Source: Ruminococcus sp. (GTDB lineage Bacteria; Bacillota; Clostridia; Oscillospirales; Ruminococcaceae). From it: 62,227 nt of DNA. Made by a program: the position numbers and the translations under genes. Every line of letters starts with the position of its first letter. Position 1 is the stretch's first letter. The notes under the pieces were generated by a model, which did no database searches, was not told the origin of the DNA, and saw only the letters and a program-made list of their open reading frames with translations. Location: assembly GCA_017521805.1 (NCBI GenBank), contig JAFXDK010000035.1, forward strand, positions 1-62,227, written 5' to 3'. Below, piece by piece: positions 1-62,227 of the stretch.

Positions 1-1008
1 TGAGCAGTCAACAATTTCAGAGCAGTTGTTTTTTATGTTATATCTTCCGTTTGTTATATCAAAAGGCGCTTCATCTGACCAGTGTCTGCCCACCGACCAT
101 TCTACGTCAACCAGACCGTCTTTTGTTGGCTGATATACGATAACAGAGGAAGAATCCTGTCCGTCAACAGGCTCTACCTCTGAACGCAAATCAAATCCGT
201 TGCAGTCAGATTCCATAAGATATTCAATTTCGCCATCACCGTTCTGCTCCATTTCCAGAGAAGCTCCCGTGCTTGCATTCACATTTGCACAGTATGCGAT
301 ATACTTGGTATAGGAATTTGACCAGACAACAGCACTGCTGGCGGCAAGGGTAGACTGATGACCGAAGTTGTTAAGCCAGTTGAATTCAGCAGGGCAGTCG
401 GGAAGCCAGTTGTAGATATCGGTCTGTTCAATGAAACCGCTTGGATTTTCAAAGGTGAATGTGTCAATTATCTTTTTCTTATAACCTGCACCAAGGTCTT
501 CTATCCATTCTACCTCCAGGTCGTGTCCCTCCAGTACTCGGAACATCTGGACTTTAAATACATACTGTACTTCGCTGTTTGAATAATTTTCAAAAAAGCT
601 GTAATCGTCCGTAGGAATACCTAATTTATTGCATAATTCTTCATATTCCGCAAGAGCTTTATCATCATTCGGGTCAGGCTGTTCGGGGATTTCAAGTTCA
701 AATACCGCAGTACTTGTACAGGCAGGAGTATTAATCATCGCCATACTTCCCGAATAAGATGTTATAAATTTATCTATTTCATCTGAACGCATTGGTTTTA
801 CAATACAAATGAAATTATCCTCTACGTGAGTTTTTCCGTAGGTGTTATAGAATTCCATTGCATCAATAAAATTCATTGGCGTCCAGTCGGGCAGCGTGCC
901 GATTACCGAATCCATTGAAGGATTATCGACGGCAAGTACAGGCGGTAGCGCTACCGCAGAAAAAGTCATTGCACATGATGTTAGAAGCGAGATTAGTCTT
1001 TTTTTCAT
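1..1008 (-). CDS. Secreted protein of unknown function, 3' end cut by window edge
   Basis: Reading the minus strand from the ATG at 1008 gives 336 codons with no stop up to base 1, so the C-terminus lies outside the window. It begins with a signal peptide: MKKR, then a hydrophobic stretch ending ALPPVLA, with likely cleavage near residue 26. An AGGAATC-like ribosome site lies just upstream. The mature part is acidic and rich in Trp and Tyr, with segments such as LPDWTPMNFIDAMEFYN. No enzyme family is recognised. By analogy with the other secreted proteins in this window the missing end could carry a dockerin, but that is a guess. Its upstream region holds one copy of a structured repeat. Confidence 0.75.
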   Translation of the reverse strand, partial: MKKRLISLLTSCAMTFSAVALPPVLAVDNPSMDSVIGTLPDWTPMNFIDAMEFYNTYGKTHVEDNFICIVKPMRSDEIDKFITSYSGSMAMINTPACTSTAVFELEIPEQPDPNDDKALAEYEELCNKLGIPTDDYSFFENYSNSEVQYVFKVQMFRVLEGHDLEVEWIEDLGAGYKKKIIDTFTFENPSGFIEQTDIYNWLPDCPAEFNWLNNFGHQSTLAASSAVVWSNSYTKYIAYCANVNASTGASLEMEQNGDGEIEYLMESDCNGFDLRSEVEPVDGQDSSSVIVYQPTKDGLVDVEWSVGRHWSDEAPFDITNGRYNIKNNCSEIVDCS

Positions 1009-1065
1009 ATAGATTCCTCCATTCTGAATAAATGTATAAATTTGCAAAAGTTTTTTTTAGGAAAA

Positions 1066-1142
1066 ACCACACAGAGCTTGTGCGAAAGATACGCAAGTAA
1101 ATTTCATACAAAGTCGTTAGGCGTGCTTTGTGCGGTATTGCC
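1066..1142. repeat. Structured repeat, copy 1
   Basis: About 77 bp, closely similar to 1221-1302. The ends are inverted (ACCACACAGAGC and GCTTTGTGCGGT). An inner pair, TTGTGCGAAA and TTTCATACAA, can form a second hairpin. It sits in the upstream region of the truncated secreted-protein gene. It resembles a REP or MITE-like element; no transposase is near it. Confidence 0.7.
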
Positions 1143-1220
1143 TTTATTATATTATACTATTTTTTATCTTATATGTCAATAGAAATATTCAATGGATTTT
1201 ATGAAGCATTTATATTTTAA

Positions 1221-1302
1221 GGCAATACCGCACAGAGCTTGTGCGAAATATGCAAGTAAATTTCGTACAAAGCCGTCAGGCGCGCTTTGTGCGGTGTTAC
1301 CT
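1221..1302. repeat. Structured repeat, copy 2
   Basis: About 82 bp in the same orientation as copy 1. Outer arms GGCAATACCGCACAGAGC and GCTTTGTGCGGTGTTACC pair almost completely. Inner arms TTGTGCGAAAT (1240-1250) and ATTTCGTACAA (1259-1269) form a second stem. Together with copy 1 it fills most of the 384-base gap between the secreted protein and the MFS gene; the AT-rich 78 bases between the copies show nothing else. Confidence 0.7.
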
Positions 1303-1392
1303 TAAGGTTGCAAATTAAATAAAAATAGTGTATAATATAAATCAAAAGTAGCAGCGTTGTTTTTCATGATAATGACATAAAGGAGCATTTAT

Positions 1393-2544
1393 ATGTATTT
1401 ATTGCTTTTATCTGTAATATATCTTGCATTTATCAGCCTTGGATTGCCAGATTCACTTTTAGGTGCGGCATGGCCGACTATTCATGCAGAGTTTGATATA
1501 CCATTGTCATACATGGGTATTGTCACAATGATAATTTCATGTGGTACAATTATCTCAAGCCTTATGGCAGAAAAGGTTACAAAAAAATTGAAAACAAAAA
1601 CGATAACAATTGTAAGCGTATTTCTTACAGCAACCGCATTGTTCGGTTTTTCAACGTCATCGCAGCTGTATCATCTCTGTCTCTGGGGGATTCCATACGG
1701 TTTGGGTGCAGGAGCAATAGACTCTGCATTGAATAACTATGTGGCACTTTACTACAATTCAAGGCATATGAGCTGGCTTCATTGCTTCTGGGGCGTAGGA
1801 ACTATCATAAGCCCGTACATTATGAGTTATGCTTTGACAAATTCTGTGTGGAATACCGGATATCGCAATGTTTCGTTTATACAGTTCGGAATAGGAATAG
1901 TTGTTTTGCTGACGCTTCCGCTGTGGAAAATTAATCAATCAAAGAATATGGAAGAAAACAATACAAAAGTTCTCGGAATTAAAGGAGCACTGAAAATAAG
2001 GGGAGTATCTTCGCTTCTTATTGCATTTATGGCATACTGTGCTGCAGAGGGGACTGCTATGTTATGGGCAAGCAGTTTTCTTGAAGGAACAAGAGGTGCA
2101 ACAAAAAACGAAGCGGCGGCTCTTGGAGCAATGTTTTTCATTGGTATAACAGCAGGCAGATTCATTTCAGGATTTATTTCCGACAAGGTGGGCGATAATA
2201 AAATGATACGTTTTGGAACAGGAATAGCATTACTTGGTGTTGTTCTTATTGCAATTCCAATAAAAACAGTTACGATTATAGGATTTGTAATAATAGGTTT
2301 AGGCTGTGCCCCTGTATATCCCTGTATAATTCACTCTACACCTGACAATTTTGGAGCAGAAAATTCACAGGGGATAATCGGAATACAAATGGCAAGTGCC
2401 TATGTTGGCTCAACATTTATGCCGCCTGTTTTCGGGCTTATTGCAAATAATATAAGCTTAAAGCTCATGCCATTATATCTTGGATTTTTCTTAGTCCTGC
2501 TCCTTATTATGCTTTCCAAAACAGAAAGGCAATGCAGAAAATAA
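1393..2544 (+). CDS. MFS transporter
   Basis: A 383-residue inner-membrane protein with about twelve hydrophobic segments and no signal peptide, of the usual length for a major facilitator permease. The first helix contains the LGLPDSLLGAAWP stretch typical of the fucose-permease/YbjJ-like branch of the superfamily, followed by a basic cytoplasmic loop (VTKKLKTKT) and, after the midpoint, an ISDKVGDNKMIRFG loop equivalent to the second MFS loop motif. The ATG is preceded by AAGGAGC at a good distance. It stands alone, with a terminator directly behind it. Substrate cannot be read from the sequence; sugar or drug export are both possible. Confidence 0.85.
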   Translation: MYLLLLSVIYLAFISLGLPDSLLGAAWPTIHAEFDIPLSYMGIVTMIISCGTIISSLMAEKVTKKLKTKTITIVSVFLTATALFGFSTSSQLYHLCLWGIPYGLGAGAIDSALNNYVALYYNSRHMSWLHCFWGVGTIISPYIMSYALTNSVWNTGYRNVSFIQFGIGIVVLLTLPLWKINQSKNMEENNTKVLGIKGALKIRGVSSLLIAFMAYCAAEGTAMLWASSFLEGTRGATKNEAAALGAMFFIGITAGRFISGFISDKVGDNKMIRFGTGIALLGVVLIAIPIKTVTIIGFVIIGLGCAPVYPCIIHSTPDNFGAENSQGIIGIQMASAYVGSTFMPPVFGLIANNISLKLMPLYLGFFLVLLLIMLSKTERQCRK

Positions 2545-2548
2545 CACA

Positions 2549-2582
2549 AAAAAGTGGTTGACAGACAGAGCAACCTCTTTTT
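2549..2582 (+). terminator. Intrinsic terminator of the MFS gene
   Basis: AAAAAGTGGTTG and CAACCTCTTTTT form a 12-bp stem with one mismatch. Because the A-run and T-run are symmetric it may also end the minus-strand histidine kinase transcript. Confidence 0.8.
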
Positions 2583-2585
2583 GTA

Positions 2586-3482
2586 TCAGAATATTATAGT
2601 GATTCTGAAATTATTTTTTTCGTCAAAATCAGCAGAAACATGTGCATTTAGCTTTTCACAGAGACATTTTACAACATAGAGACCCAATCCCGAACCGCTT
2701 TTATTTCGTGAAACAGGCTTATAAAACGGCTCAAAAACACGAGCTATATCAATCTCCATTGATTCCTCTGTATCGTTGAAAACAGAAAGTATAATTTCCC
2801 CCTCATCGTCCGCAAGAGATACCCCGAATCTGCTATGCGCATATTTTTCGGCATTTGAAAACAGATTTTCCGCAATACGCATTATATACCTTGGATTACT
2901 TTTGATAACAATACCGTCAGCAATATTAAAAACAGGGGAAATATTTCTCTCTTGCATCCAATCGTATTGTTCCATTACAAAATCAGAAATAAGATTGCTG
3001 AGGTTTATGCTTTCCACGGTCATTTCCTCGTGACCGTTTTCAATTTTCGACAATTCAAAAAATTCGTCGGAAAGTTCTTTCAGGTATGTATTCTTTTGCA
3101 GGGCAATTTCAAGATATTCCGCATTTTTTTCTGTCAGCTCACCACTTTTCTCAATCATCTGCAAATAGCCGAGGGAGGCGGTGAGGGGAGTGCGGAAATC
3201 GTGGGATATTCCTGATATTACGTTGTTTAGTTGTTCTTTGCTCCGTTTGTATTCCATATCAATGGAACGCTGAATATCCGTATGCTCGTTGAGCTTTACA
3301 GCAAGGGCAACAATATCCCTGTCGAAGTTGTCAACGGTAATGGGGGAGCAGTAGTCGATACTTTTTCGGCTTTCCACTTGCCTGCCGAAGCTTTTAATCT
3401 GCTTTTTCAATATAATATATTTCACGAAAAATATGAAAAAAAGCACAAAGAGGCAGATTATAATAATTTTTGTGAAATCCAT
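2586..3482 (-). CDS. Sensor histidine kinase of the ABC-linked two-component system
   Basis: 298 residues with one N-terminal membrane helix (residues 6-25) and almost no extracytoplasmic domain. It is therefore an intramembrane-type or transporter-dependent sensor. The H-box SGISHDFRTPL has the phospho-accepting His at 94. It is followed by the N-box NLFSNAEKYA, the F-box FEPFYKP and the G2 box GSGLGLYVVK, so the catalytic domain is complete. It is last in the cluster response regulator, ABC ATPase, ABC permease, kinase, and 23 bases separate it from the permease. Such clusters usually sense and remove antimicrobial peptides, with the transporter taking part in sensing. That role is an inference from context. 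Confidence 0.9.
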   Translation of the reverse strand: MDFTKIIIICLFVLFFIFFVKYIILKKQIKSFGRQVESRKSIDYCSPITVDNFDRDIVALAVKLNEHTDIQRSIDMEYKRSKEQLNNVISGISHDFRTPLTASLGYLQMIEKSGELTEKNAEYLEIALQKNTYLKELSDEFFELSKIENGHEEMTVESINLSNLISDFVMEQYDWMQERNISPVFNIADGIVIKSNPRYIMRIAENLFSNAEKYAHSRFGVSLADDEGEIILSVFNDTEESMEIDIARVFEPFYKPVSRNKSGSGLGLYVVKCLCEKLNAHVSADFDEKNNFRITIIF

Positions 3483-3505
3483 AATCTACCTCCTTTTTAA
3501 AAATA

Positions 3506-4252
3506 TTATTTAAAATTCTTTTTCTTATAGCTTGCATATGTAAGTGCATACAATACTGCAAAGCATACAACAAATGTGCCGACAACCTTAAAAATAAATG
3601 AGTTTTCGTATTCAGGTTTTACAAATTCCGTAATCTGTGTATAAGGCAGAAAGCTCAGAACATCGGTTATTTTTTTATGATTATCAATCAATTGGGGCAG
3701 AGTCAAATAAATCATCATAGGGAAAATTCCCAGCGTATAGTTCAGAACAGGTCCGCCAAGGATATGCCTGATAAGCATAGTAATAAATATTGTGCAGTTG
3801 ACTATATTCATAATAATCAGAATTCCGAGGAATACAGTTGTGCCGATTTCTTCAAGACCGCCCATAGGGTATGAATTCCCCATAACAATAAAGGTGATAA
3901 TTGTAGGGATAATAAGCACCGCCGCTGAAATAATGTCATAGACAATAATCTTGCTGAGGATAATATGATGTGTGCTTGCACCGTCCATAATCTCATAGTA
4001 ATATGTTCTGTTCTGATACATATTTGAAATCATAGCCGAGAGAATAATTCCCACATAGCCTGAAATCAGAAAGCCTCCGCCTTGGGAATATATAGTTAAA
4101 ACACTAAGCATATTTATTTCATCAAGGTCGCTGAGTGAAACAAATACCATCAGAAGCGGAAACAATCCCATTATAATAAATATTTTAAGGAATATCCCCG
4201 AATGTGAAACTCTGTAAAATTCAGCTTTAATCAGTTTACTCATTTTCAGCAC
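3506..4252 (-). CDS. ABC transporter permease (ABC-2 type)
   Basis: 248 residues with six hydrophobic segments and a short cytoplasmic start (MLKMSKLIKAEFYRVSHSG), the typical layout of ABC-2 permeases of the lantibiotic-immunity and bacitracin-export type. The middle SAMISNMYQNRTYYYEI loop is typical of these subunits. Its start overlaps the end of the ATPase gene by 17 bases, so the two are translated together and surely form one transporter. No large extracellular domain of the BceB kind is present, so this is not a BceAB transporter in the strict sense. Confidence 0.88.
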   Translation of the reverse strand: MLKMSKLIKAEFYRVSHSGIFLKIFIIMGLFPLLMVFVSLSDLDEINMLSVLTIYSQGGGFLISGYVGIILSAMISNMYQNRTYYYEIMDGASTHHIILSKIIVYDIISAAVLIIPTIITFIVMGNSYPMGGLEEIGTTVFLGILIIMNIVNCTIFITMLIRHILGGPVLNYTLGIFPMMIYLTLPQLIDNHKKITDVLSFLPYTQITEFVKPEYENSFIFKVVGTFVVCFAVLYALTYASYKKKNFK

Positions 4253-5144
4253 CTACCTTTGATAAATAGAATTCTTCAAGACTTTCGCCCTCACTGATGA
4301 ATTTCGTGAGGATAAGTCCGTTGTCTGTAATCGTTTTTGAAACTTTTTCAACATTATCAAGGAAGTCAAACAGGCGGATTTCATCACCATGAATGACCTT
4401 GTACTGCTTTGTCCCCAGTTTATCTTCAATAACTGCGGCTGTGCGGTTAATATCGTTTGTGCGGATTGCGTAGTAGCTGCGGCATTTCGCCATAAGCTCA
4501 TCTCTGCTGAGATTTTCAATCCGCTTGCCGTGGTTGATAATTGAAAAATCGGTGCAGAGTTCTGACAATTCCGAAAGAATATGGCTTGAAATGATAATGG
4601 TTACGTTTTTTTCCTCCGAAAGCTTTTTCAGCATAAGGCGGATTTCCACTATACCCTCAGGGTCAAGGCCATTTACAGGCTCGTCAAGCACCATAATTTC
4701 AGGCTCTGTGAGAAGTGCCATAGCAATTCCAAGACGCTGAGTCATACCGAGGGAGAATTTGCCTGCGGCTTTTTTGCCCACATCGTGAAGTCCAACAAAG
4801 TCAAGCATTTCGTCGATTTTCTTTTTGTTGGCAACCCCTTTGACATAGCGGACATACTCCATATTCTGCCTTGCATTCATACTTTTGTCAACGATAGGAG
4901 ATTCAAGCATAAATGACATTCTTTTTCTGCTTAGGTCAAGATTGTCATTTATGCCGAAAAAGCTTATTCCCCCACTACTCGGAGCAGCAAGACCTGCCAG
5001 CATCTTCATAATTGTTGTCTTTCCTGCACCGTTAGGTCCGATAAGTCCGCAGATATGTCCCTTTTCAACGTTAAGGCTGAAATTATCCACTACAGTTTTT
5101 TTGCCGTAAGTTTTGCTAATATTTTTCAGCTCAATTATGTTCAT
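4236..5144 (-). CDS. ABC transporter ATP-binding protein
   Basis: 302 residues from the ATG at 5144. A GTG nine bases further upstream would overlap the AAAGGGTGG ribosome site, so the ATG is preferred. Walker A GPNGAGKT is at 36-43, the signature SLGMTQ at 131-136, and Walker B with the catalytic Glu, MVLDEP, at 151-156, all intact. The ~90-residue C-terminal extension is of the kind seen in BcrA/NodI-like ATPases of peptide-antibiotic exporters. It pairs with the permease behind it. Transcription probably starts in the 5154-5279 gap, which holds an array of direct repeats likely bound by the neighbouring response regulator. Confidence 0.92.
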   Translation of the reverse strand: MNIIELKNISKTYGKKTVVDNFSLNVEKGHICGLIGPNGAGKTTIMKMLAGLAAPSSGGISFFGINDNLDLSRKRMSFMLESPIVDKSMNARQNMEYVRYVKGVANKKKIDEMLDFVGLHDVGKKAAGKFSLGMTQRLGIAMALLTEPEIMVLDEPVNGLDPEGIVEIRLMLKKLSEEKNVTIIISSHILSELSELCTDFSIINHGKRIENLSRDELMAKCRSYYAIRTNDINRTAAVIEDKLGTKQYKVIHGDEIRLFDFLDNVEKVSKTITDNGLILTKFISEGESLEEFYLSKVGAENE

Positions 5145-5222
5145 TTTTACCACCCTTTCTGTGATAATACCTTGATTTCAGGACATCTCAGCCCTGTCTG
5201 TAATTATATTATAACTCTCTGA

Positions 5223-5263
5223 TGTAAAGAAATGGTAAAGGAAAAGGTTAAGAAAAGGTAAAG
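5223..5263 (-). promoter_or_regulatory. Four direct repeats, likely response-regulator operator
   Basis: On the plus strand, TGTAAAG (5223), GGTAAAG (5234), GGTTAAG (5246) and GGTAAAG (5257) recur every 11-12 bases; in the transcribed direction they read CTTTACC. A TATAAT-like box follows downstream near 5207-5212. Direct heptamers at one-turn spacing are the usual target of OmpR-family regulators, and the site lies between the regulator gene and the ABC genes. Confidence 0.65.
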
Positions 5264-5279
5264 TTTTGAGTGATTGGTA

Positions 5280-5966
5280 TTAATCCGCTAATTTATACCC
5301 CATACCCCACACGGTTTCAATATATTCCGATGTATTGTCAAGCTTTTTTATCTTATTTCTTATATTGCTCATATGAACTTTTATGGTAGTATCCTCGTTG
5401 AAATACGGATCATGCCATACACTTTCAAAGAGATTTGACTTTGAAAAAAGCTTTTTCGGATTGAGTAGTAAAAGTTCCAGAATCGCATATTCCTTGCCAG
5501 TCAGTACAAGGGATTTGTCATTAACTTTTGCCGTACCGCTGTTTCTGTCAAGGGTTAATTTCTTGTATGTTAATACAGTTTTTTCGCCAGAGCCAATATT
5601 GTTTCTGTATCGTCTTAGAACAGCTTCCACACGGACAAGCAACTCGTCCAAATCAAATGGCTTTGTAATATAATCATCAGCACCCATACGTATAGCGTCA
5701 ATTTTCGACTGCACCATACTTTTTGCCGATACGATGATTATAGGAATATCTGAAAATTCACGTACTTTCTGCAAGACCATATCGCCGCTCTGAAAGGGGA
5801 GCATAAGGTCGAGTATAACAAGGTCGATTTCATTGTCATCACGTATAATGCGTATAGCATCAAGCCCGTTTTCTGCGAATATTGTATCATATTGATTTTC
5901 AGAAAGGTAATCACGGATAAGACGATTTATTTCCTTATCATCTTCAACCACAAGTATTTTTTTCAT
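5280..5966 (-). CDS. OmpR-family response regulator
   Basis: 228 residues. The start is the ATG at 5966, preceded by CGGAGGATTT; an in-frame ATG 39 bases upstream lacks a ribosome site. The receiver domain has the acidic pair ED (8-10), the phosphorylated Asp 53 in LVILDLMLP, a Ser in IVSAKS and the Lys of ITKPFD. The C-terminal winged helix (LTGKEYAILELLLLNP through VHMSNIRNKIKK, ending GMGYKLAD) is of PhoB/OmpR type. It heads the cluster and faces the repeat array in front of the ABC genes, so it most likely activates them. Confidence 0.93.
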   Translation of the reverse strand: MKKILVVEDDKEINRLIRDYLSENQYDTIFAENGLDAIRIIRDDNEIDLVILDLMLPFQSGDMVLQKVREFSDIPIIIVSAKSMVQSKIDAIRMGADDYITKPFDLDELLVRVEAVLRRYRNNIGSGEKTVLTYKKLTLDRNSGTAKVNDKSLVLTGKEYAILELLLLNPKKLFSKSNLFESVWHDPYFNEDTTIKVHMSNIRNKIKKLDNTSEYIETVWGMGYKLAD

Positions 5967-5993
5967 ATAAATCCTCCGTATAATAATGTACTT

Positions 5994-6022
5994 ATTATAC
6001 CACATAAAATTATAAATTTCAA
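5994..6022 (-). promoter_or_regulatory. Promoter of the response regulator
   Basis: In the minus direction TTGAAA (6022-6017) and TATAAT (5999-5994) are 17 bases apart, and the regulator ATG follows about 30 bases later. Confidence 0.65.
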
Positions 6023-6166
6023 TATCGGTTTTTTAATTTTGTAATTCAGTTAAGACGTTATACAAGTAGTAATATTCTATTTGTTAGAAATGCACAAATA
6101 AAATACTCCATGTTTATGGAAATATACAATTTTAATTAAGTATTGCCAAAAATGCATAAAATACTA

Positions 6167-6200
6167 TTGACATTTACTAGAATATATGTTATTATATAAT
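6167..6200 (+). promoter_or_regulatory. Sigma-A promoter of the large non-coding RNA
   Basis: TTGACA at 6167-6172 is followed 17 bases later by TATTAT (6190-6195), with a second TATAAT at 6195-6200. No open reading frame begins downstream; the next strong signal is a terminator near 6800. Confidence 0.75.
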
Positions 6201-6206
6201 CAAGGA

Positions 6207-6811
6207 AAGGGAGTAAGCCAAAAGAAAATTACTCCAGCGAAGTTTACTTGGTTTGAGGTTTATCCTCAATGTAAATTATTCTAAGCGGAAAGGGATGTGA
6301 GTCCGATGGAGCAATCTATTGAATCACAGCGTAAAGCCGACGTGATGATGAAATAATCAAATCATAAAAGTGGGAATATAGGTCTGTATGACTTGTTCCG
6401 TTGATTGAAAGTGAATAAAATAAGATTTGTTTATGAAATCTACGTGGATGCTGAATTAAAATCTACGGCTTTAATCTAAGCTCATAAAGGTACAGGAATA
6501 CTGAGATTTCGACGTGAGTCTTTAGATATATCGCAAAAATTTAGTTAAAGGTTGAGTCCAATGAGAATTTGATTTTTCTTGAAACTAAACTTAAAAATAA
6601 TAATTTTGAGGTATGTTCCAATGGAAAAATGATTTGCTTTTGTTGATAATTCTCCTTGTTAAAGGATAGTGATATATATGAAAAATATCCGTATCAATGA
6701 AATTTAAGCCGAAAGGATTGAGTCCAACAAAGAATTTAGCCAAGTGATGAAAGTCGCTTAATTGAAAATTGAATATATGAAGAGCCTCGATAATAATCGG
6801 GGCTTTTTTCG
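6207..6811 (+). ncRNA. Large structured non-coding RNA (~600 nt), class not assigned
   Basis: The stretch is flanked by a strong promoter and a textbook terminator, has no protein frame with a ribosome site, and is full of short self-complementary arms. Examples: GGAGTAA/TTACTCC (6210/6229), TTGAGG/CCTCAA (6253/6264), AGTTTAC/GTAAATT (6241/6271), TTTAGTT/AACTAAA (6540/6583), TCCTT/AAGGA (6653/6662) and AAGTGA/TCGCTT (near 6741/6754). A motif close to AAAGG-TTGAGTCC recurs at about 6289, 6547, 6609 and 6711. It is not RNase P RNA, tmRNA, SRP RNA or a group II intron by any motif I can see. Length and setting fit the ornate large RNAs such as ROOL, but I cannot confirm the family. Confidence 0.65.
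6783..6810 (+). terminator. Terminator of the large non-coding RNA
   Basis: AGCCTCGAT and ATCGGGGCT pair over 9 bases around an AATA loop and are followed by TTTTTT. Confidence 0.9.
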
Positions 6812-6832
6812 TAAAAAAATTATAGGAAACTA

Positions 6833-6861
6833 TTGACAAATAACATATACGATGTTATAAT
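6833..6861 (+). promoter_or_regulatory. Promoter of the asnS-asnA operon
   Basis: TTGACA (6833-6838), a 17-base spacer and TATAAT (6856-6861) match the consensus exactly. The T-box leader follows immediately. Confidence 0.88.
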
Positions 6862-6877
6862 AAGTATAATAAATGCA

Positions 6878-7191
6878 ATGACGGAGAAAAGTAGCTTCGG
6901 AAATCGTTTTCAGAGAGCGCGGGGTGGTGGAAACTGCGTAACAGAGCCGTTGTGAAAAACACTCCCGAGCAGCAATCCGAAATGGTGCGAATATAACGGG
7001 CAGTATGCTTTGAATTGATGACGGTCGCATTAATTCATGGTTATGCTCTATATCGTATTTTAGTAGGTGATGCCGTATTCTGCACGTTATAGCAGACAAG
7101 AGTGATCGCTTTTGTATTTTTACGCTAAGCGGTAATTTCAGGTGGTACCACGGGTTTATCTCTCGTCCTGTTTCAAGGGCGGGAGTTTTTT
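6878..7191 (+). ncRNA. T-box leader, probably Asn-specific, with terminator
   Basis: The conserved T-box core AGGTGGTACCACGGG is at 7140-7154. Right behind it is a terminator whose arms CTCTCGTCCT (7160-7169) and AGGGCGGGAG (7175-7184) pair over 10 bases and are followed by TTTTTT. Upstream, AAAAGTAG and AGAGAGC resemble the stem I AGTA and AG-box elements. A likely specifier triplet AAC (Asn) stands at 6958-6960 before ACTCCCGAG. Uncharged tRNA-Asn would bind the core and favour read-through into asnS and asnA. The genes downstream support the Asn assignment independently. The 5' boundary is approximate. Confidence 0.9.
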
Positions 7192-7243
7192 GTTATACTC
7201 GTCCTGTATCAATCATAATATATATGTGAAAGGAAAGATTATT

Positions 7244-8614
7244 ATGAAGCACATTGATGTCAAGGAAATCGTAAAATCAAAGGATTACGTAGGCAAGGAA
7301 GTTACTGTCTGCGGTTGGGTACGTACATCACGTAACTCCAAGAGTGTTGCTTTCGTTGAGCTCAACGACGGTACATCTCTGAAAAATGTTCAGGTTGTTA
7401 TCGAAAAGGGAGAGGGCGATTACAAAGAGCCCCGTGTAGGAATGTCTCTTAAAGTTGTAGGAAACGTTGTAGAGGGCAGAAATAATACTGTTGAAATCAA
7501 TGCTGTTCCTGAGGGTATCACAGTTCTCGGAGATTGTCCCACAGATTATCCCCTCCAGAAAAAAGGCCACAGCCTTGAATTTCTCCGCAGTATTCCTCAT
7601 CTAAGAAGCAGAACAAACACATTCAATGCAGTATGGCGTGTGCGTTCCGTACTTGCGGCAGCTCTTCACGAGTTCTTCCAGAAGAACAACTATGTTTACA
7701 TCAACACTCCTCTCATCACAGGCAGCGACTGTGAGGGCGCAGGTGAGATGTTCCAGGTAACAACAAACGGTTATACAACTGAGTTCAAGAACGAAGAAGA
7801 GTACTATGCAAATGATTTCTTCGGCAAAAAGGCAGGACTTTCTGTATCAGGACAGCTTGAGGGCGAAATGGCAGCAACAGCTATGGGCAAGATTTACACA
7901 TTCGGTCCAAGCTTCCGTGCAGAGAACAGTAATACTCCAAAGCATCTTGCTGAATTCTGGCATATCGAACCCGAGGTAGCATTTGCAGAACTTGACGACG
8001 TTATCGAAATTGCTGAAGATATGCTAAAATACGTTATTGGCAAGCTTCTTGAGCTTTGTCCCGATGAAGTGGCATTTTTTGACGCTCACTTTGAAAAGGG
8101 ACTTAAAGCGCGTCTTGAAGATCTTATCTCCCATGATTTCGGCAGAGTAACTTACACAGAAGCAATTGAACTTCTGAAAAATTCAGGTGAGGATTTCGTA
8201 TACCCTGTTGAGTGGGGCTGTGACCTCCAGACAGAGCATGAGCGTTATATCTCTGAAAAGGTTTTCAAAAAGGCTGTATTTGTTACAGACTATCCCAAGG
8301 AAATCAAATCTTTCTATATGAAGCAGAATGCAGACGGCAAGACAGTTGCAGCTGTTGACCTTCTTGTTCCAGGCGTTGGAGAAATCATCGGCGGAAGCGA
8401 GCGTGAGGCTGATTACAACAAGCTTGTTGCTGCTATGGAGGAGAGAGAGATGAACCTTGAACTTTACACAGATTACCTTGATTTAAGAAAGTTTGGTTCT
8501 GTTCCTCACGGCGGTTTTGGTCTCGGATTTGAAAGACTTATCATGTACACAACAGGTATGGCTAATATCCGTGACGTAATTCTCTACCCCAGAACAGTTG
8601 GTTCTATAAGATAA
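7244..8614 (+). CDS. asnS: Asparaginyl-tRNA synthetase
   Basis: 456 residues from the ATG at 7244, which follows AAAGGAAAG. Frames that start further upstream run through the T-box terminator and are excluded. The N-terminal OB-fold anticodon-binding domain (VTVCGWVRTSRNSKSVAF) is followed by a class II catalytic core: motif 2 with the FRAENSNT segment near the middle and motif 3 GFGLGFERL at 424-432. It charges tRNA-Asn with asparagine in the cytoplasm. It is first in an operon with asnA behind an Asn T-box, so charging and asparagine synthesis respond together to asparagine starvation. Full length for the family. Confidence 0.97.
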   Translation: MKHIDVKEIVKSKDYVGKEVTVCGWVRTSRNSKSVAFVELNDGTSLKNVQVVIEKGEGDYKEPRVGMSLKVVGNVVEGRNNTVEINAVPEGITVLGDCPTDYPLQKKGHSLEFLRSIPHLRSRTNTFNAVWRVRSVLAAALHEFFQKNNYVYINTPLITGSDCEGAGEMFQVTTNGYTTEFKNEEEYYANDFFGKKAGLSVSGQLEGEMAATAMGKIYTFGPSFRAENSNTPKHLAEFWHIEPEVAFAELDDVIEIAEDMLKYVIGKLLELCPDEVAFFDAHFEKGLKARLEDLISHDFGRVTYTEAIELLKNSGEDFVYPVEWGCDLQTEHERYISEKVFKKAVFVTDYPKEIKSFYMKQNADGKTVAAVDLLVPGVGEIIGGSEREADYNKLVAAMEEREMNLELYTDYLDLRKFGSVPHGGFGLGFERLIMYTTGMANIRDVILYPRTVGSIR

Positions 8615-8640
8615 TAGCATTATATTAAGGAGTGATTGAT

Positions 8641-9651
8641 ATGTCACGTTCATTATATATCCCCGAGGGCTATAAATCTGCCCTCACACTGAGAGAAACT
8701 CAGCATGCAATCAAATATATCAAGGATGTTTTTCAGCAGGCATTGTCCTTTGCTCTGACTCTTGACAGAGTATCTGCTCCCCTTATTGTTAAAAAGGGGA
8801 GTGGTATCAACGATGACCTCAACGGCGTTGAGCGCAAGGTCGATTTCTCTATGAAAGAAATCGACGATGAGGGTGAGGTTGTACAGTCCCTTGCCAAATG
8901 GAAGCGTATGGCTCTTTATCGTTACGGCTACAATGCCGGGGAGGGCATTTACACCGATATGAATGCTATCCGTCGTGATGATGACAGCGATAATATTCAT
9001 TCGATTTTTGTTGACCAATGGGACTGGGAAAAGGTAATTACCAAGGAGCAGAGAACTATTGAGTATCTGAAAGAAACTGTAAAGGCTGTAGTAAAAGCAA
9101 TTGCATTTACAAAGCGTAAGGTGGGACTTCGCTATCCCGATATTGCTGAAGATTTCTGCGATGAACCCTATTTTATAACAACACAGGAGCTTGAAAACCT
9201 CTATCCCGACAAAGAACCGAAAGAGCGTGAGCGCCTTATCACAAAGGAACATAAAGTCGTATTTCTTATGGCTATCGGCGGAAAGCTTGAAAGCGGCGAA
9301 AAACATGGCGGAAGAGCTCCCGACTATGATGATTGGTCACTAAACGGCGATATTCTTATCTGGAACAGTGTTCTTGACGACGCTCTTGAAATATCTTCAA
9401 TGGGAATCCGTGTAGATGCCGAAACTCTTAAAGCGCAGCTTGCAGAGTGCGGTGAGGAAGAAAGAATGAAGTATCAGTATCACCAGATGATAGCAGACGG
9501 CACACTTCCTCTTACAATTGGCGGTGGTATAGGTCAGTCAAGACTTTGCATGCTGCTTCTGAATAAGGCACATATCGGCGAGGTACAGTCGTCAATCTGG
9601 CCTGAGGAAACAATCCGTATTTGCAATGAAAATGGTATAACTTTGTTATAA
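8641..9651 (+). CDS. asnA: Aspartate-ammonia ligase (asparagine synthetase A)
   Basis: 336 residues, the usual AsnA length. The ATG at 8641 has AAGGAGTG upstream; a GTG nine bases earlier lies inside that ribosome site. The enzyme makes asparagine from aspartate, ammonia and ATP and is structurally related to class II aminoacyl-tRNA synthetases. This shows in TLTIGGGIGQSR-like sequence near the C-terminus (LTIGGGIGQSRLCM) and the early LRETQHAIKYIKDVF segment typical of the family. It is 26 bases behind asnS in the T-box-controlled operon, a common arrangement in Firmicutes. Confidence 0.97.
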   Translation: MSRSLYIPEGYKSALTLRETQHAIKYIKDVFQQALSFALTLDRVSAPLIVKKGSGINDDLNGVERKVDFSMKEIDDEGEVVQSLAKWKRMALYRYGYNAGEGIYTDMNAIRRDDDSDNIHSIFVDQWDWEKVITKEQRTIEYLKETVKAVVKAIAFTKRKVGLRYPDIAEDFCDEPYFITTQELENLYPDKEPKERERLITKEHKVVFLMAIGGKLESGEKHGGRAPDYDDWSLNGDILIWNSVLDDALEISSMGIRVDAETLKAQLAECGEEERMKYQYHQMIADGTLPLTIGGGIGQSRLCMLLLNKAHIGEVQSSIWPEETIRICNENGITLL

Positions 9652-9664
9652 TCAGGGGGAAAGA

Positions 9665-10177
9665 ATGGATACAGCACTTATTGTAATTGATATGCAAAAT
9701 GACTATCTCTACGAAAAGAGAAAGGCAAAATTTTCCTATAATACCGCGGAACTTACTGCAAATGTAAATAAGCTGATACATCAATACAAGGACAATGGCT
9801 GTGATGTAATCTATATACGTCATATTATCCAGAATTTGCCTACAAATCGGCTTTTGTTCGGTTTTTCCATAGCAGGTACTGAGGGTGCGGAACTTTACAG
9901 CGGATTGGATATAGTATCAGATTATTGTTTTGATAAGCTTGTGGGTGACGCGCTTACAAATAAAAAACTTATGGAGCATATACAGAAAAAGCGTATAAAA
10001 CGTCTCCATTTGTGTGGTCTGGACGAATTCGGCTGTGTAACCTCTACCGCGCTTGGTGCGGCTAAAAGAGGAATAACAGCTGAAATTGTCCGCAGTGGTA
10101 CTGCTACTGTGTTTCCTGCAAGCAAAACAAAAAAGAAGAAAGATAAACTGAGCAGGGCTGGAATAAAATATATATAA
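9665..10177 (+). CDS. Cysteine hydrolase, isochorismatase family
   Basis: 170 residues with the isochorismatase/nicotinamidase fold: DTALIVIDMQNDYL at the start supplies the catalytic Asp, and a late segment HLCGLDEFGCVTSTALGA sits where the family has its nucleophilic Cys in a GxxxxxCV context. AGGGGGAAAGA precedes the ATG. It is only 13 bases behind asnA and shares its terminator, so it is probably the third gene of the asparagine operon. The substrate is unknown. It is distinct from the clear nicotinamidase at 46932-47459, with which it shares only the fold. Confidence 0.8.
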   Translation: MDTALIVIDMQNDYLYEKRKAKFSYNTAELTANVNKLIHQYKDNGCDVIYIRHIIQNLPTNRLLFGFSIAGTEGAELYSGLDIVSDYCFDKLVGDALTNKKLMEHIQKKRIKRLHLCGLDEFGCVTSTALGAAKRGITAEIVRSGTATVFPASKTKKKKDKLSRAGIKYI

Positions 10178-10218
10178 TATACAAATTATAATAAACGAAA
10201 TAATTTAGAGAATTTCAT

Positions 10219-10256
10219 AAAAGCGGTCGGTTCATAAAAGAAATGACCGCTTTTTT
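10219..10256 (+). terminator. Terminator of the asnS operon
   Basis: AAAAGCGGTC (10219-10228) and GACCGCTTTT (10245-10254) pair perfectly and are followed by further T bases. Confidence 0.9.
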
Positions 10257-10304
10257 CATAAATTATTAATTAAATAGTTATGTTTTTGGATGATAATATA
10301 GCTA

Positions 10305-10333
10305 TTGACCTTTTTGTTGATATCATGTATAAT
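10305..10333 (+). promoter_or_regulatory. Promoter of glgP
   Basis: TTGACC (10305-10310), 17 bases, TATAAT (10328-10333); the AAAAGGAG ribosome site and ATG follow within 40 bases. Confidence 0.8.
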
Positions 10334-10368
10334 AATACTAATGAATTTTTCTAAAAGGAGATCTATTT

Positions 10369-12621
10369 ATGAATCTTAATGAATTATTGCAGAAAATTTA
10401 TGGTAAATCAATAAGTGAATGCAGTAATGAGGAAATATACACTGCACTTCTCAATAAAGTTGATGAACTGGCGGCTGAGAAAGCTTCTTTGAATGGAAAA
10501 AAGAAGCTGTACTACATTTCAGCTGAGTTTCTCATTGGCAAATTGCTGTCAAATAATCTTATAAATCTTGGTTTATATGATGATGTTAAAAATCAGCTTG
10601 CAGAATTTGGAAAAGATATATGCAGTATCGAAGAAATCGAGAACGAACCCTCACTGGGAAACGGCGGGCTTGGCAGACTTGCGGCTTGTTTTCTTGATTC
10701 AATTGCAACCCTCGGACTTAACGGTGATGGTATTGGACTGAATTATCATTTTGGATTATTCAGACAGATTTTCAAAAATAACGCACAGACAACAATTCCT
10801 GATAAATGGCTTAGTGATAACTGCTGGCTTAACAGAACTGATAAAATATACCCTGTAATATTCGGCGGCGCTGTAGTTGCTGCAAGATTATACGAAATTA
10901 ACGTTACAGGCTATGACAGCACGACAAACAAACTGCGCTTGTTTGATATTGAGGGCATTGATGAGAGCATGGTAACATCGGGCATTGACTTTGATAAAAC
11001 TTCAATTACAAGAAATCTTACTCTGTTCCTCTATCCCGATGACAGCGATGATGAGGGCAGACTTCTCCGTATATATCAGCAGTATTTTCTTGTGTCTGCC
11101 GGTGCTCAGTTCATTCTTGATGAAGCCGTTCAGAAAGGCTGTAATTTATATGACCTTTATGATTATGCTGTAATTCAGATTAATGATACTCACCCTACAA
11201 TGATTATTCTCGAGCTTATACGCTTACTTGTTCAGCGTGGAATTGATATGGACAAGGCAATTGAAATCGTAAGCCGTACTTGCGCTTATACAAATCATAC
11301 CATTCTTGCGGAGGCTCTGGAAAAATGGAATATTTCACAGCTTAAAAAGGTTGTACCTCAGCTTGTGCCGATTATTGAAATACTCGATGACAAGGTGAGA
11401 AGAAAGTACGATGAGCCGTCTGTTCATATCATTGATAAAGACGACAGGGTTCATATGGCGCATATTGATATACACTACGGATTCAGTGTAAATGGTGTTG
11501 CATGGCTGCATACCGAGATTCTCAAAAATGAAGAGTTAAATCATTTCTACAAGATTTATCCCGAAAAGTTCAATAACAAGACAAACGGCATAACTTTCCG
11601 CCGCTGGATTATGCACTGCAATCCTGAACTTTCCGACTATATTACTGAACTTGTCGGCAACGGCTGGAAAAAGAATGCTGATAAACTTGAAAAGCTTCTC
11701 GAATTCAGAAATAACAAAAAAGTACTAGAAAAAATCCTTGAAATTAAGGAGAATAAAAAAATACAACTGAAAAATTATCTTTCCGATAAACAGGGATTTG
11801 ATATTGATGAAAATTCCATATATGATATACAGATAAAACGTCTGCATGAGTACAAGCGTCAGCAACTTAATGCGCTGTATGTTATTCACAAATATTTGGA
11901 GATAAAATCAGGAAAAAAGCCAAATACTCCCATTACAGTTATATTTGGCGCTAAAGCCGCGCCTGCTTACATTATAGCGCAGGATATAATTCATTTAATT
12001 CTCTGTTTACAGGAGCTTATTTCAAATGACCCCGAAGTAAAGCCATATCTCAATGTTGTTATGGTTGAAAATTACAACGTAACCCTTGCTGAAAAACTCA
12101 TACCTGCCTGCGATATTTCAGAGCAGATTTCTCTTGCCTCAAAAGAAGCAAGCGGTACCGGAAATATGAAATTTATGCTTAATGGAGCAGTTACTCTTGG
12201 TACGGAGGACGGTGCTAATGTTGAAATTCACCAACTTGTAGGAGATGAGTATATTTATATATTTGGCGATGACAGTGAAACTGTTGTTGAACGCTATAAG
12301 AAGAATAGCTATGTTGCCAAGGAATATTATGCTAAAAATAAGACGCTTAAAACAGCTGTTGATTTCATAATCGGCGAAAAGCTTATGAAATTAGGCGATA
12401 AAGCTCGTCTGGAACGACTTTTCAAAGAACTGACAGGCAAGGATTGGTTTATGACCTTCCCTGATTTTGATGATTATGTAAAAACAAGGGAAAAAGCTTA
12501 TTCAGACTATGAAAACCGTATGGAATGGGCTGAAAAAATGCTTGTAAACATCGCAAAATCCGGATATTTCTCATCTGACAGAACAATTGAGCAATATAAT
12601 AAAGATATCTGGAAACTTTGA
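10369..12621 (+). CDS. glgP: Glycogen/starch phosphorylase
   Basis: 750 residues, slightly short for the family (about 750-800). It releases glucose 1-phosphate from alpha-1,4-glucans using phosphate and pyridoxal phosphate. The cofactor motif [14 protein letters not shown], with the Lys near residue 600, and the downstream [10 protein letters not shown] are intact. Early, the glycine-rich [17 protein letters not shown] segment and [12 protein letters not shown] are typical. It has its own promoter and a strong terminator, so it is a single-gene unit. No other glycogen gene is in the window. In a rumen or gut fibre degrader it probably mobilises stored glycogen or takes apart maltodextrins. 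Confidence 0.96.
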
Positions 12622-12663
12622 TTTTATGCCGCACAAAGTAGTAGTATTTTAACAATATCATAG

Positions 12664-12714
12664 ATGGCTGAAATTTCATGTGTTAGAGCAATTGATGAAA
12701 TTTCAGCCATTTTT
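12664..12714. terminator. Terminator behind glgP
   Basis: ATGGCTGAAATTTCAT (12664-12679) and ATGAAATTTCAGCCAT (12695-12710) form a perfect 16-bp stem followed by TTTT. Confidence 0.88.
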
Positions 12715-12756
12715 CATTATGTAAAAAATTATATTTCTTCGATTTGTAAGGAAATA

Positions 12757-12785
12757 TTGACAAATTTCATTTTATATGATATGAT
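12757..12785 (+). promoter_or_regulatory. Promoter of the LRR gene pair
   Basis: TTGACA (12757-12762), 17 bases, TATGAT (12780-12785). Confidence 0.75.
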
Positions 12786-12886
12786 TATTACTAATATTAA
12801 TAATACATATGCAACTTTTTGCAAATCTCAATTGTGTTATATATAGTGAAAGTTGTTTCACAAAAAAATATAAAGGTGGAATTAAT

Positions 12887-14212
12887 ATGAAAAAGAAGCT
12901 TATCATTGGTGTAATTGCCGCTATCGTGTTGTTATGCGGAATTGTAATATTAAACACGCCCCGTTTTTATCTGGAATACGAATTCAGCGATTACTACATT
13001 GCAAACGGACAAATTTACAATGAAGATTGTATACGCATAAAAAATTGCAAGAATTATGTAGTAATGGCGAAAATTCCCGATAAAATTGAAGGATTACCTG
13101 TAAGAGAAATAGAGCAATCAGCATTTATGGACAAAAAGCTTTTAACTTACATTGATATTTCCGATTCTGTCAAGGTAGTAGACAATTATGCGTTTTGTAA
13201 CTGTTCTAATCTTAGAAAAATATCCATGCCTGATAATCTGGAAAGTATAGATCAATACGCGTTTTGTAATTGTACAAGCCTAAAAAATATTAATCTTCCC
13301 CAAAGTATTAAATATATAGGCAATAGCGCTTTTGAGGAATGTAAAAAACTCAAAAAAATCGAATTCTCCGACTCGCTTAAAAGAATAGACGCTCATGCTT
13401 TTGAAAATTGTTCTTCGCTTAAAGAAATTAAAATTCCTGACAGTGTCGAGATTATAGAATACAAAGCATTTGCAAACTGTACTTCTCTTGAAAAAGCACT
13501 ACTGCCGAATAGTGAATTAACAACACTGGAAAACTGCGTATTTTTGAAATGTTCTTCTTTATCTGAGGTTATTATTCCAGACAAGCTTATTAACTTCAAT
13601 GCTTCCAGTTTTAAAAAATGTAAAAATCTTGAAAACTGGAGTATAAATAGTACAAATCCAAATTTTATAAAATACAATGATGCTATTTATACAAATGATT
13701 ATAAAAAACTTGTATTTTATCCCGAAACAGCTGAAAAATTTGAGATACATCCTGATACTGAAATAATAGGGGAGTTTGCATTTTCTTACAACTATAAACT
13801 TGAAAATATTGTTATTCCTGAACATATAAAAATAATTGAGGAAAAGGCTTTTTATAATTCTCCAAATCTTAAAACAGTAAAATTTGAAAACGGTGTAAAA
13901 ACAATAAGTGAATGTGCATTTATGTATTGCCCTGAGTTGCAAGAAGTTATATTATCTGACACTGTAGAAACAATTGGAGAAGAAGCGTTTTATGTATGTG
14001 ACAATTTAAAGGAGATAATTATTCCTGCATCTGTAAAAGTTATAGGTGACAGATCTATAGGACTATCCACCCAAGTGCAAGTGTTTGACGAAGGAGAAAT
14101 GTTTGGATTAGATTCAATTTACAATAATAATATAATCATAAATGGCTTTAAAAACTCAGTTGCCGAGAAATATTCCAAGGAAAATGGTATAGAATTTATC
14201 CCTCTTGATTAA
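12887..14212 (+). CDS. BspA-type leucine-rich-repeat protein, first of a pair
   Basis: 441 residues from the ATG at 12887, which has AAAGGTGG in front. A single hydrophobic helix (LIIGVIAAIVLLCGIVIL) anchors or exports the protein. The rest is made of about ten LRR_5 repeats of roughly 23 residues with the pattern xxxAFxNCxxLxxIxIPxSVxxI, the Treponema pallidum/BspA type. It ends with VAEKYSKENGIEFIPLD, the usual capping tail of such proteins. There is no LPXTG motif or dockerin. A role in surface binding is commonly proposed for this family but nothing here proves a ligand. The next gene is a shorter paralogue 21 bases away. Confidence 0.9.
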   Translation: MKKKLIIGVIAAIVLLCGIVILNTPRFYLEYEFSDYYIANGQIYNEDCIRIKNCKNYVVMAKIPDKIEGLPVREIEQSAFMDKKLLTYIDISDSVKVVDNYAFCNCSNLRKISMPDNLESIDQYAFCNCTSLKNINLPQSIKYIGNSAFEECKKLKKIEFSDSLKRIDAHAFENCSSLKEIKIPDSVEIIEYKAFANCTSLEKALLPNSELTTLENCVFLKCSSLSEVIIPDKLINFNASSFKKCKNLENWSINSTNPNFIKYNDAIYTNDYKKLVFYPETAEKFEIHPDTEIIGEFAFSYNYKLENIVIPEHIKIIEEKAFYNSPNLKTVKFENGVKTISECAFMYCPELQEVILSDTVETIGEEAFYVCDNLKEIIIPASVKVIGDRSIGLSTQVQVFDEGEMFGLDSIYNNNIIINGFKNSVAEKYSKENGIEFIPLD

Positions 14213-14233
14213 TAGATGTAAGGAGCTTTTAAA

Positions 14234-15139
14234 ATGAAAAAGAAAGCCAAGTTTATAATCGGCACAATTGCCGTAATAGGAATTGCTGCAGCAATCATTA
14301 TTCCAAAGCACCCGCTGTATTATCTTGATTACGAGATAAAAGACGGTTATGCAGTAATTACAGATTGCAAGGATAAAGTAAAGAAAGTTGATATTCCCGA
14401 GAAAATATTTGGACATAACGTTGAAGGAATTGCCGCGCATGCATTTTCAGTCTGTGAAGCAGAAGAGATTAATATTCCTGATACAATCAGATTTATCGAT
14501 TTAGGTGCGTTTAGCTTATGCAAAAATATCACTTATATCGAAATTCCTGACAGTGTTGAATGTATGGCATCAGATATCTTCGCAAATTGTGATAAACTTG
14601 TATCGGTCAAATTGCCGGAAAAGCTTAAATGTATAAATTGGACTTCATATGAAAGTTATCTTAGTATTCATGATTATTCTGAAATTAAAGATATGATTCC
14701 TTTTAATATGTTTGACCATTGCCAAAACTTTAAAAAAATTGATATACCAGATAATGTTACTTCAATTTCTTCGGAAGCATTTATGGGATGTAATTCGCTG
14801 AAAGAGATATCACTTCCGGAACAGCTTAAAGAAATTTGGACTGATGCTTTTTCATATTGTACTTCTCTTGAAAAAATAACATTTCCCGATAATCTTGAAA
14901 TTATTAAAGAACGTGCATTTTTAGAATGTGACTCTCTTGTTGAAGTAACTATACCTGCATCAGTAACAGAAATAGGGGATTATGCTTTTGGGTATTATAT
15001 GCTTGGTGGCGAGATAATTGACGGCAGAGATACATCTGAGTATAAACTGAATGATGACTTTATTATTAAAGGTTACAAAAACACCGTTGCTGAAAAATAT
15101 GCCAAGGAAAATAATATTGAATTTATAGCTTTAGACTAA
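14234..15139 (+). CDS. BspA-type leucine-rich-repeat protein, second of a pair
   Basis: 301 residues with AAGGAGC before the ATG. It has the same design as the preceding gene: a basic start and one hydrophobic helix (FIIGTIAVIGIAAAIIIP), a short YYLDYEIKDGY segment matched by YLEYEFSDYY in its neighbour, then about six LRR_5 repeats and the capping end VAEKYAKENNIEFIALD. The two genes are clearly tandem duplicates that differ in repeat number. They share a promoter, so they are made together. Confidence 0.9.
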   Translation: MKKKAKFIIGTIAVIGIAAAIIIPKHPLYYLDYEIKDGYAVITDCKDKVKKVDIPEKIFGHNVEGIAAHAFSVCEAEEINIPDTIRFIDLGAFSLCKNITYIEIPDSVECMASDIFANCDKLVSVKLPEKLKCINWTSYESYLSIHDYSEIKDMIPFNMFDHCQNFKKIDIPDNVTSISSEAFMGCNSLKEISLPEQLKEIWTDAFSYCTSLEKITFPDNLEIIKERAFLECDSLVEVTIPASVTEIGDYAFGYYMLGGEIIDGRDTSEYKLNDDFIIKGYKNTVAEKYAKENNIEFIALD

Positions 15140-15145
15140 CAAAAA

Positions 15146-15178
15146 CCGCACAGAAAAAATTTTTATTTTGTGCGATAT
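15146..15178 (+). terminator. Possible terminator behind the LRR pair
   Basis: CGCACAGAAAA and TTTTGTGCG can pair around an AT-rich loop directly after the LRR stop codon. The T-run is part of the stem, so the call is weak. Confidence 0.5.
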
Positions 15179-15183
15179 TTAAA

Positions 15184-15218
15184 TGCAACCTTTTACGCCT
15201 TTGCGGTGTATTACTTAT
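15184..15218 (+). promoter_or_regulatory. Probable ECF-sigma promoter, copy 1
   Basis: TGCAACCTTT at 15184 and GCGGTGTATTACTTAT from 15203, with a block spacing of 19 bases that is identical in copy 2, while the bases between differ. AACC-type -35 and GT-rich -10 blocks are usual for ECF sigma factors, and the next gene encodes one. Confidence 0.65.
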
Positions 15219-15280
15219 ATAGGGGAATATTTCCCTTAAAAATGATATAAAATTGGTGGATAAAAATGTTTTTTAAAAAA

Positions 15281-15315
15281 TGCAACCTTTACACACGTTG
15301 CGGTGTATTACTTAT
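15281..15315 (+). promoter_or_regulatory. Probable ECF-sigma promoter, copy 2
   Basis: TGCAACCTTT at 15281 and GCGGTGTATTACTTAT from 15300, 97 bases downstream of copy 1. The sigma gene's GGGGAGG ribosome site follows within 10 bases, which suggests a very short leader. Confidence 0.65.
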
Positions 15316-15332
15316 GAAAGGGGAGGAATCTA

Positions 15333-15833
15333 ATGACTGACGCTGAAACAAAACAGCTGTTTGAAAAGGCAGTAGAAGAATATTCAGATATGATAACAGG
15401 TTTGTGTCTGGTTCGCCTCGGAAACCGATACGATGCCGAGGACTGTTATCAGAATGTATTCTTAAAGCTGTTCAAAAATAAGGAAATGCTGACAGAGGAG
15501 CCTGAATATCTCAAATCGTGGCTTATAAGAGTTGCGGTAAACGAGTGTAAAAACAGATTCCGTTTTCTCAGTCGTCATAAAACAGAGCCTCTTTCTTTCG
15601 CAGACGATTGCAGTATCGAAATGGAAGACAGAACAATTCTTGACACCGTTATGACATTGCCTGAGAAATACAGAGAGGTCATATACCTTTATTATTACGC
15701 TGGATACTCCGTAATTGAGCTTGCCTCAATTCTCAATAGTAAAGAGAATACAATCAAAAGCAGACTTAAACGCGGAAGAGAAATGCTAAAAGAGCTATTG
15801 ACCGACGAAAATAAGGAGGAGGTTTTGTCATGA
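15333..15833 (+). CDS. ECF-type RNA polymerase sigma factor
   Basis: 166 residues holding regions 2 and 4 only. Region 2 contains NRYDAEDCYQNVFLKLF and region 4 ends with an HTH of the form YSVIELASILNSKENTIKSRLKRGREML. GGGGAGG lies in front of the ATG. The next gene overlaps it by 4 bases and encodes a membrane protein with the position of an anti-sigma factor. Two copies of a promoter-like sequence with ECF character stand upstream, which implies positive autoregulation. The stimulus is unknown. Confidence 0.92.
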   Translation: MTDAETKQLFEKAVEEYSDMITGLCLVRLGNRYDAEDCYQNVFLKLFKNKEMLTEEPEYLKSWLIRVAVNECKNRFRFLSRHKTEPLSFADDCSIEMEDRTILDTVMTLPEKYREVIYLYYYAGYSVIELASILNSKENTIKSRLKRGREMLKELLTDENKEEVLS

Positions 15834-16960
15834 AAAGACTTGAAAAAGCTTTTGACAGTATAAAAACACCTGACAGCTGGAAAGAAAACCTTTATAAAAC
15901 GGCTTATGCAGAAACAATACAGCCAAAGAAATTTTCATTAAAAAGAACAATAACCATTACTTTCGCCGCAGCTGCCGCCTGTATGGCAAGCGCACTGACT
16001 GTCGGTGCGCTTACAGGAACATTCAATATTGTAGAAATACTTCGCGGAGGATTTTCAGATGAAATATCTGCTGAGAAGTACATCAGAGGTCAATATCAGG
16101 AGCTTGATGTGACCTGCGAAAATGAAAATATCTCATTTGAAGCTATGGCATTTATGGGTGACATTGATGAAACCTATACTCTTATAGCCGCAAGACCAAA
16201 GACGGATATGACATTTGACAGCATGGCAATTGAAGTTAGCGTACTCGAAAATACAATTACGAATCTTGATGAATATGCAACGTTTACGATTAATGGAATT
16301 GCTGACACCGATGAGGGTGGTAATCCTGTTTACTTTTTCAATGTGAGAAATTTGCCGTGCTGTGGATTATATGAAATAGGTTCCGAAAGTCTGATAATGC
16401 GAATAAGCGAAGTAAGATATATTGACGGATATAATCAGACTACAGAAGAAGTTAATCTCAGCATGGAAATTGTTCCCGATATTACAAAGCTTTCACAGAT
16501 TGAATATCAGGAATATAAAGAGGTAGTGGACATAAATGGTATTCAATGTATTGTAGAAGATACTCACTTATCCGATTATCAGGCAAGTATAAGCTTTATT
16601 TATAATGTACCAAATACACTTGATATCGGGGGAGAGGTAATTTCGGAAGATTATCTTATTGGCGATATAAAAATCCGTGATATTCTCAATCTTAAATCAG
16701 AATATGCCTATGAGCCGATTGCTGAGGAATGTCCCATTAAGCTTATCGTTGACGGAGAAATAATGCAATTTATTGAGCATAACGAGGAAGCTTATCATTT
16801 TCCATATGAAAACATGTTAAATGATGAAAATATCAGCAATGAAGGAACGACATTCTTCTGTCGCCTTAACTTTGAGCCATTTACTTTCTCCGAAGCAAAG
16901 AGTGTAGCATTTGAAATTGAAACCACAGATGGCGAAACAAAAATATTTAAAGTCAAATAA
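15830..16960 (+). CDS. Probable anti-sigma factor, single-pass membrane protein
   Basis: 376 residues. The first 40 are cytoplasmic (LEKAFDSIKTPDSWKENLY), then comes one helix (ITITFAAAAACMASALTVGAL), then a long extracytoplasmic domain of beta-rich, acidic sequence resembling DUF4179-type proteins. An ATGA overlap couples it to the sigma gene, which is the main reason for the assignment. No HXXXCXXC zinc motif is present, so it is not a ZAS-type anti-sigma factor. It probably holds the sigma factor at the membrane and senses the envelope or an extracellular ligand. Confidence 0.75.
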   Translation: MKRLEKAFDSIKTPDSWKENLYKTAYAETIQPKKFSLKRTITITFAAAAACMASALTVGALTGTFNIVEILRGGFSDEISAEKYIRGQYQELDVTCENENISFEAMAFMGDIDETYTLIAARPKTDMTFDSMAIEVSVLENTITNLDEYATFTINGIADTDEGGNPVYFFNVRNLPCCGLYEIGSESLIMRISEVRYIDGYNQTTEEVNLSMEIVPDITKLSQIEYQEYKEVVDINGIQCIVEDTHLSDYQASISFIYNVPNTLDIGGEVISEDYLIGDIKIRDILNLKSEYAYEPIAEECPIKLIVDGEIMQFIEHNEEAYHFPYENMLNDENISNEGTTFFCRLNFEPFTFSEAKSVAFEIETTDGETKIFKVK

Positions 16961-18697
16961 GCGGCAAAAATCCCACTTCGTTAATTCAAAGTGGGATTTT
17001 TTCTTATTTTTTCTTGCCACGTCTTCAAGCTTTTCAGCACGGAGCAGAGCGGAATCAATATGGTCGCAGAAGTTGTCGCGGCCTACACGGCTTATAAATC
17101 CAGCCTTTTCCATAGCATGCATAGGCTGTTCATTTACATGAGAGAAAATTACCTCAATATCATGCTTTTTACAGCGTTTTGTAATCTTATCAAGCATTTC
17201 AACACCGGAAACATCAATAGCAGGAACATTTCTCATACGAAGAATAAGTACATCGATTCCTTTCGTTTTGTCCAGAATATAATTGAATTTATCAGAAGCG
17301 GCAAAGAACATTGGACCATTAATCTCGTAAACTCTCGTATTATCGGGAACTTTTTTAAGTGAAATGTGATCAGGGTCTGTGTCCTCATCATCAACATAAA
17401 TCCAGCCATGGCTTTCAGTTACATCAGCCATACGCTTCATAAAGAGAAGTGCTGCAAGAACCATACCAACAACAATAGCAACAACAAGGTCGAATACAAC
17501 AGTAAGGACAAGAGTTATAATCAGCACAGCACTGTCACTCTTTGGGGATATTTTAATACAGTTGACAATTTCTCTCCAGCCGCACATATTATATGCTACA
17601 ATAAAGAGGATAGCGGCGATAGTCGGCATAGGAATCATAGCCGCGTAGGGCATAATAAGCAAAAGTACTATGAGTAAAACAACTGCGTGAACCATTCCTG
17701 CAATGGGAGTTCTTCCACCATTCTTTATATTAGCAGCAGTACGTGCAATAGCGCCTGTAGCAGGGATTCCGCCGAAAAGTGCAGAGGCAACGTTGCCTAC
17801 ACCCTGAGCTGTAAGCTCCATATTTGAACGGTGCTTTGAGCCAATCATACCATCGGCAACAACGCATGAAAGAAGTGATTCTACAGCGGCAAGAATGGCA
17901 ATTGTGAAGGCATTAGGAATAAGAGACCTTACTCTATCAAATGTAATTTCGGGCATTGTAAAAGTAGGAGGAGCAGATGAAATAGTGTAAAGGTCTCCGA
18001 TAGTATTTACATTGATTCCGCTTATTTTTACGATAGCCGCACCAATGACAACAGCTACAAGAGAAGGAGGAATTTTATTCAGTTTTTTAGGCCAGAGAAT
18101 AAGTATAGCAATAGAAATAATACCAATAAGAAGAGCCATGGGATTGAATGTATCTATTGATTTGGCAAGCTCAGCGATTTTTTCTGTAGTTTCAACAGGA
18201 GAGCCCTCAAAAGTCATTCCGCAGAAATCCTTAATCTGACCTACAACAATTGTAACTGCGATTCCAAATGTAAATCCAAGAGTAATTGTGTTGGGAATGT
18301 ATTTAATAAGGCTTCCGAAGCGGCATAATCCCATTATAATCAGGAATATACCAGCAATAATTGTGGATATTGCAAGACCGTCCATGCCTTCAGTTGCAAC
18401 GATACCTGCAACAATTGTCGCAAATGCCGCAGTAGGTCCTGCAATCTGAACGCGGCTTCCACCTAAGAATGATACGATAAAGCCGGCAACAATTGCTGTA
18501 TAAAGTCCCTGTTCTGGTGTAACTCCTGAAGCCAGAGCAAGAGCAATTGAAAGGGGGAGAGCAATGATTGCAACAATTATACCAGAAATCACATCTTTAA
18601 CAAGCTGTGATTTTGAGTATCCTTTCATTACCGAGAAAAGTTTAGGTTTTAGCTTTTCCTCTGTTTTTTTGACTGCCGATGTTTGTGAAGACACCAT
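16817..18697 (-). CDS. SulP-family anion transporter with STAS domain; 3' end probably frameshifted
   Basis: The start is the ATG at 18697 behind AGGAGGTTTATC. About 430 residues of transmembrane sequence (ALPLSIALALASGVTPEQGLYTAIVAG, split by the GPTAAFATIVAGIVA segment) precede a C-terminal STAS domain (VLILRMRNVPAIDVSGVEML) with the Ser/Asp region expected of the SLC26/SulP family. It carries sulfate, bicarbonate or another anion across the membrane; which one is not visible. The frame does not stop after the STAS domain but runs about 62 codons through the terminator and over the end of the anti-sigma gene. One extra A in the A6 run at 17007-17012 would create a TAA at 17006-17004 and a normal protein of about 564 residues. 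Confidence 0.85.
   Translation of the reverse strand: MVSSQTSAVKKTEEKLKPKLFSVMKGYSKSQLVKDVISGIIVAIIALPLSIALALASGVTPEQGLYTAIVAGFIVSFLGGSRVQIAGPTAAFATIVAGIVATEGMDGLAISTIIAGIFLIIMGLCRFGSLIKYIPNTITLGFTFGIAVTIVVGQIKDFCGMTFEGSPVETTEKIAELAKSIDTFNPMALLIGIISIAILILWPKKLNKIPPSLVAVVIGAAIVKISGINVNTIGDLYTISSAPPTFTMPEITFDRVRSLIPNAFTIAILAAVESLLSCVVADGMIGSKHRSNMELTAQGVGNVASALFGGIPATGAIARTAANIKNGGRTPIAGMVHAVVLLIVLLLIMPYAAMIPMPTIAAILFIVAYNMCGWREIVNCIKISPKSDSAVLIITLVLTVVFDLVVAIVVGMVLAALLFMKRMADVTESHGWIYVDDEDTDPDHISLKKVPDNTRVYEINGPMFFAASDKFNYILDKTKGIDVLILRMRNVPAIDVSGVEMLDKITKRCKKHDIEVIFSHVNEQPMHAMEKAGFISRVGRDNFCDHIDSALLRAEKLEDVARKNKKKSHFELTKWDFCRLFDFKYFCFAICGFNFKCYTLCFGESKWLKVKATEECRSFIADIFII
16966..17002. terminator. 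Bidirectional terminator between anti-sigma and SulP genes
   Basis: AAAATCCCACTT and AAGTGGGATTTT pair perfectly with T-runs on both strands. On the minus strand it lies inside the open SulP frame, ahead of the frame's first stop codon. Confidence 0.9.
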
Positions 18698-18856
18698 GAT
18701 AAACCTCCTGAATATAAAAAATGAATAATGCTTATTTATTATAACTCTAAGGAGAAAAAAAGTCAATATAAGCAGATGTGAAAAGATATTAACTATTTTA
18801 TGACGATTTAGTGTATATTTTGCGATAAAAAGCAAAAAAGAGAAAATGTCGAAAAA

Positions 18857-18898
18857 ACGGCAATGATATGGAAAATCCAATATCATTGCCGTTTTTTT
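18857..18898. terminator. Terminator of the GH5 gene
   Basis: ACGGCAATGATAT (18857-18869) and ATATCATTGCCGT (18880-18892) form a perfect 13-bp stem with T-runs in both directions. Confidence 0.9.
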
Positions 18899-20654
18899 AT
18901 TCTGTTAAAGGAAGTTTGGATACAAGCTTTGCATCATATTTCTGAATCGTAAGCGCATCTGTAGCAGTTATACCTGCTTTGCCGTCCACATCTGCATTAG
19001 CTGTACCGCTTTCAGACAAGCCATACTTGTCAGGATTTCCGATACTCTGGAGAATAGCAGTGGAATCAGCTATAGTTACCTTTCCATCACAGTTTGCATC
19101 GCCATACATAATATCATCAACAGGAGCAGTAGTTTCAGTAACTGTTGTAACTGTAGGTGTTGCAGAAACTTTCTCTTCCGTAGTGGTTACAGGAGGAACT
19201 GTTGTTGTTTCGGGCTTTTCGTCGGGCTGAGAGGGAGGCTGAGTGTTGCCGCTGTAATAATCTGCAACTGTAATTCCTGTACCGTTCTGTCCAAGCGGAA
19301 TCTTGTGGTCGAGACCAATAAACAGACCATCTTTAGTTTGCCATAAAGCTTCTTTTACAAATTCATACTTTGGAATATCCCAATCCTGGAAGTCGTTTAT
19401 AAGAAGTCCGCCTGTATCACCTGAATTTTCATTAAAGCACCAGAATGTGTGATGAATACGCTTTTCAATCATATAATCACGCAGAAGCTTCATCCACTTT
19501 CTGTTATCGCCGGTTGGGTCATGTTCATCATCATAAAATCCACCCCATTCACCCATGAAAAGAGGAGAGATTTTTTCTTCAACGAGGAATGCCCAGGTAT
19601 CATACCAATAATCATCAAGAAGCGTCTGTGTTGTAAAATCCTTCTTGAACCATTCCTGTTCCCATACAAGCGGGCCGTAGTCGTGGGGAGAATAAACAAG
19701 CTGATCCTGATGTTCGCCTAAATCTATGGGGTAATCTCTTACACCACGGAAATTACCTCCCCACCATGCACCATGGAATGCCTGAGCAGAGGGATCATCG
19801 TAATGAGCGTAGTCAACAGCTGGGGAATTCCAATCCTTGCCATTTTCAAATTTTGGATATACCTCGATACCCTCAACCATAATTAAAAGATTAGGATTCT
19901 GTTCAAGGCAAGCAGCAGCACCTCTTTCGGCTGCATACTTCCAGTTGTTTTCAGCAGTGGAGCCATCCCAGATTGCCATACCCTGACCGTCGTTTTTACC
20001 ATGTGGCTCATTTTTAAGGTCTATAGCAAGGATTGTATCGTCATCCTTATAATACTCAGCAAACCATGAAAGCGCCTCCAGCCAGTCGTCTGTGCTGTAG
20101 TTGCTATCGTACCATAAAGGCATCTGATGTCCGTTTGAAGCTGTAGTTGCGCAGTGAATATCCATCATAATCTTGATACCATTTTCTCTGCACCACTCAA
20201 CAGCCATATTCCATATATCAAAGCTATACTTGGGAGTACCGCCTTCAACCCCCTCAACTGTAAGTTCTGGATTCTTCCACTCGTTAATCTTTACCATGTA
20301 AGGATCGGGATCATGATTTTTCCACTGAAGCAGAATTTGTGTTGACATAGGTACACGCAGGAAGTTGAATCCATGGTCGGCCATTTCATTGAGCATCTCA
20401 TGCATATTTCTTGACCACACGCCATCAAAGCACTGTGTAGTAACATTGTAGCCGAACCAGTTACAGCCTGTCAGCCATACAGGATTTCCGTACATATCCA
20501 CGATTTCAGCGTTTTCGTTTACATGAAGCCAGTCATCGTGATACTCATCAGGAGCCGCTACGATTACATCTTTTGGAATACTGCCGGTTATAACAGTTCC
20601 AAGCATAGCTACAGCAGCAATAGAAGCTGCGGCTTTTTTTAAAATATGTTTCAT
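18897..20654 (-). CDS. Secreted GH5 endoglucanase with dockerin
   Basis: 585 residues. A signal peptide (1 to about 33, MKHILKKAAASIAAVAMLG) is followed by a GH5 catalytic domain to about residue 430. The acid/base is Glu 216 in LKNEPHG and the nucleophile Glu 369 in GEWGG. The WFGYNVTT and GVWSRNM segments place it near subfamily GH5_1 endoglucanases. A Thr/Pro/Val-rich linker leads to a dockerin (from about 515) with two calcium loops, DANCDGKVTIAD and DVDGKAGITATD. It cuts cellulose or a related beta-glucan outside the cell while bound to a cohesin scaffold. Its dockerin is nearly identical to that of the GH9 enzyme at 57236, so both should dock at the same cohesin type. Confidence 0.96.
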   Translation of the reverse strand: MKHILKKAAASIAAVAMLGTVITGSIPKDVIVAAPDEYHDDWLHVNENAEIVDMYGNPVWLTGCNWFGYNVTTQCFDGVWSRNMHEMLNEMADHGFNFLRVPMSTQILLQWKNHDPDPYMVKINEWKNPELTVEGVEGGTPKYSFDIWNMAVEWCRENGIKIMMDIHCATTASNGHQMPLWYDSNYSTDDWLEALSWFAEYYKDDDTILAIDLKNEPHGKNDGQGMAIWDGSTAENNWKYAAERGAAACLEQNPNLLIMVEGIEVYPKFENGKDWNSPAVDYAHYDDPSAQAFHGAWWGGNFRGVRDYPIDLGEHQDQLVYSPHDYGPLVWEQEWFKKDFTTQTLLDDYWYDTWAFLVEEKISPLFMGEWGGFYDDEHDPTGDNRKWMKLLRDYMIEKRIHHTFWCFNENSGDTGGLLINDFQDWDIPKYEFVKEALWQTKDGLFIGLDHKIPLGQNGTGITVADYYSGNTQPPSQPDEKPETTTVPPVTTTEEKVSATPTVTTVTETTAPVDDIMYGDANCDGKVTIADSTAILQSIGNPDKYGLSESGTANADVDGKAGITATDALTIQKYDAKLVSKLPLTE

Positions 20655-20678
20655 AAAACATTCCCTCTCTTTATTTTT

Positions 20679-20696
20679 TGAACATGCAATTGTTCA
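20679..20696. promoter_or_regulatory. Inverted repeat in the GH5 leader, possible operator
   Basis: TGAACA (20679-20684) and TGTTCA (20691-20696) with a 6-base centre lie between the GH5 -10 box and its ribosome site, a position suited to a repressor. Confidence 0.45.
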
Positions 20697-20706
20697 TATT
20701 ACCTAT

Positions 20707-20735
20707 ATTATATACTATAAAATAAAGCTTGTCAA
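20707..20735 (-). promoter_or_regulatory. Promoter of the GH5 gene
   Basis: In the minus direction TTGACA (20735-20730), a 17-base spacer and TATAAT (20712-20707). Confidence 0.85.
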
Positions 20736-20762
20736 GATTTTTCCAAAATTTTCACAAAACAA

Positions 20763-20788
20763 ATGAGCCTCCGGTTAAGGAAGCTCAT
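20763..20788 (-). terminator. Probable terminator of the second two-component operon
   Basis: ATGAGCTTCC and GGAGGCTCAT pair with one mismatch, followed on the minus strand by TTTGTTTTG. A separate palindrome, AATTAAATGTT/AACATTTAATT (20821-20848), lies between it and the kinase stop and has no T-run. The rest of the 317-base gap holds the GH5 promoter and leader. Confidence 0.6.
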
Positions 20789-20971
20789 CTGCCATGATAT
20801 AGGGATTATTGGGGATTTATAATTAAATGTTGGGGTAAACATTTAATTACCGAAAATTAATTATAGAGGACATTTCTTTCCTCTAAATATATTATACAAC
20901 ATAAATGTGAAAATTGTGTTAAAATTAGGTATGGAAAAACGCTGAATTTCATCTTACTTTTTATTTATATT

Positions 20972-22420
20972 TTATGCATTTTTAACATCTTTGTTGCTGA
21001 TTCTGAACCAGAACACTGATCCTTTACCTATTTTGCTGCGTACTCCGTAATCATAATTATGCAGTTTAAGTATTGCTTTTACGATTGATAAACCCAAACC
21101 TGTACCAACAACTTCACGTTTGTGGTTCTCTGAACGATAGTATTTATCAAAAATAAGCTTTATCTTATCAGGAGGTATACCTTCTCCTGTATCTTCAACT
21201 TCAATTATTATACCATTTTGGGAGTTAATCTGGCGAACAAAAACCTGTTTATCTTCGCCTGTATAATTGATAGCATTATTAATAAGGTTGTAAATAACCT
21301 GTTCTATTTTTACCACGTCGCAAAAGACCATACATTCTTTATCGGGAGTGAATTGAATTTTATATCCCATACGCTCTGATATTCCTGCGAATCTGTCGAT
21401 TATTTCTGATAATTTAGAACTGATTTCAAATTCTGAGGGGGTAATTTTCTGCTTACCGCTTTCAAGTTTTGACAAATCGAGAATATCATTTACCATAAGA
21501 GACAACCTATCTGTCTCATTTATGATAATTTCAAGATGTTCGTTTCGCTTTTTTGGGTTATCTCCCGAAAGGTCTCGTATCATTTCTGCATAAGCTTTCA
21601 ACATTGTCAGTGGAGTACGCAAATCGTGTGATACATTGGCAATAAGGTCACGCTGCATTGTATCAACTCTTGAAAGTTCTTTTTCAGCATAGGTCAAAGC
21701 ATCGGCAAGCTGTTTTACCTCAAGATATCCCCTGCCATCAAATTTCGTATTAAAATTACCTTTTGCAAGACTTTCTGCCGCTATAGTAATATTATCAATA
21801 GGCTGAGCAATTTTCTTTGATACAAATAGTGAAATCACGAAAGCAAGAATCATCAGAATAAAAGTAATAATCATCAACTGACGTTTAATAATAGTAACAG
21901 TAGAACCAACAGGAACGAGGGCTGTATTAATAAATAGATAACCATCAGGATTTTCAGTATCTCCTAAAGCGCAGCCAAATAGCATCATTGAATAATTTTT
22001 ATGTGCATTCTGAAGTTTTCGCCAGATTGGCTGATTTAAATTATTCTCAATTTCAAGCTGATAATTGTACGTGCTGTTAGTTCTTCCATGAATTACGCAG
22101 TCAACGGAATATTCTTTAGTATACCATGATCTGCCGTATCTGTTGACAATTTCTATGCATAAATCATTTTCTATTGCAATTTCTTCAAGTTTTCTGCTGA
22201 ATTCCGAAGATTTATCCGTTTCATAGGACGCTGTAATCTCCAACGCAGAGCGTTCAACGTCATGTATTTTTGATACAGTATAGAATTTTTCAAGAAAGAG
22301 TATCTGAAATAGCCATAAAAGGACGAATACAATAATTGTAAAGCTTATAAAACACATCCATATGCTGAATTTCAGAGGAATCCGACCAAAAGCGGATTTT
22401 ATTCTTTTAATTAGCTTCAA
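20972..22420 (-). CDS. Sensor histidine kinase with HAMP domain
   Basis: 482 residues. The membrane helix near residues 20-42 and a second one around 185-205 enclose an extracytoplasmic sensor of about 140 residues. A HAMP linker (KKIAQPIDNITIAAESLAKGNF) follows. The H-box ANVSHDLRTPLTML has the phosphorylated His, then come the N-box NLINNAINYT, G1 DTGEGI, F-box FDKYYR and G2 GTGLGLSIVK. All catalytic blocks are intact. It overlaps the upstream response regulator by 14 bases. The layout is that of PhoR/VicK-like kinases, but the signal is unknown. Confidence 0.93.
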   Translation of the reverse strand: MKLIKRIKSAFGRIPLKFSIWMCFISFTIIVFVLLWLFQILFLEKFYTVSKIHDVERSALEITASYETDKSSEFSRKLEEIAIENDLCIEIVNRYGRSWYTKEYSVDCVIHGRTNSTYNYQLEIENNLNQPIWRKLQNAHKNYSMMLFGCALGDTENPDGYLFINTALVPVGSTVTIIKRQLMIITFILMILAFVISLFVSKKIAQPIDNITIAAESLAKGNFNTKFDGRGYLEVKQLADALTYAEKELSRVDTMQRDLIANVSHDLRTPLTMLKAYAEMIRDLSGDNPKKRNEHLEIIINETDRLSLMVNDILDLSKLESGKQKITPSEFEISSKLSEIIDRFAGISERMGYKIQFTPDKECMVFCDVVKIEQVIYNLINNAINYTGEDKQVFVRQINSQNGIIIEVEDTGEGIPPDKIKLIFDKYYRSENHKREVVGTGLGLSIVKAILKLHNYDYGVRSKIGKGSVFWFRISNKDVKNA

Positions 22421-23084
22421 ACTTGTAACCCATTCCTCTCAGCGTAACAATGAATTTACGATATTCTCCAAGGCTGTTTCTGAGCATTTTTATATGAGTG
22501 TCAACTGTTCTGTCATCACCGAAGAAATCATATCCCCATACTTCTTCGAGAAGCTGATCTCTTGAAAGAGCGATATTCTTATTTCTTACAAGGTAGAACA
22601 ACAAGTCGTACTCTTTTGGTGTCATAGATGCTTTTTCGCCGTTGACGTATACCTCTCTGCCAGAAATATCAACTTCAAGCCCCTCAAACACATATTTATC
22701 AAGCTTAACTGAATCATTTGAATTCTTATTTCTTTTAAGTGCAACTTTAACTCTTGCCATAAGCTCTTTAGGTGAAAAAGGTTTTACAACATAATCATCG
22801 ATTCCAATTTCAAATCCAAACAGCTTGTCATATTCCTCCCCGCGTGCAGAAAGCATAATAACAGGAATGTTCTTGGTTTTGCGTATCTCCTTACAGGCAG
22901 AATAGCCGTCAAGTCTTGGCATCATAACATCCATAATGATAAGGTCATAGTTGTTGTCATGGCAAAGATTTACAGCCTCCATGCCATTTTCTGCTTCTGT
23001 TACGTCATATCCTTCAAATTCAGCGTATTCACGCACAACCTTACGAATGTTGATTTCGTCATCTACAATTAATATATGTGCCAT
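22407..23084 (-). CDS. OmpR-family response regulator
   Basis: 225 residues from the ATG at 23084, which follows CCGGAGGTATAAAT. An earlier in-frame start would sit inside or before that site. The receiver domain contains DDE near residue 8, LIIMDVMMP with the phosphorylated Asp, and VVKPFSPKEL with the conserved Lys. The effector is a winged helix with MTPKEYDLLFYLVRN and DTHIKMLRNSL, ending GMGYKFEAN. It is transcribed first and partnered with the following kinase. Confidence 0.94.
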   Translation of the reverse strand: MAHILIVDDEINIRKVVREYAEFEGYDVTEAENGMEAVNLCHDNNYDLIIMDVMMPRLDGYSACKEIRKTKNIPVIMLSARGEEYDKLFGFEIGIDDYVVKPFSPKELMARVKVALKRNKNSNDSVKLDKYVFEGLEVDISGREVYVNGEKASMTPKEYDLLFYLVRNKNIALSRDQLLEEVWGYDFFGDDRTVDTHIKMLRNSLGEYRKFIVTLRGMGYKFEAN

Positions 23085-23137
23085 ATTTATACCTCCGGAT
23101 TTTTGTTTAAAACTCAAAATCTGATTTTTCTATTCTT

Positions 23138-23166
23138 ATTATACCATATTACTTCATTAATGTGAA
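23138..23166 (-). promoter_or_regulatory. Promoter of the second two-component system
   Basis: In the minus direction TTCACA (23166-23161), 17 bases, TATAAT (23143-23138). Confidence 0.6.
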
Positions 23167-23235
23167 TATATTGTGATGTTTTCTTGTAAGTTTACAACAA
23201 ATTTATAAAAAATGTTGTGAATCAGAAAAATAAAC

Positions 23236-23264
23236 TTGACTTTTTAGGTGAAATTTGCTATAAT
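23236..23264 (+). promoter_or_regulatory. Promoter of the EAL-domain gene
   Basis: TTGACT (23236-23241), 17 bases, TATAAT (23259-23264). Confidence 0.8.
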
Positions 23265-23299
23265 TAAAATAAGATTAAACACGAAGGGTGAGATTGATT

Positions 23300-25510
23300 T
23301 TGAAAAACAAAGATATACTTGCAGCTGCTTTGGCTGTATGCCTTTCTACAGCACTCGTAGTTGCTTTTTCGCTGTTTCATCCACAATACACAGTTATAAT
23401 ACTTATCGTGTATTTCATTTCCCTTATTATTACAGCATCTATAGTATTTGTCATCAGCAGAATCTATGCTAAGAATAAATCTTCTGTTGATACCGAAGAT
23501 TTCCTCAAAGTAATTGAAAATCTGGAATCAGAATTCATTGTATGGTCAAATGATTTCTCTTACATCCGCATGAATAAGCGTATCCGTGATCTCCTTGGCT
23601 TTTCTGTTGAAGAAAGCTGCACAAAACAGGCTATGCTCAAAGCCTTCGGATTAAAGAAAATTGATGAAAAGGAAGTAAATGCAATAGTATCTGAAAATTA
23701 TCAGTGCAGTTTTGTAACTCCTGATAAAAAGCATGTTTCAATAGCGTGGAGTACGTCTCTTTTCAAAGGATTTAAAAAGAAAAATCTATATCTCAGCACA
23801 GGTTTTAATATGACTGAACTGAAAAAAATGAGGACAAACCTAGCAAGTGCAAACGATTTCTTCAATTCCTCTATGGAACTTGCAGAAATTGGAGTTATTA
23901 TGAGTACGGACAGAAAAAAATATGCCGCTTCATCGGAAACTGTACGTATGTTCTGCCTTAACAGTAATAGTATAACTTTCGACAAATTCCGTTCACTTAT
24001 TCACCCAAATGACAGAATACATTTTGAACATGCTGTCAATTCTCCAAATGAATGTGGTGATGTGCGAAAAATTGAACTCCGTATAAAAAAATTAAACGGC
24101 GCAAGCTACCGTTGGTATAGCTTCCGTTACAAGTCAATCAAGGGCACCGATAATACCCGTCCGCTTTTTGGCGGTGCTTTGCTGGATATAACTGATGAAA
24201 AAGAAAAGGATCTTCTTATTGAACGGCTTGCCTATATTGATGAAGTAACTGAAATTGCCAACCGCAACAAGCTTGTTACAATGGGAGAGGAAACCTATGA
24301 GTGCAGCCGTACACTTAATTACAGCTATTGGATTATAGTTGTTGATATTGACAGATTCCACATTATAAATGATACTTGCGGCTATGAAAACGGAAATTAT
24401 ATTCTCAGAAATTTTGCTCACATTCTTTATAAATTTGTTACTCCGGGCGGACTTGCAGCGCGTATCAGCGGTGATAATTTTGCACTTGTTCTTCGCGATT
24501 ACGGCGATGATGACTTGCCGTCACGTACAGCCAAGGGTATTCAGGAAGAATTTGCCAAGCTTGCTGTAAAAGATTTCGCAGCTGTAAATCTCAGCTGTTC
24601 TGTTGGATTTTCAAAAATTCCTGATGACGGAGATTCATTTATCGACGTACTGGAACACGCAGAATTCGCACTCAAAACAGGAAGTGGCCATACAGGAACT
24701 ATCTGCCGTTATGATCCAAGTATGCATGATTCCATAATCGGAATTACGGAGCTTGAAAAATCCCTTGCGCTTGCAATTGACAATAATGAGCTTCATTTAT
24801 TCTATCAGCCTAAAATCGACTTGAAAATAGGAAAAATTATGGGAGTAGAAGCGCTTATCCGTTGGATTAAGCCTGACGGTACAATTATTACTCCTGATTC
24901 ATTTGTTCCTATCGCCGAAAGGTCACGTCTTATCGGTAAAATCAGTGAATTTGTACTAAACGAGGGTTGCCGTCAGAATGCATTATGGCAAAAGCTGGGG
25001 TATCCCAAACTTGTAATGTCTATCAATTTTACATCTAATGATTTTTATCAGACGGATTTAAAAGAACGTGTTCTCGATGCTCTTGTACGAACAGGTCTTG
25101 ACCCCAGATGGCTTGAAGTGGAGCTTACTGAAACTCTCGCTCTCAGCGATATTGATTTTGCTGTTGCTCAGATGAACAAGCTTCGGGAGTTGGGTGTTAA
25201 ACTTGCAATGGATGATTTTGGAACCGGATATTCTTCATTAAGCTATCTCCAGATTCTGCCCATTACTCTGCTGAAGCTTGACAGATCATTTATTACCGAT
25301 ATTCAGCATGATAATATTGCATACGAAATTGTCTCGGCAGTAATAAGCATAGCTAAATCCAAAAAAATTAAAACTATTGCCGAGGGTGTGGAAAATCAGA
25401 AGCAGGAAGAAATTCTCAGAAAAGCGGGCTGTGATTACGGTCAGGGATTCCTTTACGGCAGACCAATGCCTGCTGAGGAACTTGAAAGAATCTTTCTGCG
25501 CAGTAACTAA
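23300..25510 (+). CDS. Membrane c-di-GMP phosphodiesterase: PAS, degenerate GGDEF, EAL
   Basis: About 736 residues from a TTG at 23300; a TTG at 23294 is also possible, while the GTG at 23288 lies within the GGGTGA ribosome site. Two N-terminal helices are followed by PAS-like regions (around 70-300). The GGDEF domain has SGDNF (about 390-394) in place of the signature, so it should not make c-di-GMP. The EAL domain keeps GVEALIRW (Glu about 517), NFTSNDF, ELTETL, MDDFGTGYSS, LLKLDRSFI and EGVEN, the full catalytic set. The protein therefore most likely degrades c-di-GMP, with the GGDEF part acting as a GTP or dimer regulator. Confidence 0.9.
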   Translation: MKNKDILAAALAVCLSTALVVAFSLFHPQYTVIILIVYFISLIITASIVFVISRIYAKNKSSVDTEDFLKVIENLESEFIVWSNDFSYIRMNKRIRDLLGFSVEESCTKQAMLKAFGLKKIDEKEVNAIVSENYQCSFVTPDKKHVSIAWSTSLFKGFKKKNLYLSTGFNMTELKKMRTNLASANDFFNSSMELAEIGVIMSTDRKKYAASSETVRMFCLNSNSITFDKFRSLIHPNDRIHFEHAVNSPNECGDVRKIELRIKKLNGASYRWYSFRYKSIKGTDNTRPLFGGALLDITDEKEKDLLIERLAYIDEVTEIANRNKLVTMGEETYECSRTLNYSYWIIVVDIDRFHIINDTCGYENGNYILRNFAHILYKFVTPGGLAARISGDNFALVLRDYGDDDLPSRTAKGIQEEFAKLAVKDFAAVNLSCSVGFSKIPDDGDSFIDVLEHAEFALKTGSGHTGTICRYDPSMHDSIIGITELEKSLALAIDNNELHLFYQPKIDLKIGKIMGVEALIRWIKPDGTIITPDSFVPIAERSRLIGKISEFVLNEGCRQNALWQKLGYPKLVMSINFTSNDFYQTDLKERVLDALVRTGLDPRWLEVELTETLALSDIDFAVAQMNKLRELGVKLAMDDFGTGYSSLSYLQILPITLLKLDRSFITDIQHDNIAYEIVSAVISIAKSKKIKTIAEGVENQKQEEILRKAGCDYGQGFLYGRPMPAEELERIFLRSN

Positions 25511-25523
25511 GATTTTAATATCG

Positions 25524-25555
25524 GAGAATCCTGTTCCCTCTCACACAGGATTTTC
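25524..25555 (+). terminator. Weak terminator behind the EAL gene
   Basis: GAGAATCCTGT (25524-25534) and ACAGGATTTTC (25545-25555) pair over 11 bases with one wobble; the T-run is short. Confidence 0.55.
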
Positions 25556-25585
25556 GCAAAATAATATATAAACGGAGGTTTTAAA

Positions 25586-26665
25586 ATGAGAAGAATCGGA
25601 ATCTTAACAAGCGGCGGCGATTGTCCGGGACTTAATGCCACTATAAGAGGAGTTGCCAAAGCCTGCTATGAGCAGTTTGGCGAAGATAACGTTGAAATTG
25701 TTGGCATTTCCAACGGCTATTACGGTCTTATCAACAATTTGTGCAAGGATATGACATCTGATTCCTTTTCGGGTATTCTTACTCAGGGCGGTACAATTTT
25801 CGGCACAAAGCGTCAGCCGTTCAAGATGATGCAGGTTATCGGTGAAGATAACGTAGATAAAGTAAAAAATATGAAAGAGACTTATAAAAAGCAAAAGCTT
25901 GATTGTCTCCTTACTCTCGGCGGCAATGGTACTCATAAGACTTCAAAGCTTCTTTATGACGAGGGACTTAACGTTATAGGTCTGCCCAAGACAATCGATA
26001 ATGATATTTTCGGCACAGATGTTACTTTTGGATTCCATACCGCTGTGGATATAGCAACGGATGTAATTGACAGACTTCATACAACCGCCGCAAGCCATAG
26101 CCGTGTTCTTGTATGTGAAGTTATGGGAAATAAAGCAGGCTGGCTCACTCTCAATGCTGGCATTGCAGGCGGTGCAGATATAATTGTAATCCCTGAAATT
26201 CCCTATGATATTGACAAAATTTGCGACGCTGTAATGGCAAGAAGCGCATCAGGAAAGACATTTTCTATCCTTGCTGTTGCAGAGGGTGCATTTGATGTTG
26301 CTGAAGCAAAAATGAAGAAGAAAGAGCGCGCAAAACTTCGTGCAGAGGCAGGAATCACTACAGCAACAGGTCGTATTGCGGCTCAGATTCAGAATAATAC
26401 AGGCATTGAAGCTCGTGTCTGCGTTCCTGGACATATGCTCAGAGGCGGTGCTCCAAGTGCCTACGACAGAATTCTTTCTACTCAGTTCGGCGTATTTGCC
26501 GCGTCTCTTATTGCCAAGGAAAAATATGGCAGAACTGTTGCAAAAATCGGCGATAAGATAACTTCAAATAAACTTGCGGATATCGCAGGCAAAACAAAGT
26601 TTGTAACTCCGGAGGATCCTCTTGTTACAGCTGCAAAGGCTATAGGTGTTTCATTCGGAGATTAA
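25586..26665 (+). CDS. pfkA: 6-phosphofructokinase, probably ATP-dependent
   Basis: 359 residues. The start ILTSGGDCPGLNATIRG is the ATP-site glycine loop. GGNGT stands at the donor-selecting position, where Gly favours ATP, and PKTIDNDIF supplies the catalytic Asp. PGHMLRGGAPSAYDR near residue 280 binds fructose 6-phosphate. The combination of Gly in GGNGT with Lys in PKTID is that of the ATP-using group related to plant and long-chain PFKs rather than the E. coli type. It carries out the committed step of glycolysis. AACGGAGG precedes the ATG, and pyrE follows 18 bases later. Confidence 0.92.
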   Translation: MRRIGILTSGGDCPGLNATIRGVAKACYEQFGEDNVEIVGISNGYYGLINNLCKDMTSDSFSGILTQGGTIFGTKRQPFKMMQVIGEDNVDKVKNMKETYKKQKLDCLLTLGGNGTHKTSKLLYDEGLNVIGLPKTIDNDIFGTDVTFGFHTAVDIATDVIDRLHTTAASHSRVLVCEVMGNKAGWLTLNAGIAGGADIIVIPEIPYDIDKICDAVMARSASGKTFSILAVAEGAFDVAEAKMKKKERAKLRAEAGITTATGRIAAQIQNNTGIEARVCVPGHMLRGGAPSAYDRILSTQFGVFAASLIAKEKYGRTVAKIGDKITSNKLADIAGKTKFVTPEDPLVTAAKAIGVSFGD

Positions 26666-26683
26666 AATATAAGGAGAGTTATA

Positions 26684-27334
26684 ATGACTTACAAAGAAAG
26701 CTTTATCAAATTCATGGTAGACTGTGGTGTTCTTACTTTTGGAGAGTTTACTCTTAAAAGCGGAAGAATAGCACCGTATTTCATCAATTGCGGAAATTAT
26801 AAAACTGGTGCGCAGCTCGCTAAACTCGGTGAATATTATGCTGAATGTATTCATGAAAACAATATCCCTGTAGAGACACTTTTCGGACCTGCTTACAAAG
26901 GAATTCCCCTTGCAGTATCAACAGTCGTTGCTCTCAGCAACAAATTTGAAATTGATGTATCTTACTGTTTTGACAGAAAAGAAGCTAAGGATCATGGTGA
27001 AGGCGGTATGTTTGTCGGCAAGATGCTTACAGATAACGAAAAAGTTATCATCATTGACGACGTTATGACATCAGGAAAGGCGCTCCGAGAATCTATGCCT
27101 AAGCTTAAATCTGCTGCTGATGTAGATGTTACAGGTATGGTTATCACTGTTGACCGTCAGGAAAAGGGAACAGGAGAGCTTTCTGCTGTTCAGGAAGTAA
27201 AGCGTGATTTCGGTGTAACGGTATATCCTATTGTTACTATGGAAGATATCATTGAAGCAATAAAAAATGATATCGTTCCAGGCAAGGAATATCTTGATAA
27301 GATGATTGAATACAGAAGGACATACGGCGTCTGA
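26684..27334 (+). CDS. pyrE: Orotate phosphoribosyltransferase
   Basis: 216 residues with AAGGAG before the ATG. The PRPP-binding motif VIIIDDVMTSGKALRE is intact, and LKSGRIAPYFINCG plus GPAYKGIPLAV are typical of the family. It joins orotate to PRPP to give orotidine 5'-monophosphate in pyrimidine synthesis. It lies close behind pfkA on the same transcript, an unusual partner, since no other pyr gene is nearby. A loose hairpin (GATTCTCTG/CAGGGAATC, 27350-27404) after the stop may end the transcript. Confidence 0.95.
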   Translation: MTYKESFIKFMVDCGVLTFGEFTLKSGRIAPYFINCGNYKTGAQLAKLGEYYAECIHENNIPVETLFGPAYKGIPLAVSTVVALSNKFEIDVSYCFDRKEAKDHGEGGMFVGKMLTDNEKVIIIDDVMTSGKALRESMPKLKSAADVDVTGMVITVDRQEKGTGELSAVQEVKRDFGVTVYPIVTMEDIIEAIKNDIVPGKEYLDKMIEYRRTYGV

Positions 27335-27515
27335 TAAATATTATGTGATTCTCTGTAAATTTCAGCGGAATAAAATCGCGAGAGGTTTTCAGGGAATCAT
27401 TTTATTTACAGGTCACCTATATATTTATTGCTTTGTTATTTTAAGTTTGTATATAAAATGCAGTTATTTTTTCAGGATATAAATCTAATGAGAAAATTTA
27501 TATTATGGAGGTCGT

Positions 27516-30500
27516 ATGTATAAATATCTAAAACAAATTATTTCCGCGGTTGTATCTGTTTCGATTGCTGTCGGAATGACATCCGCATATCCTGCAAATA
27601 GCATTGAATCTTTGGGGATGGATAATATTCCAGAGGACAGGTATTCTGCTTCATTTGATGCAGATGTTTCATATGCTATACCCGCTTTCAAAAACATTAT
27701 CGGTACAGAAGTCGAACAAATAGGTGCTATTTCTCCTGTTGCAAACTTTGGCTCAATTGAAGAAAATATAAATATATCTGGGACTGAAACAGAACTTCCG
27801 GACTGTTTTGACCTTTTTGAAATTGGACATGGCAATTCAGTGAAAGATCAGTCTATGTATGAAGCTTGCTGGACCTTTTCTTCTGCGTCAAGCGCGGAGA
27901 CAAGCCTTATAGACGCAATTCCTTCAATAAATCTTTCTGAAATGCATACGGTGTTTTATCCATATTACAGTGATGAGGGAATATATATTGAGGAATTAAA
28001 TAATACAGAGTCTCTCGAAATTATGCCGTTCAGTGAACTTATGGACACAGGCGGAACATCGTTTATTGTAACAAATCTATGGTCACAGTGGAAAGGTCCC
28101 GTTGATGAAGATAAACTTTCATATGTTGATACAAAGCTTTTTTATGATAAAGACTATGCAGAAAAATTTTATAAAATGGCTGACTATCATCTTGAAAATG
28201 CCTATATGTTCGATTTCAACAAGGAGAGCACAAACAGGGATGCGGTTAATAATCTTATAAAACAATTCCTTTATAGCGGCTATGCAGTTGATGTATCCTT
28301 TTATACTAAAAGTTATGATGAAAAAACAAATGCAGCATATTCAAATTATAACCATAGTCTTTCTAATCATTGCGTGTCTATTATTGGCTGGGATGACAGC
28401 TTCAGTGCCTCAAACTTCAAGGGGAATACAGGGGCATGGCTTGTAAAAAACAACTGGGGAGCTGACTTTGGTGATGAGGGATGTTTCTACATATCCTACG
28501 AAGATACGACCATTGGAGATTTTGTTGTATACGAACTGAATGAAAAGACTAATTATGCCACAAACTATCAGCACGACAGCTTTATACCAACACAGGCAAT
28601 GGCTGCTGATAATGATGCTTCTGTTAATAAACCTTCATATATGGCTAATATTTTTACTGCTGAGGAAACACAGCAGATTGAGGCAGTTTCAACCTATATA
28701 CTCAATCCTCATACTGACTACGAAATTACTATATATACCGATTTAAAGGATATGTCAGACCCCACTTCTGGAACATCCTCCGCTGTAACAAAGGGAACAT
28801 CAATGCTGACAGGTTATCTCACATTTGAACTAAGTGAAAATGTAATCGTTAATAAGGGAGAAAGCTTTGCAGTTGTTGTTAGCCTTTACTGTAATGATTC
28901 AAAATATGTTCTTCCAGTTGAAAGTTCTCTGATACTTGAAAAAAACGGCGATAGAATAGAAAATGTTCTTGGAGGCTTTTCCACATATGACCAGATTTGT
29001 ACATTCACTTCTGAAAATGAAAGCTTCTACAGCGAAAACGGATGTGACTGGACAGACGTAACCTCCGAAAATTATTTGTACTCCGAGGAAGAGAAAAACG
29101 CTTATTTTGAAGCGCTTATAGAGGAATACAAGAAACATACTGTATGGCTGACTATTTCCAAGGAAGATATAGCACAGTTACAGGCACTTGCTGGGGAAAC
29201 ACAAATTAAGGTTGTTATGGGTAATATGTCACTTAAAGCATTCGGAAATCCTGTTAATACCGTTGATTTTTCACATATTGAGGGTGCGGTGACATCTGAT
29301 GAAAGAGTTTCTCTCACTGTTAAGGATGATAGTGATATATACGTATCGGTCAATGGTGGAGAGTATACACTTTATGAAACTCCAATTGAAATTACAGAAG
29401 AAACAGTGATCTCCGTAACAACAGATAACATTACATATACTGAAAAGAAGTATATCCCTTCAAAAGCTGAGTTTAATGCCCTTATGTATTCGGTAAAGAC
29501 AGGTACAGAATCAAGCTATAACGCAATTTCTGCCGAAAAAACAGCTGACAGAAGTTATGAGATTATTCTCGGCGGAGTTGAAAACAGCATCAGCTTTATT
29601 CCGTACACAGGAGCAGAAGTATATTTCAACGGTGAACGTATTGAGGCAAATACCTATACTGAGGACATTGAACTTGATGTTGGTAAAAATGTTATCACTT
29701 TTGAGCTAAAAGAAAAGAATAAACTTGACTCCACAGTGACTGTAATTGTGTATCGTGATCTTGTAACCTTTGATCTGCAAAACGAAACTGTCAGTCTTAA
29801 TGATGTAAGCTCCCTTGAAGCTTATGACGGTCACATTTTTACAGATGGAGAGTCAGTTTCCGATTATGCGGGACAAGAATTGATAGCTACCCAAAATGGT
29901 GAGGTGTATTACGTTTACGTCCCTGAAAGAGCAGAATTTCCTTATCTTGAGGTTGATTATCTTAATGAGACCTTAAATTTCATCTCCAATGATATAGCGG
30001 ATAGTATTGTATACTCCGTCAAGGAAAATCCCTCAGAAGATGATTTTATTCCGGCTGAAAAAAGATATATTGACGGACAGCATATAACCTCCGGAATGAT
30101 AATGAACAAGGCATTCAGAATTATCCCAGGTGAAACAGTAACTCTTAAAGTTAAAGCAAGCGACGGTAAGTTTGCAAGTATTCCGCAGACATTTGAATTA
30201 AAGCAGGTGGGTTCTGTTCCTGTTGAGGAACCAAATTACAGTGTTTCGGAAGAATATTATGAGGTAGAGCGCAGTAATATCCTTGAATACGGTATTGTCA
30301 ACGAACCGATAACCGAATCAGAGCTTGAATATCAGGCAGATTTATTCGGATATTCTACAGAAGAATATAAACAGTTAATGATGACCCGTCACGGAGTTGC
30401 AGATGAAAATATTCTTTATAAGGTAATGGCTATTGAGTGGAATGCAGGCTCCAGATTCAAATGTAACGGAAATCAGAATTTAGAGATAGCTGTACGATAT

Positions 30501-30770
30501 TATTGTCTTGATGACGAATTTGCATCTTGCATGAAATTCAGTGAGCTTCAGTACAGAATGAGAGGGGACGTAGATTGCAACGGCTGCGTAGATGCTGTCG
30601 ATGCTTCAAAAGTTCTTGCATACTACGCTTCAATAAGCACAGGAAAAACTCCTGCTATAAGTGAATCACAGCTTTATGGTTACGATTTCAACAAGGATGA
30701 TTGTATAGATGCAAGTGATGCTTCAGAAATACTTGCTTACTACGCGATGAAATTGACACAACCTGATTAA
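27516..30770 (+). CDS. Secreted papain-family (C1A) cysteine protease with dockerin
   Basis: 1084 residues. The signal peptide (1 to about 24) is followed by a pro-region and a C1A catalytic domain with the oxyanion Gln in VKDQ, catalytic Cys 118 (EACWTFSS), His 285 (NHCVSIIGW) and Asn 313 (VKNNWG). Next comes a beta-rich region resembling the lectin-like domain that follows C1A domains in Firmicutes (about 335-470), then Ig-like and Cadherin-like stretches. The C-terminus is a dockerin with DVDCNGCVDAVDASK and DFNKDDCIDASDASE. GGAGG lies four bases before the ATG. Peptidases are known minor parts of ruminococcal and clostridial cellulosomes; a role in degrading plant protein or trimming the complex is inferred. 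Confidence 0.93.
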   Translation: MYKYLKQIISAVVSVSIAVGMTSAYPANSIESLGMDNIPEDRYSASFDADVSYAIPAFKNIIGTEVEQIGAISPVANFGSIEENINISGTETELPDCFDLFEIGHGNSVKDQSMYEACWTFSSASSAETSLIDAIPSINLSEMHTVFYPYYSDEGIYIEELNNTESLEIMPFSELMDTGGTSFIVTNLWSQWKGPVDEDKLSYVDTKLFYDKDYAEKFYKMADYHLENAYMFDFNKESTNRDAVNNLIKQFLYSGYAVDVSFYTKSYDEKTNAAYSNYNHSLSNHCVSIIGWDDSFSASNFKGNTGAWLVKNNWGADFGDEGCFYISYEDTTIGDFVVYELNEKTNYATNYQHDSFIPTQAMAADNDASVNKPSYMANIFTAEETQQIEAVSTYILNPHTDYEITIYTDLKDMSDPTSGTSSAVTKGTSMLTGYLTFELSENVIVNKGESFAVVVSLYCNDSKYVLPVESSLILEKNGDRIENVLGGFSTYDQICTFTSENESFYSENGCDWTDVTSENYLYSEEEKNAYFEALIEEYKKHTVWLTISKEDIAQLQALAGETQIKVVMGNMSLKAFGNPVNTVDFSHIEGAVTSDERVSLTVKDDSDIYVSVNGGEYTLYETPIEITEETVISVTTDNITYTEKKYIPSKAEFNALMYSVKTGTESSYNAISAEKTADRSYEIILGGVENSISFIPYTGAEVYFNGERIEANTYTEDIELDVGKNVITFELKEKNKLDSTVTVIVYRDLVTFDLQNETVSLNDVSSLEAYDGHIFTDGESVSDYAGQELIATQNGEVYYVYVPERAEFPYLEVDYLNETLNFISNDIADSIVYSVKENPSEDDFIPAEKRYIDGQHITSGMIMNKAFRIIPGETVTLKVKASDGKFASIPQTFELKQVGSVPVEEPNYSVSEEYYEVERSNILEYGIVNEPITESELEYQADLFGYSTEEYKQLMMTRHGVADENILYKVMAIEWNAGSRFKCNGNQNLEIAVRYYCLDDEFASCMKFSELQYRMRGDVDCNGCVDAVDASKVLAYYASISTGKTPAISESQLYGYDFNKDDCIDASDASEILAYYAMKLTQPD

Positions 30771-30858
30771 ATATTTTCTAAAGGTAATCAGAAATGTAAT
30801 AAGGGGCTTTCTAATGTAATACTAATGTATTGCAAGGTTTGATGACGCAGTAAATGAT

Positions 30859-30983
30859 GTATGTCATAGGAATAATTCCGCGAAGGAGGTTTTTAGAAGG
30901 TTCCATAAGTAAAAATCCCGTATGCCTAGACGGACAACAAAAATATAATTTCGGAAGTCCTCTTATGACATACGGGACTTTTG
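30859..30983. terminator. Convergent terminator region with alternative pairings
   Basis: AAAATCCCGTATG (30912-30924) can pair with CATACGGGACTTT (30969-30981) around a long loop, a plausible terminator for cysK on the minus strand and the protease on the plus strand. The same 3' bases (TATGACATAC, 30964-30973) also complement GTATGTCATA (30859-30868), giving two mutually exclusive folds. Confidence 0.55.
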
Positions 30984-31030
30984 TAATTTGTTATACTCTT
31001 TATTCAGGGAATGTTATATCCTGATATCAA

Positions 31031-31963
31031 TTAGTCAAGGAACAACGGGGTTGATATGTATCTTTCTCCGGTATCCGGAAGAAGAACAACAATATTCTTA
31101 CCCTTATTTTCTGGAAGCATAGCAAGCTGAATTGCTGCAAAAACAGCTGCGCCAGAGGAAATTCCTACAAGCACACCTTCGCTTTTACTGATAAGACGAG
31201 CAGTATTATAGGCATCCTCGTTTGAAACAGCAATTATTTCATTATAGATTTCAGTATTAAGTACATCAGGAATAAAACCGGCACCAATACCCTGTATTTC
31301 ATGTGTACCTGCAATTCCCGTTGAAAGAAAAGCGGAAGATTCAGGCTCAACAGCAACAATTTTTATGTCCGGATTTTTAGATTTGAGATACTCACCTATG
31401 CCAGTTATTGTTCCACCTGTACCTACACCAGCTACAAAAATATCGATTTTTCCGTCAGTATCTTCCCATAGTTCAGGAGCTGTTGTATCTATGTGAGCCT
31501 TTGGATTCATGGAGTTAGTAAACTGTGACGGAATAAAGCTATTCGGTATTTTTTCAGCAATCTCATTCGCTTTTTCAATTGCGCCTTTCATTCCTTTTTC
31601 GCCTGCAGTAAGAACAAGCTCTGCACCGTATGCTGTCATGAGCTTTCTGCGTTCAACTGACATAGTTTCTGGCATTACAATAATGACTCTGTATCCTCTT
31701 GATGCTGCAACAGCTGCAAGACCAATTCCTGTATTACCTGATGTTGGTTCAATGATTACAGAATTTGAGGTTAGTATTCCTCTTTCCTCTGCTTCGTCAA
31801 TCATGGCTTTTGCAACTCTGTCTTTTACAGAACCAGCTGGATTTAAGCACTCAAGCTTTGCAAGTAGTTTTGCATTTAATCCAAGATTTTTTTCAATACG
31901 GCTAAGTTCAAGTAATGGGGTTTTACCAATAAACTGATCAAATGATTTATAAATTTTCGACAT
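31031..31963 (-). CDS. cysK: Cysteine synthase (O-acetylserine sulfhydrylase)
   Basis: 310 residues, the usual length. AAAGGAG precedes the ATG. The pyridoxal-phosphate Lys is in PAGSVKDRVA, the substrate loop is EPTSGNTGIGLA, and the phosphate-binding glycine loop is GVGTGGTITG. The C-terminal SSGAAVFAA binds the cofactor ring. It makes cysteine from O-acetylserine and sulfide. It stands alone, between a tRNA-Leu terminator upstream and the convergent terminator downstream. No cysE is present in the window. Confidence 0.96.
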   Translation of the reverse strand: MSKIYKSFDQFIGKTPLLELSRIEKNLGLNAKLLAKLECLNPAGSVKDRVAKAMIDEAEERGILTSNSVIIEPTSGNTGIGLAAVAASRGYRVIIVMPETMSVERRKLMTAYGAELVLTAGEKGMKGAIEKANEIAEKIPNSFIPSQFTNSMNPKAHIDTTAPELWEDTDGKIDIFVAGVGTGGTITGIGEYLKSKNPDIKIVAVEPESSAFLSTGIAGTHEIQGIGAGFIPDVLNTEIYNEIIAVSNEDAYNTARLISKSEGVLVGISSGAAVFAAIQLAMLPENKGKNIVVLLPDTGERYISTPLFLD

Positions 31964-31996
31964 AAAATTCTCCTTTCAAACAGGTAGAAAATAAAA

Positions 31997-32022
31997 AGAA
32001 ACGCCGATAAATCGACGTTTCT
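31997..32022 (-). terminator. Terminator of tRNA-Leu
   Basis: AGAAACGTCGAT and ATCGGCGTTTCT (minus strand) form a 12-bp stem with a 2-base loop, then TTTTTA. Confidence 0.85.
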
Positions 32023-32029
32023 TAACCAG

Positions 32030-32113
32030 TGCCGCTGACCGGACTTGAACCGGTACGGATGTTACTCCGAGGGATTTTAAGTCCCTTGTGTCTGCCTATT
32101 CCACCACAGCGGC
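32030..32113 (-). tRNA. tRNA-Leu (UAA)
   Basis: 84 bases including the discriminator. The acceptor arms GCCGCTG and CAGCGGC close the cloverleaf. The anticodon loop CTTAAAA with anticodon TAA lies between GGGA and TCCC, a long variable arm follows, and the T-arm is CCGGTTCAAGTCCGG. The 3' CCA is not encoded. The large variable arm confirms a class II tRNA. Confidence 0.95.
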
Positions 32114-32127
32114 ATATCACAAATAAT

Positions 32128-32156
32128 ATTATAACACATAAATAACAATAAGTCAA
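32128..32156 (-). promoter_or_regulatory. Promoter of tRNA-Leu
   Basis: In the minus direction TTGACT (32156-32151), 17 bases, TATAAT (32133-32128). Confidence 0.85.
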
Positions 32157-32275
32157 GTAATTTTAAATAAAAAAATATTTAAACATATTTATGAGAGTTT
32201 TAAAAGAATCGATATACTTTGAATATTTAGATGTAATTTGTCGTATGGACGAGTGATCAGTGCTTGCAGTTTTTG

Positions 32276-32350
32276 AACAAAATTTGTTTTTTCGAAAATT
32301 TCAGAGCAGCGAAATTTTCGCTGCTCTGAGTATAACAATTTTCAAAATTG
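32276..32350. repeat. Cluster of three near-perfect palindromes
   Basis: AACAAAATTTGTT (32276-32288), a 29-base palindrome with 14-base arms TCAGAGCAGCGAAA/TTTCGCTGCTCTGA (32301-32329), and CAATTTTCAAAATTG (32336-32350). Each has a single central base. They lie in the 355-base gene-free stretch between tRNA-Leu and the pyrophosphatase-like gene; the rest of that stretch is AT-rich and shows only the tRNA promoter. Confidence 0.7.
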
Positions 32351-32468
32351 ACCAATTAGCAGAGTTTATTCGCAAAACTACTTTAACCATTCCCTACTTT
32401 CCTTGATGAATAGTTTTTTGCTGTTAATGTGAATATTACATGATTATTTTGGAATTGAAATATTTCTC

Positions 32469-32763
32469 CTAAAACGCTACCTGCTCCCATATTTCTTTTT
32501 TTGTAAAAGTCATATTTTCAGGAGAGGCAACCCATTTTTTCTTCTACATCGTCTGACCGTTTTATTATTGCAATAATTCTGGCTGTAAATTCGTTTACAG
32601 GATAATCCACCCCAAGCAGATATACATCCTGCCCTTCATCGTCTGGAGCGATAACTCCCTCAACATAGCCGTAATTAACAGGGTATATCATGTTTTTATA
32701 TTTTGGGTGACAGCTGCCAAGAGGACGGTCTATTTTAATTTTTATTATATCACCGATTTTCAT
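32469..32763 (-). pseudogene. Small inorganic-pyrophosphatase-like gene with a one-base frameshift
   Basis: The frame from 32763 reads MKIGDIIKIKIDRPLGSCHP, then IYPVNYGYVEGVIAPDDEG and QDVYLLGVDYPVNEFT, the fold and Asp-rich segments of family I pyrophosphatases in their short Firmicutes form. It stops after 81 residues with an unrelated tail. If one A is removed from the A6 run at 32535-32540 the frame continues WVASPENMTFTKKEIWEQ and ends with TAG at 32469, giving 97 residues. So the gene is either recently broken or the run is misread. It overlaps the upstream acetyltransferase by 4 bases. Confidence 0.7.
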
Positions 32764-33242
32764 AATAAATCACTATCCTCAAATATGTATTTCATAGGTT
32801 TACAACATGAATTATCTTCAACAAAACCAAGCTTTTTATAAAGAGGATATCCGTCTTGTGTTGCTTTAAGATTCACAATATCAAGATTTTTCTCCTGTGA
32901 AAATCTCATAAGCATTTTCATAACATTCATTGCAATTCCTTGTCTGCGATATTCAGGGAGTGTATATACGCTGAAAACCTCCCCTGTTTTACCAGTAATA
33001 AACCGAGGATTACAGGGCTTTTCAACTATCAATAAAATTGCGGCAGAAATAATTTTATCGTTTTCCATTGCCCCGAAAGCAAATAAATCCTTATCAATAT
33101 GTTTTTCAAAATAATTATAAAGGTTTTTTTCAATTTCTGAAAATTGTTTTTCTGTTGCTTCCTTGAAATCTTCACGTAAATACATAATCCGCATTTTTAC
33201 AAGTGAATCAATTTCATTTTTTCCAAATCTGCAAAATTCCAT
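32760..33242 (-). CDS. GNAT-family N-acetyltransferase
   Basis: 160 residues. The acetyl-CoA binding region is visible as VYTLPEYRRQGIAMNVMKMLMRF, with the QXXGXG/A signature, and YPLYKKLGF near the end is the usual GNAT motif B. The substrate is unknown. It sits in a run of small minus-strand genes (36463 to 32469) with short gaps, probably one transcript, and its stop overlaps the start of the pyrophosphatase-like gene. Confidence 0.88.
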   Translation of the reverse strand: MEFCRFGKNEIDSLVKMRIMYLREDFKEATEKQFSEIEKNLYNYFEKHIDKDLFAFGAMENDKIISAAILLIVEKPCNPRFITGKTGEVFSVYTLPEYRRQGIAMNVMKMLMRFSQEKNLDIVNLKATQDGYPLYKKLGFVEDNSCCKPMKYIFEDSDLL

Positions 33243-33255
33243 ATTTCTTTCCTAT

Positions 33256-34170
33256 TTATCCCTCACAAATCCACTTAATCCAACCTGTAATGCCCTCAGA
33301 AAGCCTTTCATCCGCAGGTTGACCATTGTCAAACATAAGGTTATGCTGTATCCAGTTAATCATGCAGTGCTGTCCCATTTCAAAACCATAGAATACAGAA
33401 GATACACCGCCATCGCCATTGTAAACCCATTCAGGAAAAAAACAAATGCAATTCTTCATCTGCTGCAGCTTTTCTATGCGCGGAGTTATACACTCGTCAA
33501 AAACTGCCATTTCATCGTGTCTGCCGTGAGCAATAATCAGGTGCACTCCGCTGTTAGAAATCCTGTCAATTGCCTTATCCTCAGGAACATAGCCTGACGA
33601 AATTGGGATAGCACCGTCAAAATATCCGCTGTAGTCTTCAAGAAGCTGCCATGTGAAATAGCCGCCCGATGAAGCACCCATAACGAACTTTTTGCCGATG
33701 TTTCCACTATGTTCATCGCAGACCTTGTCATATATCGCCTTAATTGGTGCGGAATGTTCCTTTACCCACGTACCGAGGATTCTGCCGTCTGCAAGACGTT
33801 CCTCATTGGCAAGGGGAACAATTATATATGCTCCGCCCATTGCCTGCTGATATTTCGGAGAAGCGTACTGCTCAGCACCACAGCACATAATACAGCCCTC
33901 TTCCATAAGGGAATTGCTTGCACCGTGGAGCCACATAAGCACAGGATATTTCTTTGAGGGGTCAGCACCGTGCTTTACAGGGTCGTACACATAATAGCGG
34001 ATATCTCCTGTTTCAGCGCATGGATAAACATATCTGTCGAATAAGTCAAAGTATATCTTACTTTTGTATGTATTTTCGTAGCTTATGAATTCGCCCTCTC
34101 TGAGATATTTTGCCCATTCGGGGACTGCGTTTTTGTTCTGTTCAAGTTTTTTAAAATCAGGTAATGCCAT
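33256..34170 (-). CDS. Cytoplasmic alpha/beta hydrolase, PHB-depolymerase/prolyl-peptidase-like
   Basis: 304 residues from the ATG at 34170, which follows AAAAGGAG. An earlier in-frame start has no ribosome site. The first half holds YPVLMWLHGASNSL with the oxyanion HG. The nucleophile elbow is GASSGGYF (Ser in GxSxG), and the acid/His residues are probably in HGRHDEMAVFDE and MGQHCMINW. There is no signal peptide, so it acts inside the cell. Esterase or deacylase activity is likely, and the substrate cannot be told. Confidence 0.78.
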   Translation of the reverse strand: MALPDFKKLEQNKNAVPEWAKYLREGEFISYENTYKSKIYFDLFDRYVYPCAETGDIRYYVYDPVKHGADPSKKYPVLMWLHGASNSLMEEGCIMCCGAEQYASPKYQQAMGGAYIIVPLANEERLADGRILGTWVKEHSAPIKAIYDKVCDEHSGNIGKKFVMGASSGGYFTWQLLEDYSGYFDGAIPISSGYVPEDKAIDRISNSGVHLIIAHGRHDEMAVFDECITPRIEKLQQMKNCICFFPEWVYNGDGGVSSVFYGFEMGQHCMINWIQHNLMFDNGQPADERLSEGITGWIKWICEG

Positions 34171-34183
34171 GTTTTTTCTCCTT

Positions 34184-34801
34184 TTATCGTATAAAGTTAG
34201 TCCAGAGGTGTTCTTCCTTTTTGGGAAGTCCGTATTTTTCCTTGCCAAGAGCGATACTTTTCATAAGAAAAGTCATATTTCTAGCAAGAGTTCTCATTGA
34301 CTGCAATCCCTCAGCATCCTGTAGTGCATCGGAGGCATTTGCACCGTGAATACTGTTCCAGTACTGCCCAGAAGCAATAGGCATACCAACAATTGCAAAG
34401 TATTTATTTAGTTCATCAAAAGTAGAGGAAATTCCTCCGCGTCTTGCAGATACAACAGACCCTCCGACTTTCATAGTCTTGTCAAATTTACTGCTGTAAA
34501 AAAGTCTGTCAAGGCAGGCGATAAGTGTTGCATTTGCCGAAGCATAATATACGGGAGAGCCTACCACAAGTCCGTCGCATTTTTCAAATTTTACCGCAAG
34601 GTCGTTTACGATGTCATCAAACACGCATTTCCCTGTATCATAGCATTTTCTACAAGCTATACAGCCGCGTACTGCCAAATGTCCCACCTGTACAAGTTCA
34701 GTTTCAATATTTTCGGAATGAAAAATTGTCTCAATTTCGTGAAGTGCTGTATATGTACTTCCCTTAGTGTTTGGACTGCCGTTTATAATTAATACTTTCA
34801 T
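34184..34801 (-). CDS. NADPH-dependent FMN reductase / flavodoxin-like protein
   Basis: 205 residues. The FMN phosphate loop is INGSPNTKGSTYTAL at the start; GSPVYYASANATLIACLDR is the second flavin segment. CIACRKCYDTGKC holds closely spaced cysteines like those of iron-sulfur flavoproteins. It probably reduces quinones, nitro compounds or a small redox partner. CGGAGGAACAGAG precedes the ATG. It lies 13 bases upstream of the hydrolase gene. Confidence 0.85.
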   Translation of the reverse strand: MKVLIINGSPNTKGSTYTALHEIETIFHSENIETELVQVGHLAVRGCIACRKCYDTGKCVFDDIVNDLAVKFEKCDGLVVGSPVYYASANATLIACLDRLFYSSKFDKTMKVGGSVVSARRGGISSTFDELNKYFAIVGMPIASGQYWNSIHGANASDALQDAEGLQSMRTLARNMTFLMKSIALGKEKYGLPKKEEHLWTNFIR

Positions 34802-34819
34802 CTCTGTTCCTCCGTTGTA

Positions 34820-35320
34820 TTATTTTGCTATACGCACATAATATTTATACTCATCCTCATGGTGAATATATCCTTTATTGTTTAGCATTACTTTCAATGA
34901 TGCGGTATTATCTTTATCGCATCGAAGAAATATTTCTTTTTCGGGAATTGTTTTTCTTGCTTCTTCCAATATGAGTTTTAATCCATTGGTTGCATATCCC
35001 ATGCCCCGATATTCAGGTGCAATATAATACCCAATATGCCCTGCACCATTCATGAGAGACTCACAAAGATAATGTCTTAAATGAAATGTCCCGACTATTT
35101 CATTATCATTCCAAAGATAAAATATAGTCTGTGGTACATATCCCTCGGGCAAATGAACTCCTCTTGACTGTTCTATTATCGTATCAAGGACTGTGTTAAA
35201 ATCCTCTCTGCCGATATCGTGATACTCATTGATAAAACTGTCTTCTTCACTCGGAATATCTCGTTGAAACTGCCATTCTTTTTCTATATCTTCAAAATTT
35301 GCTGATTTCAGATATAACAT
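34820..35320 (-). CDS. GNAT-family N-acetyltransferase
   Basis: 166 residues from the ATG at 35320, preceded by GAGGATAATT; upstream in-frame ATGs overlap that site. The acetyl-CoA region reads HIGYYIAPEYRGMGYATNGLKLIL, and DKDNTASLKVMLNNKGY is the usual C-terminal motif of the RimJ-like branch, closest in style to predicted acetyltransferases of amino-sugar or peptide substrates. It is unrelated in detail to the other GNAT gene 2 kb downstream. Confidence 0.88.
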   Translation of the reverse strand: MLYLKSANFEDIEKEWQFQRDIPSEEDSFINEYHDIGREDFNTVLDTIIEQSRGVHLPEGYVPQTIFYLWNDNEIVGTFHLRHYLCESLMNGAGHIGYYIAPEYRGMGYATNGLKLILEEARKTIPEKEIFLRCDKDNTASLKVMLNNKGYIHHEDEYKYYVRIAK

Positions 35321-35368
35321 AATTATCCTCATTTTTCGAATTTTCACCATTGTAAATATTACAAATTA

Positions 35369-36004
35369 TTATGCTAAAGTTGATTTTAAAACATCAACCA
35401 AATCCGACAGCTGTGTCAATACTCCAACAGCATTATCAGCAGTTCCAAAGCCATATGAAGCGTGAATAAACGGGATTCCCGCTTCTGCCGCAGCATCGCA
35501 GTCGCCCTGTGTATCGCCTACATATACACATTTGTCAATTCCCTGACGTTCTATTACAAGACGAATATTTTCGCTTTTGGATTTCCCTGTTTTTCCTGCA
35601 CTTTCAAAATCGCAGAACAAATCAGCAAAACCGCATTGCTCAAGATAAATCTGAATATAGCCATCCTGACAATTGCTGACTATTCCCAATTCATACTCTT
35701 CGGAAAGCTTTTGAAGAATTTCGCGCTCATTTGGATATAGCTGTACTTTATGATTTTGCAGATATATCTGCTCATTATCCGTGCAAAGTTTGATAATCCG
35801 TAGTTGTTCGTCTTTGGACAATTCTGGTAGCATTAATTCCGCTATAGCTTCAATCGTTTTGCCCATATATCCGTGCATATCGTCAACGGTTATCTGTTTT
35901 ATCAGATTTGTCTGTGTGCGGAGACAATCATTCCATGCCTCAGTGCACTGCTGTGATGAATCCCATAACGTACCGTCAAGGTCGAATAAAATAGCTTTTT
36001 TCAT
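35369..36004 (-). CDS. HAD-superfamily phosphatase, phosphoglycolate-phosphatase-like
   Basis: 211 residues. Motif I FDLDGTLWDSS carries the nucleophilic Asp, motif II is GIVSNC, motif III lies in AGKTGKSKSENI, and motif IV is VGDTQGDCDAAAEAG. The helical cap between motifs I and II is of the C1 type used by Gph/PGP-like enzymes. Substrate unknown. GAGGAGAAAAA lies in front of the ATG. It is near the start of the minus-strand run. Confidence 0.87.
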   Translation of the reverse strand: MKKAILFDLDGTLWDSSQQCTEAWNDCLRTQTNLIKQITVDDMHGYMGKTIEAIAELMLPELSKDEQLRIIKLCTDNEQIYLQNHKVQLYPNEREILQKLSEEYELGIVSNCQDGYIQIYLEQCGFADLFCDFESAGKTGKSKSENIRLVIERQGIDKCVYVGDTQGDCDAAAEAGIPFIHASYGFGTADNAVGVLTQLSDLVDVLKSTLA

Positions 36005-36022
36005 TTTTTCTCCTCAATATGC

Positions 36023-36463
36023 TTACTCTGTTATCGTCCCATAATTCCAGTCGATAATACCGCCGAACTCCTTAACATTGGTATATCCCATTTCCGCAAG
36101 TTCAGCGGATGCCAGTTTGCTCCGTCTGCCGCTTCTGCAATAAACAAGTATCAGCTGATTTTTGTCCGTAAGGATTTCAGCCGCCTTTTCGCTGATTTCA
36201 TAATCGGGTATAAGAATCGCTCCGTCTATATGAGCCTCGTTGAACTCCTCAGCAGTACGAACATCAAGGATTATATAGTTTTCCTCGTTGTTCATTAGTG
36301 CTTTTGCTTCTTCATGGGTAATTTGCACATAGGCATCTGCGGCTTCGGTTACACTTTCTATAGTATCAATTTTCTCAGTATTTGTATCTGTAGGCTCATT
36401 ACAGCCGGTTGCAGTCAGAATTCCCATAATTAAAATCACTCCTGAAAAAATTTGTTTTATCAT
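36023..36463 (-). CDS. Rhodanese-like lipoprotein
   Basis: 146 residues from the ATG at 36463; the ATG nine bases earlier directly abuts the AAAGGG ribosome site. The signal peptide ends in a lipobox TATGC, so the protein is anchored outside the membrane. A single rhodanese domain follows, with ILDVRTAEEFNEAHIDGA and the active-site loop YCRSGRRS, where the Cys would carry persulfide. It ends with NVKEFGGIIDWNYG, standard for the family. Sulfur transfer or thiol handling at the cell surface is inferred. Confidence 0.9.
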   Translation of the reverse strand: MIKQIFSGVILIMGILTATGCNEPTDTNTEKIDTIESVTEAADAYVQITHEEAKALMNNEENYIILDVRTAEEFNEAHIDGAILIPDYEISEKAAEILTDKNQLILVYCRSGRRSKLASAELAEMGYTNVKEFGGIIDWNYGTITE

Positions 36464-36587
36464 ACTTTGCATCCCTTTTAACTCATATTATTTACATTAT
36501 ACCAAATTTAGTTTCTAACGTCAATAATATCTTTGAGAATTTTTATAGACAGATTACAAATTGATATTTCAAATTCATAGAAAAATC

Positions 36588-36616
36588 TTGATTTAATTGG
36601 GAATATCTGATATAAT
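36588..36616 (+). promoter_or_regulatory. Promoter of the CotH-dockerin gene
   Basis: TTGATT (36588-36593), 17 bases, TATAAT (36611-36616). Confidence 0.75.
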
Positions 36617-36665
36617 CAAATTAAGGGCAATGTAAAAAACACACATTGCGAGAGGAGAATTAATT

Positions 36666-39296
36666 ATGGAATTTAAAAAACGTTTTATGTCAATGGCTTT
36701 TGCCATGTCAGTAACTGCATCGACGCTTCCAGTAGGCACTCTGACGTCAAATGCAGGTAACACACAGCTTTTCATCAATGAGGTGTGTACGCAGAACAAA
36801 TCATGCCTTTCCGACGGATATGGCGCTTATTCCGACTGGATCGAACTGTACAACAGCGGAACAACTTCAATTGACCTGTCAGGCTACGGATTATCTGACA
36901 AAGCTGCTGAACCTTTACAATGGACTTTTCCGACAGGTACAGTTATAGGCGGCGGAGAGCATATGATTGTTTTTGCCTCAAATCAGGAATCAATGGGCTC
37001 TGAGCTTCATGCCAAATTTGCTTTGAGTAAAAACGGCGAAACAATTGTTTTAAGCACTCCCGACGGAAATATTTTACAGGAAATTACAGTTCCCACACTG
37101 GCTGAGGATTACTCCTACGGACGCACTCCCGACGGAAGTGATGTGTTTGAAATAATGAACGCAACCCCTGCAAATCCGAATAAAATAGTTGCATCTGCAC
37201 CTGTATTTTCCGCTGGCTCGGGATTTTACGGAACAGATTTTTCACTTTCCCTTTCTGTATCTGATAATTCTGAAATATATTATACTACAGACGGAACAAA
37301 TCCCACAACATCGGATACTGCGCAGAAATATAGCTCTGCTATTTCCGTTAGAGACAGAACAAATGAACCGAATATCTACAGCGTATATGCTGAAAATGAA
37401 TACTCTGCTACTTCAATTTCAAGAGGTACAGGCTATCAGAAACCGCCCTTTAACGTGGATAAGGCAACGGTAGTCCGTGCCGTTGCCAAAAACAGCGACG
37501 GTACATTCAGCAACGTTATAAGCCAGACATATTTCATCACATCGGGAGCGCTGGCACAGTATAAGGATATGACGGTTGTTTCACTTGTTACGGACCCCGA
37601 AAATCTCTTTGATCCCGACAAGGGAATTTATGTAACGGGAACACAGTATATCAACTGGAGAAATAGCAGCGATTACAATCCTGCGAAAAGCCCCTGGGAT
37701 AACACAGGTATAAGCAATTTCTTCTCAAAGGGCAGAGATTGGGAGCGTGAGGCTACTATTACATTTATAAAGAACGGAAATACCGTAGTTGAGCAGAATA
37801 TGGGTATACGTATAAAAGGTGCTTCAACGAGAAATACACCGCAGAAAAGCTTTAACCTTTATGCGAGAAGTGAATACGGCGCTTCAAAAATAAACTATCC
37901 TCTTATCGAAAACAACTATGACATTGACGGAAATCTTATAGACAAATATGATTCTGTGTGCCTCCGTTCAGTCAGCGACGAAGCACGTCTCCGTGACGGC
38001 TTTGCGCAGAAACTTGTGTATGAACGCGATGATATTACCAATCAGGATATGGAATCATGTGTCGTGTTCCTCAACGGCGAATATTGGGGACTTTATGAAA
38101 TGACAGAGAAGTTTTCCGATTATTTCATAGAATCAAACTATGGCATACAAAAAGAAAATGTGGGAATGATAAAGAACGGCGAGCTTGAGGAGGGTGACGA
38201 TTATCTTCTTGACGAGTACTACGATTTTATGTATGACTATGCCTCTAAGGATTTGACAAATCCTGTAAATTATCAGGCAGTATGTGATTATATCGACATT
38301 GACAGCTTTATTGAGCACTATGCCGCAGGACTTTATCTCGGTACATACGACTGGCCTAACTATAACTATGGCGTATGGAAAAATACAGGAGAGGCTATTG
38401 ACGGCAACCCCTACAGCGACGGCAAATGGCGTTTTATGTCCTTTGACTACGACTATACAATGGGCGCAACATATGCCGATTTTGGCGGAGTTGAGGGCTA
38501 TGCTTATGACAGTTTCAGACATATGGACAACTCAAAGAAGGACGTTCCTACAAATCTCTTTGTAAATCTGCTGAAAAATAAGGAATTCCGCACTAAATTC
38601 GCCAATGTTTACTGCGATTATGCAAATGAAGTTCTCACAGAACAAAATGGAAATGCAATGGCTGATTTCTATTTGCAGAACTACACAGAGAAGATTTCAA
38701 ACAGTATTCTCCGCTGGTGGGGATTTTACGGCGGTTCAAAGGACAGCAACTACAACTATAACCGTCAGCAGTACACAGAGAAAAATATCCCCGGTATAAG
38801 GCAGTTTTTCAGAGAAAGAGCGTCCTATACTCTTGAAGATATGAAGAATTATCTTGGCATAGGCGGCGATTTACAGACGATTACCCTGAAAACCAACGGC
38901 GGCGGAAAAATTATGATAAACTCAATTATTCCCGATACTTTAAAGGGCAGCTGGAATGGCAAATATTTGTCCACTTGCCCTGTAACTCTTACGGCAATTC
39001 CCGACGACAACGCCTCATTTACAGGCTGGGGCGGTGATGTTTCGGGTACTGATAATACTATTACAGTTACTCTTTCAAAGGCAATGAGTATAACTGCTGA
39101 TTTCGGTGAGAAAAAAGAAGTTAAGGGTGATGTCAACAGCGACGGAAGTTTAACCGTTGCCGACCTTGTAATGCTTGAAAAATGGCTGCTGGGTTCGGGA
39201 AATGTTACCGATTGGCAGGCAGGAGATTTGTGCAAAGACGGTATACTCGATGTGTTTGATATGTGTATTATGAGAGAGGAGATTATCAAGAAATAA
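36666..39296 (+). CDS. Secreted lamin-tail/CotH protein with dockerin
   Basis: 876 residues. The signal peptide (to about 31) is followed by a lamin-tail domain (about 32-175: FINEVCTQNK, YSDWIELYNSG, LSGYGLSDK), a chitobiase/hexosaminidase C-terminal-type domain (about 180-290: IYYTTDGTNPTTSD) and a CotH domain (about 300-620). In the CotH domain MGIRIKGASTRNTPQKSFNL, YEMTEKFSDYF and FDYDYTMG hold the kinase-like residues. A bacterial repeat domain (TGWGGDVSG) and a C-terminal dockerin (DVNSDGSLTVAD, DLCKDGILDVFD) complete it. CotH proteins are unusual protein kinases. Dockerin-bearing CotH proteins occur in ruminococcal cellulosomes, where their role is unknown. Confidence 0.92.
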   Translation: MEFKKRFMSMAFAMSVTASTLPVGTLTSNAGNTQLFINEVCTQNKSCLSDGYGAYSDWIELYNSGTTSIDLSGYGLSDKAAEPLQWTFPTGTVIGGGEHMIVFASNQESMGSELHAKFALSKNGETIVLSTPDGNILQEITVPTLAEDYSYGRTPDGSDVFEIMNATPANPNKIVASAPVFSAGSGFYGTDFSLSLSVSDNSEIYYTTDGTNPTTSDTAQKYSSAISVRDRTNEPNIYSVYAENEYSATSISRGTGYQKPPFNVDKATVVRAVAKNSDGTFSNVISQTYFITSGALAQYKDMTVVSLVTDPENLFDPDKGIYVTGTQYINWRNSSDYNPAKSPWDNTGISNFFSKGRDWEREATITFIKNGNTVVEQNMGIRIKGASTRNTPQKSFNLYARSEYGASKINYPLIENNYDIDGNLIDKYDSVCLRSVSDEARLRDGFAQKLVYERDDITNQDMESCVVFLNGEYWGLYEMTEKFSDYFIESNYGIQKENVGMIKNGELEEGDDYLLDEYYDFMYDYASKDLTNPVNYQAVCDYIDIDSFIEHYAAGLYLGTYDWPNYNYGVWKNTGEAIDGNPYSDGKWRFMSFDYDYTMGATYADFGGVEGYAYDSFRHMDNSKKDVPTNLFVNLLKNKEFRTKFANVYCDYANEVLTEQNGNAMADFYLQNYTEKISNSILRWWGFYGGSKDSNYNYNRQQYTEKNIPGIRQFFRERASYTLEDMKNYLGIGGDLQTITLKTNGGGKIMINSIIPDTLKGSWNGKYLSTCPVTLTAIPDDNASFTGWGGDVSGTDNTITVTLSKAMSITADFGEKKEVKGDVNSDGSLTVADLVMLEKWLLGSGNVTDWQAGDLCKDGILDVFDMCIMREEIIKK

Positions 39297-39303
39297 AAAA
39301 CAC

Positions 39304-39342
39304 ACCGCGCAGAGCAAAATAAATTGCTTTGCGCGGTTTTTT
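39304..39342. terminator. Bidirectional terminator between CotH and DHHW genes
   Basis: ACCGCGCAGAGCAA (39304-39317) and TTGCTTTGCGCGGT (39324-39337) pair over 14 bases with one wobble; T-runs on both strands. Confidence 0.9.
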
Positions 39343-39348
39343 GTTTGA

Positions 39349-40455
39349 TTATTTCATACCAAGACTGTTATTGAGAATCAGCGTGCTGTAAAGAAAAAGC
39401 ACATCTTGATTATAAAATTCCACAAAGCTGCCGATTGCGGCGCTCTGCATATAGCGTATATCCACAAGAGTAATTTTTGAATATTCCTCAACAAGCAGAG
39501 GCGCAAGACTGCTCCCGAAAGAATCGCGGAAAACCACAAGTTCTTTTTCCGTTTTTGCATTGGGATTTTCAATAGTTATAAGTGGATCAGCACCACAGAG
39601 GAACATTTCATAAGGGTCTCTGCCCTGTGCTTTTTCCATGTCGTAAATGCTTTTTTTAACGGGAAGTCCCGTGTTATAGCTTGTTACAATACATTCGTCG
39701 AGGATTGTGTTATTAAGGTAGTAAAGGGTATCAGGCTTTACAGGCAGTGCAAGCTGTCCGTAGTATACGCCGTAAAATTCCTTTTCAAGTTCAAGAGTAA
39801 CATATTCTGCATCAGGATTTACCCCCATTGCCTTTCCGATTGTGACAGCAACATCTGTTATATTTTCCTGCCGCCAGTGAGTATCAGTGCGGTAGTAATC
39901 TTCAATTGAAAGCAGCGGGAATATATCAATATATTCCATATATTCCGTTTTATTTCGCATTTCAGATACAAGTCTTTCATAATCAACAGCAAGTCGATTG
40001 CTTTCCTTTGAAAGAAAATAATGCTTGTCTGGTACAATTGAAAAATATAAGTTTGTTTCAGTATCTTTCAGGAAAGTATCGTAGATATACTGAAAACGTT
40101 CTGCGGCATGATTAAGCATTTCGTCTGAAAGCTGCTTTTCCGCCTTTGCAAGATATCCGTCCTGTACATACAATCCGTTTGTTTCAGACTGTCGGAATAC
40201 GCCAAGCACCGACGCAGATTTTATACCTCTGAAAGTGTCTCGCATTGGGAAATGATCAAGGGCATAGGTTTCAAAATCCGACATGAAGCGTCCAGAAAGG
40301 ACAGTTTCAGCATTTGCTTCTGGAAATTTTGCAAGGACACGGCGTTCACTTTCGGAAAAATCGCTTTTAGTGCCGAATACGCTCCACAGGGAAAATGCGG
40401 AGATAATTGCACCTGCCGTAATTATTGAAGCAAGATTTTTAATATTATATTTCAT
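39349..40455 (-). CDS. DHHW/AlgJ-like protein of polysaccharide O-acetylation
   Basis: 368 residues with one N-terminal membrane helix. DHFPMRD (where DHFP-like motifs mark the family) comes early, and the catalytic segment TDTHWRQENI matches the DHHW/SGNH-like acyltransferases that act outside the cell with an MBOAT partner. A Ser in VFRDSFGSSLAPLL fits the nucleophile position. It is 13 bases behind the MBOAT gene, so the two make an AlgI/AlgJ-type pair that acetylates a wall or capsule polysaccharide. Confidence 0.87.
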   Translation of the reverse strand: MKYNIKNLASIITAGAIISAFSLWSVFGTKSDFSESERRVLAKFPEANAETVLSGRFMSDFETYALDHFPMRDTFRGIKSASVLGVFRQSETNGLYVQDGYLAKAEKQLSDEMLNHAAERFQYIYDTFLKDTETNLYFSIVPDKHYFLSKESNRLAVDYERLVSEMRNKTEYMEYIDIFPLLSIEDYYRTDTHWRQENITDVAVTIGKAMGVNPDAEYVTLELEKEFYGVYYGQLALPVKPDTLYYLNNTILDECIVTSYNTGLPVKKSIYDMEKAQGRDPYEMFLCGADPLITIENPNAKTEKELVVFRDSFGSSLAPLLVEEYSKITLVDIRYMQSAAIGSFVEFYNQDVLFLYSTLILNNSLGMK

Positions 40456-40468
40456 GCTGACACCTCCC

Positions 40469-41863
40469 TCAGAAACGGAAATAAAGGAACGGGTTGAATG
40501 AACCGTCTACAAGATATGCAGTTGCCGCAATAAAAAGCACTGCAATTACTACAGGCTGGAAAACTGCTGTAACTGCTGCAAATTTCTTTTCTGCCATTGT
40601 ATAAAGTTTTTTCGGCAGGGGAGTAGCCCCTATAACAGCGATTACAAGAATAACTGCATAACTCCGCAGATAATAAGCAGTTTCAGCGGTAATAAGCGGA
40701 AGTCCTGCCAAGCCGAACATACCCTTTATGCAGTCGAAAGCAAGTCTGAAATTCGGAGCACCAAAAATTACAAAGCTGACCATTACAGCAAGAAGTACGT
40801 AGAAGTGTCCCACAGCTTTATATTTTGACAGGAATTTGTGCAGATACAGCTTTTCAAGAATGAGGAAGAATGCAAAATAAAGTCCCCATACAATGAAATT
40901 CCAAGCTGCACCATGCCAGAAGCCTGTAAGCATCCATACAACAAAAATATTGCGGAACCATTTAAGCTTTGATACGCGATTGCCGCCAAGTGGAATATAC
41001 ACATAATCGCGGAACCACGAACCGAGAGAAATATGCCACCTGCGCCAGAATTCAGTAATACTTGATGATATATAAGGATAATTGAAATTCTCCATAAAAT
41101 CAAATCCAAGAATTTTGCCAAGACCTACAGCCATATCGCTGTATCCCGAAAAATCAAAATAAATCTGGAGAGAATAAGCGGCTGCATATATCCAGCAGAA
41201 AACAACGGACTGCTGCTTTGAATAGAGAAAAAGGCCTGCAAGCTCACCGAGAATATTAGCAATAAAAATCTTTTTGGAAAGTCCGAATATGAACCGCCTA
41301 ACGCCCTCAGCTGCCTTATCTACGGAATGTGTACGCGAATCAAGCTGTCTGGCAACGTCGGAGTAACGGACAATAGGTCCTGCTATCAGTTGAGGAAACA
41401 TTGTAACATAAGCCGCAAGATTAATAGGATTACGCTGTGCAGGAACAATACCGCGGTATACATCTACAGTATAGCTCAGAATCTGGAATGTGTAAAAGCT
41501 GATTCCGATAGGCAGTGCGAGTTTCAGCAGGGAAATGGAGAGTCTCGTTACAGTGTTGAAATTGGTGATAAAGAAATCGGCATATTTGAAATAACCGAGC
41601 ATACCAAGGCTTATTACACACGAGGCAAGCAGTGTAAGCTTTGCGGCATTTTTTTCCCTGTATTTCTCTATGAGCAGACCGCAGACGTATCCGCAGATTA
41701 CGCTTATAATCATGAGAATAACATATTTCGGCTCACCCCATGCGTAGAATGCAAGACTCGTAAGAAGCAGCACTGTATTTTTCAGCATTTTCGGGACAGC
41801 AAAATAGAGAATCAATACAGCAGGGAAAAAATAATATAAAAATGAAATACTTGAAAAAAGCAT
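40469..41863 (-). CDS. MBOAT-family O-acyltransferase (AlgI/DltB-like)
   Basis: 464 residues with about eleven membrane helices. The conserved family segment FWRRWHISLGSWFRDYVYIP is followed by LTGFWHGAAWNFIVWG, which contains the invariant catalytic His. AGAAGG precedes the ATG. It moves acetyl groups from the cytoplasm across the membrane for use by the DHHW protein encoded next. Which glycan is modified is not visible; no polysaccharide synthesis genes adjoin it. Full length. Confidence 0.95.
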   Translation of the reverse strand: MLFSSISFLYYFFPAVLILYFAVPKMLKNTVLLLTSLAFYAWGEPKYVILMIISVICGYVCGLLIEKYREKNAAKLTLLASCVISLGMLGYFKYADFFITNFNTVTRLSISLLKLALPIGISFYTFQILSYTVDVYRGIVPAQRNPINLAAYVTMFPQLIAGPIVRYSDVARQLDSRTHSVDKAAEGVRRFIFGLSKKIFIANILGELAGLFLYSKQQSVVFCWIYAAAYSLQIYFDFSGYSDMAVGLGKILGFDFMENFNYPYISSSITEFWRRWHISLGSWFRDYVYIPLGGNRVSKLKWFRNIFVVWMLTGFWHGAAWNFIVWGLYFAFFLILEKLYLHKFLSKYKAVGHFYVLLAVMVSFVIFGAPNFRLAFDCIKGMFGLAGLPLITAETAYYLRSYAVILVIAVIGATPLPKKLYTMAEKKFAAVTAVFQPVVIAVLFIAATAYLVDGSFNPFLYFRF

Positions 41864-41883
41864 AAAAAACCTTCTTTCAAAAA

Positions 41884-41905
41884 GGCGGCATCATTAAATG
41901 CCGCC
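41884..41905 (-). terminator. Terminator of the lipoprotein gene
   Basis: GGCGGCAT and ATGCCGCC pair perfectly and, on the minus strand, are followed by TTTTTG. Confidence 0.85.
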
Positions 41906-41918
41906 AATTTAATCATAC

Positions 41919-42560
41919 TTATCCCTCAAGAGACTTAGGGCACATTACGAAGAACACCTTATTGCCTACCTGCTCGCAGATTGTTTCTTCTGCCTCAACG
42001 CAGATATTCCATCTGGGGTCAGCGTTGTCCTTGAGTGTCTGCATAAATGCTGCTGCGTCTGTACCTTCTTCAAGGTCAAATACATATCCCACAAAAGCTA
42101 TAGAACCAATCATGGGAGCAAATGTAACACCCTCCTTGAAGCCTGTGATTTCAGCGTTGCCAAAGCCTGTAAGAAGCCCCTGTTCAACGGGCATTGTAAC
42201 AGGTCCGAAAAGAATTGCAGGATTTGTCATAAGCCCGTCAGCAATTTCCTGAGCTGTAGTTGCCTCATTAGCGGCACGCTCTGTGAAGTCAGCAAGGAGG
42301 ATTTCGCCTAATGTTCCCTCAGCTGATACATTACTATCAGTTTTATTATTATCGGGAGTCTCCTCGGGCTGTTCATGAACTGCAGGTGTTTCTGTTTCCA
42401 CCTCAGCATCTGTAGGAGCCTCAGTTTCTACCTCTGTGGGAGCTTCTGTAACTGCCTCAGTCGGCGCAGGAGCAGGCTCAGAAGGTTTCTTTTCGTTTCC
42501 ACAAGCAGTCATGCTTACAATCATTGCGGTTGCTATAAGAGTTGAGAACAATTTTTTCAT
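41919..42560 (-). CDS. Lipoprotein of unknown function
   Basis: 213 residues. The signal peptide ends in a lipobox, SMTACGN, with the acylated Cys near residue 20. A 60-residue acidic linker rich in Thr, Glu, Pro and Ala (EAPTEVETEAPTDAEVE) leads to a folded domain of about 120 residues. That domain holds EEGTDAAAFMQTLKDNADPRWN and ends CEQVGNKVFFVMCPKS. I do not recognise it beyond a resemblance to short uncharacterised domains of Clostridia lipoproteins. It has its own terminator, so it is transcribed apart from the MBOAT gene. AAAAGGAG precedes the ATG. Confidence 0.85.
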   Translation of the reverse strand: MKKLFSTLIATAMIVSMTACGNEKKPSEPAPAPTEAVTEAPTEVETEAPTDAEVETETPAVHEQPEETPDNNKTDSNVSAEGTLGEILLADFTERAANEATTAQEIADGLMTNPAILFGPVTMPVEQGLLTGFGNAEITGFKEGVTFAPMIGSIAFVGYVFDLEEGTDAAAFMQTLKDNADPRWNICVEAEETICEQVGNKVFFVMCPKSLEG

Positions 42561-42763
42561 TTAAAAATCTCCTTTTAAAGTATGATAACATTATTATATC
42601 ATATTTCAGAAAAAAATCAAGGTATTGTAGTTAGATTTAATTTATATATACCAATTTGAATTGTATATAACAATCAGTATAAGTCGGTGATTTATGTCTA
42701 CTTTTATTTTACACTAAAGTTTTGCATTTCACAGCTCACTTTATGCAGCTTACCGGAAATCCC

Positions 42764-42792
42764 TTGAAGTTATTTTGCAGATATGATATAAT
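42764..42792 (+). promoter_or_regulatory. Promoter in front of the ABC ATPase remnant
   Basis: TTGAAG (42764-42769), 17 bases, TATAAT (42787-42792), followed by AAAGGAT and an ATG. Confidence 0.65.
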
Positions 42793-42821
42793 ACAATTGT
42801 AGTTACCGAAAGGATAAAAAT

Positions 42822-43453
42822 ATGAATATTATAAAAATTGATGGTCTTACAAAAAATATGATAGCCTAACTGCTGTAAACAACATTTCCTTTTCCGTACA
42901 GAAAGGGGAATTGCTGGGATTTCTCGGTGTAAATGGTGCCGGTAAATCCACAACTATAAACATGCTTTCAACTCTTATCCGCTCTGATAACGGAACTACT
43001 CATTACATGGAAGAAGCTGCACAGGCTGGCAGAATCATTATTATCAGCAAAGGCAATATAATAGCTGAGGGTACGCCAAACGAACTGAAAACACGATATG
43101 CCGCAGATTCTCTCCGTATTTACTGCAACAGCCAGAAAATCCCAATATTGAAAAGCCGTTTTTCTACAGCAAAGGAAACGGATAACGGCATAAATCTGAT
43201 AATTTCTACAACAATGGAAGCATTGCCCATACTCGACGAAATTAAAGACATAATCAACGGATTTGAAGTAATACAGGGCACTATGGACGATGTATATCAG
43301 AATTTATTAAATATTTCTGTTTTATCACAACAAAGACAAAAAATAAACAAAAACATCGGTAAGGTAACATTTTACTTCACCGATGTTTTGCTTTATTGTT
43401 TAGAGATTTCCTATAGTTACAATGTGAATTTGGGCATGGGCTCTATTTTGTGA
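42822..43453 (+). pseudogene. Decayed ABC transporter ATPase: frameshift plus internal deletion
   Basis: From the ATG at 42822 the frame reads MNIIKIDGLTK and hits a stop within 16 codons. Adding one A to the A6 run at 42851-42856 restores TKKYDSLTAVNNISFSVQKGE and leads into Walker A, GVNGAGKST. Then SDNG is joined directly to TTHYMEEA. In intact homologues about 100 residues with the signature and Walker B lie between these points, so an in-frame deletion has removed the catalytic core. The C-terminal part (GRIIIISKGNIIAEGTPNELK) is still readable, and the frame runs on through a terminator. No permease gene remains beside it. Confidence 0.85.
43349..43390. terminator. Terminator between ABC remnant and NAD operon
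   Basis: ACATCGGT (43353-43360) and ACCGATGT (43379-43386), extended by a partly paired inner stem and flanked by A and T runs, can serve both strands. Confidence 0.8.
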
Positions 43454-44562
43454 CGGCTTGCATTGTGCATATTGTCAATTCTTTCTTTAAGCTGAATGTT
43501 TTCGCTTAAAGTGTCATATCCGCGTATATAATTATCAAGGTCTGAATAGGTAAAACCGAAATTATCCTCATCAGTTTTGCCGCTTAAACCGTCAATTGGA
43601 ACTTTATGCACAAGGGCATAGGGAAGCTTTAAATAATCGCCTATACTTAGAATTTCTGTTACTGTTAAATCACCAAGAATACTGAAATCTCCTGCATTGT
43701 CACCGAATTTTGTGGAATATCCCACCCAATCCTCTGACAGATTGCAGGTGTTCACAACCCTGCCTCCTACGCATGCCGCAACAGCATAAAGTGTTGTCAT
43801 GCGAAGTCTTGCAGGAGTATTAATAATCGCCTGTTTAGATATACTGATTTTGCCGCTCAACTGATTCATAAGCCCGCTGTATGCGTCGGCAATATTGACC
43901 TCAATGCTATCAATCCCAAGAAATTCAACGATTTTTCTGCTGCAATCAATATCAGCCTGTTCTCCTTGGGGCATAAGAACTCCAAGAACCCGATCTTTAC
44001 CAAGAGCTTTAACACACAAAGCCGCACAAATTGAGCTGTCCTTTCCTCCTGATATGCCGATAATAGCCTTAGTTGACAGTGAACCGTTTTTTTGAAAATA
44101 TTCTTTTATCCAGTCAATTATATCAGTAGTAGTCTTTACAGCGTTAAAACCGCGTAATTCGTTTCTGATACACATGAGAATTCTGCCAAGATAATTTTCT
44201 CCTTTTCCATTTACCATTCCCCAGAATGTATCACCGTGGTTATTGCCCTCTACAAGTTCTTCGTTTCCAGTAGCCAGAAGTCTGACAGCAAGCTCCGGAT
44301 GCTGTATAAATTTCGCTCTGCATATCTCATACATTACATCAACTTTTATATCTTCCCAGTCGGGACGGAGTTTTATTTCTCTGCCAAGACTTTTTGCATC
44401 TGAGGGAGACAGAAGAGCAAATTTCTTGCGGATTTCTTTATCTTTTGTTTTTTGTGCCTGAAATGCTGCTTCTGTACTGAGATAGGTTTTATCTTTATAG
44501 GTAACGGAACATTCAAAGAAGTTGCTTAAATAATCATTTTTACCAACAAATCTGCCAATCAT
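43417..44562 (-). CDS. nadE: Fusion: NADAR (YbiA-like) domain + ammonia-dependent NAD synthetase
   Basis: 381 residues from the ATG at 44562, which overlaps the stop of the preceding gene by one base. Residues 1 to about 138 are a NADAR/YbiA domain: LSNFF, TEAAFQAQK (Glu 31) and EGNNHGDTFWG (105-115) with NYLGRILMCIR. The rest is NadE: the ATP-pyrophosphatase loop SGGKDSS (171-177), LSEDWVGYSTKFGD and PIDGLSGKTDEDNFG. No glutaminase domain is present, so ammonia is the donor. NadE turns nicotinic acid adenine dinucleotide into NAD; NADAR domains handle ADP-ribose-type N-glycosides. Joining them in one protein is uncommon and is the key oddity of this operon. Confidence 0.93.
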   Translation of the reverse strand: MIGRFVGKNDYLSNFFECSVTYKDKTYLSTEAAFQAQKTKDKEIRKKFALLSPSDAKSLGREIKLRPDWEDIKVDVMYEICRAKFIQHPELAVRLLATGNEELVEGNNHGDTFWGMVNGKGENYLGRILMCIRNELRGFNAVKTTTDIIDWIKEYFQKNGSLSTKAIIGISGGKDSSICAALCVKALGKDRVLGVLMPQGEQADIDCSRKIVEFLGIDSIEVNIADAYSGLMNQLSGKISISKQAIINTPARLRMTTLYAVAACVGGRVVNTCNLSEDWVGYSTKFGDNAGDFSILGDLTVTEILSIGDYLKLPYALVHKVPIDGLSGKTDEDNFGFTYSDLDNYIRGYDTLSENIQLKERIDNMHNASRHKIEPMPKFTL

Positions 44563-46088
44563 CAAAAATCACCTCTGTGAAGAATATTTCTTATTTCAGC
44601 AAGTGTATATTCCTTTATCATTTTACCGTTGCGGAACACGGGAATAAGCATATTTTTATCAGCTATATTGCCGATAGTTTTGCTTGTATATCCGTCCTTG
44701 CAAATTATATTGCCTATTTCATCGCAGCATACACAGCACATACCCTTATGAGATTTCTTGCTGATTTCTTTAGCTGGGTCAAGCTCAACAGGAACAAACT
44801 CACCGTTTATTTTTTCATAGCTTTTAGGAGCCTTGAAAATTGGTATGCAGTTTCCCTGATTATCTTCACAATAAGTAGCTTTTACAGCAATATGGAATGT
44901 ATCTCTTGTGTACGGCGCAAGCTTATCGCCTGTTTCAAGGCACTGCATGGAGAAACTGCCAACACCCAATGCCACATTATTGCAAGCAAAACCGTTTTTC
45001 TTGAGGATTGAGTAGACCTTTTCTGCTCTCTGTGGGGTAATAGAATCACCGTATATAGCCTTTATGTGCGAATCAAGGACTTTATATCCCTTTGAGTTGA
45101 CTGTTCCGCCAAAGATATCCCACAATCTGAAAACAGTTTCTGTTACAACTTCAACGGGGTTGCCACTGTCGCCTCTGACAAGCATTGTGCCGTTATGGTT
45201 GAGTATTTCCTCTTTAAGCTGAGGGATAATATTATTTACTATATTCCAGTAGTCGTAGCTGTCAGATACAACTGAGAAAGATGTATCAGGATAAAGCTCA
45301 TTGAGAAGTCGTCTAAACATTGTGATTTCATCGCCGTCTATAGCGAAATTTGAACACATTACAGAATGTTCAGTAGATACTGCACCATATGCAACAGGTT
45401 CTTTTGTGCAGTCGCAGTTGTAATATTTTTCAAGATAGGGGATAGCAGGAACTGTTGCCGTGTTGAGAAATGAAAGACAGAAAGCCGCGGAAGATTTTAC
45501 TGCAGACGAAAGTGATTCCTGACCTCTGAAAGAGAAATCTCCCAGTGCCTTGGCTCTTGGTACATCGTCCTCAACAGTTTCAGCATAGTATTTATTAACA
45601 ATCTGACGGTACATATAGCCAACATTTGCGGAAATCATACCATGCCACATTTCAGCAGAAAGAACGCTTTCAATATACTCAACAATCCACGGAAAATCGG
45701 GATGTGTATTTGTGAGCTGAATCATAGGCACTTTTACAGGAATTCTTGTACCCTCGGGAACCGCAGAAATCTCAATGGGAAGATAGCCTAATCTGTGAAG
45801 ATTTCGAATCATTTCCTTGTCGTAGCCCTGACTGCCGAGAGTGTTGTCTATTATACGGAAGTATTCCTCAGTAACTTCCTCAAAGGGCTTTTCAAAGAAG
45901 TTCTTATTGAAATTTTCAATGAGAAACTCTTTAATAAATGCTTGTAAACCGAAGTGAATGAGCTTATCCTGTCCACTTATACGGCTGCCTCTCGGAGTGA
46001 GATATGACACAATTTTCGTGAGATTTTTCGGATACATTTTAGCGTGTGTTGACTTGTAAAAATCAATATTTAACATAGGATTATACAT
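44562..46088 (-). CDS. NAMPT-like phosphoribosyl (or ADP-ribosyl) transferase
   Basis: 508 residues from the ATG at 46088, nine bases behind AAAGGAG. The fold is that of nicotinamide phosphoribosyltransferase: DFYKSTHAKMYP, GDFSFRGQES with Asp 184 at the position of human Asp 219 (which selects the amide form), STEHS with the catalytic His 241, VVSDSYD, and RGDSGNP with Asp 307. Differences from the eukaryotic enzyme include Gly for Pro in RPDSGNP and GVGSF for the GSGGG phosphate loop. It could make NMN from PRPP, or NAD directly from ADP-ribose pyrophosphate, as the phage enzyme Namat does. Sequence alone does not decide. Confidence 0.88.
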   Translation of the reverse strand: MYNPMLNIDFYKSTHAKMYPKNLTKIVSYLTPRGSRISGQDKLIHFGLQAFIKEFLIENFNKNFFEKPFEEVTEEYFRIIDNTLGSQGYDKEMIRNLHRLGYLPIEISAVPEGTRIPVKVPMIQLTNTHPDFPWIVEYIESVLSAEMWHGMISANVGYMYRQIVNKYYAETVEDDVPRAKALGDFSFRGQESLSSAVKSSAAFCLSFLNTATVPAIPYLEKYYNCDCTKEPVAYGAVSTEHSVMCSNFAIDGDEITMFRRLLNELYPDTSFSVVSDSYDYWNIVNNIIPQLKEEILNHNGTMLVRGDSGNPVEVVTETVFRLWDIFGGTVNSKGYKVLDSHIKAIYGDSITPQRAEKVYSILKKNGFACNNVALGVGSFSMQCLETGDKLAPYTRDTFHIAVKATYCEDNQGNCIPIFKAPKSYEKINGEFVPVELDPAKEISKKSHKGMCCVCCDEIGNIICKDGYTSKTIGNIADKNMLIPVFRNGKMIKEYTLAEIRNILHRGDF

Positions 46089-46089
46089 A

Positions 46090-46920
46090 TCAGACAACTC
46101 CTTTCATGCAATCGAATTTATGAAGTATGTGATTATCGGGCAGTGTACAAAGGGAATCCGTAGTAAAAATTCTGTCAATTAAACCACATTTCAGCAATTC
46201 CCCTTTTTCAATTGAGTTTTCACAATGAGTAAAGAACACATTGATTTCATCGCAGTTCAGCTGTTTCAGTTTTTTAGCGGAGTGATAAACAGTACCGCCA
46301 TATGAGCAGATATCATCAACGATAAGCATTTTTTTTCCAGTGGGAGTATCGCCGTATACATCAAATCCAAGAATTTTGCCTGTTGCCCAATCTCGTTTTT
46401 TTAAGCCAAAGCCAATATTTTTGCAATCAGTAAAGTATTTTGTGTATCTCTTACAGCTGCCTTCATCGGGGAAAAATATATAATCATTCTGAGAATCAAA
46501 ATTAATTATACTTCTCGTTTTAGATAAAAATACTTCTGGAGAAAGATTTACACAGTGTTCAAGAAGTGCAGCGCCAACAGAGGAATGAACATCAAGCACC
46601 ATAACCTTTGTGAAATTGAGCGAGTTAATAAGTCTGCAGAAATATTTCAGAGTGAAAACCTCAGTTTCGCTGTGTACTCTGTCCATTCTTGCGTTGGGCA
46701 GATAAGGGAGATACAGCTGTATATCAGCAAAAGGGTATCTTTCGCGGATATTGCCTGTCAAATAAGCAAGCTGCATAAATTCCGCTTCACACTCAAACTT
46801 CCATATTAATATTGCTGATTTCACATCTGTTTCCTTGATATCGATTTTCATCGTGCCGTCTGGATAACTTATCTTTTCAGTCACTTTCGGAGTTGCCCCG
46901 TTTATGCTGTATAAAATCAT
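46090..46920 (-). CDS. Short PRPP-synthetase-like enzyme (possible ADP-ribose pyrophosphate synthetase)
   Basis: 276 residues, against about 315 for ordinary ribose-phosphate pyrophosphokinase. PYLPNARMDR (72-81) replaces the usual PYxxYARQDR. DVHSS (110-114) is the divalent-cation site, PDEGS (151-155) replaces PDxGG, and MLIVDDICSYGGTV (198-211) is the PRPP loop. It ends one base before the NAMPT-like gene. In phages, pairs of such proteins either supply PRPP to NAMPT or make ADP-ribose pyrophosphate for direct NAD synthesis. GGGAGG lies in front of the ATG. Divergence from housekeeping Prs suggests a special role. Confidence 0.85.
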   Translation of the reverse strand: MILYSINGATPKVTEKISYPDGTMKIDIKETDVKSAILIWKFECEAEFMQLAYLTGNIRERYPFADIQLYLPYLPNARMDRVHSETEVFTLKYFCRLINSLNFTKVMVLDVHSSVGAALLEHCVNLSPEVFLSKTRSIINFDSQNDYIFFPDEGSCKRYTKYFTDCKNIGFGLKKRDWATGKILGFDVYGDTPTGKKMLIVDDICSYGGTVYHSAKKLKQLNCDEINVFFTHCENSIEKGELLKCGLIDRIFTTDSLCTLPDNHILHKFDCMKGVV

Positions 46921-46931
46921 ATTAACCTCCC

Positions 46932-47459
46932 TCAGATAACATCAATCTGACACATTTTCATAGCTTCCAATGCCCTGCTGTGAGATTCAGGAGTAACTCC
47001 CGCGCAGCATTTGCTGTTGACAATTATTTTCGTCTCAGGGAAAAATGTCTTGAGAATCATAGCATTTGAAATAACACATATGTCTGTGCAAACTCCCGCA
47101 AGTTCAATTTCATCGGGAACGCCTCCACATACATCAATCACACGCTGAGGAAGCTCCTTTGAACCGAAAGTTATTTTTTCAACAGCACGGCTTTCATCGC
47201 CAATAATCTCCATAAGTTCGGGAATCAGTCTGTGTCCCTCTGTGCCTTTAATGCAGTGGGGGACAGGGAGATTTTTTCCCTCCTGTGTATCGTTGTAGTT
47301 TTCGTAATGAGTATCAAGAGTATAGAGGATTTCAGTTCCCTCTCCAATGATCTCTTTTACTCTGTCAGTCATTGGTTCAGCTACTGCAAGAGTTTGAGGA
47401 TTACCTAATGCGCCGCTTATAAAATCATTCTGCATATCAATTACAATAAAAACCTTCAT
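46932..47459 (-). CDS. pncA: Nicotinamidase
   Basis: 175 residues. The catalytic triad is readable: Asp 8 (IVIDMQNDF), Lys 95 (VEKITF) and the nucleophile Cys 128 (CTDICV). Metal ligands Asp 49 and His 51 are in LDTHYENY. HCIKGTEGHRL is a family hallmark. It converts nicotinamide to nicotinic acid. It overlaps the Nudix gene by 4 bases, so it belongs to the NAD operon. The deamidated route needs NadE, whose gene is last in the same operon. Confidence 0.92.
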   Translation of the reverse strand: MKVFIVIDMQNDFISGALGNPQTLAVAEPMTDRVKEIIGEGTEILYTLDTHYENYNDTQEGKNLPVPHCIKGTEGHRLIPELMEIIGDESRAVEKITFGSKELPQRVIDVCGGVPDEIELAGVCTDICVISNAMILKTFFPETKIIVNSKCCAGVTPESHSRALEAMKMCQIDVI

Positions 47460-48205
47460 ACCTTTACACTTCTCCTTTTATATAATTTCGACGGTCTGTG
47501 CATAGCACCGCCGTTCTCAAACATATCTGTTTCTTCAATTTTCTTTGCCATTTTACGTCTGAAATTTGCTGCAGCTTCTTTTCTTTCTGTTATTATTTCG
47601 TAGGGAATTTGCAAATCCGCAATAGTGAAATATTCAGGAAGCAATTCAAAAATAATATCGTGATTTATAACTTCATCTTTAAGCTTTAAAAATGCATCAT
47701 AAATTATCTGTGCGTGGTCAAATGCGAGTTCATCCGATACAGCTTTGCCGTTATTTATTTTAATAGTTATTTCGCCGTTATTGATAATTATTACACTATC
47801 TTTCATCTCAAACGTCATCCAGCAGGAGCTTTCAGCGTCAGATATCTCAGCTGTATGTGTATCAATTGTGCGTATAAGTGCCAGAAAAGCACATGATATA
47901 ATCCAGCCGCGCGGGTCTCTGTTAGGGGCGCTGTAAGTTTTCATTGGTATCAGAGTTGCATTACTGATTCCTGTTTCCTCGTTGAGTTCACGGATAGCGG
48001 CATTTTCTATAGTTTCAGTAGGTCTGAGAAATCCGCCGGGGAGAGAAAACTGAGATTTGTAAGGCTCCTCGCCTCGTTTTATAAGAAGGATTTTCAGCAT
48101 TTTGTTGTCGAGCTCTCGTTTGTTTTCAGATTTTTCACTGTCAATGCCAAATGTTACAATATCAGCTGCAACAGAGGGTCTTTCATAATCTTTATAACTG
48201 TTCAT
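47456..48205 (-). CDS. NrtR-type Nudix regulator of NAD metabolism
   Basis: 249 residues. The Nudix box from Gly 58 to Gly 79 is complete (GFLRPTE, then RELNEETG with Arg 72, Glu 73, Glu 76 and Glu 77), so hydrolysis of ADP-ribose is possible; several NrtR proteins have lost it. The C-terminal 75 residues form the NrtR winged helix: LLPEYFTIADLQIPYE, NFRRKMAK and RPSKLYKRR. Known NrtR proteins repress NAD synthesis genes and let go when bound to ADP-ribose. As first gene of the operon it probably controls itself. AAGGAG lies before the ATG. Confidence 0.9.
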   Translation of the reverse strand: MNSYKDYERPSVAADIVTFGIDSEKSENKRELDNKMLKILLIKRGEEPYKSQFSLPGGFLRPTETIENAAIRELNEETGISNATLIPMKTYSAPNRDPRGWIISCAFLALIRTIDTHTAEISDAESSCWMTFEMKDSVIIINNGEITIKINNGKAVSDELAFDHAQIIYDAFLKLKDEVINHDIIFELLPEYFTIADLQIPYEIITERKEAAANFRRKMAKKIEETDMFENGGAMHRPSKLYKRRSVKV

Positions 48206-48236
48206 TGGTATTACTCCTTAAATATAATTTGTTTGT

Positions 48237-48272
48237 TATTATTATAATAATACTATCTTGCTCATTTGTCAA
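48237..48272 (-). promoter_or_regulatory. Promoter of the NAD operon with possible NrtR site
   Basis: In the minus direction TTGACA (48272-48267), 17 bases, TATTAT (48249-48244). A 16-base AT-only palindrome, TATTATTATAATAATA (48237-48252), covers the -10 region and is a candidate operator, though its simple composition makes chance possible. Confidence 0.7.
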
Positions 48273-48398
48273 GGCTTTAAAGATAATTTTGTCATTATGC
48301 ACAATATTATTTCTATATTATACAGCATATTGACTAAAATTTCGAATCGTAAAAAATCATAGTGTAATTTTATTTGATTTTAATCTGAAAAATGGAAT

Positions 48399-48443
48399 AA
48401 AAAAACAGCCAGATACAACGTGATGAAGTATCTGCTTGTTTTT
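48399..48443 (-). terminator. Terminator of hflX
   Basis: AAAACAAGCAGATAC and GTATCTGGCTGTTTT (minus strand) pair with two mismatches and run into T7. Confidence 0.75.
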
Positions 48444-48468
48444 CGTTTATATAATAATTTTTTTATTG

Positions 48469-49728
48469 CTACCTAAAGATATATTTTTCAGCCTCTTTTA
48501 TAAGTTTTACATCAACAAGTGCATCAACAAGAGTGCCGTTCTCAGTATATTCCTCTGTAAAAATTTTTCCGTCAATTCGGATTCTGCCTATAAATGCTGT
48601 CATATCATAAGGAACAAGGAGCTTCATACGCTCGGCAGTTTCAGGAAGATTTTTTACAATACAATCAAGTAATCGTTTAAATCCTAATCTGTTTTTCGCA
48701 GAAATAACAACAGTATTGTCATCCTCAAAAATAGTATCAAGATTTGTAGCTGTATCCGCTTTGTTCATAACATCGACTACAGGGATTCCATCGCATCCAA
48801 GCTCCGAAAGCAGCTCTCTTGTAACCTTTGCTTGCTGCTCATATTCTGTAGATGACAAATCCTGCACGTTGAGAATAATATCTGCCGCTGCCGCTTCTTC
48901 AAGGGTAGATTTGAATGCTTCAACAAGATTATGAGGTAATCTGCGGATAAGTCCGACAGTATCAATAAGCATAACACTTCTGCCGTCGGGGAGTTCAATA
49001 GAACGTGAAGTTATATCAAGAGTAGCGAAAAGCTTATTTTCCGCGAGAACTCCTGCATCTGTCAACGCATTCATCAGCGTTGACTTGCCGACATTGGTAT
49101 ATCCAACTATAGCGGCGCATAGAACGCCATCTTTTTTTCTTCTTGAACGGGAAAAATTACGATGTTTCTTTAATTCTTCCAGTTCAGCCTCAAGATATGA
49201 GATTCTCTTTCGTATATGGCGCTTGTCCGTTTCAAGCTTTGTTTCACCTGGGCCACGTGTACCGATTCCACCTCCAAGACGTGAAAGTGAAGTACCAAGT
49301 CCTACAAGTCTTGGGAGGCGATATTTCTGCTGTGCAAGCTCGACTTGAAGTTTACCTTCTTTAGTTCTTGCCCTTTGAGCAAATATATCAAGAATAAGAG
49401 TTGTTCTGTCAATAACACGTACATCAAGAATTTCCTCAATATTACGCACCTGAACACCAGTAAGCTCATGATCAAAAATTACGAGTTCTGCTTCAAGAAG
49501 ATGTAATTGTTCACGAAGCTCTTCCAATCGTCCCGAACCCATACAGGTTGCGGAATCGTATGAAATCTTTTTTTGTATCATTTCGCCTACTACTTCAGCA
49601 TTTGCAGAACGAGCCAGTTCACCGAGTTCAGCAATAGAAATTTCAGCATCAAATTCTCCTGTATCAACACATACAAGCACAGCTTTTACAGGAGCATCGT
49701 CAATTTTATTTTCATACAAAGGTATCAC
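48469..49728 (-). CDS. hflX: Ribosome-associated GTPase HflX
   Basis: 419 residues. An N-terminal HflX domain contains VIFDHELTGVQVRNIEEIL and DRTTLILDIFAQRA. A glycine-rich linker (SRLGGGIGTRGPGE) and coiled region follow. The G domain has G1 GYTNVGKST, G3 DTVGLI and G4 NKAD. It splits stalled or hibernating ribosomes. The frame opens with a GTG at 49728 very close to AAAGGCG; a TTG three codons later would have better spacing. It lies 8 bases downstream of a lipoprotein gene. Confidence 0.95.
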   Translation of the reverse strand: MIPLYENKIDDAPVKAVLVCVDTGEFDAEISIAELGELARSANAEVVGEMIQKKISYDSATCMGSGRLEELREQLHLLEAELVIFDHELTGVQVRNIEEILDVRVIDRTTLILDIFAQRARTKEGKLQVELAQQKYRLPRLVGLGTSLSRLGGGIGTRGPGETKLETDKRHIRKRISYLEAELEELKKHRNFSRSRRKKDGVLCAAIVGYTNVGKSTLMNALTDAGVLAENKLFATLDITSRSIELPDGRSVMLIDTVGLIRRLPHNLVEAFKSTLEEAAAADIILNVQDLSSTEYEQQAKVTRELLSELGCDGIPVVDVMNKADTATNLDTIFEDDNTVVISAKNRLGFKRLLDCIVKNLPETAERMKLLVPYDMTAFIGRIRIDGKIFTEEYTENGTLVDALVDVKLIKEAEKYIFR

Positions 49729-49736
49729 CGCCTTTA

Positions 49737-50366
49737 TTAACCTGCAAGAAACTCATTTCCCTTTTCATCGTAGCCATAAATATTTGTAACAATCTCACCA
49801 TTTTCAGCTGATTTGAAAGTCTCAGTTTTTTTTACTGGTCTGAGTTCTGCGTCAAACCACTGGTATTCCACAAAACGCTTCGTCAGGTCATCGCTCCTGT
49901 CCTCAGTCAGAACTCTCTCGTCAGTTACTTTCATAATTCTTCCAACTTCATTTAGCTCAGCATTTTCGGCAAATGTATTGTTCTCGGGAATATAACAATA
50001 GTATGTACCATAATCAGCAGGGGATTCATAAGGGATGAAAATGTCTTCATAGCCGTCAAAATTATAATCTGCAACTGTGATATTTTCCGGTGAAGGTGTA
50101 TAATAAAAATCAAGGATTTTTACAACAACATTATCCAGAAGCAGCTCTACATGAGAACCGTTAAGAGCATATGAAAGCTTACCTGCTTTCTGAGCAGCTG
50201 CTTCAGCATCGATTTGGTCAGCGGAAATTTGCGGATATGTCGTATCAGTGTATATCACTAATTCGTCATCATTCACGTAATCGACCGTGTTTTTTTTATT
50301 TTCACAGGCAACTGCTGTTGTCATGGTAAGCAACGGCAAAACAGCAAGAAAAATATTTTTTTTCAT
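49737..50366 (-). CDS. Lipoprotein of unknown function
   Basis: 209 residues from MKKNIFLAV; an in-frame ATG 33 bases upstream would add an unlikely hydrophilic start before the signal peptide. The lipobox is TAVAC, followed by ENKKN. The mature part contains VADYNFDGYEDIFIPYESP, an FG-GAP-like calcium-loop segment of the kind found in secreted XAC2610-type proteins, and an IYGYDEKGNEF ending. Function unknown. It lies between hslO and hflX, probably on the same transcript. Confidence 0.8.
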   Translation of the reverse strand: MKKNIFLAVLPLLTMTTAVACENKKNTVDYVNDDELVIYTDTTYPQISADQIDAEAAAQKAGKLSYALNGSHVELLLDNVVVKILDFYYTPSPENITVADYNFDGYEDIFIPYESPADYGTYYCYIPENNTFAENAELNEVGRIMKVTDERVLTEDRSDDLTKRFVEYQWFDAELRPVKKTETFKSAENGEIVTNIYGYDEKGNEFLAG

Positions 50367-50370
50367 TTTA

Positions 50371-51252
50371 TTATTCAGCAGCCCCTTTAGCGAGTTCACC
50401 TATTTCATCAGCGGTAAAGATATAATTATTTCCGCAGAAATGGCAGGAAACTTCTGTATCTTTTCCCTCAGCGGCAATTTTTTCAAGCTCATTTCTGCCA
50501 ATACTTATAAGTATTTCCTCCGTGCGCTGACGACTGCAATCGCATTTGTAAACAGGAGATGCTGTATCAAGCTCATTGGGTTCCAATCCAGCAAGGAGCA
50601 TATCTGCGATTTCCTGTGGTGATATTCCGTCATCAAGAAGCTTGGAAACAGGCGGAATCTGAGCAATATTTCTTTCTATGGCACTAATGCATTCCTCACT
50701 TGCAAAGGGAAGAAGCTGTATAAGGTATCCGCCTGCTGCTTTTACAGAAAGGTCAGTATCAACAAGAACTCCCAGAGCACAAACAGTAGGAATCTGTTCA
50801 CTTGTAGCGTAATAATTGGCAATGTCCTCAGCAACCTCACCAGAAATAAGAGGGATAACTCCCACATAAGGCTCACGGAGCCCTAGGTCCTTTACAACAG
50901 ATAATGTGCCATTTTTTCCAACTGCAGTAGATACATCAAGCTTACCAACCTCGTTAAGCGGAATCTCAACAACGGGATTGGTAACACAGCTTTTTACATT
51001 TCCATAGCAATCAGCCACTGCCATAAGCTGACCTGTAGGGCCGTCAGCGTCAATACGCAGAGTTATGCTGTTTTCCTCACCTTTAAGCATATATCCCATA
51101 AGAGAGGCAGCTATAGTAAGACGTCCAAGACCTGCTGTAACAACAGCGGAGGACTTATGAATTTTTTCAATTTTCGAAACAATATCCTTAGCGTCAAGAA
51201 CAGCAGCAAAAGCTGAACCGTCAGCAGAGATTGCTCTGTATAAATTTCCCAT
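50371..51252 (-). CDS. hslO: Redox-controlled chaperone Hsp33
   Basis: 293 residues. The N-terminal chaperone domain (MGNLYRAISADGSAFAAVLDAK) is followed by the redox switch: CDC near residue 239 and CHFC at 270-273 bind zinc when reduced and form disulfides under oxidative stress, which turns on holdase activity. Both cysteine pairs are intact. GAAAGGAAC lies before the ATG. It is 12 bases behind the methyltransferase gene. Confidence 0.96.
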   Translation of the reverse strand: MGNLYRAISADGSAFAAVLDAKDIVSKIEKIHKSSAVVTAGLGRLTIAASLMGYMLKGEENSITLRIDADGPTGQLMAVADCYGNVKSCVTNPVVEIPLNEVGKLDVSTAVGKNGTLSVVKDLGLREPYVGVIPLISGEVAEDIANYYATSEQIPTVCALGVLVDTDLSVKAAGGYLIQLLPFASEECISAIERNIAQIPPVSKLLDDGISPQEIADMLLAGLEPNELDTASPVYKCDCSRQRTEEILISIGRNELEKIAAEGKDTEVSCHFCGNNYIFTADEIGELAKGAAE

Positions 51253-51264
51253 ATTAAGTTCCTT

Positions 51265-52035
51265 TCAAAGAATTTGCCCGCTGTTCACACAGCGCGCCGC
51301 ATAGACAATGCGCTGGGAATCGCAGGCAGGAGGGGAAAGTGTATCGTCCCCGTACTTCCCGAGTACTTCAAATCCACACTCATTAAGAAGCATTTCAATA
51401 CTTTCTTCACTGTAAGCTTTTTCGGAAAAGCTGTCGGAGCTTCTGGAGTACATACCATTTTCCTCAAGTTCAAAAAACTCCAGATTCATTTTTACCTCAT
51501 CAGTGTCGGGAATAATCGTATTTTCCCAGACGCAGAAAACTTTATCGGTTTCGTAGGTAAAAGTATTATTTGCAAGGACATTTCTATGCTTGTAAAGTGT
51601 ATTAATATCAAAAATAAAAAGTCCGTCAGGCTCAGAAAAAAGAGCCACATTCTGAAAAACTTTTTTTACATCTTTAAGGCTGTTTAAATGATTTATACTA
51701 TCAAGAGCGCAGACAGTAATATTAACAGAACCGTATAAATCAAGTTTTCTCATATCCTGGCAAAGATATTGTATATTCAGACCACTATCAAATTTTTTAT
51801 CAAGAGCTATGCCAAGCATTTCATCAGAATAATCAACTCCAATGACATCATAGCCGATTTTTGACATTTCCTCTGCTATACTTCCCGTACCGCAGGCAAG
51901 GTCGAGAAGGATTTTCCCCTCAGTTTTACTGAATTTTTCTATTATACCATGAAAATAATCCGCTCTTTTTTTATAATCAATATTGGCTGTGAGAATATCA
52001 TAATATCTGGCAAAAACACTGTAACCTGTCGTCAT
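51265..52035 (-). CDS. SAM-dependent methyltransferase
   Basis: 256 residues. Motif I, ILLDLACGTGSIAEEM, binds S-adenosylmethionine; VIGVDYSDEML and LCQDMRKLDL are motifs II and III. The second half (FFELEENGMYSRSSDSF, EVLGKYGDD) is like small-molecule methyltransferases often found beside hslO or tRNA-modification genes in Clostridia. The substrate is not known. Its start precedes hslO by a short gap, so they are co-transcribed. Confidence 0.88.
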   Translation of the reverse strand: MTTGYSVFARYYDILTANIDYKKRADYFHGIIEKFSKTEGKILLDLACGTGSIAEEMSKIGYDVIGVDYSDEMLGIALDKKFDSGLNIQYLCQDMRKLDLYGSVNITVCALDSINHLNSLKDVKKVFQNVALFSEPDGLFIFDINTLYKHRNVLANNTFTYETDKVFCVWENTIIPDTDEVKMNLEFFELEENGMYSRSSDSFSEKAYSEESIEMLLNECGFEVLGKYGDDTLSPPACDSQRIVYAARCVNSGQIL

Positions 52036-52156
52036 ATCAGCACCACTTCTTCAACTATTTTCATAGTTACACCTCATAAATATTTTTGTCAGTACAGAAC
52101 ATTCAGAGAAATCAATAAATTCCAATTGAATTCCCTGTAATTGAAGTATTATTTAA

Positions 52157-52183
52157 ATGGGCGACCTTTAAAAAGCCGCCCAT
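52157..52183 (-). terminator. Terminator of secA
   Basis: ATGGGCGGCTTTTTAA and its partner TTTAAAGGTCGCCCAT (minus strand) pair through the outer 7 bases and inner A/T runs; the downstream T-run is short. Confidence 0.6.
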
Positions 52184-52198
52184 TAATGTCGGTTATGA

Positions 52199-54949
52199 TT
52201 AGTTTTCCTTGAGCTTGCAGCATTTCTTATACTTCTTGCCGCTACCGCAGGGACAAGGAGCATTATCCTTAATCTTGCTTGATGTTGCCTGCTCGCTGAA
52301 ACTACCGTCACCAGCGCCTGCATTTGGAGCATCAGGCTTAGCAACCTGTTCTCTTTCGGGAGCCTCATTCTTGCGAAGTTTAACAGTCATCAATGCACGT
52401 ACAGTATCCTCGCGAATAGATTCAACCATAGCGTCAAACATTTCAAATCCCTCATATCTGTATTCGATAACAGGGTTCTTTTGTCCGTATCCGCGAAGAC
52501 CAATACCCTTCTTGAGTTCTTCCATATCATCAATATGAGCCATCCACTTTGTATCAACAACTTTAAGGAGAATAACACGTTCTACCTCGCGTATAACCTC
52601 ACTTCCGTATTCTTCTTCCTTAGCCTGATAGATTGTACCGCACTTTTCATTGAGAGCGTTAGCAATTTCTTCACGTGTAACTGTTTTGAGTTCATCTTCT
52701 GTGAATGTAAGGTCTTCCTCATCAATAAGCCAACCAAGGAAATATTCTTTAAGACCAACGATGTTCCAGTTTTCACGCTCGTCCTCGTCAGCAAGATAAG
52801 TATTAACGGTAGATGTAATAAGATCTTCCATCATCTTAAGGATATCTTTATGTAGATCCTCACCATCAAGTACCTGTGCACGCTGCTTATAAATAATCTC
52901 ACGCTGAGTATTCATTACATCGTCATAGTTAAGAACGTTCTTACGGATTGAGAAGTTACGTCCCTCAACTTTCTTCTGGGAAGATTCGATAATACGTGTA
53001 AGAGACTTGCTTTCAATAGGCATAGTTTCCTCAACGTTGAATACCTTCAGCATATTTTCAAGACGATCACCTGCAAATATACGCATAAGGTCGTCTTCTA
53101 CAGAGAGGAAGAAACAGCTTTCGCCTTCGTCACCCTGACGACCTGAACGTCCGCGGAGCTGATTGTCAATACGTCTTGATTCATGACGTTCTGTACCAAG
53201 AATAAAGAGACCGCCGACTTCACGAACTTTTTCAGCCTTTTCCTTAACCTCAGCATTATATTTGTTGTAAAGCTGCTGATAAAGTTCTCTTGCCTTTAAG
53301 ATTTCTTCATTGTCTGTATCTGCATATCCGATAGCCTCAGAGATAATTTCTTCGGGAACTTCACGTTTTCTCAATTCTGCACGTGCAAGGAATTCAGCAT
53401 TACCGCCAAGCATAATATCAGTACCACGACCAGCCATATTGGTGGCGATAGTAACAGCACCGTATTTACCTGCCTGAGCAACAATTTCAGCTTCCTTAGC
53501 ATGATGCTTTGCATTGAGAACCTCATGCTTTACACCCTTACGCTTGAGCATAGCAGACAAAAGTTCTGATTTTTCAATAGAAACAGTACCAACAAGGATA
53601 GGCTGTCCTTTCTGGTTACACTCAATAATTTTATCAATAATAGCGGAATATTTACCTTTTTCAGAAGTATACACCTGATCGTTATGATCAATACGGATTA
53701 CAGGCTTATTTGTTGGAATAGCAATAACGTCGAGTTTATAGATTTCCTTGAATTCGTCTTCTTCTGTCATAGCTGTACCAGTCATACCTGAAAGCTTATT
53801 GTAAAGACGGAAGAAGTTCTGGAAAGTAATAGTAGCAAGGGTTTTTGATTCGCTCTTGATTTTCACGCCTTCTTTAGCCTCGATAGCCTGATGAAGACCA
53901 TCATTGAAACGACGACCGAGCATAAGACGACCGGTAAATTCATCAACTATAACAATTTCTCCGTCCTGAACAACGTAGTCGATTTCGTTTTTCATAATAC
54001 CGTTAGCCTTGATAGCCTGATTGATGTGGTGAAGCAGAGTAAGGTTATCGGGATCCATAAGATTCTCGATTCTGAATACCTGTTCTGCCTTTTTAACACC
54101 GCGCTGAGTAATTGTAGCTGTTTTAGCTTTTTCGTCGATGATATAATCAGCAGTTTCATTGATTGAATCCTGGTCAGCCTTGTCATCAATTTCTACAACG
54201 GTTGTAGGAGTAAGAGTTTTAGCGAATTTATCGGCAATAGCATAAAGATCTGTTGATTTGTCGCCACGACCGGAAATTATAAGAGGTGTACGTGCCTCAT
54301 CAATGAGAATTGAGTCAACCTCATCGACAATCGCAAAGTTTGGCTCACGCTGAACACGCTGTTCCTTGTGAGTAACCATATTATCACGGAGATAGTCGAA
54401 TCCAAGCTCATTATTTGTAGCATAAGTAACATCACAATTATATGCAGCACGACGCTGATCATTATTGAGACCATGAAGAATACATCCTACAGTAAGACCA
54501 AGCCAACGAAGCACCTTACCCATTTCCTCAGCCTGAGTTTTAGCAAGATAGTCGTTTACTGTAACTACATGAACACCCTTTCCTGAAAGAGCATTGAGAT
54601 ATGAAGCAACGCAGGCAACAAGGGTTTTACCTTCACCTGTTCTCATCTCGGCAATACGTCCCTGATGAAGAACTATAGCACCGATAATCTGAACAGGATA
54701 TGGTTTCTTTTCGAGAACTCGCCAAGCAGCTTCACGAACAGTAGCAAGAGCCTCAGGCAGAACATCATCAAGAGTTTCACCGGATTCAAGTCTGTCCTTG
54801 AATTCAGCTGTTTTAGCTTTAAGGTCAGCATCAGAAAGCTGAGAGTATTCTTCTTCAAGAGAGAGAACTTTATTCTTAATTGGCTCAATACGCTTTAATT
54901 CTCTGTTTGAATAAGCGTTTGCGCCGAAAATATTTTTCAAAAAATTCAT
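52199..54949 (-). CDS. secA: Preprotein translocase ATPase SecA
   Basis: 916 residues, full length. Walker A is [11 protein letters not shown], the DEAD-like motif is [15 protein letters not shown], and [12 protein letters not shown] and [11 protein letters not shown] are the later helicase motifs. The end carries the SEC-C zinc motif [13 protein letters not shown]. It drives export of proteins with signal peptides through SecYEG, including the dockerin enzymes of this window. AAAGGCGG precedes the ATG. A single-gene unit, by the terminator behind it and a promoterless gap in front that probably holds its own AT-rich start region. Confidence 0.98.
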
Positions 54950-55113
54950 TTTTAAGATTACCGCCTTTATCTAAGTATAGTTATATACATTTTATATTGT
55001 ACTACATTTTTATTTCTTTGTCAATACCTAAAATAATATTTTTCACAAAATACCAGTATCTACACCTTTGATAAATACAGTATTTATAATTTATTTAATA
55101 AAGAATATACACA

Positions 55114-55142
55114 TTGACAAGATTTATTTTTTATAGTATAAT
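55114..55142 (+). promoter_or_regulatory. Promoter of the pyrophosphate-type phosphofructokinase gene
   Basis: TTGACA (55114-55119), 17 bases, TATAAT (55137-55142): an exact consensus. Confidence 0.88.
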
Positions 55143-55148
55143 GATAAA

Positions 55149-55216
55149 AGGAATCATGAAAAGAATTGCAGGTATAATGTCTGATTCCTGTTTATATGAT
55201 TTTTTTCTGCAATTCT
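55149..55216 (+). promoter_or_regulatory. Pseudoknot-forming leader of the phosphofructokinase gene
   Basis: AGGAATCA (55149-55156) pairs with TGATTCCT (55182-55189). AGAATTGCAG (55162-55171), inside that loop, pairs with CTGCAATTCT (55207-55216). The order A-B-A'-B' is that of an H-type pseudoknot or of two competing hairpins. It begins just after the promoter and ends 8 bases before the GGAGGG ribosome site, with a T7 run at 55200-55206. Confidence 0.6.
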
Positions 55217-55236
55217 AAATTTTGGAGGGATAATTA

Positions 55237-56454
55237 ATGATGAATATTGCAGTTGCACAGTCAGGTGGACCTACCTGTGCTATTAACGCTTCTTTGGTTG
55301 GTGTATTTAAGGAAGCTTTAAAGGAATCGCAGATAGACGCGATTTTCGGCTCTGTGAACGGAATCGAGGGTATTATCAACAATCACCTTGTTGACCTGAA
55401 AACACTCATCCGCACAAATGACGATATGGAGCTTCTGAGACAAACACCATCAACAGTTCTTGGCTCGTGCAGATATAAACTTCCTGAATATAAGGAAGAT
55501 GATACTGTATACAAAAAGATTTTGAAAACTCTTGAACAGCGTCAGATTGGAGCTTTTTTCTACATAGGCGGCAATGATTCGATGGATACTGTAAATAAGC
55601 TTTCTGAATATTTCCGACAGGAATGTGTTGATATAAAGGTTATAGGAATTCCTAAAACGATTGATAATGACCTTTGTATAACAGACCACACGCCCGGATT
55701 CGGCTCTGCGGCAAAATATGTAGCAGCTACAATGCGGGAAATTGTACGTGACAGCTCGGTTTACAGTATTCCCTCTGTTACAATTGTAGAAGTAATGGGC
55801 CGTCATGCTGGCTGGCTTACAGCGTCAAGCGCAGTTCTTCACGCACTTGGAGAAACAGCACCACATCTCATATATGTTCCTGAAAGAAACTTTTCTCTTG
55901 ATGCTTTCCTGAGAGATGTCCGTCAGGAAATGGCTAAACATAAAGCTGTTATTGTTGCAGTATCCGAAGGAATTGAGGTTCCCGAGGGTGTACAGTCTGG
56001 GGTAGTGGACAACTTCGGACATAAATACCTGTCGGGTATAGGCAAGTATCTTGAAGAAGCTGTACGAAATGAAATTGGCTGTAAGGTACGTTCTATAGAA
56101 CTCAATGTAATGCAGAGATGTTCTTCACATATCTGCTCCAAAACCGATATAGACGAAGCTGAGGCAATCGGTTCAGCAGGTGTAAGCTGTGCGCTTAACG
56201 ACGAAACAGGCAAGGTAATGGTATTTCGACGCGTAAACGAAATGCCTTACACTGTTGTTATCGAAACAACAAATGCGGCAAATATTGCCAACAATGAAAA
56301 ATTTCTACCTGATGATTTTATTACGCCGTCGGGAAACAATATCAGCGAAAATGCTTTAAAATATTTCCTTCCGCTCATTCAGGGCGAACTGAATATAATA
56401 ATGGAGCAAGGATTGCCAAAGCATTTTGCAATTCAGGAATCGGTACTTAAATAA
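55237..56454 (+). CDS. Phosphofructokinase, probably pyrophosphate-dependent
   Basis: 405 residues. The N-terminal loop AVAQSGGPTCAINASLVG is followed by GGNDSMDT: Asp at the second donor-site position, where ATP enzymes have Gly, blocks ATP binding and marks the pyrophosphate group. PKTIDNDL carries the catalytic Asp with the Lys typical of PPi enzymes. EVMGRHAGWL contacts fructose 6-phosphate. The reaction is reversible and saves ATP. GGAGGG is 7 bases before the ATG. The window thus holds one ATP-type and one PPi-type enzyme. Confidence 0.9.
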   Translation: MMNIAVAQSGGPTCAINASLVGVFKEALKESQIDAIFGSVNGIEGIINNHLVDLKTLIRTNDDMELLRQTPSTVLGSCRYKLPEYKEDDTVYKKILKTLEQRQIGAFFYIGGNDSMDTVNKLSEYFRQECVDIKVIGIPKTIDNDLCITDHTPGFGSAAKYVAATMREIVRDSSVYSIPSVTIVEVMGRHAGWLTASSAVLHALGETAPHLIYVPERNFSLDAFLRDVRQEMAKHKAVIVAVSEGIEVPEGVQSGVVDNFGHKYLSGIGKYLEEAVRNEIGCKVRSIELNVMQRCSSHICSKTDIDEAEAIGSAGVSCALNDETGKVMVFRRVNEMPYTVVIETTNAANIANNEKFLPDDFITPSGNNISENALKYFLPLIQGELNIIMEQGLPKHFAIQESVLK

Positions 56455-56489
56455 GCAGCAACATTCTTAAACGTAAAGGGGTTTTGATT

Positions 56490-57038
56490 TTGCAGGAATT
56501 TGAATTTGAAGTTCTTGAATTTATCCGTAATAATCTGAGAAACGGCTTTCTTGATGCTGTGATGCCTATGGTAACTATGTGTGGAAATCTGGGTATCTTC
56601 TGGGTGGTCATAGCACTTGTAATATCTGCTAAAGCAAAATACCGCAAGTGTAGCATTACAATGCTTGTAGGACTTATTTTTGGTGTGCTTATAGGAAATT
56701 TACTTGTGAAAAACGTTGTTCAGCGTGACAGACCCTGCTGGATAATTGAAATGCAAGATATGCTCATTGCAAATCCTCAGGATTTCTCATTCCCGTCAGG
56801 ACATACATTGTCAAGTTTTTGTTCGGCATTTATTCTGTATCATTATGACAAGCGTCTTGGAATTCCTTCTTTTTGCATGGCTATACTGATAGCATTTTCA
56901 AGATTGTATCTGTATGTACATTTCCCCACTGATATTGTCGGAGGTGCAATACTTGGAATTATAGTAGCAGTTCTTTCTATCAATGTAACTGATAAATATG
57001 TATTCAAGCAAAAACAAATTACTGAAAATCAATCATGA
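56490..57038 (+). CDS. PAP2-family membrane phosphatase
   Basis: 182 residues from a TTG at 56490, 8 bases behind AAAGGGG; an earlier TTG is too close to that site. About five membrane helices. The three phosphatase motifs are present: KNVVQRDRP, PSGHT and SRLYLYVHFPTDIVGG. Likely substrates are lipid phosphates such as undecaprenyl pyrophosphate or phosphatidylglycerol phosphate. It lies 35 bases behind the phosphofructokinase gene. A link through pyrophosphate is tempting but unsupported. Confidence 0.9.
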   Translation: MQEFEFEVLEFIRNNLRNGFLDAVMPMVTMCGNLGIFWVVIALVISAKAKYRKCSITMLVGLIFGVLIGNLLVKNVVQRDRPCWIIEMQDMLIANPQDFSFPSGHTLSSFCSAFILYHYDKRLGIPSFCMAILIAFSRLYLYVHFPTDIVGGAILGIIVAVLSINVTDKYVFKQKQITENQS

Positions 57039-57040
57039 TA

Positions 57041-57068
57041 TTAAAGCAGTCTTTATTGACTGCTTTAA
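57041..57068 (+). terminator. Terminator behind the PAP2 gene
   Basis: TTAAAGCAGTC (57041-57051) and GACTGCTTTAA (57058-57068) pair perfectly; the T-run is inside the stem. Confidence 0.7.
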
Positions 57069-57235
57069 TTATGTAAACATTCTTTAAAAAATGTCACTAT
57101 TTTACCATTTTTGTCATGAAAATTATATACATATTTTGTTCAATAATGTACAATTAAAATATTAAGGGTGAAGAAATTACTGCACTGATTTACTCACCTG
57201 AAATCGTAAAATAAAAACGAGAGGAACGATTTATC

Positions 57236-59713
57236 ATGAAGAAAAACACATTTAAACGTTGTGCAGCTGCACTTGCAGCTACAGTTATTATGGGTTCTGC
57301 TATGCCCGTTGTAACAGCTGCACCCATTTTTGCTGCTGACAATATCATCAGAAATCCAGGTATGGATGAAGGCACAAAGAACTGGGCTGTTTACAAGGAA
57401 AGCGGCGGAGCATACACACTTACTGAAGAGAATGGCGAGCTTGCTCTTACCGTTCTTGATCGTGGTAAAGTAAACTATGCTGTACAGCTTAACCAGCCTA
57501 CAATCAAGCTTTATCAGGGTGGTGTTTACCGCTTCAGTTTTGATGTAAGATCAACTGTTGATCGTTACATCGAGGGTATGATTCAGTTGGACAAGCCCGA
57601 CTACCGTTCATACGTATGGATGGGCTGTAATGTTACAACAGAAATGCAGACTTTTGAGAAAGAGTTTGTAATGGAAGAAGAAACAGATATCATGGCTAAG
57701 CTTTGTTTCAACTGTGGTGTAGAAGAAGAGCATGATCCTGCGGATCTTCCCGAACATACGCTTTATTTTGATAATGTAACTCTTGAACTTATTGACGACA
57801 GCAACGTAGACTACAGCGCAACAGAAGCATATGAAATTCCTATTAACATTAACCAGCTTGGTTATAAGCCTGAAAGCAAGAAGATTGCAGTTATCCGCGG
57901 GAATGCAGGTTCTACAGCTTCAGTTGTTAATGCTGATTCCGGTGAAGAAGTTTATACTGACAACGTTAGTGTTGCGATAGAAAACGTTTCAGCTGACGAA
58001 ACAAACTATCAATTTGATTTCTCAAGTGTTACAACTCCCGGTAAGTATATAATCATATCTGAAGGCCTTGATGATTCATATGCATTTGAAATTGGTGAAA
58101 ATGTTTATGATGCACTTCTTGATGATACAGTAAGAATGCTCTATCTCCAGAGATGTGGTACTGAGGTTGTGGATGATAAATTCGGTCATATAGCTTGTCA
58201 TGATACAGAGGCTACAATCTACGGAACAAGTGATAAAATTGAAGTATCAGGCGGCTGGCATGATGCAGGTGACTATGGCAGATATATTGTTGCTGCTGCA
58301 AAGGCTGTTGCTGACGTTCTTTATGCATACCAGGCTAATCCCACAGCATACAGTGACAATATCGGAATTCCTGAAAGCGGAAACGGCACTCCTGATGTTC
58401 TAGACGAAGTTCGTTATGAACTCGAATGGATGCTCAAGATGCAGGATCAGACAGACGGCGGTGTTTACCACAAGGTAACTTGTGATACATTCCCTGGTTA
58501 TGTTATGCCTGAAAAGGAAACAAAGCCTCTTATCGTAATGCCTAAGTCTACAACTGCTACGGCTGATTTTGCTGCTTCAATGGCTATGGCCTATGAGTTC
58601 TATAAGGATATTGATTCAACATTTGCAGATAAGTGTCTTGAAGCTGCTAAGAAGGCATATGCTTGGGCTATGGAAAATCCCGAAGTAACCTACAGCAACC
58701 CTGCTGACGTTGTAACAGGTGAATACGGCGACAGGAATCCCAAAGATGAGCTTTATTGGGCAGCAGCTCAGATGTACCGTGCAACTGGCGAAGATAGCTA
58801 TCTTGCAGATGCAGATGCTGTTTCAACAAAGCTCAGAAAAGGTCTTGACTGGTCAACAGTAGGCGATTATGGTAATATTGCGCTTCTTACAATGGAAGGT
58901 ATTGATAAGGAATCCACTGCTTATGCAAATGCTAAGAGCATTGTTATTTCACAGGCAGATGATCTTGCAGAAATTGCAGGTGAGCAGGCTTACGGTGTAG
59001 CAACTGAATCATATCATTGGGGAAGCAATATGACTATTGCCAACTATGGTATTATTCTTGCGCACGCATACAATCTTACAGGCGAGCAGAAGTATATTGA
59101 TGCTGCTCAGGGTCAGCTTGACTACCTCCTCGGAACAAACCCACTGGGAACATGTTTCGTAACAGGCTATGGTACAGCAACTCCTGTATCTCCTCACCAT
59201 AGACCTTCTATGGCTGTAGGCGCTCCCATGAAGGGTATGCTTGTTGGCGGTGTAAACCAGAATCTTGAAGATAATGCAGCACTTGCATATTGTATAGATT
59301 CTCCTCCTGCTAAGTGTTGGGTAGATAACGGTGAAAGCTATTCTACAAATGAAATCACAATTTACTGGAACTCACCTCTTACATATCTCATTTCTCTTAC
59401 AGAAACAGCAGATGAACCTTCTGATGAGCAGAATCCTACTGAGCCTATTATTCCAACTGATCCTACAGATCCTCCTGTAATTCCTGGTGTTGAGGCTGAC
59501 CTTTATGGTGATGCTAACTGCGACGGAAAGGTTACAATCGCTGATTCTACAGCAATTCTTCAGTCTCTCGGAAATCCTGATAAGTATGGTCTTTCTGAGG
59601 AAGGTGCTGCTAATGCTGATGTTGACGGTGTTCTTGGTGTAACAGCTGCTGATGCAGTAACAATCCAGAAACTTGATGCTAAGCTCATATCTTCACTTCC
59701 GCTTACGGAATAA
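57236..59713 (+). CDS. Secreted GH9 cellulase with CBM4-like module and dockerin
   Basis: 825 residues. The signal peptide runs to about 34. A carbohydrate-binding module of the CBM4/9 type (about 35-175, NIIRNPGMDEGTKNWAVY) is followed by the Ig-like CelD_N domain (about 190-285, ININQLGYKPESKK). The GH9 catalytic domain (about 290-720) has catalytic Asp residues in GGWHDAGDYGRY and the acid Glu in the NEITIYWNS region. A Pro/Thr linker leads to a dockerin from about 755 (DANCDGKVTIAD, DVDGVLGVTAAD). It is an endo- or processive cellulase of the cellulosome. GAGAGGAACG precedes the ATG. No consensus promoter stands out in front. Confidence 0.96.
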   Translation: MKKNTFKRCAAALAATVIMGSAMPVVTAAPIFAADNIIRNPGMDEGTKNWAVYKESGGAYTLTEENGELALTVLDRGKVNYAVQLNQPTIKLYQGGVYRFSFDVRSTVDRYIEGMIQLDKPDYRSYVWMGCNVTTEMQTFEKEFVMEEETDIMAKLCFNCGVEEEHDPADLPEHTLYFDNVTLELIDDSNVDYSATEAYEIPININQLGYKPESKKIAVIRGNAGSTASVVNADSGEEVYTDNVSVAIENVSADETNYQFDFSSVTTPGKYIIISEGLDDSYAFEIGENVYDALLDDTVRMLYLQRCGTEVVDDKFGHIACHDTEATIYGTSDKIEVSGGWHDAGDYGRYIVAAAKAVADVLYAYQANPTAYSDNIGIPESGNGTPDVLDEVRYELEWMLKMQDQTDGGVYHKVTCDTFPGYVMPEKETKPLIVMPKSTTATADFAASMAMAYEFYKDIDSTFADKCLEAAKKAYAWAMENPEVTYSNPADVVTGEYGDRNPKDELYWAAAQMYRATGEDSYLADADAVSTKLRKGLDWSTVGDYGNIALLTMEGIDKESTAYANAKSIVISQADDLAEIAGEQAYGVATESYHWGSNMTIANYGIILAHAYNLTGEQKYIDAAQGQLDYLLGTNPLGTCFVTGYGTATPVSPHHRPSMAVGAPMKGMLVGGVNQNLEDNAALAYCIDSPPAKCWVDNGESYSTNEITIYWNSPLTYLISLTETADEPSDEQNPTEPIIPTDPTDPPVIPGVEADLYGDANCDGKVTIADSTAILQSLGNPDKYGLSEEGAANADVDGVLGVTAADAVTIQKLDAKLISSLPLTE

Positions 59714-59772
59714 CTAATATTACTTTACTTCTATACCTCTTAAAGTAATAATTTGGATAAATATCTAAATTA

Positions 59773-59805
59773 AGGCTGTGCAGTTTTTCTGCACAGCCTC
59801 TTTTT
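59773..59805 (+). terminator. Terminator of the GH9 gene
   Basis: AGGCTGTGCAG (59773-59783) and CTGCACAGCCT (59789-59799) pair perfectly, then CTTTTT. Confidence 0.92.
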
Positions 59806-60010
59806 ATTCATCTTCAAAGAAGAAAATTTCTTCAACTGTAGTACCGAAAATCTTAGCAATGTCCATAGCGAGTTTGAGAGAGGGGTTATATTGTCCTTTT
59901 TCAAGGCGGATTATGGTTTCACGCCGTACACCGACCTTTTCCGCAAGCTCACCCTGTTTCATATCAAGCTTTGCACGATACTCTTTTAATTTAGTAGTGA
60001 GTTCAGGCAT
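59804..60010 (-). CDS. XRE-family HTH regulator
   Basis: 68 residues from the ATG at 60010, six bases after GGAGG; a second ATG just upstream is too close. The whole protein is one Cro/C1 helix-turn-helix: [38 protein letters not shown], ending [10 protein letters not shown]. Such short regulators commonly follow genes for small membrane proteins. It overlaps the upstream membrane protein gene by 8 bases and should bind the three palindromes in front of the operon. Confidence 0.93.
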
Positions 60011-60476
60011 CATTGTCCTCCTCAGCGGTGCAATTCTCGTAATGCAGTACAATTCCATTATATACTGCATAGAGGAAATAAATAAGAGAACCGATAAAGC
60101 CTTCGTGAAAAGTTAAAGTAATTGTATTAGTATCTGAAATATTTCTGATGACGTTGACCGCTATAAATACTGCAAATCCTGTAAATAACAAGAACCAAAG
60201 AAAAGAAGAATTTGTTTTTGCAACATTTTCCTTGTAAAGTTCATCTTCTTTGTCACGCATTGCAGAAGCAACGGCGAAAATCTCAGTTACAATAAAGAAC
60301 GATAATAAAAGCAGAGCATATGTTATTATGGTGAAAAGTAAACTTTTGTTGTCTTTCATGATAAAAAGCTCGGCAATACCCCAGAAAGCCCACAAAAAAG
60401 CATTGATTATACTGTAGATTACGCAAATTTTGTAATATTGTCTGTATGAAAGTATTTTATTTTTAAGATTCAGCAT
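60003..60476 (-). CDS. Four-helix membrane protein, second gene of the XRE operon
   Basis: 157 residues with four hydrophobic segments arranged in two pairs, separated by a charged loop ([19 protein letters not shown]). The end is acidic ([11 protein letters not shown]). No enzyme motif. The layout resembles DUF-type membrane proteins (for example DUF3796/DUF2178 groups) that are found next to XRE regulators in Firmicutes. The function is unknown; sensing or sequestering the regulator is possible. The gap to the upstream gene is 2 bases. Confidence 0.8.
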
Positions 60477-60478
60477 AA

Positions 60479-60874
60479 TTATTCCTCCTCATCTTTATCA
60501 GCAGGTGTGTGGTCAAAAATAAGAAAAAGTATACTTCTTAAACCGATAGCGCCTAAAATAAGGTCTAAACATAAGTTATTCGCAGTTTCTGTTGAAATAT
60601 CAAACATAAAGCCTGAAACAATAAAAATGGCAACAAGAAGAATGTAAAATGTAATTTCTGTTGCTTTGGAAAGAGAAGCTTTGGTGAATTCATCTTTTTT
60701 CTCGAATGTACCCAAAAGTAAGATAAATACAATCGATGCTACAAGGTATGATATTCTCTCCAGAATATGCAAAAACGGTAAATATTGTTCTAATTGTGAA
60801 ATTACAAGATAAATTACAGATATAATAATTATTATGTGTTTTCTGCGATAGTTGACTGTTTGTTTTGGTAACAT
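60479..60874 (-). CDS. Four-helix membrane protein, first gene of the XRE operon
   Basis: 131 residues with four hydrophobic segments and a short central loop (GTFEKKDEFTKASLSKATE) comparable to that of the next gene (charged, DEF/DEL followed by Lys and Ala/Ser). The two may be distant paralogues. It begins with a basic stretch (NYRRKHIII) and ends DHTPADKDEEE. TGGAGGAATAATAT precedes the ATG. It is transcribed first from the operator-rich promoter. Confidence 0.8.
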   Translation of the reverse strand: MLPKQTVNYRRKHIIIIISVIYLVISQLEQYLPFLHILERISYLVASIVFILLLGTFEKKDEFTKASLSKATEITFYILLVAIFIVSGFMFDISTETANNLCLDLILGAIGLRSILFLIFDHTPADKDEEE

Positions 60875-60893
60875 ATATTATTCCTCCATTCTT

Positions 60894-60973
60894 GTGATTT
60901 ATTTATCACCTCATGTGACAATTATATCACAGGAATATTCATGTGTCAATAGAAAAAGTGATAAATTTATCAC
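60894..60973 (-). promoter_or_regulatory. Autoregulated promoter with three GTGAT-N6-ATCAC palindromes
   Basis: The minus-direction promoter is TTGACA (60949-60944), 17 bases, TATAAT (60926-60921). Palindromes lie at 60894-60909 (GTGATTTATTTATCAC), 60915-60930 (GTGACAATTATATCAC, over the -10 box) and 60958-60973 (GTGATAAATTTATCAC, upstream of -35). Centre spacings are 21 and 43 bases, about two and four helical turns. The small XRE protein encoded by the operon is the obvious binder. Confidence 0.8.
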
Positions 60974-61041
60974 TTTTAGAGAAAACTACAAATTTACAAA
61001 TTATAAAAAAGAAATTATTTGTTATTTCCTACAATGGACAC

Positions 61042-61070
61042 TTGACATTTTAGCAAAAATATGATATGCT
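61042..61070 (+). promoter_or_regulatory. Promoter of the alpha/beta hydrolase gene
   Basis: TTGACA (61042-61047), 17 bases, TATGCT (61065-61070). Confidence 0.7.
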
Positions 61071-61099
61071 TATATTATAAATCTAACTTGGAGGAGAAA

Positions 61100-62134
61100 A
61101 TGAATAAATCAGAGAGAAATAAAATTTTGTATCCCGACAATAAAAACGGAATATATATGTATGAGTATCCCGAAATCAATGGCATAAAGCAGTATGTCCA
61201 GATAAGAGGTACGAACAGAAATAATCCGTTGATGCTGTTTATTCACGGCGGACCGGGTGGTGCAATGTCTGGCGTGTGCCACGTAATGCAGGCAGGATGG
61301 GAGGACAAATTCACTGTTGTAAACTGGGACCAGCGCAACGCAGGCAAAACTTATCTTGCAAACAAGAACAGGGCAGGGGAGATTGCAAAAACAGGTTCAA
61401 TGGATGATTACATAAAAGACGTTGACGATATAATTACCTATCTTCATACTGTATATGATTTCAAAAAAATAATAATTATGGGCTTTTCATGGGGAACTGC
61501 AATCGGTTCAGAGTATGCAAAAAAACGACCTGAAAATGTGCTTTGCTGTATCAGTGTAGGTCAGCATGTGAATTATCACGACGGAGTGTTGACGATATGC
61601 AGAAAAGTTCTGGAAAAAACGCCTGATTCAGTTGATGAGCAGCGTATAAAGGCTATAATGGACGGATTTCCTGAAGTACCGCTATGGACTCCTGAATTCC
61701 AGAAACGCATGAGATTTTTTAGGCCTATTGCTTTGAAGTATCTTGCACCACATGCAAAGGCAAATTATACCGCTGTTATAAAATCACCATTTATGAATTT
61801 CAGAGAAAAAATTGCATCGTCATTTCCTAAAACAAAGCTTCTCGAAAAATCACTTGAAACAATGGCTACATATGATTTCAGAAAAAAACTTAATTTTAAA
61901 GTCCCCGTTCAGTTCATTTTCGGTGAAGAAGAAACAATCTGTCCTTCAGATTTGATAACGGAATGTTTTGAACACATAACTGCACCTGTGAAAGAGGTTG
62001 TAATAATTCCTCAAGCGTCACACGCTTGCTTTTTTGACAATCCTGAGGAGTTTATGAAATCTCTGACTAAATTTCTTGATAAATTAAGGGCATCTCTAAA
62101 AACCCCTGTACAAAAACGGAGAAATATGATATAA
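61100..62134 (+). CDS. Alpha/beta hydrolase, proline-iminopeptidase-like; 3' end altered by IS
   Basis: 344 residues from the ATG at 61100, preceded by GGAGGAGAAA. The S33 peptidase features are HGGPGG (oxyanion loop), DQRNAGKT (where iminopeptidases have DQRGxGxS), the nucleophile elbow GFSWGTAIG and the late PQASHACFFDNP with the catalytic His. A cytoplasmic enzyme that removes N-terminal residues from peptides or cleaves a related amide or ester. The last 15 residues or so (after FLDKL) are read from what appears to be the left end of an insertion sequence, so the native C-terminus has been replaced. Confidence 0.85.
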   Translation: MNKSERNKILYPDNKNGIYMYEYPEINGIKQYVQIRGTNRNNPLMLFIHGGPGGAMSGVCHVMQAGWEDKFTVVNWDQRNAGKTYLANKNRAGEIAKTGSMDDYIKDVDDIITYLHTVYDFKKIIIMGFSWGTAIGSEYAKKRPENVLCCISVGQHVNYHDGVLTICRKVLEKTPDSVDEQRIKAIMDGFPEVPLWTPEFQKRMRFFRPIALKYLAPHAKANYTAVIKSPFMNFREKIASSFPKTKLLEKSLETMATYDFRKKLNFKVPVQFIFGEEETICPSDLITECFEHITAPVKEVVIIPQASHACFFDNPEEFMKSLTKFLDKLRASLKTPVQKRRNMI

Positions 62135-62227
62135 TATAGATATGAAAGTAAGACAGAAAAGCTTCTTTGATGAAGAAAATAGAATGGAAAAGATAAGTAA
62201 AATAGGCGATCCTTTAGAGATGCTGAA
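62088..62227 (+). mobile_element. Left end of an IS5/IS1182-like insertion sequence
   Basis: A likely terminal repeat starts with GGGCATCTCTAAAAACC at about 62088. A TATAAT-containing promoter region follows (62128-62134), and then a transposase start. The element continues past the window, so the other end and the target duplication cannot be seen. The left boundary is an estimate. Confidence 0.6.
62142..62227 (+). CDS. Transposase N-terminus, IS5/IS1182-like, cut by window edge
   Basis: 28 codons from the ATG at 62142: MKVRQKSFFDEENRMEKIS, then KIGDPLEML. The pattern xxQxSxFDEExRxEKxSKxGDPLExL is the usual start of IS1182-type transposases of the IS5 superfamily. It stays open to the end of the window. 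The catalytic DDE domain lies beyond it. Confidence 0.75.
   Translation, partial: MKVRQKSFFDEENRMEKISKIGDPLEML

Follow-up and report, generated by a model that had tools for sequence, protein, structure and literature searches.

To our knowledge, all known routes to NaAD run via NaMN and NadD, and the question raised by a compact NAD operon of Ruminococcus sp. is whether it encodes a path around both or plain salvage from PRPP and nicotinate. The operon lies in a stretch of 62,227 nucleotides (assembly GCA_017521805.1, contig JAFXDK010000035.1, positions 1-62,227 of the forward strand), here called the window. A sequence-only reading of the window had claimed five NAD genes in one operon, and gene positions and Pfam domains agree with it. 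The operon is quite probably a nicotinate-using variant of NARP1, the system of Adps and Namat described for phages SPbetaL1 and Bas63 and for Paenibacillus foliorum, its substrates, reaction order and regulation being predicted from sequence.

Layout and control region of the operon

ORF positions and domain profiles place nrtR, pncA, an Adps-like gene, a Namat-like gene and NADAR::nadE together on the minus strand (43417-48205), separated in transcription order by a 4-base overlap, an 11-base gap, a 1-base gap and a 1-base overlap. The operon is chromosomal and flanked by hflX and an MBOAT gene. At its head, an nrtR-like gene (47456..48205, 249 aa) encodes a Nudix repressor with a C-terminal winged helix, assigned by Pfam (NUDIX 57.5 bits and NrtR_WHD 56.4 bits, both past their cut-offs; the NCBIfam NtrR model, at 103 bits, does not reach its cut-off of 400). 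The NrtR family answers to ADP-ribose, and a Nudix and winged-helix regulator likewise heads the NAD operons of NrtR regulons; in the window, however, operator and effector are predicted only, and the Nudix box GFLRPTETIENAAIRELNEETG, starting at residue 58, is intact. Besides the window, seven of nine loci from genome contigs carry an nrtR-like gene (L025 and L026 do not), a difference from NARP1. Ahead of the operon we predict a promoter, TTGACA-17-TATTAT (48244..48272, minus strand), which matches 11 of 12 consensus bases and whose TTGACA stands at the same place in six of six aligned relatives; the scan of the region returned 22 promoter-like sites against 17.7 expected by chance. An AT-rich repeat just after the −10 (48218..48246, minus strand) is a low-confidence candidate for the NrtR operator, picked out by eye from a GATAATAAC/GATAATA-like block that recurs in five relatives and has a weaker copy in the window.

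The second gene, pncA-like (46932..47459, 175 aa), encodes a nicotinamidase-like protein of isochorismatase fold (Pfam Isochorismatase, 79.6 bits), whose best solved relative is 1ilw, a hypothetical pyrazinamidase/nicotinamidase (E 9e-12), and which scores just 19.3 bits against the NCBIfam nicotinamidase model (cut-off 174). The last gene (43417..44562, 381 aa) fuses an N-terminal NADAR domain (Pfam, 96.9 bits) to a C-terminal NAD synthase, NadE (Pfam NAD_synthase 160.3 bits; TIGR00552 162.3 bits, cut-off 63.65), and the domain search found no glutaminase domain in the fusion.

Placement of the transferase and kinase homologues

The earlier reading had named clustering with ordinary Prs and NAMPT as the sequence half of the outcome that would overturn it; this comparison was run, and both central proteins fall with Adps and Namat instead. 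The transferase (P0002; 44562..46088, minus strand, 508 aa counted from the ATG) contains Pfam NAMPT_N and NAPRTase domains and has the phage SPbetaL1 Namat as its best solved relative (9w5x/9w5w, 375 bits), against 283 bits to 9ke8, an entry named NAMPT by its depositors, and 161-173 bits to the human and other NAMPT entries listed. We collected 145 loci with transferase matches and counted the 143 with ORFs of at least 380 aa (L089 and L110 dropped); the two IMG/VR searches contributed the best 80 of 573 and the best 80 of 579 confirmed matches, a sample that leans to near relatives. The 82 sequences that share the window protein's pocket residues, termed nicotinate-type by prediction, comprise 74 distinct proteins (those of L006 and L021 are the same, probably from one contig). 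In a tree thinned to 95 rows (45 plus 45 Namat-type rows and five NAMPTs), they form a single clade nested among Namats (SH-aLRT 100), and the 90 Namat-type rows split from the five phage NAMPTs at SH-aLRT 100. As in NARP1, the transferase therefore lies inside the Namat clade and apart from NAMPT, and it lacks the equivalent of NAMPT Asp219. Phage salvage of the NARP2 type, in which NadV/NAMPT works with NadM or NadR, also uses a transferase of the NAMPT superfamily; its five phage NAMPTs, however, are the separate clade, none of the five has an Adps gene in its stretch, and three of the five loci have a NadM-like ORF. The NCBIfam model NF006629, nicotinate phosphoribosyltransferase, passes its cut-off of 405 on the window protein (445.6 bits), but we reject this name as evidence either way because the model also passes its cut-off on the SPbetaL1 Namat and two phage NAMPTs. 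Among 398 genomes sampled from the phylum, no strong relative was found outside the window's own genome, and two weak matches scored 64 and 21 bits.

The neighbouring 276-residue protein (P0003; 46090..46920, minus strand), a putative ADP-ribose pyrophosphokinase of the Prs superfamily, matches Pfam Pribosyltran weakly, under its cut-off, and stays below that of the Prs model TIGR01251 (86.5 bits against 113), while reaching 145 bits to the SPbetaL1 Adps. A tree that carries long-branch warnings sets 106 Adps-type rows apart from 28 Prs (SH-aLRT 95) and groups this protein with the former. By similarity and tree it is thus an Adps homologue distinct from Prs, as in NARP1, and neither its score nor its placement is that of an ordinary Prs. 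Its gene adjoins that of the transferase, another trait shared with NARP1. Adps genes appear to have been exchanged between nicotinate-type and nicotinamide-type modules, with an AU test p of only 0.039 on 89 thinned rows from which Prs and eight long-branch Adps rows had been left out (L092, L033, L121, L042, L035, L108, L032 and L119). Two nicotinate-type modules (L076 and L083) carry an Adps that nests within the SPbetaL1 Adps clade, and the substrate of Adps is therefore probably the same in both module types; in the 164 kb of the nicotinate-type record L094, no Adps was found.

Pocket residues and the clamp loop

The window transferase has Ala211 and Ser238 where the SPbetaL1 Namat has Asp215, which holds the nicotinamide amide, and Ala242. 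Among the matches listed, both replacements occur in 82 of 82 nicotinate-type sequences; the original pair is retained by all 56 other Namats and all five NAMPTs. Three further positions on the amide side change with them (S239G in 80 of 82, H187G in 77 and G213N in 77, among the matches listed). Human NAMPT Asp219, equated here with Asp215 by motif, is described as setting substrate specificity in PMC7096376, citing Khan et al. When Namat is aligned by profile to 29 PncB proteins from the genus, the match spans 88-89 columns close to the C-terminus and falls short of the base pocket, so that the comparison with PncB rests on motifs: located in this way, unaligned, the PncB motifs GTSN (29/29) and GT[YF]AHE (29/29) lack an Asp at the place of Asp215 and have a hydroxyl at that of Ala242.

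Most of the adenine side is like that of NARP1, as is the catalytic core. The window protein keeps Arg40, Phe392, Thr398, Arg399 and Asp400, and among the matches listed R40 is found in 81 of 82 nicotinate-type sequences (one gap), F392 and T398 in 80 each, and R399 and D400 in all 82. The clamp between them differs from the NARP1 motif GSX-Phi-X-Phi-X-Phi-TRD with its aromatic at position 7: the window reads GSFSMQC, nine more residues and then YTRD, with Tyr396 lost. The G390-D400 stretch spans 20-37 residues in the nicotinate-type sequences listed, at least nine more than the usual 11, whereas 51 of the 56 other Namats have 11 residues there, four have 18 and one has 12; an aromatic stands directly before TRD in 82 of 82 nicotinate-type sequences among the matches listed.

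Gene company of the nicotinate-type transferases

A second difference from NARP1 lies in the neighbours. Among the matches listed, pncA and/or nadE occurs within the fetched stretch at 82 of 82 nicotinate-type loci, and neither lies near any of the 61 sequences with Asp215 (none better than E 1, filters off). At 70 of the 82 loci listed, pncA, adps and nadE are all present with the transferase gene, and in 70 of these 70 the four share one strand, so that the gene set exceeds chance. On the tree the residue change has a single origin, and we therefore read this company as one event kept over time rather than as many independent ones. A NadM- or NadD-like ORF is found in the stretch at three of the 82 loci, and 56 of the 82 are IMG/VR viral contigs, with one gut phage record, again among the matches listed.

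Proposed pathway and its alternatives

In the pathway that we propose, PncA would convert nicotinamide to nicotinic acid, the Adps-like enzyme would place pyrophosphate from ATP onto ADP-ribose to give ADPR-PP, the Namat-like enzyme would join ADPR-PP to nicotinic acid in place of nicotinamide, giving NaAD directly rather than NAD, and NadE would amidate NaAD to NAD. ADP-ribose and nicotinamide, the products of NAD cleavage, would then be rejoined without NaMN or NadD. The NADAR domain could free ADP-ribose from adducts, and in the window the module may be controlled by the NrtR-type repressor. We lean towards the view that such a cycle, closed by PncA and NadE, operates in gut bacteria and viruses. 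A side reaction of PRPP with nicotinate to NaMN, passed on to the genome's NadD, is likely, because the SPbetaL1 Namat retains PRPP activity with nicotinamide (PMC12774641).

That same PRPP activity speaks for the main rival, plain Preiss-Handler salvage, in which the Prs-like enzyme would make PRPP, the transferase NaMN, the genome's NadD NaAD and NadE NAD, with the operon replacing a missing PncB; the two routes may coexist. The classical PncA-PncB-NadD-NadE pathway shares PncA, NadE and the predicted base, nicotinic acid, with the operon, which differs in having neither PncB nor NadD and in its predicted donor, ADPR-PP instead of PRPP. The sequence-only reading had held that a NaMN adenylyltransferase was missing and that use of ADP-ribose explained its absence; this is true of the operon but not of the genome, whose NadD (TIGR00482, 170 bits, cut-off 112.45) adjoins YqeK on contig C7, and we reject the unavailability of NadD as an argument. 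Also in keeping with the rival are the NCBIfam name of the transferase, which covers a known Namat too, and the want of any NAPRTase-family match in the genome besides the operon transferase. Of the 16 carriers in the genus, 4 possess a further NAPRT-family protein, compared with 37 of the 44 non-carriers (a hand count, giving Fisher p 3.6e-5; 12 of the 41 are weak matches of 25-40 bits and one is a fragment). This value fails on the tree, where carriers need four changes and make two independent pairs on starred branches (four on all), and G014, G018 and G049, the non-carriers nearest the window's genome, likewise have no NAPRT; mutual exclusion with PncB, its raw p resting on few lineages, is rejected as strong evidence. 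The genome has a separate Prs of its own, the adenine-side residues are kept, and Adps genes were swapped with nicotinamide-type modules, all of which count against plain salvage. Because both proteins fall with Adps and Namat, the ADP-ribose reading is favoured over PRPP salvage, short of proof, and we consider the latter unlikely.

An ordinary nicotinamide-type NARP1, joining ADPR-PP to nicotinamide to make NAD beside a separate co-transcribed salvage branch of pncA and nadE, would account for the family membership seen in similarity and tree, and other groups may replace the Asp contact. Yet the replacement of Asp215 goes together with that of four more positions around the amide, the company of pncA and nadE follows that replacement among the matches listed, and PncA would consume the nicotinamide that the enzyme needs. 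We regard this version, whose nicotinamide chemistry the earlier reading had put first, as highly improbable; the option that it had given in brackets, from nicotinic acid through NaAD to NadE, fits both the residue changes and the gene company. With either chemistry, the cassette might serve anti-defence or recovery from defence and not housekeeping recycling, a role we hold as a tentative possibility. According to PMC12774641, a phage NARP1 and, in E. coli, that of one bacterium act against NAD-depleting systems, and the many viral contigs among the listed loci point the same way; the chromosomal setting between hflX and the MBOAT gene, the nrtR-like gene and the lack of a TIR_2 or SIR2_2 match in the genome (these two families only) point the other way.

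Implications

We found no description, in the literature searched, of NaAD being made by joining a base to ADPR-PP instead of by adenylylation of NaMN, nor of a nicotinate version of NARP1; the founding NARP1 paper (Nature 2024) may mention such operons. If true, the direct route from ADP-ribose to NaAD would constitute a new way of entering NAD synthesis, would explain the presence of pncA and nadE in these cassettes and could enable viruses and bacteria to restore their NAD under rapid deamidation of nicotinamide. It also yields a prediction, at the level of single residues, of which base an enzyme of the NAMPT/Namat family chooses, and it bears on the purpose of bacterial NARP1, a question left open by PMC12774641.

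The operon and its chromosomal setting

The sequence-only reading had described a closely packed five-gene NAD operon, and the domain searches concur with it and its positions: all on the minus strand, these are nrtR (47456-48205), pncA (46932-47459), the gene for a 276-aa Prs-like (Adps-like) protein (46090-46920), that for a 508-aa NAMPT-like (Namat-like) transferase (44562-46088) and a NADAR::nadE fusion (43417-44562). A promoter scan of the sequence places a near-consensus promoter at 48272-48244 on the minus strand, whose TTGACA is repeated at this position in all six relatives aligned. Past the −10, an AT-rich repeat (GATAATAAC-like) at 48218-48246, seen in nrtR-bearing relatives, is a candidate operator. 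The window makes up a single contig of a 2.54-Mb assembly, and the operon's surroundings are chromosomal, with hflX, Hsp33 and SecA on one side and MBOAT and DHHW on the other. Judged by the operon, the closest named relative is a goat-caecum Ruminococcus MAG, whose transferase is 94% identical. Convergent with the operon's 3′ end lies an ABC-transporter ATPase ORF (42911-43453, plus strand) that enters its domain at profile position 14 and looks like a remnant. Further away, 36666-39296 encodes a CotH kinase that also has lamin-tail, Fn3-associated and dockerin domains, as in cellulosome-bearing ruminococci.

Both enzymes group with phage NARP1 proteins

In the phage NAD reconstitution pathway NARP1, Adps turns ADP-ribose into ADPR-PP, from which Namat makes NAD with nicotinamide (PMC12774641). 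The window's transferase scores 375 bits against the solved SPbetaL1 Namat (9W5X, 9W5W), 283 bits against 9ke8 (entry name NAMPT) and 161-173 bits against the remaining NAMPT entries, while the Prs-like protein reaches 145 bits against SPbetaL1 Adps and stays below the Prs cut-off. The trees separate 28 Prs from 106 Adps-type rows (SH-aLRT 95, with long-branch warnings) and five phage NAMPTs from 90 Namat-type rows (SH-aLRT 100); the Prs-like protein falls with Adps and the transferase with Namat, and neither shows the clustering with ordinary Prs/NAMPT that the sequence-only reading had named as part of its refutation. The NCBIfam nicotinate phosphoribosyltransferase model NF006629 also accepts the transferase (445.6 bits, cut-off 405), but it does so for nine of nine proteins tried, scoring SPbetaL1 Namat at 593.7 bits and a pair of phage NAMPTs at 463.7 and 573.6, and thus does not discriminate between them.

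A changed base pocket beside a conserved donor pocket

We compared 143 aligned transferases site by site (SPbetaL1 Namat numbering), the IMG/VR rows being the best 80 of 573 and the best 80 of 579 matches. Asp215 and Ala242, both among the nicotinamide contacts that PMC12774641 lists, along with those of NAD, for the SPbetaL1 structure, are replaced by Ala and Ser in 82 of the 143, the window's included. Most of these 82 also carry Gly at S239 (80/82), Gly at H187 (77/82) and Asn at G213 (77/82), five positions in all that are kept by 56 of 56 other Namats; the five phage NAMPTs keep Asp215, Ala242, Gly213 and Ser239, and three of them His187. In human NAMPT, equated by motif (191/217/219 with 187/213/215), one side of the same tunnel is made up of His191, Gly217 and Asp219, His191 being bonded to Asp219 (PMC4186856), and Asp219 is reported as fundamental to substrate specificity (PMC7096376). 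Genus PncB proteins have, by motif, Ser at the Asp215 place and Thr at the Ala242 place (29/29).

Elsewhere in the site, the 82 keep D13 and Y15 (81/82, one gap) and F189, R192, R306, D308, G360, G390 and R399 (82/82). On the adenine side they keep R40 (81/82, one gap), F392 and T398 (80/82 each) and D400 (82/82); a double mutant of R40 and F392 in SPbetaL1 Namat lowers the ADPR-PP reaction about 16.6-fold (PMC12774641). The G390-D400 loop spans 20-37 residues in the 82, whereas the 56 other Namats have 11 (51 proteins), 12 (one) or 18 (four); Tyr396 is gone, and an aromatic stands directly before TRD in 82/82. The phosphate contact S190, Ser in the window, is Asp in 34 and Gly in three of the 82; the Asp examples include loci L007-L020, and an acid close to the phosphate is odd. 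These residues fit a change of base with the donor retained.

Gene company and distribution

Using profiles made from the window's operon, we sought pncA, nadE and adps in the 143 loci. Among the 82 Ala215 loci, 70 have all three, five nadE only, three adps and nadE, two pncA and adps, and two pncA and nadE, so that pncA and/or nadE accompanies every one. The 61 Asp215 loci (the 56 Namats and five NAMPTs) gave no pncA or nadE match better than E 1 (filters off, E up to 10); 52 have adps, and the nine with none of the three genes are the NAMPTs and four loci (L103, L114, L124, L149) whose available stretch starts within 0.7 kb of the transferase gene. Six of the 12 incomplete Ala215 loci (L016, L019, L060, L065, L077, L097) are cut short, their sequence stopping no more than 1.8 kb from the gene on one or both sides. 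The other six lack nadE (L049), pncA (L057), adps (L090, L091) or pncA and adps (L094, L148); Adps lies elsewhere in the same viral record for L090, L091 and L148, and is found nowhere in the 164 kb of the L094 record. Loci with the full set of four genes have them on a single strand (70/70), over 3.5-7.3 kb.

nrtR-like genes occur in seven of nine genome_contigs loci (all but L025 and L026), and none was found at the threshold used in nicotinate-type viral loci; flanks of most genus loci (L005-L020) were 1.5 kb only. NADAR and NadE form one fusion protein in six loci (L005, which is the window's, L006 = L021, L022-L024) and are separate in five, which makes NADAR accessory; NADAR domains also adjoin NAD salvage genes in phages (PMC9503650). 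The stretch contains a NadM/NadD-like ORF at 3/82 Ala215, 0/56 other Namat and 3/5 NAMPT loci; the first three, on two viral contigs and one bacterial, are L057 7234-7821, L101 9055-9798 and L028 8930-9946.

The module is present in 16 of 60 genus genomes, the window's own included, and in none of 39 from the rest of the order; 397 further genomes of a phylum sample gave no strong match and two weak ones (64 and 21 bits). Among the best matches listed, the 82 Ala215 loci include 56 IMG/VR viral contigs and one gut phage record, and of ten tested ORFs that adjoin the module in six viral loci, nine have a PHROG match. Since IMG/VR contigs and genus genomes both carry it, the module is common to viruses and some gut bacteria. 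One four-gene module (L025) sits on a 4.7-kb contig filed under the archaeon Candidatus Methanofilum arcanum, which is probably misbinned.

ADPR-PP or PRPP as the donor

The Ala215 transferases form one clade (SH-aLRT 100) nested in the Asp215 Namats. Their Adps partners are not monophyletic (such a clade appears in 0% of 200 bootstraps, and the AU test gives p 0.039, eight long-branch rows having been excluded beforehand), and starred branches force at least three changes. In two nicotinate-type loci (L076, L083), the Adps belongs to the well-supported clade that holds SPbetaL1 Adps, the enzyme assayed in PMC12774641, and adjoins its own pncA, Ala215 transferase and nadE. An Adps able to serve either module should yield the same product, ADPR-PP, and we regard this exchange, read from the trees, as the best indirect evidence for an ADPR-PP donor.

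The main rival, salvage from PRPP, appears unlikely beside this exchange and the conserved donor pocket, and the same enzymes may have it as a second activity. The own genome does hold a NadD (TIGR00482, 170 bits, cut-off 112.45) adjoining YqeK, a second NadE, NadC and a Prs (C111:91238-92191). The latter is the sole match above the general Prs cut-off, at 171 bits, where most phylum-sample genomes have a best Prs of 309-432 bits, and falls in a named subfamily of Prs, NF005299 (521.9 bits, cut-off 327). The window's transferase is the only NAPRTase-family member found in the own genome, and a PRPP side reaction, with nicotinate taken up via this enzyme, is possible. Another NAPRT-family protein occurs in 4/16 genus carriers versus 37/44 non-carriers (Fisher p 3.6e-5, a hand count that includes weak matches). 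A SecA tree covering 53 of the 60 genus genomes (the other seven, two of them carriers, had no usable SecA) requires four changes for carriage and leaves 2-4 independent pairs, too few for a test of this link; the non-carriers closest to the own genome likewise have no NAPRT.

A putative nicotinate variant of NARP1

As observed, the relationship, residues and gene company of the module point to a probable route in which PncA would convert nicotinamide to nicotinate, Adps would make ADPR-PP and AMP from ADP-ribose and ATP, the Namat variant would join nicotinate and ADPR-PP into NaAD, and NadE would convert NaAD to NAD. In phage, a glycosidase supplies ADP-ribose to NARP1 (PMC13232231). Bacterial NARP1 using nicotinamide has already been demonstrated for P. 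foliorum (PMC12774641), a paper whose main text does not contain the term "nicotinic acid", and a literature search whose reach stopped short of the 2024 founding paper returned no nicotinate version. Because the window's module shares descent and most of the transferase site with NARP1, yet its transferase lacks both Asp215 and the clamp motif in its exact form, two defining features of Namat, the sequences argue that this operon is a variant of NARP1 so far undescribed in the literature searched.
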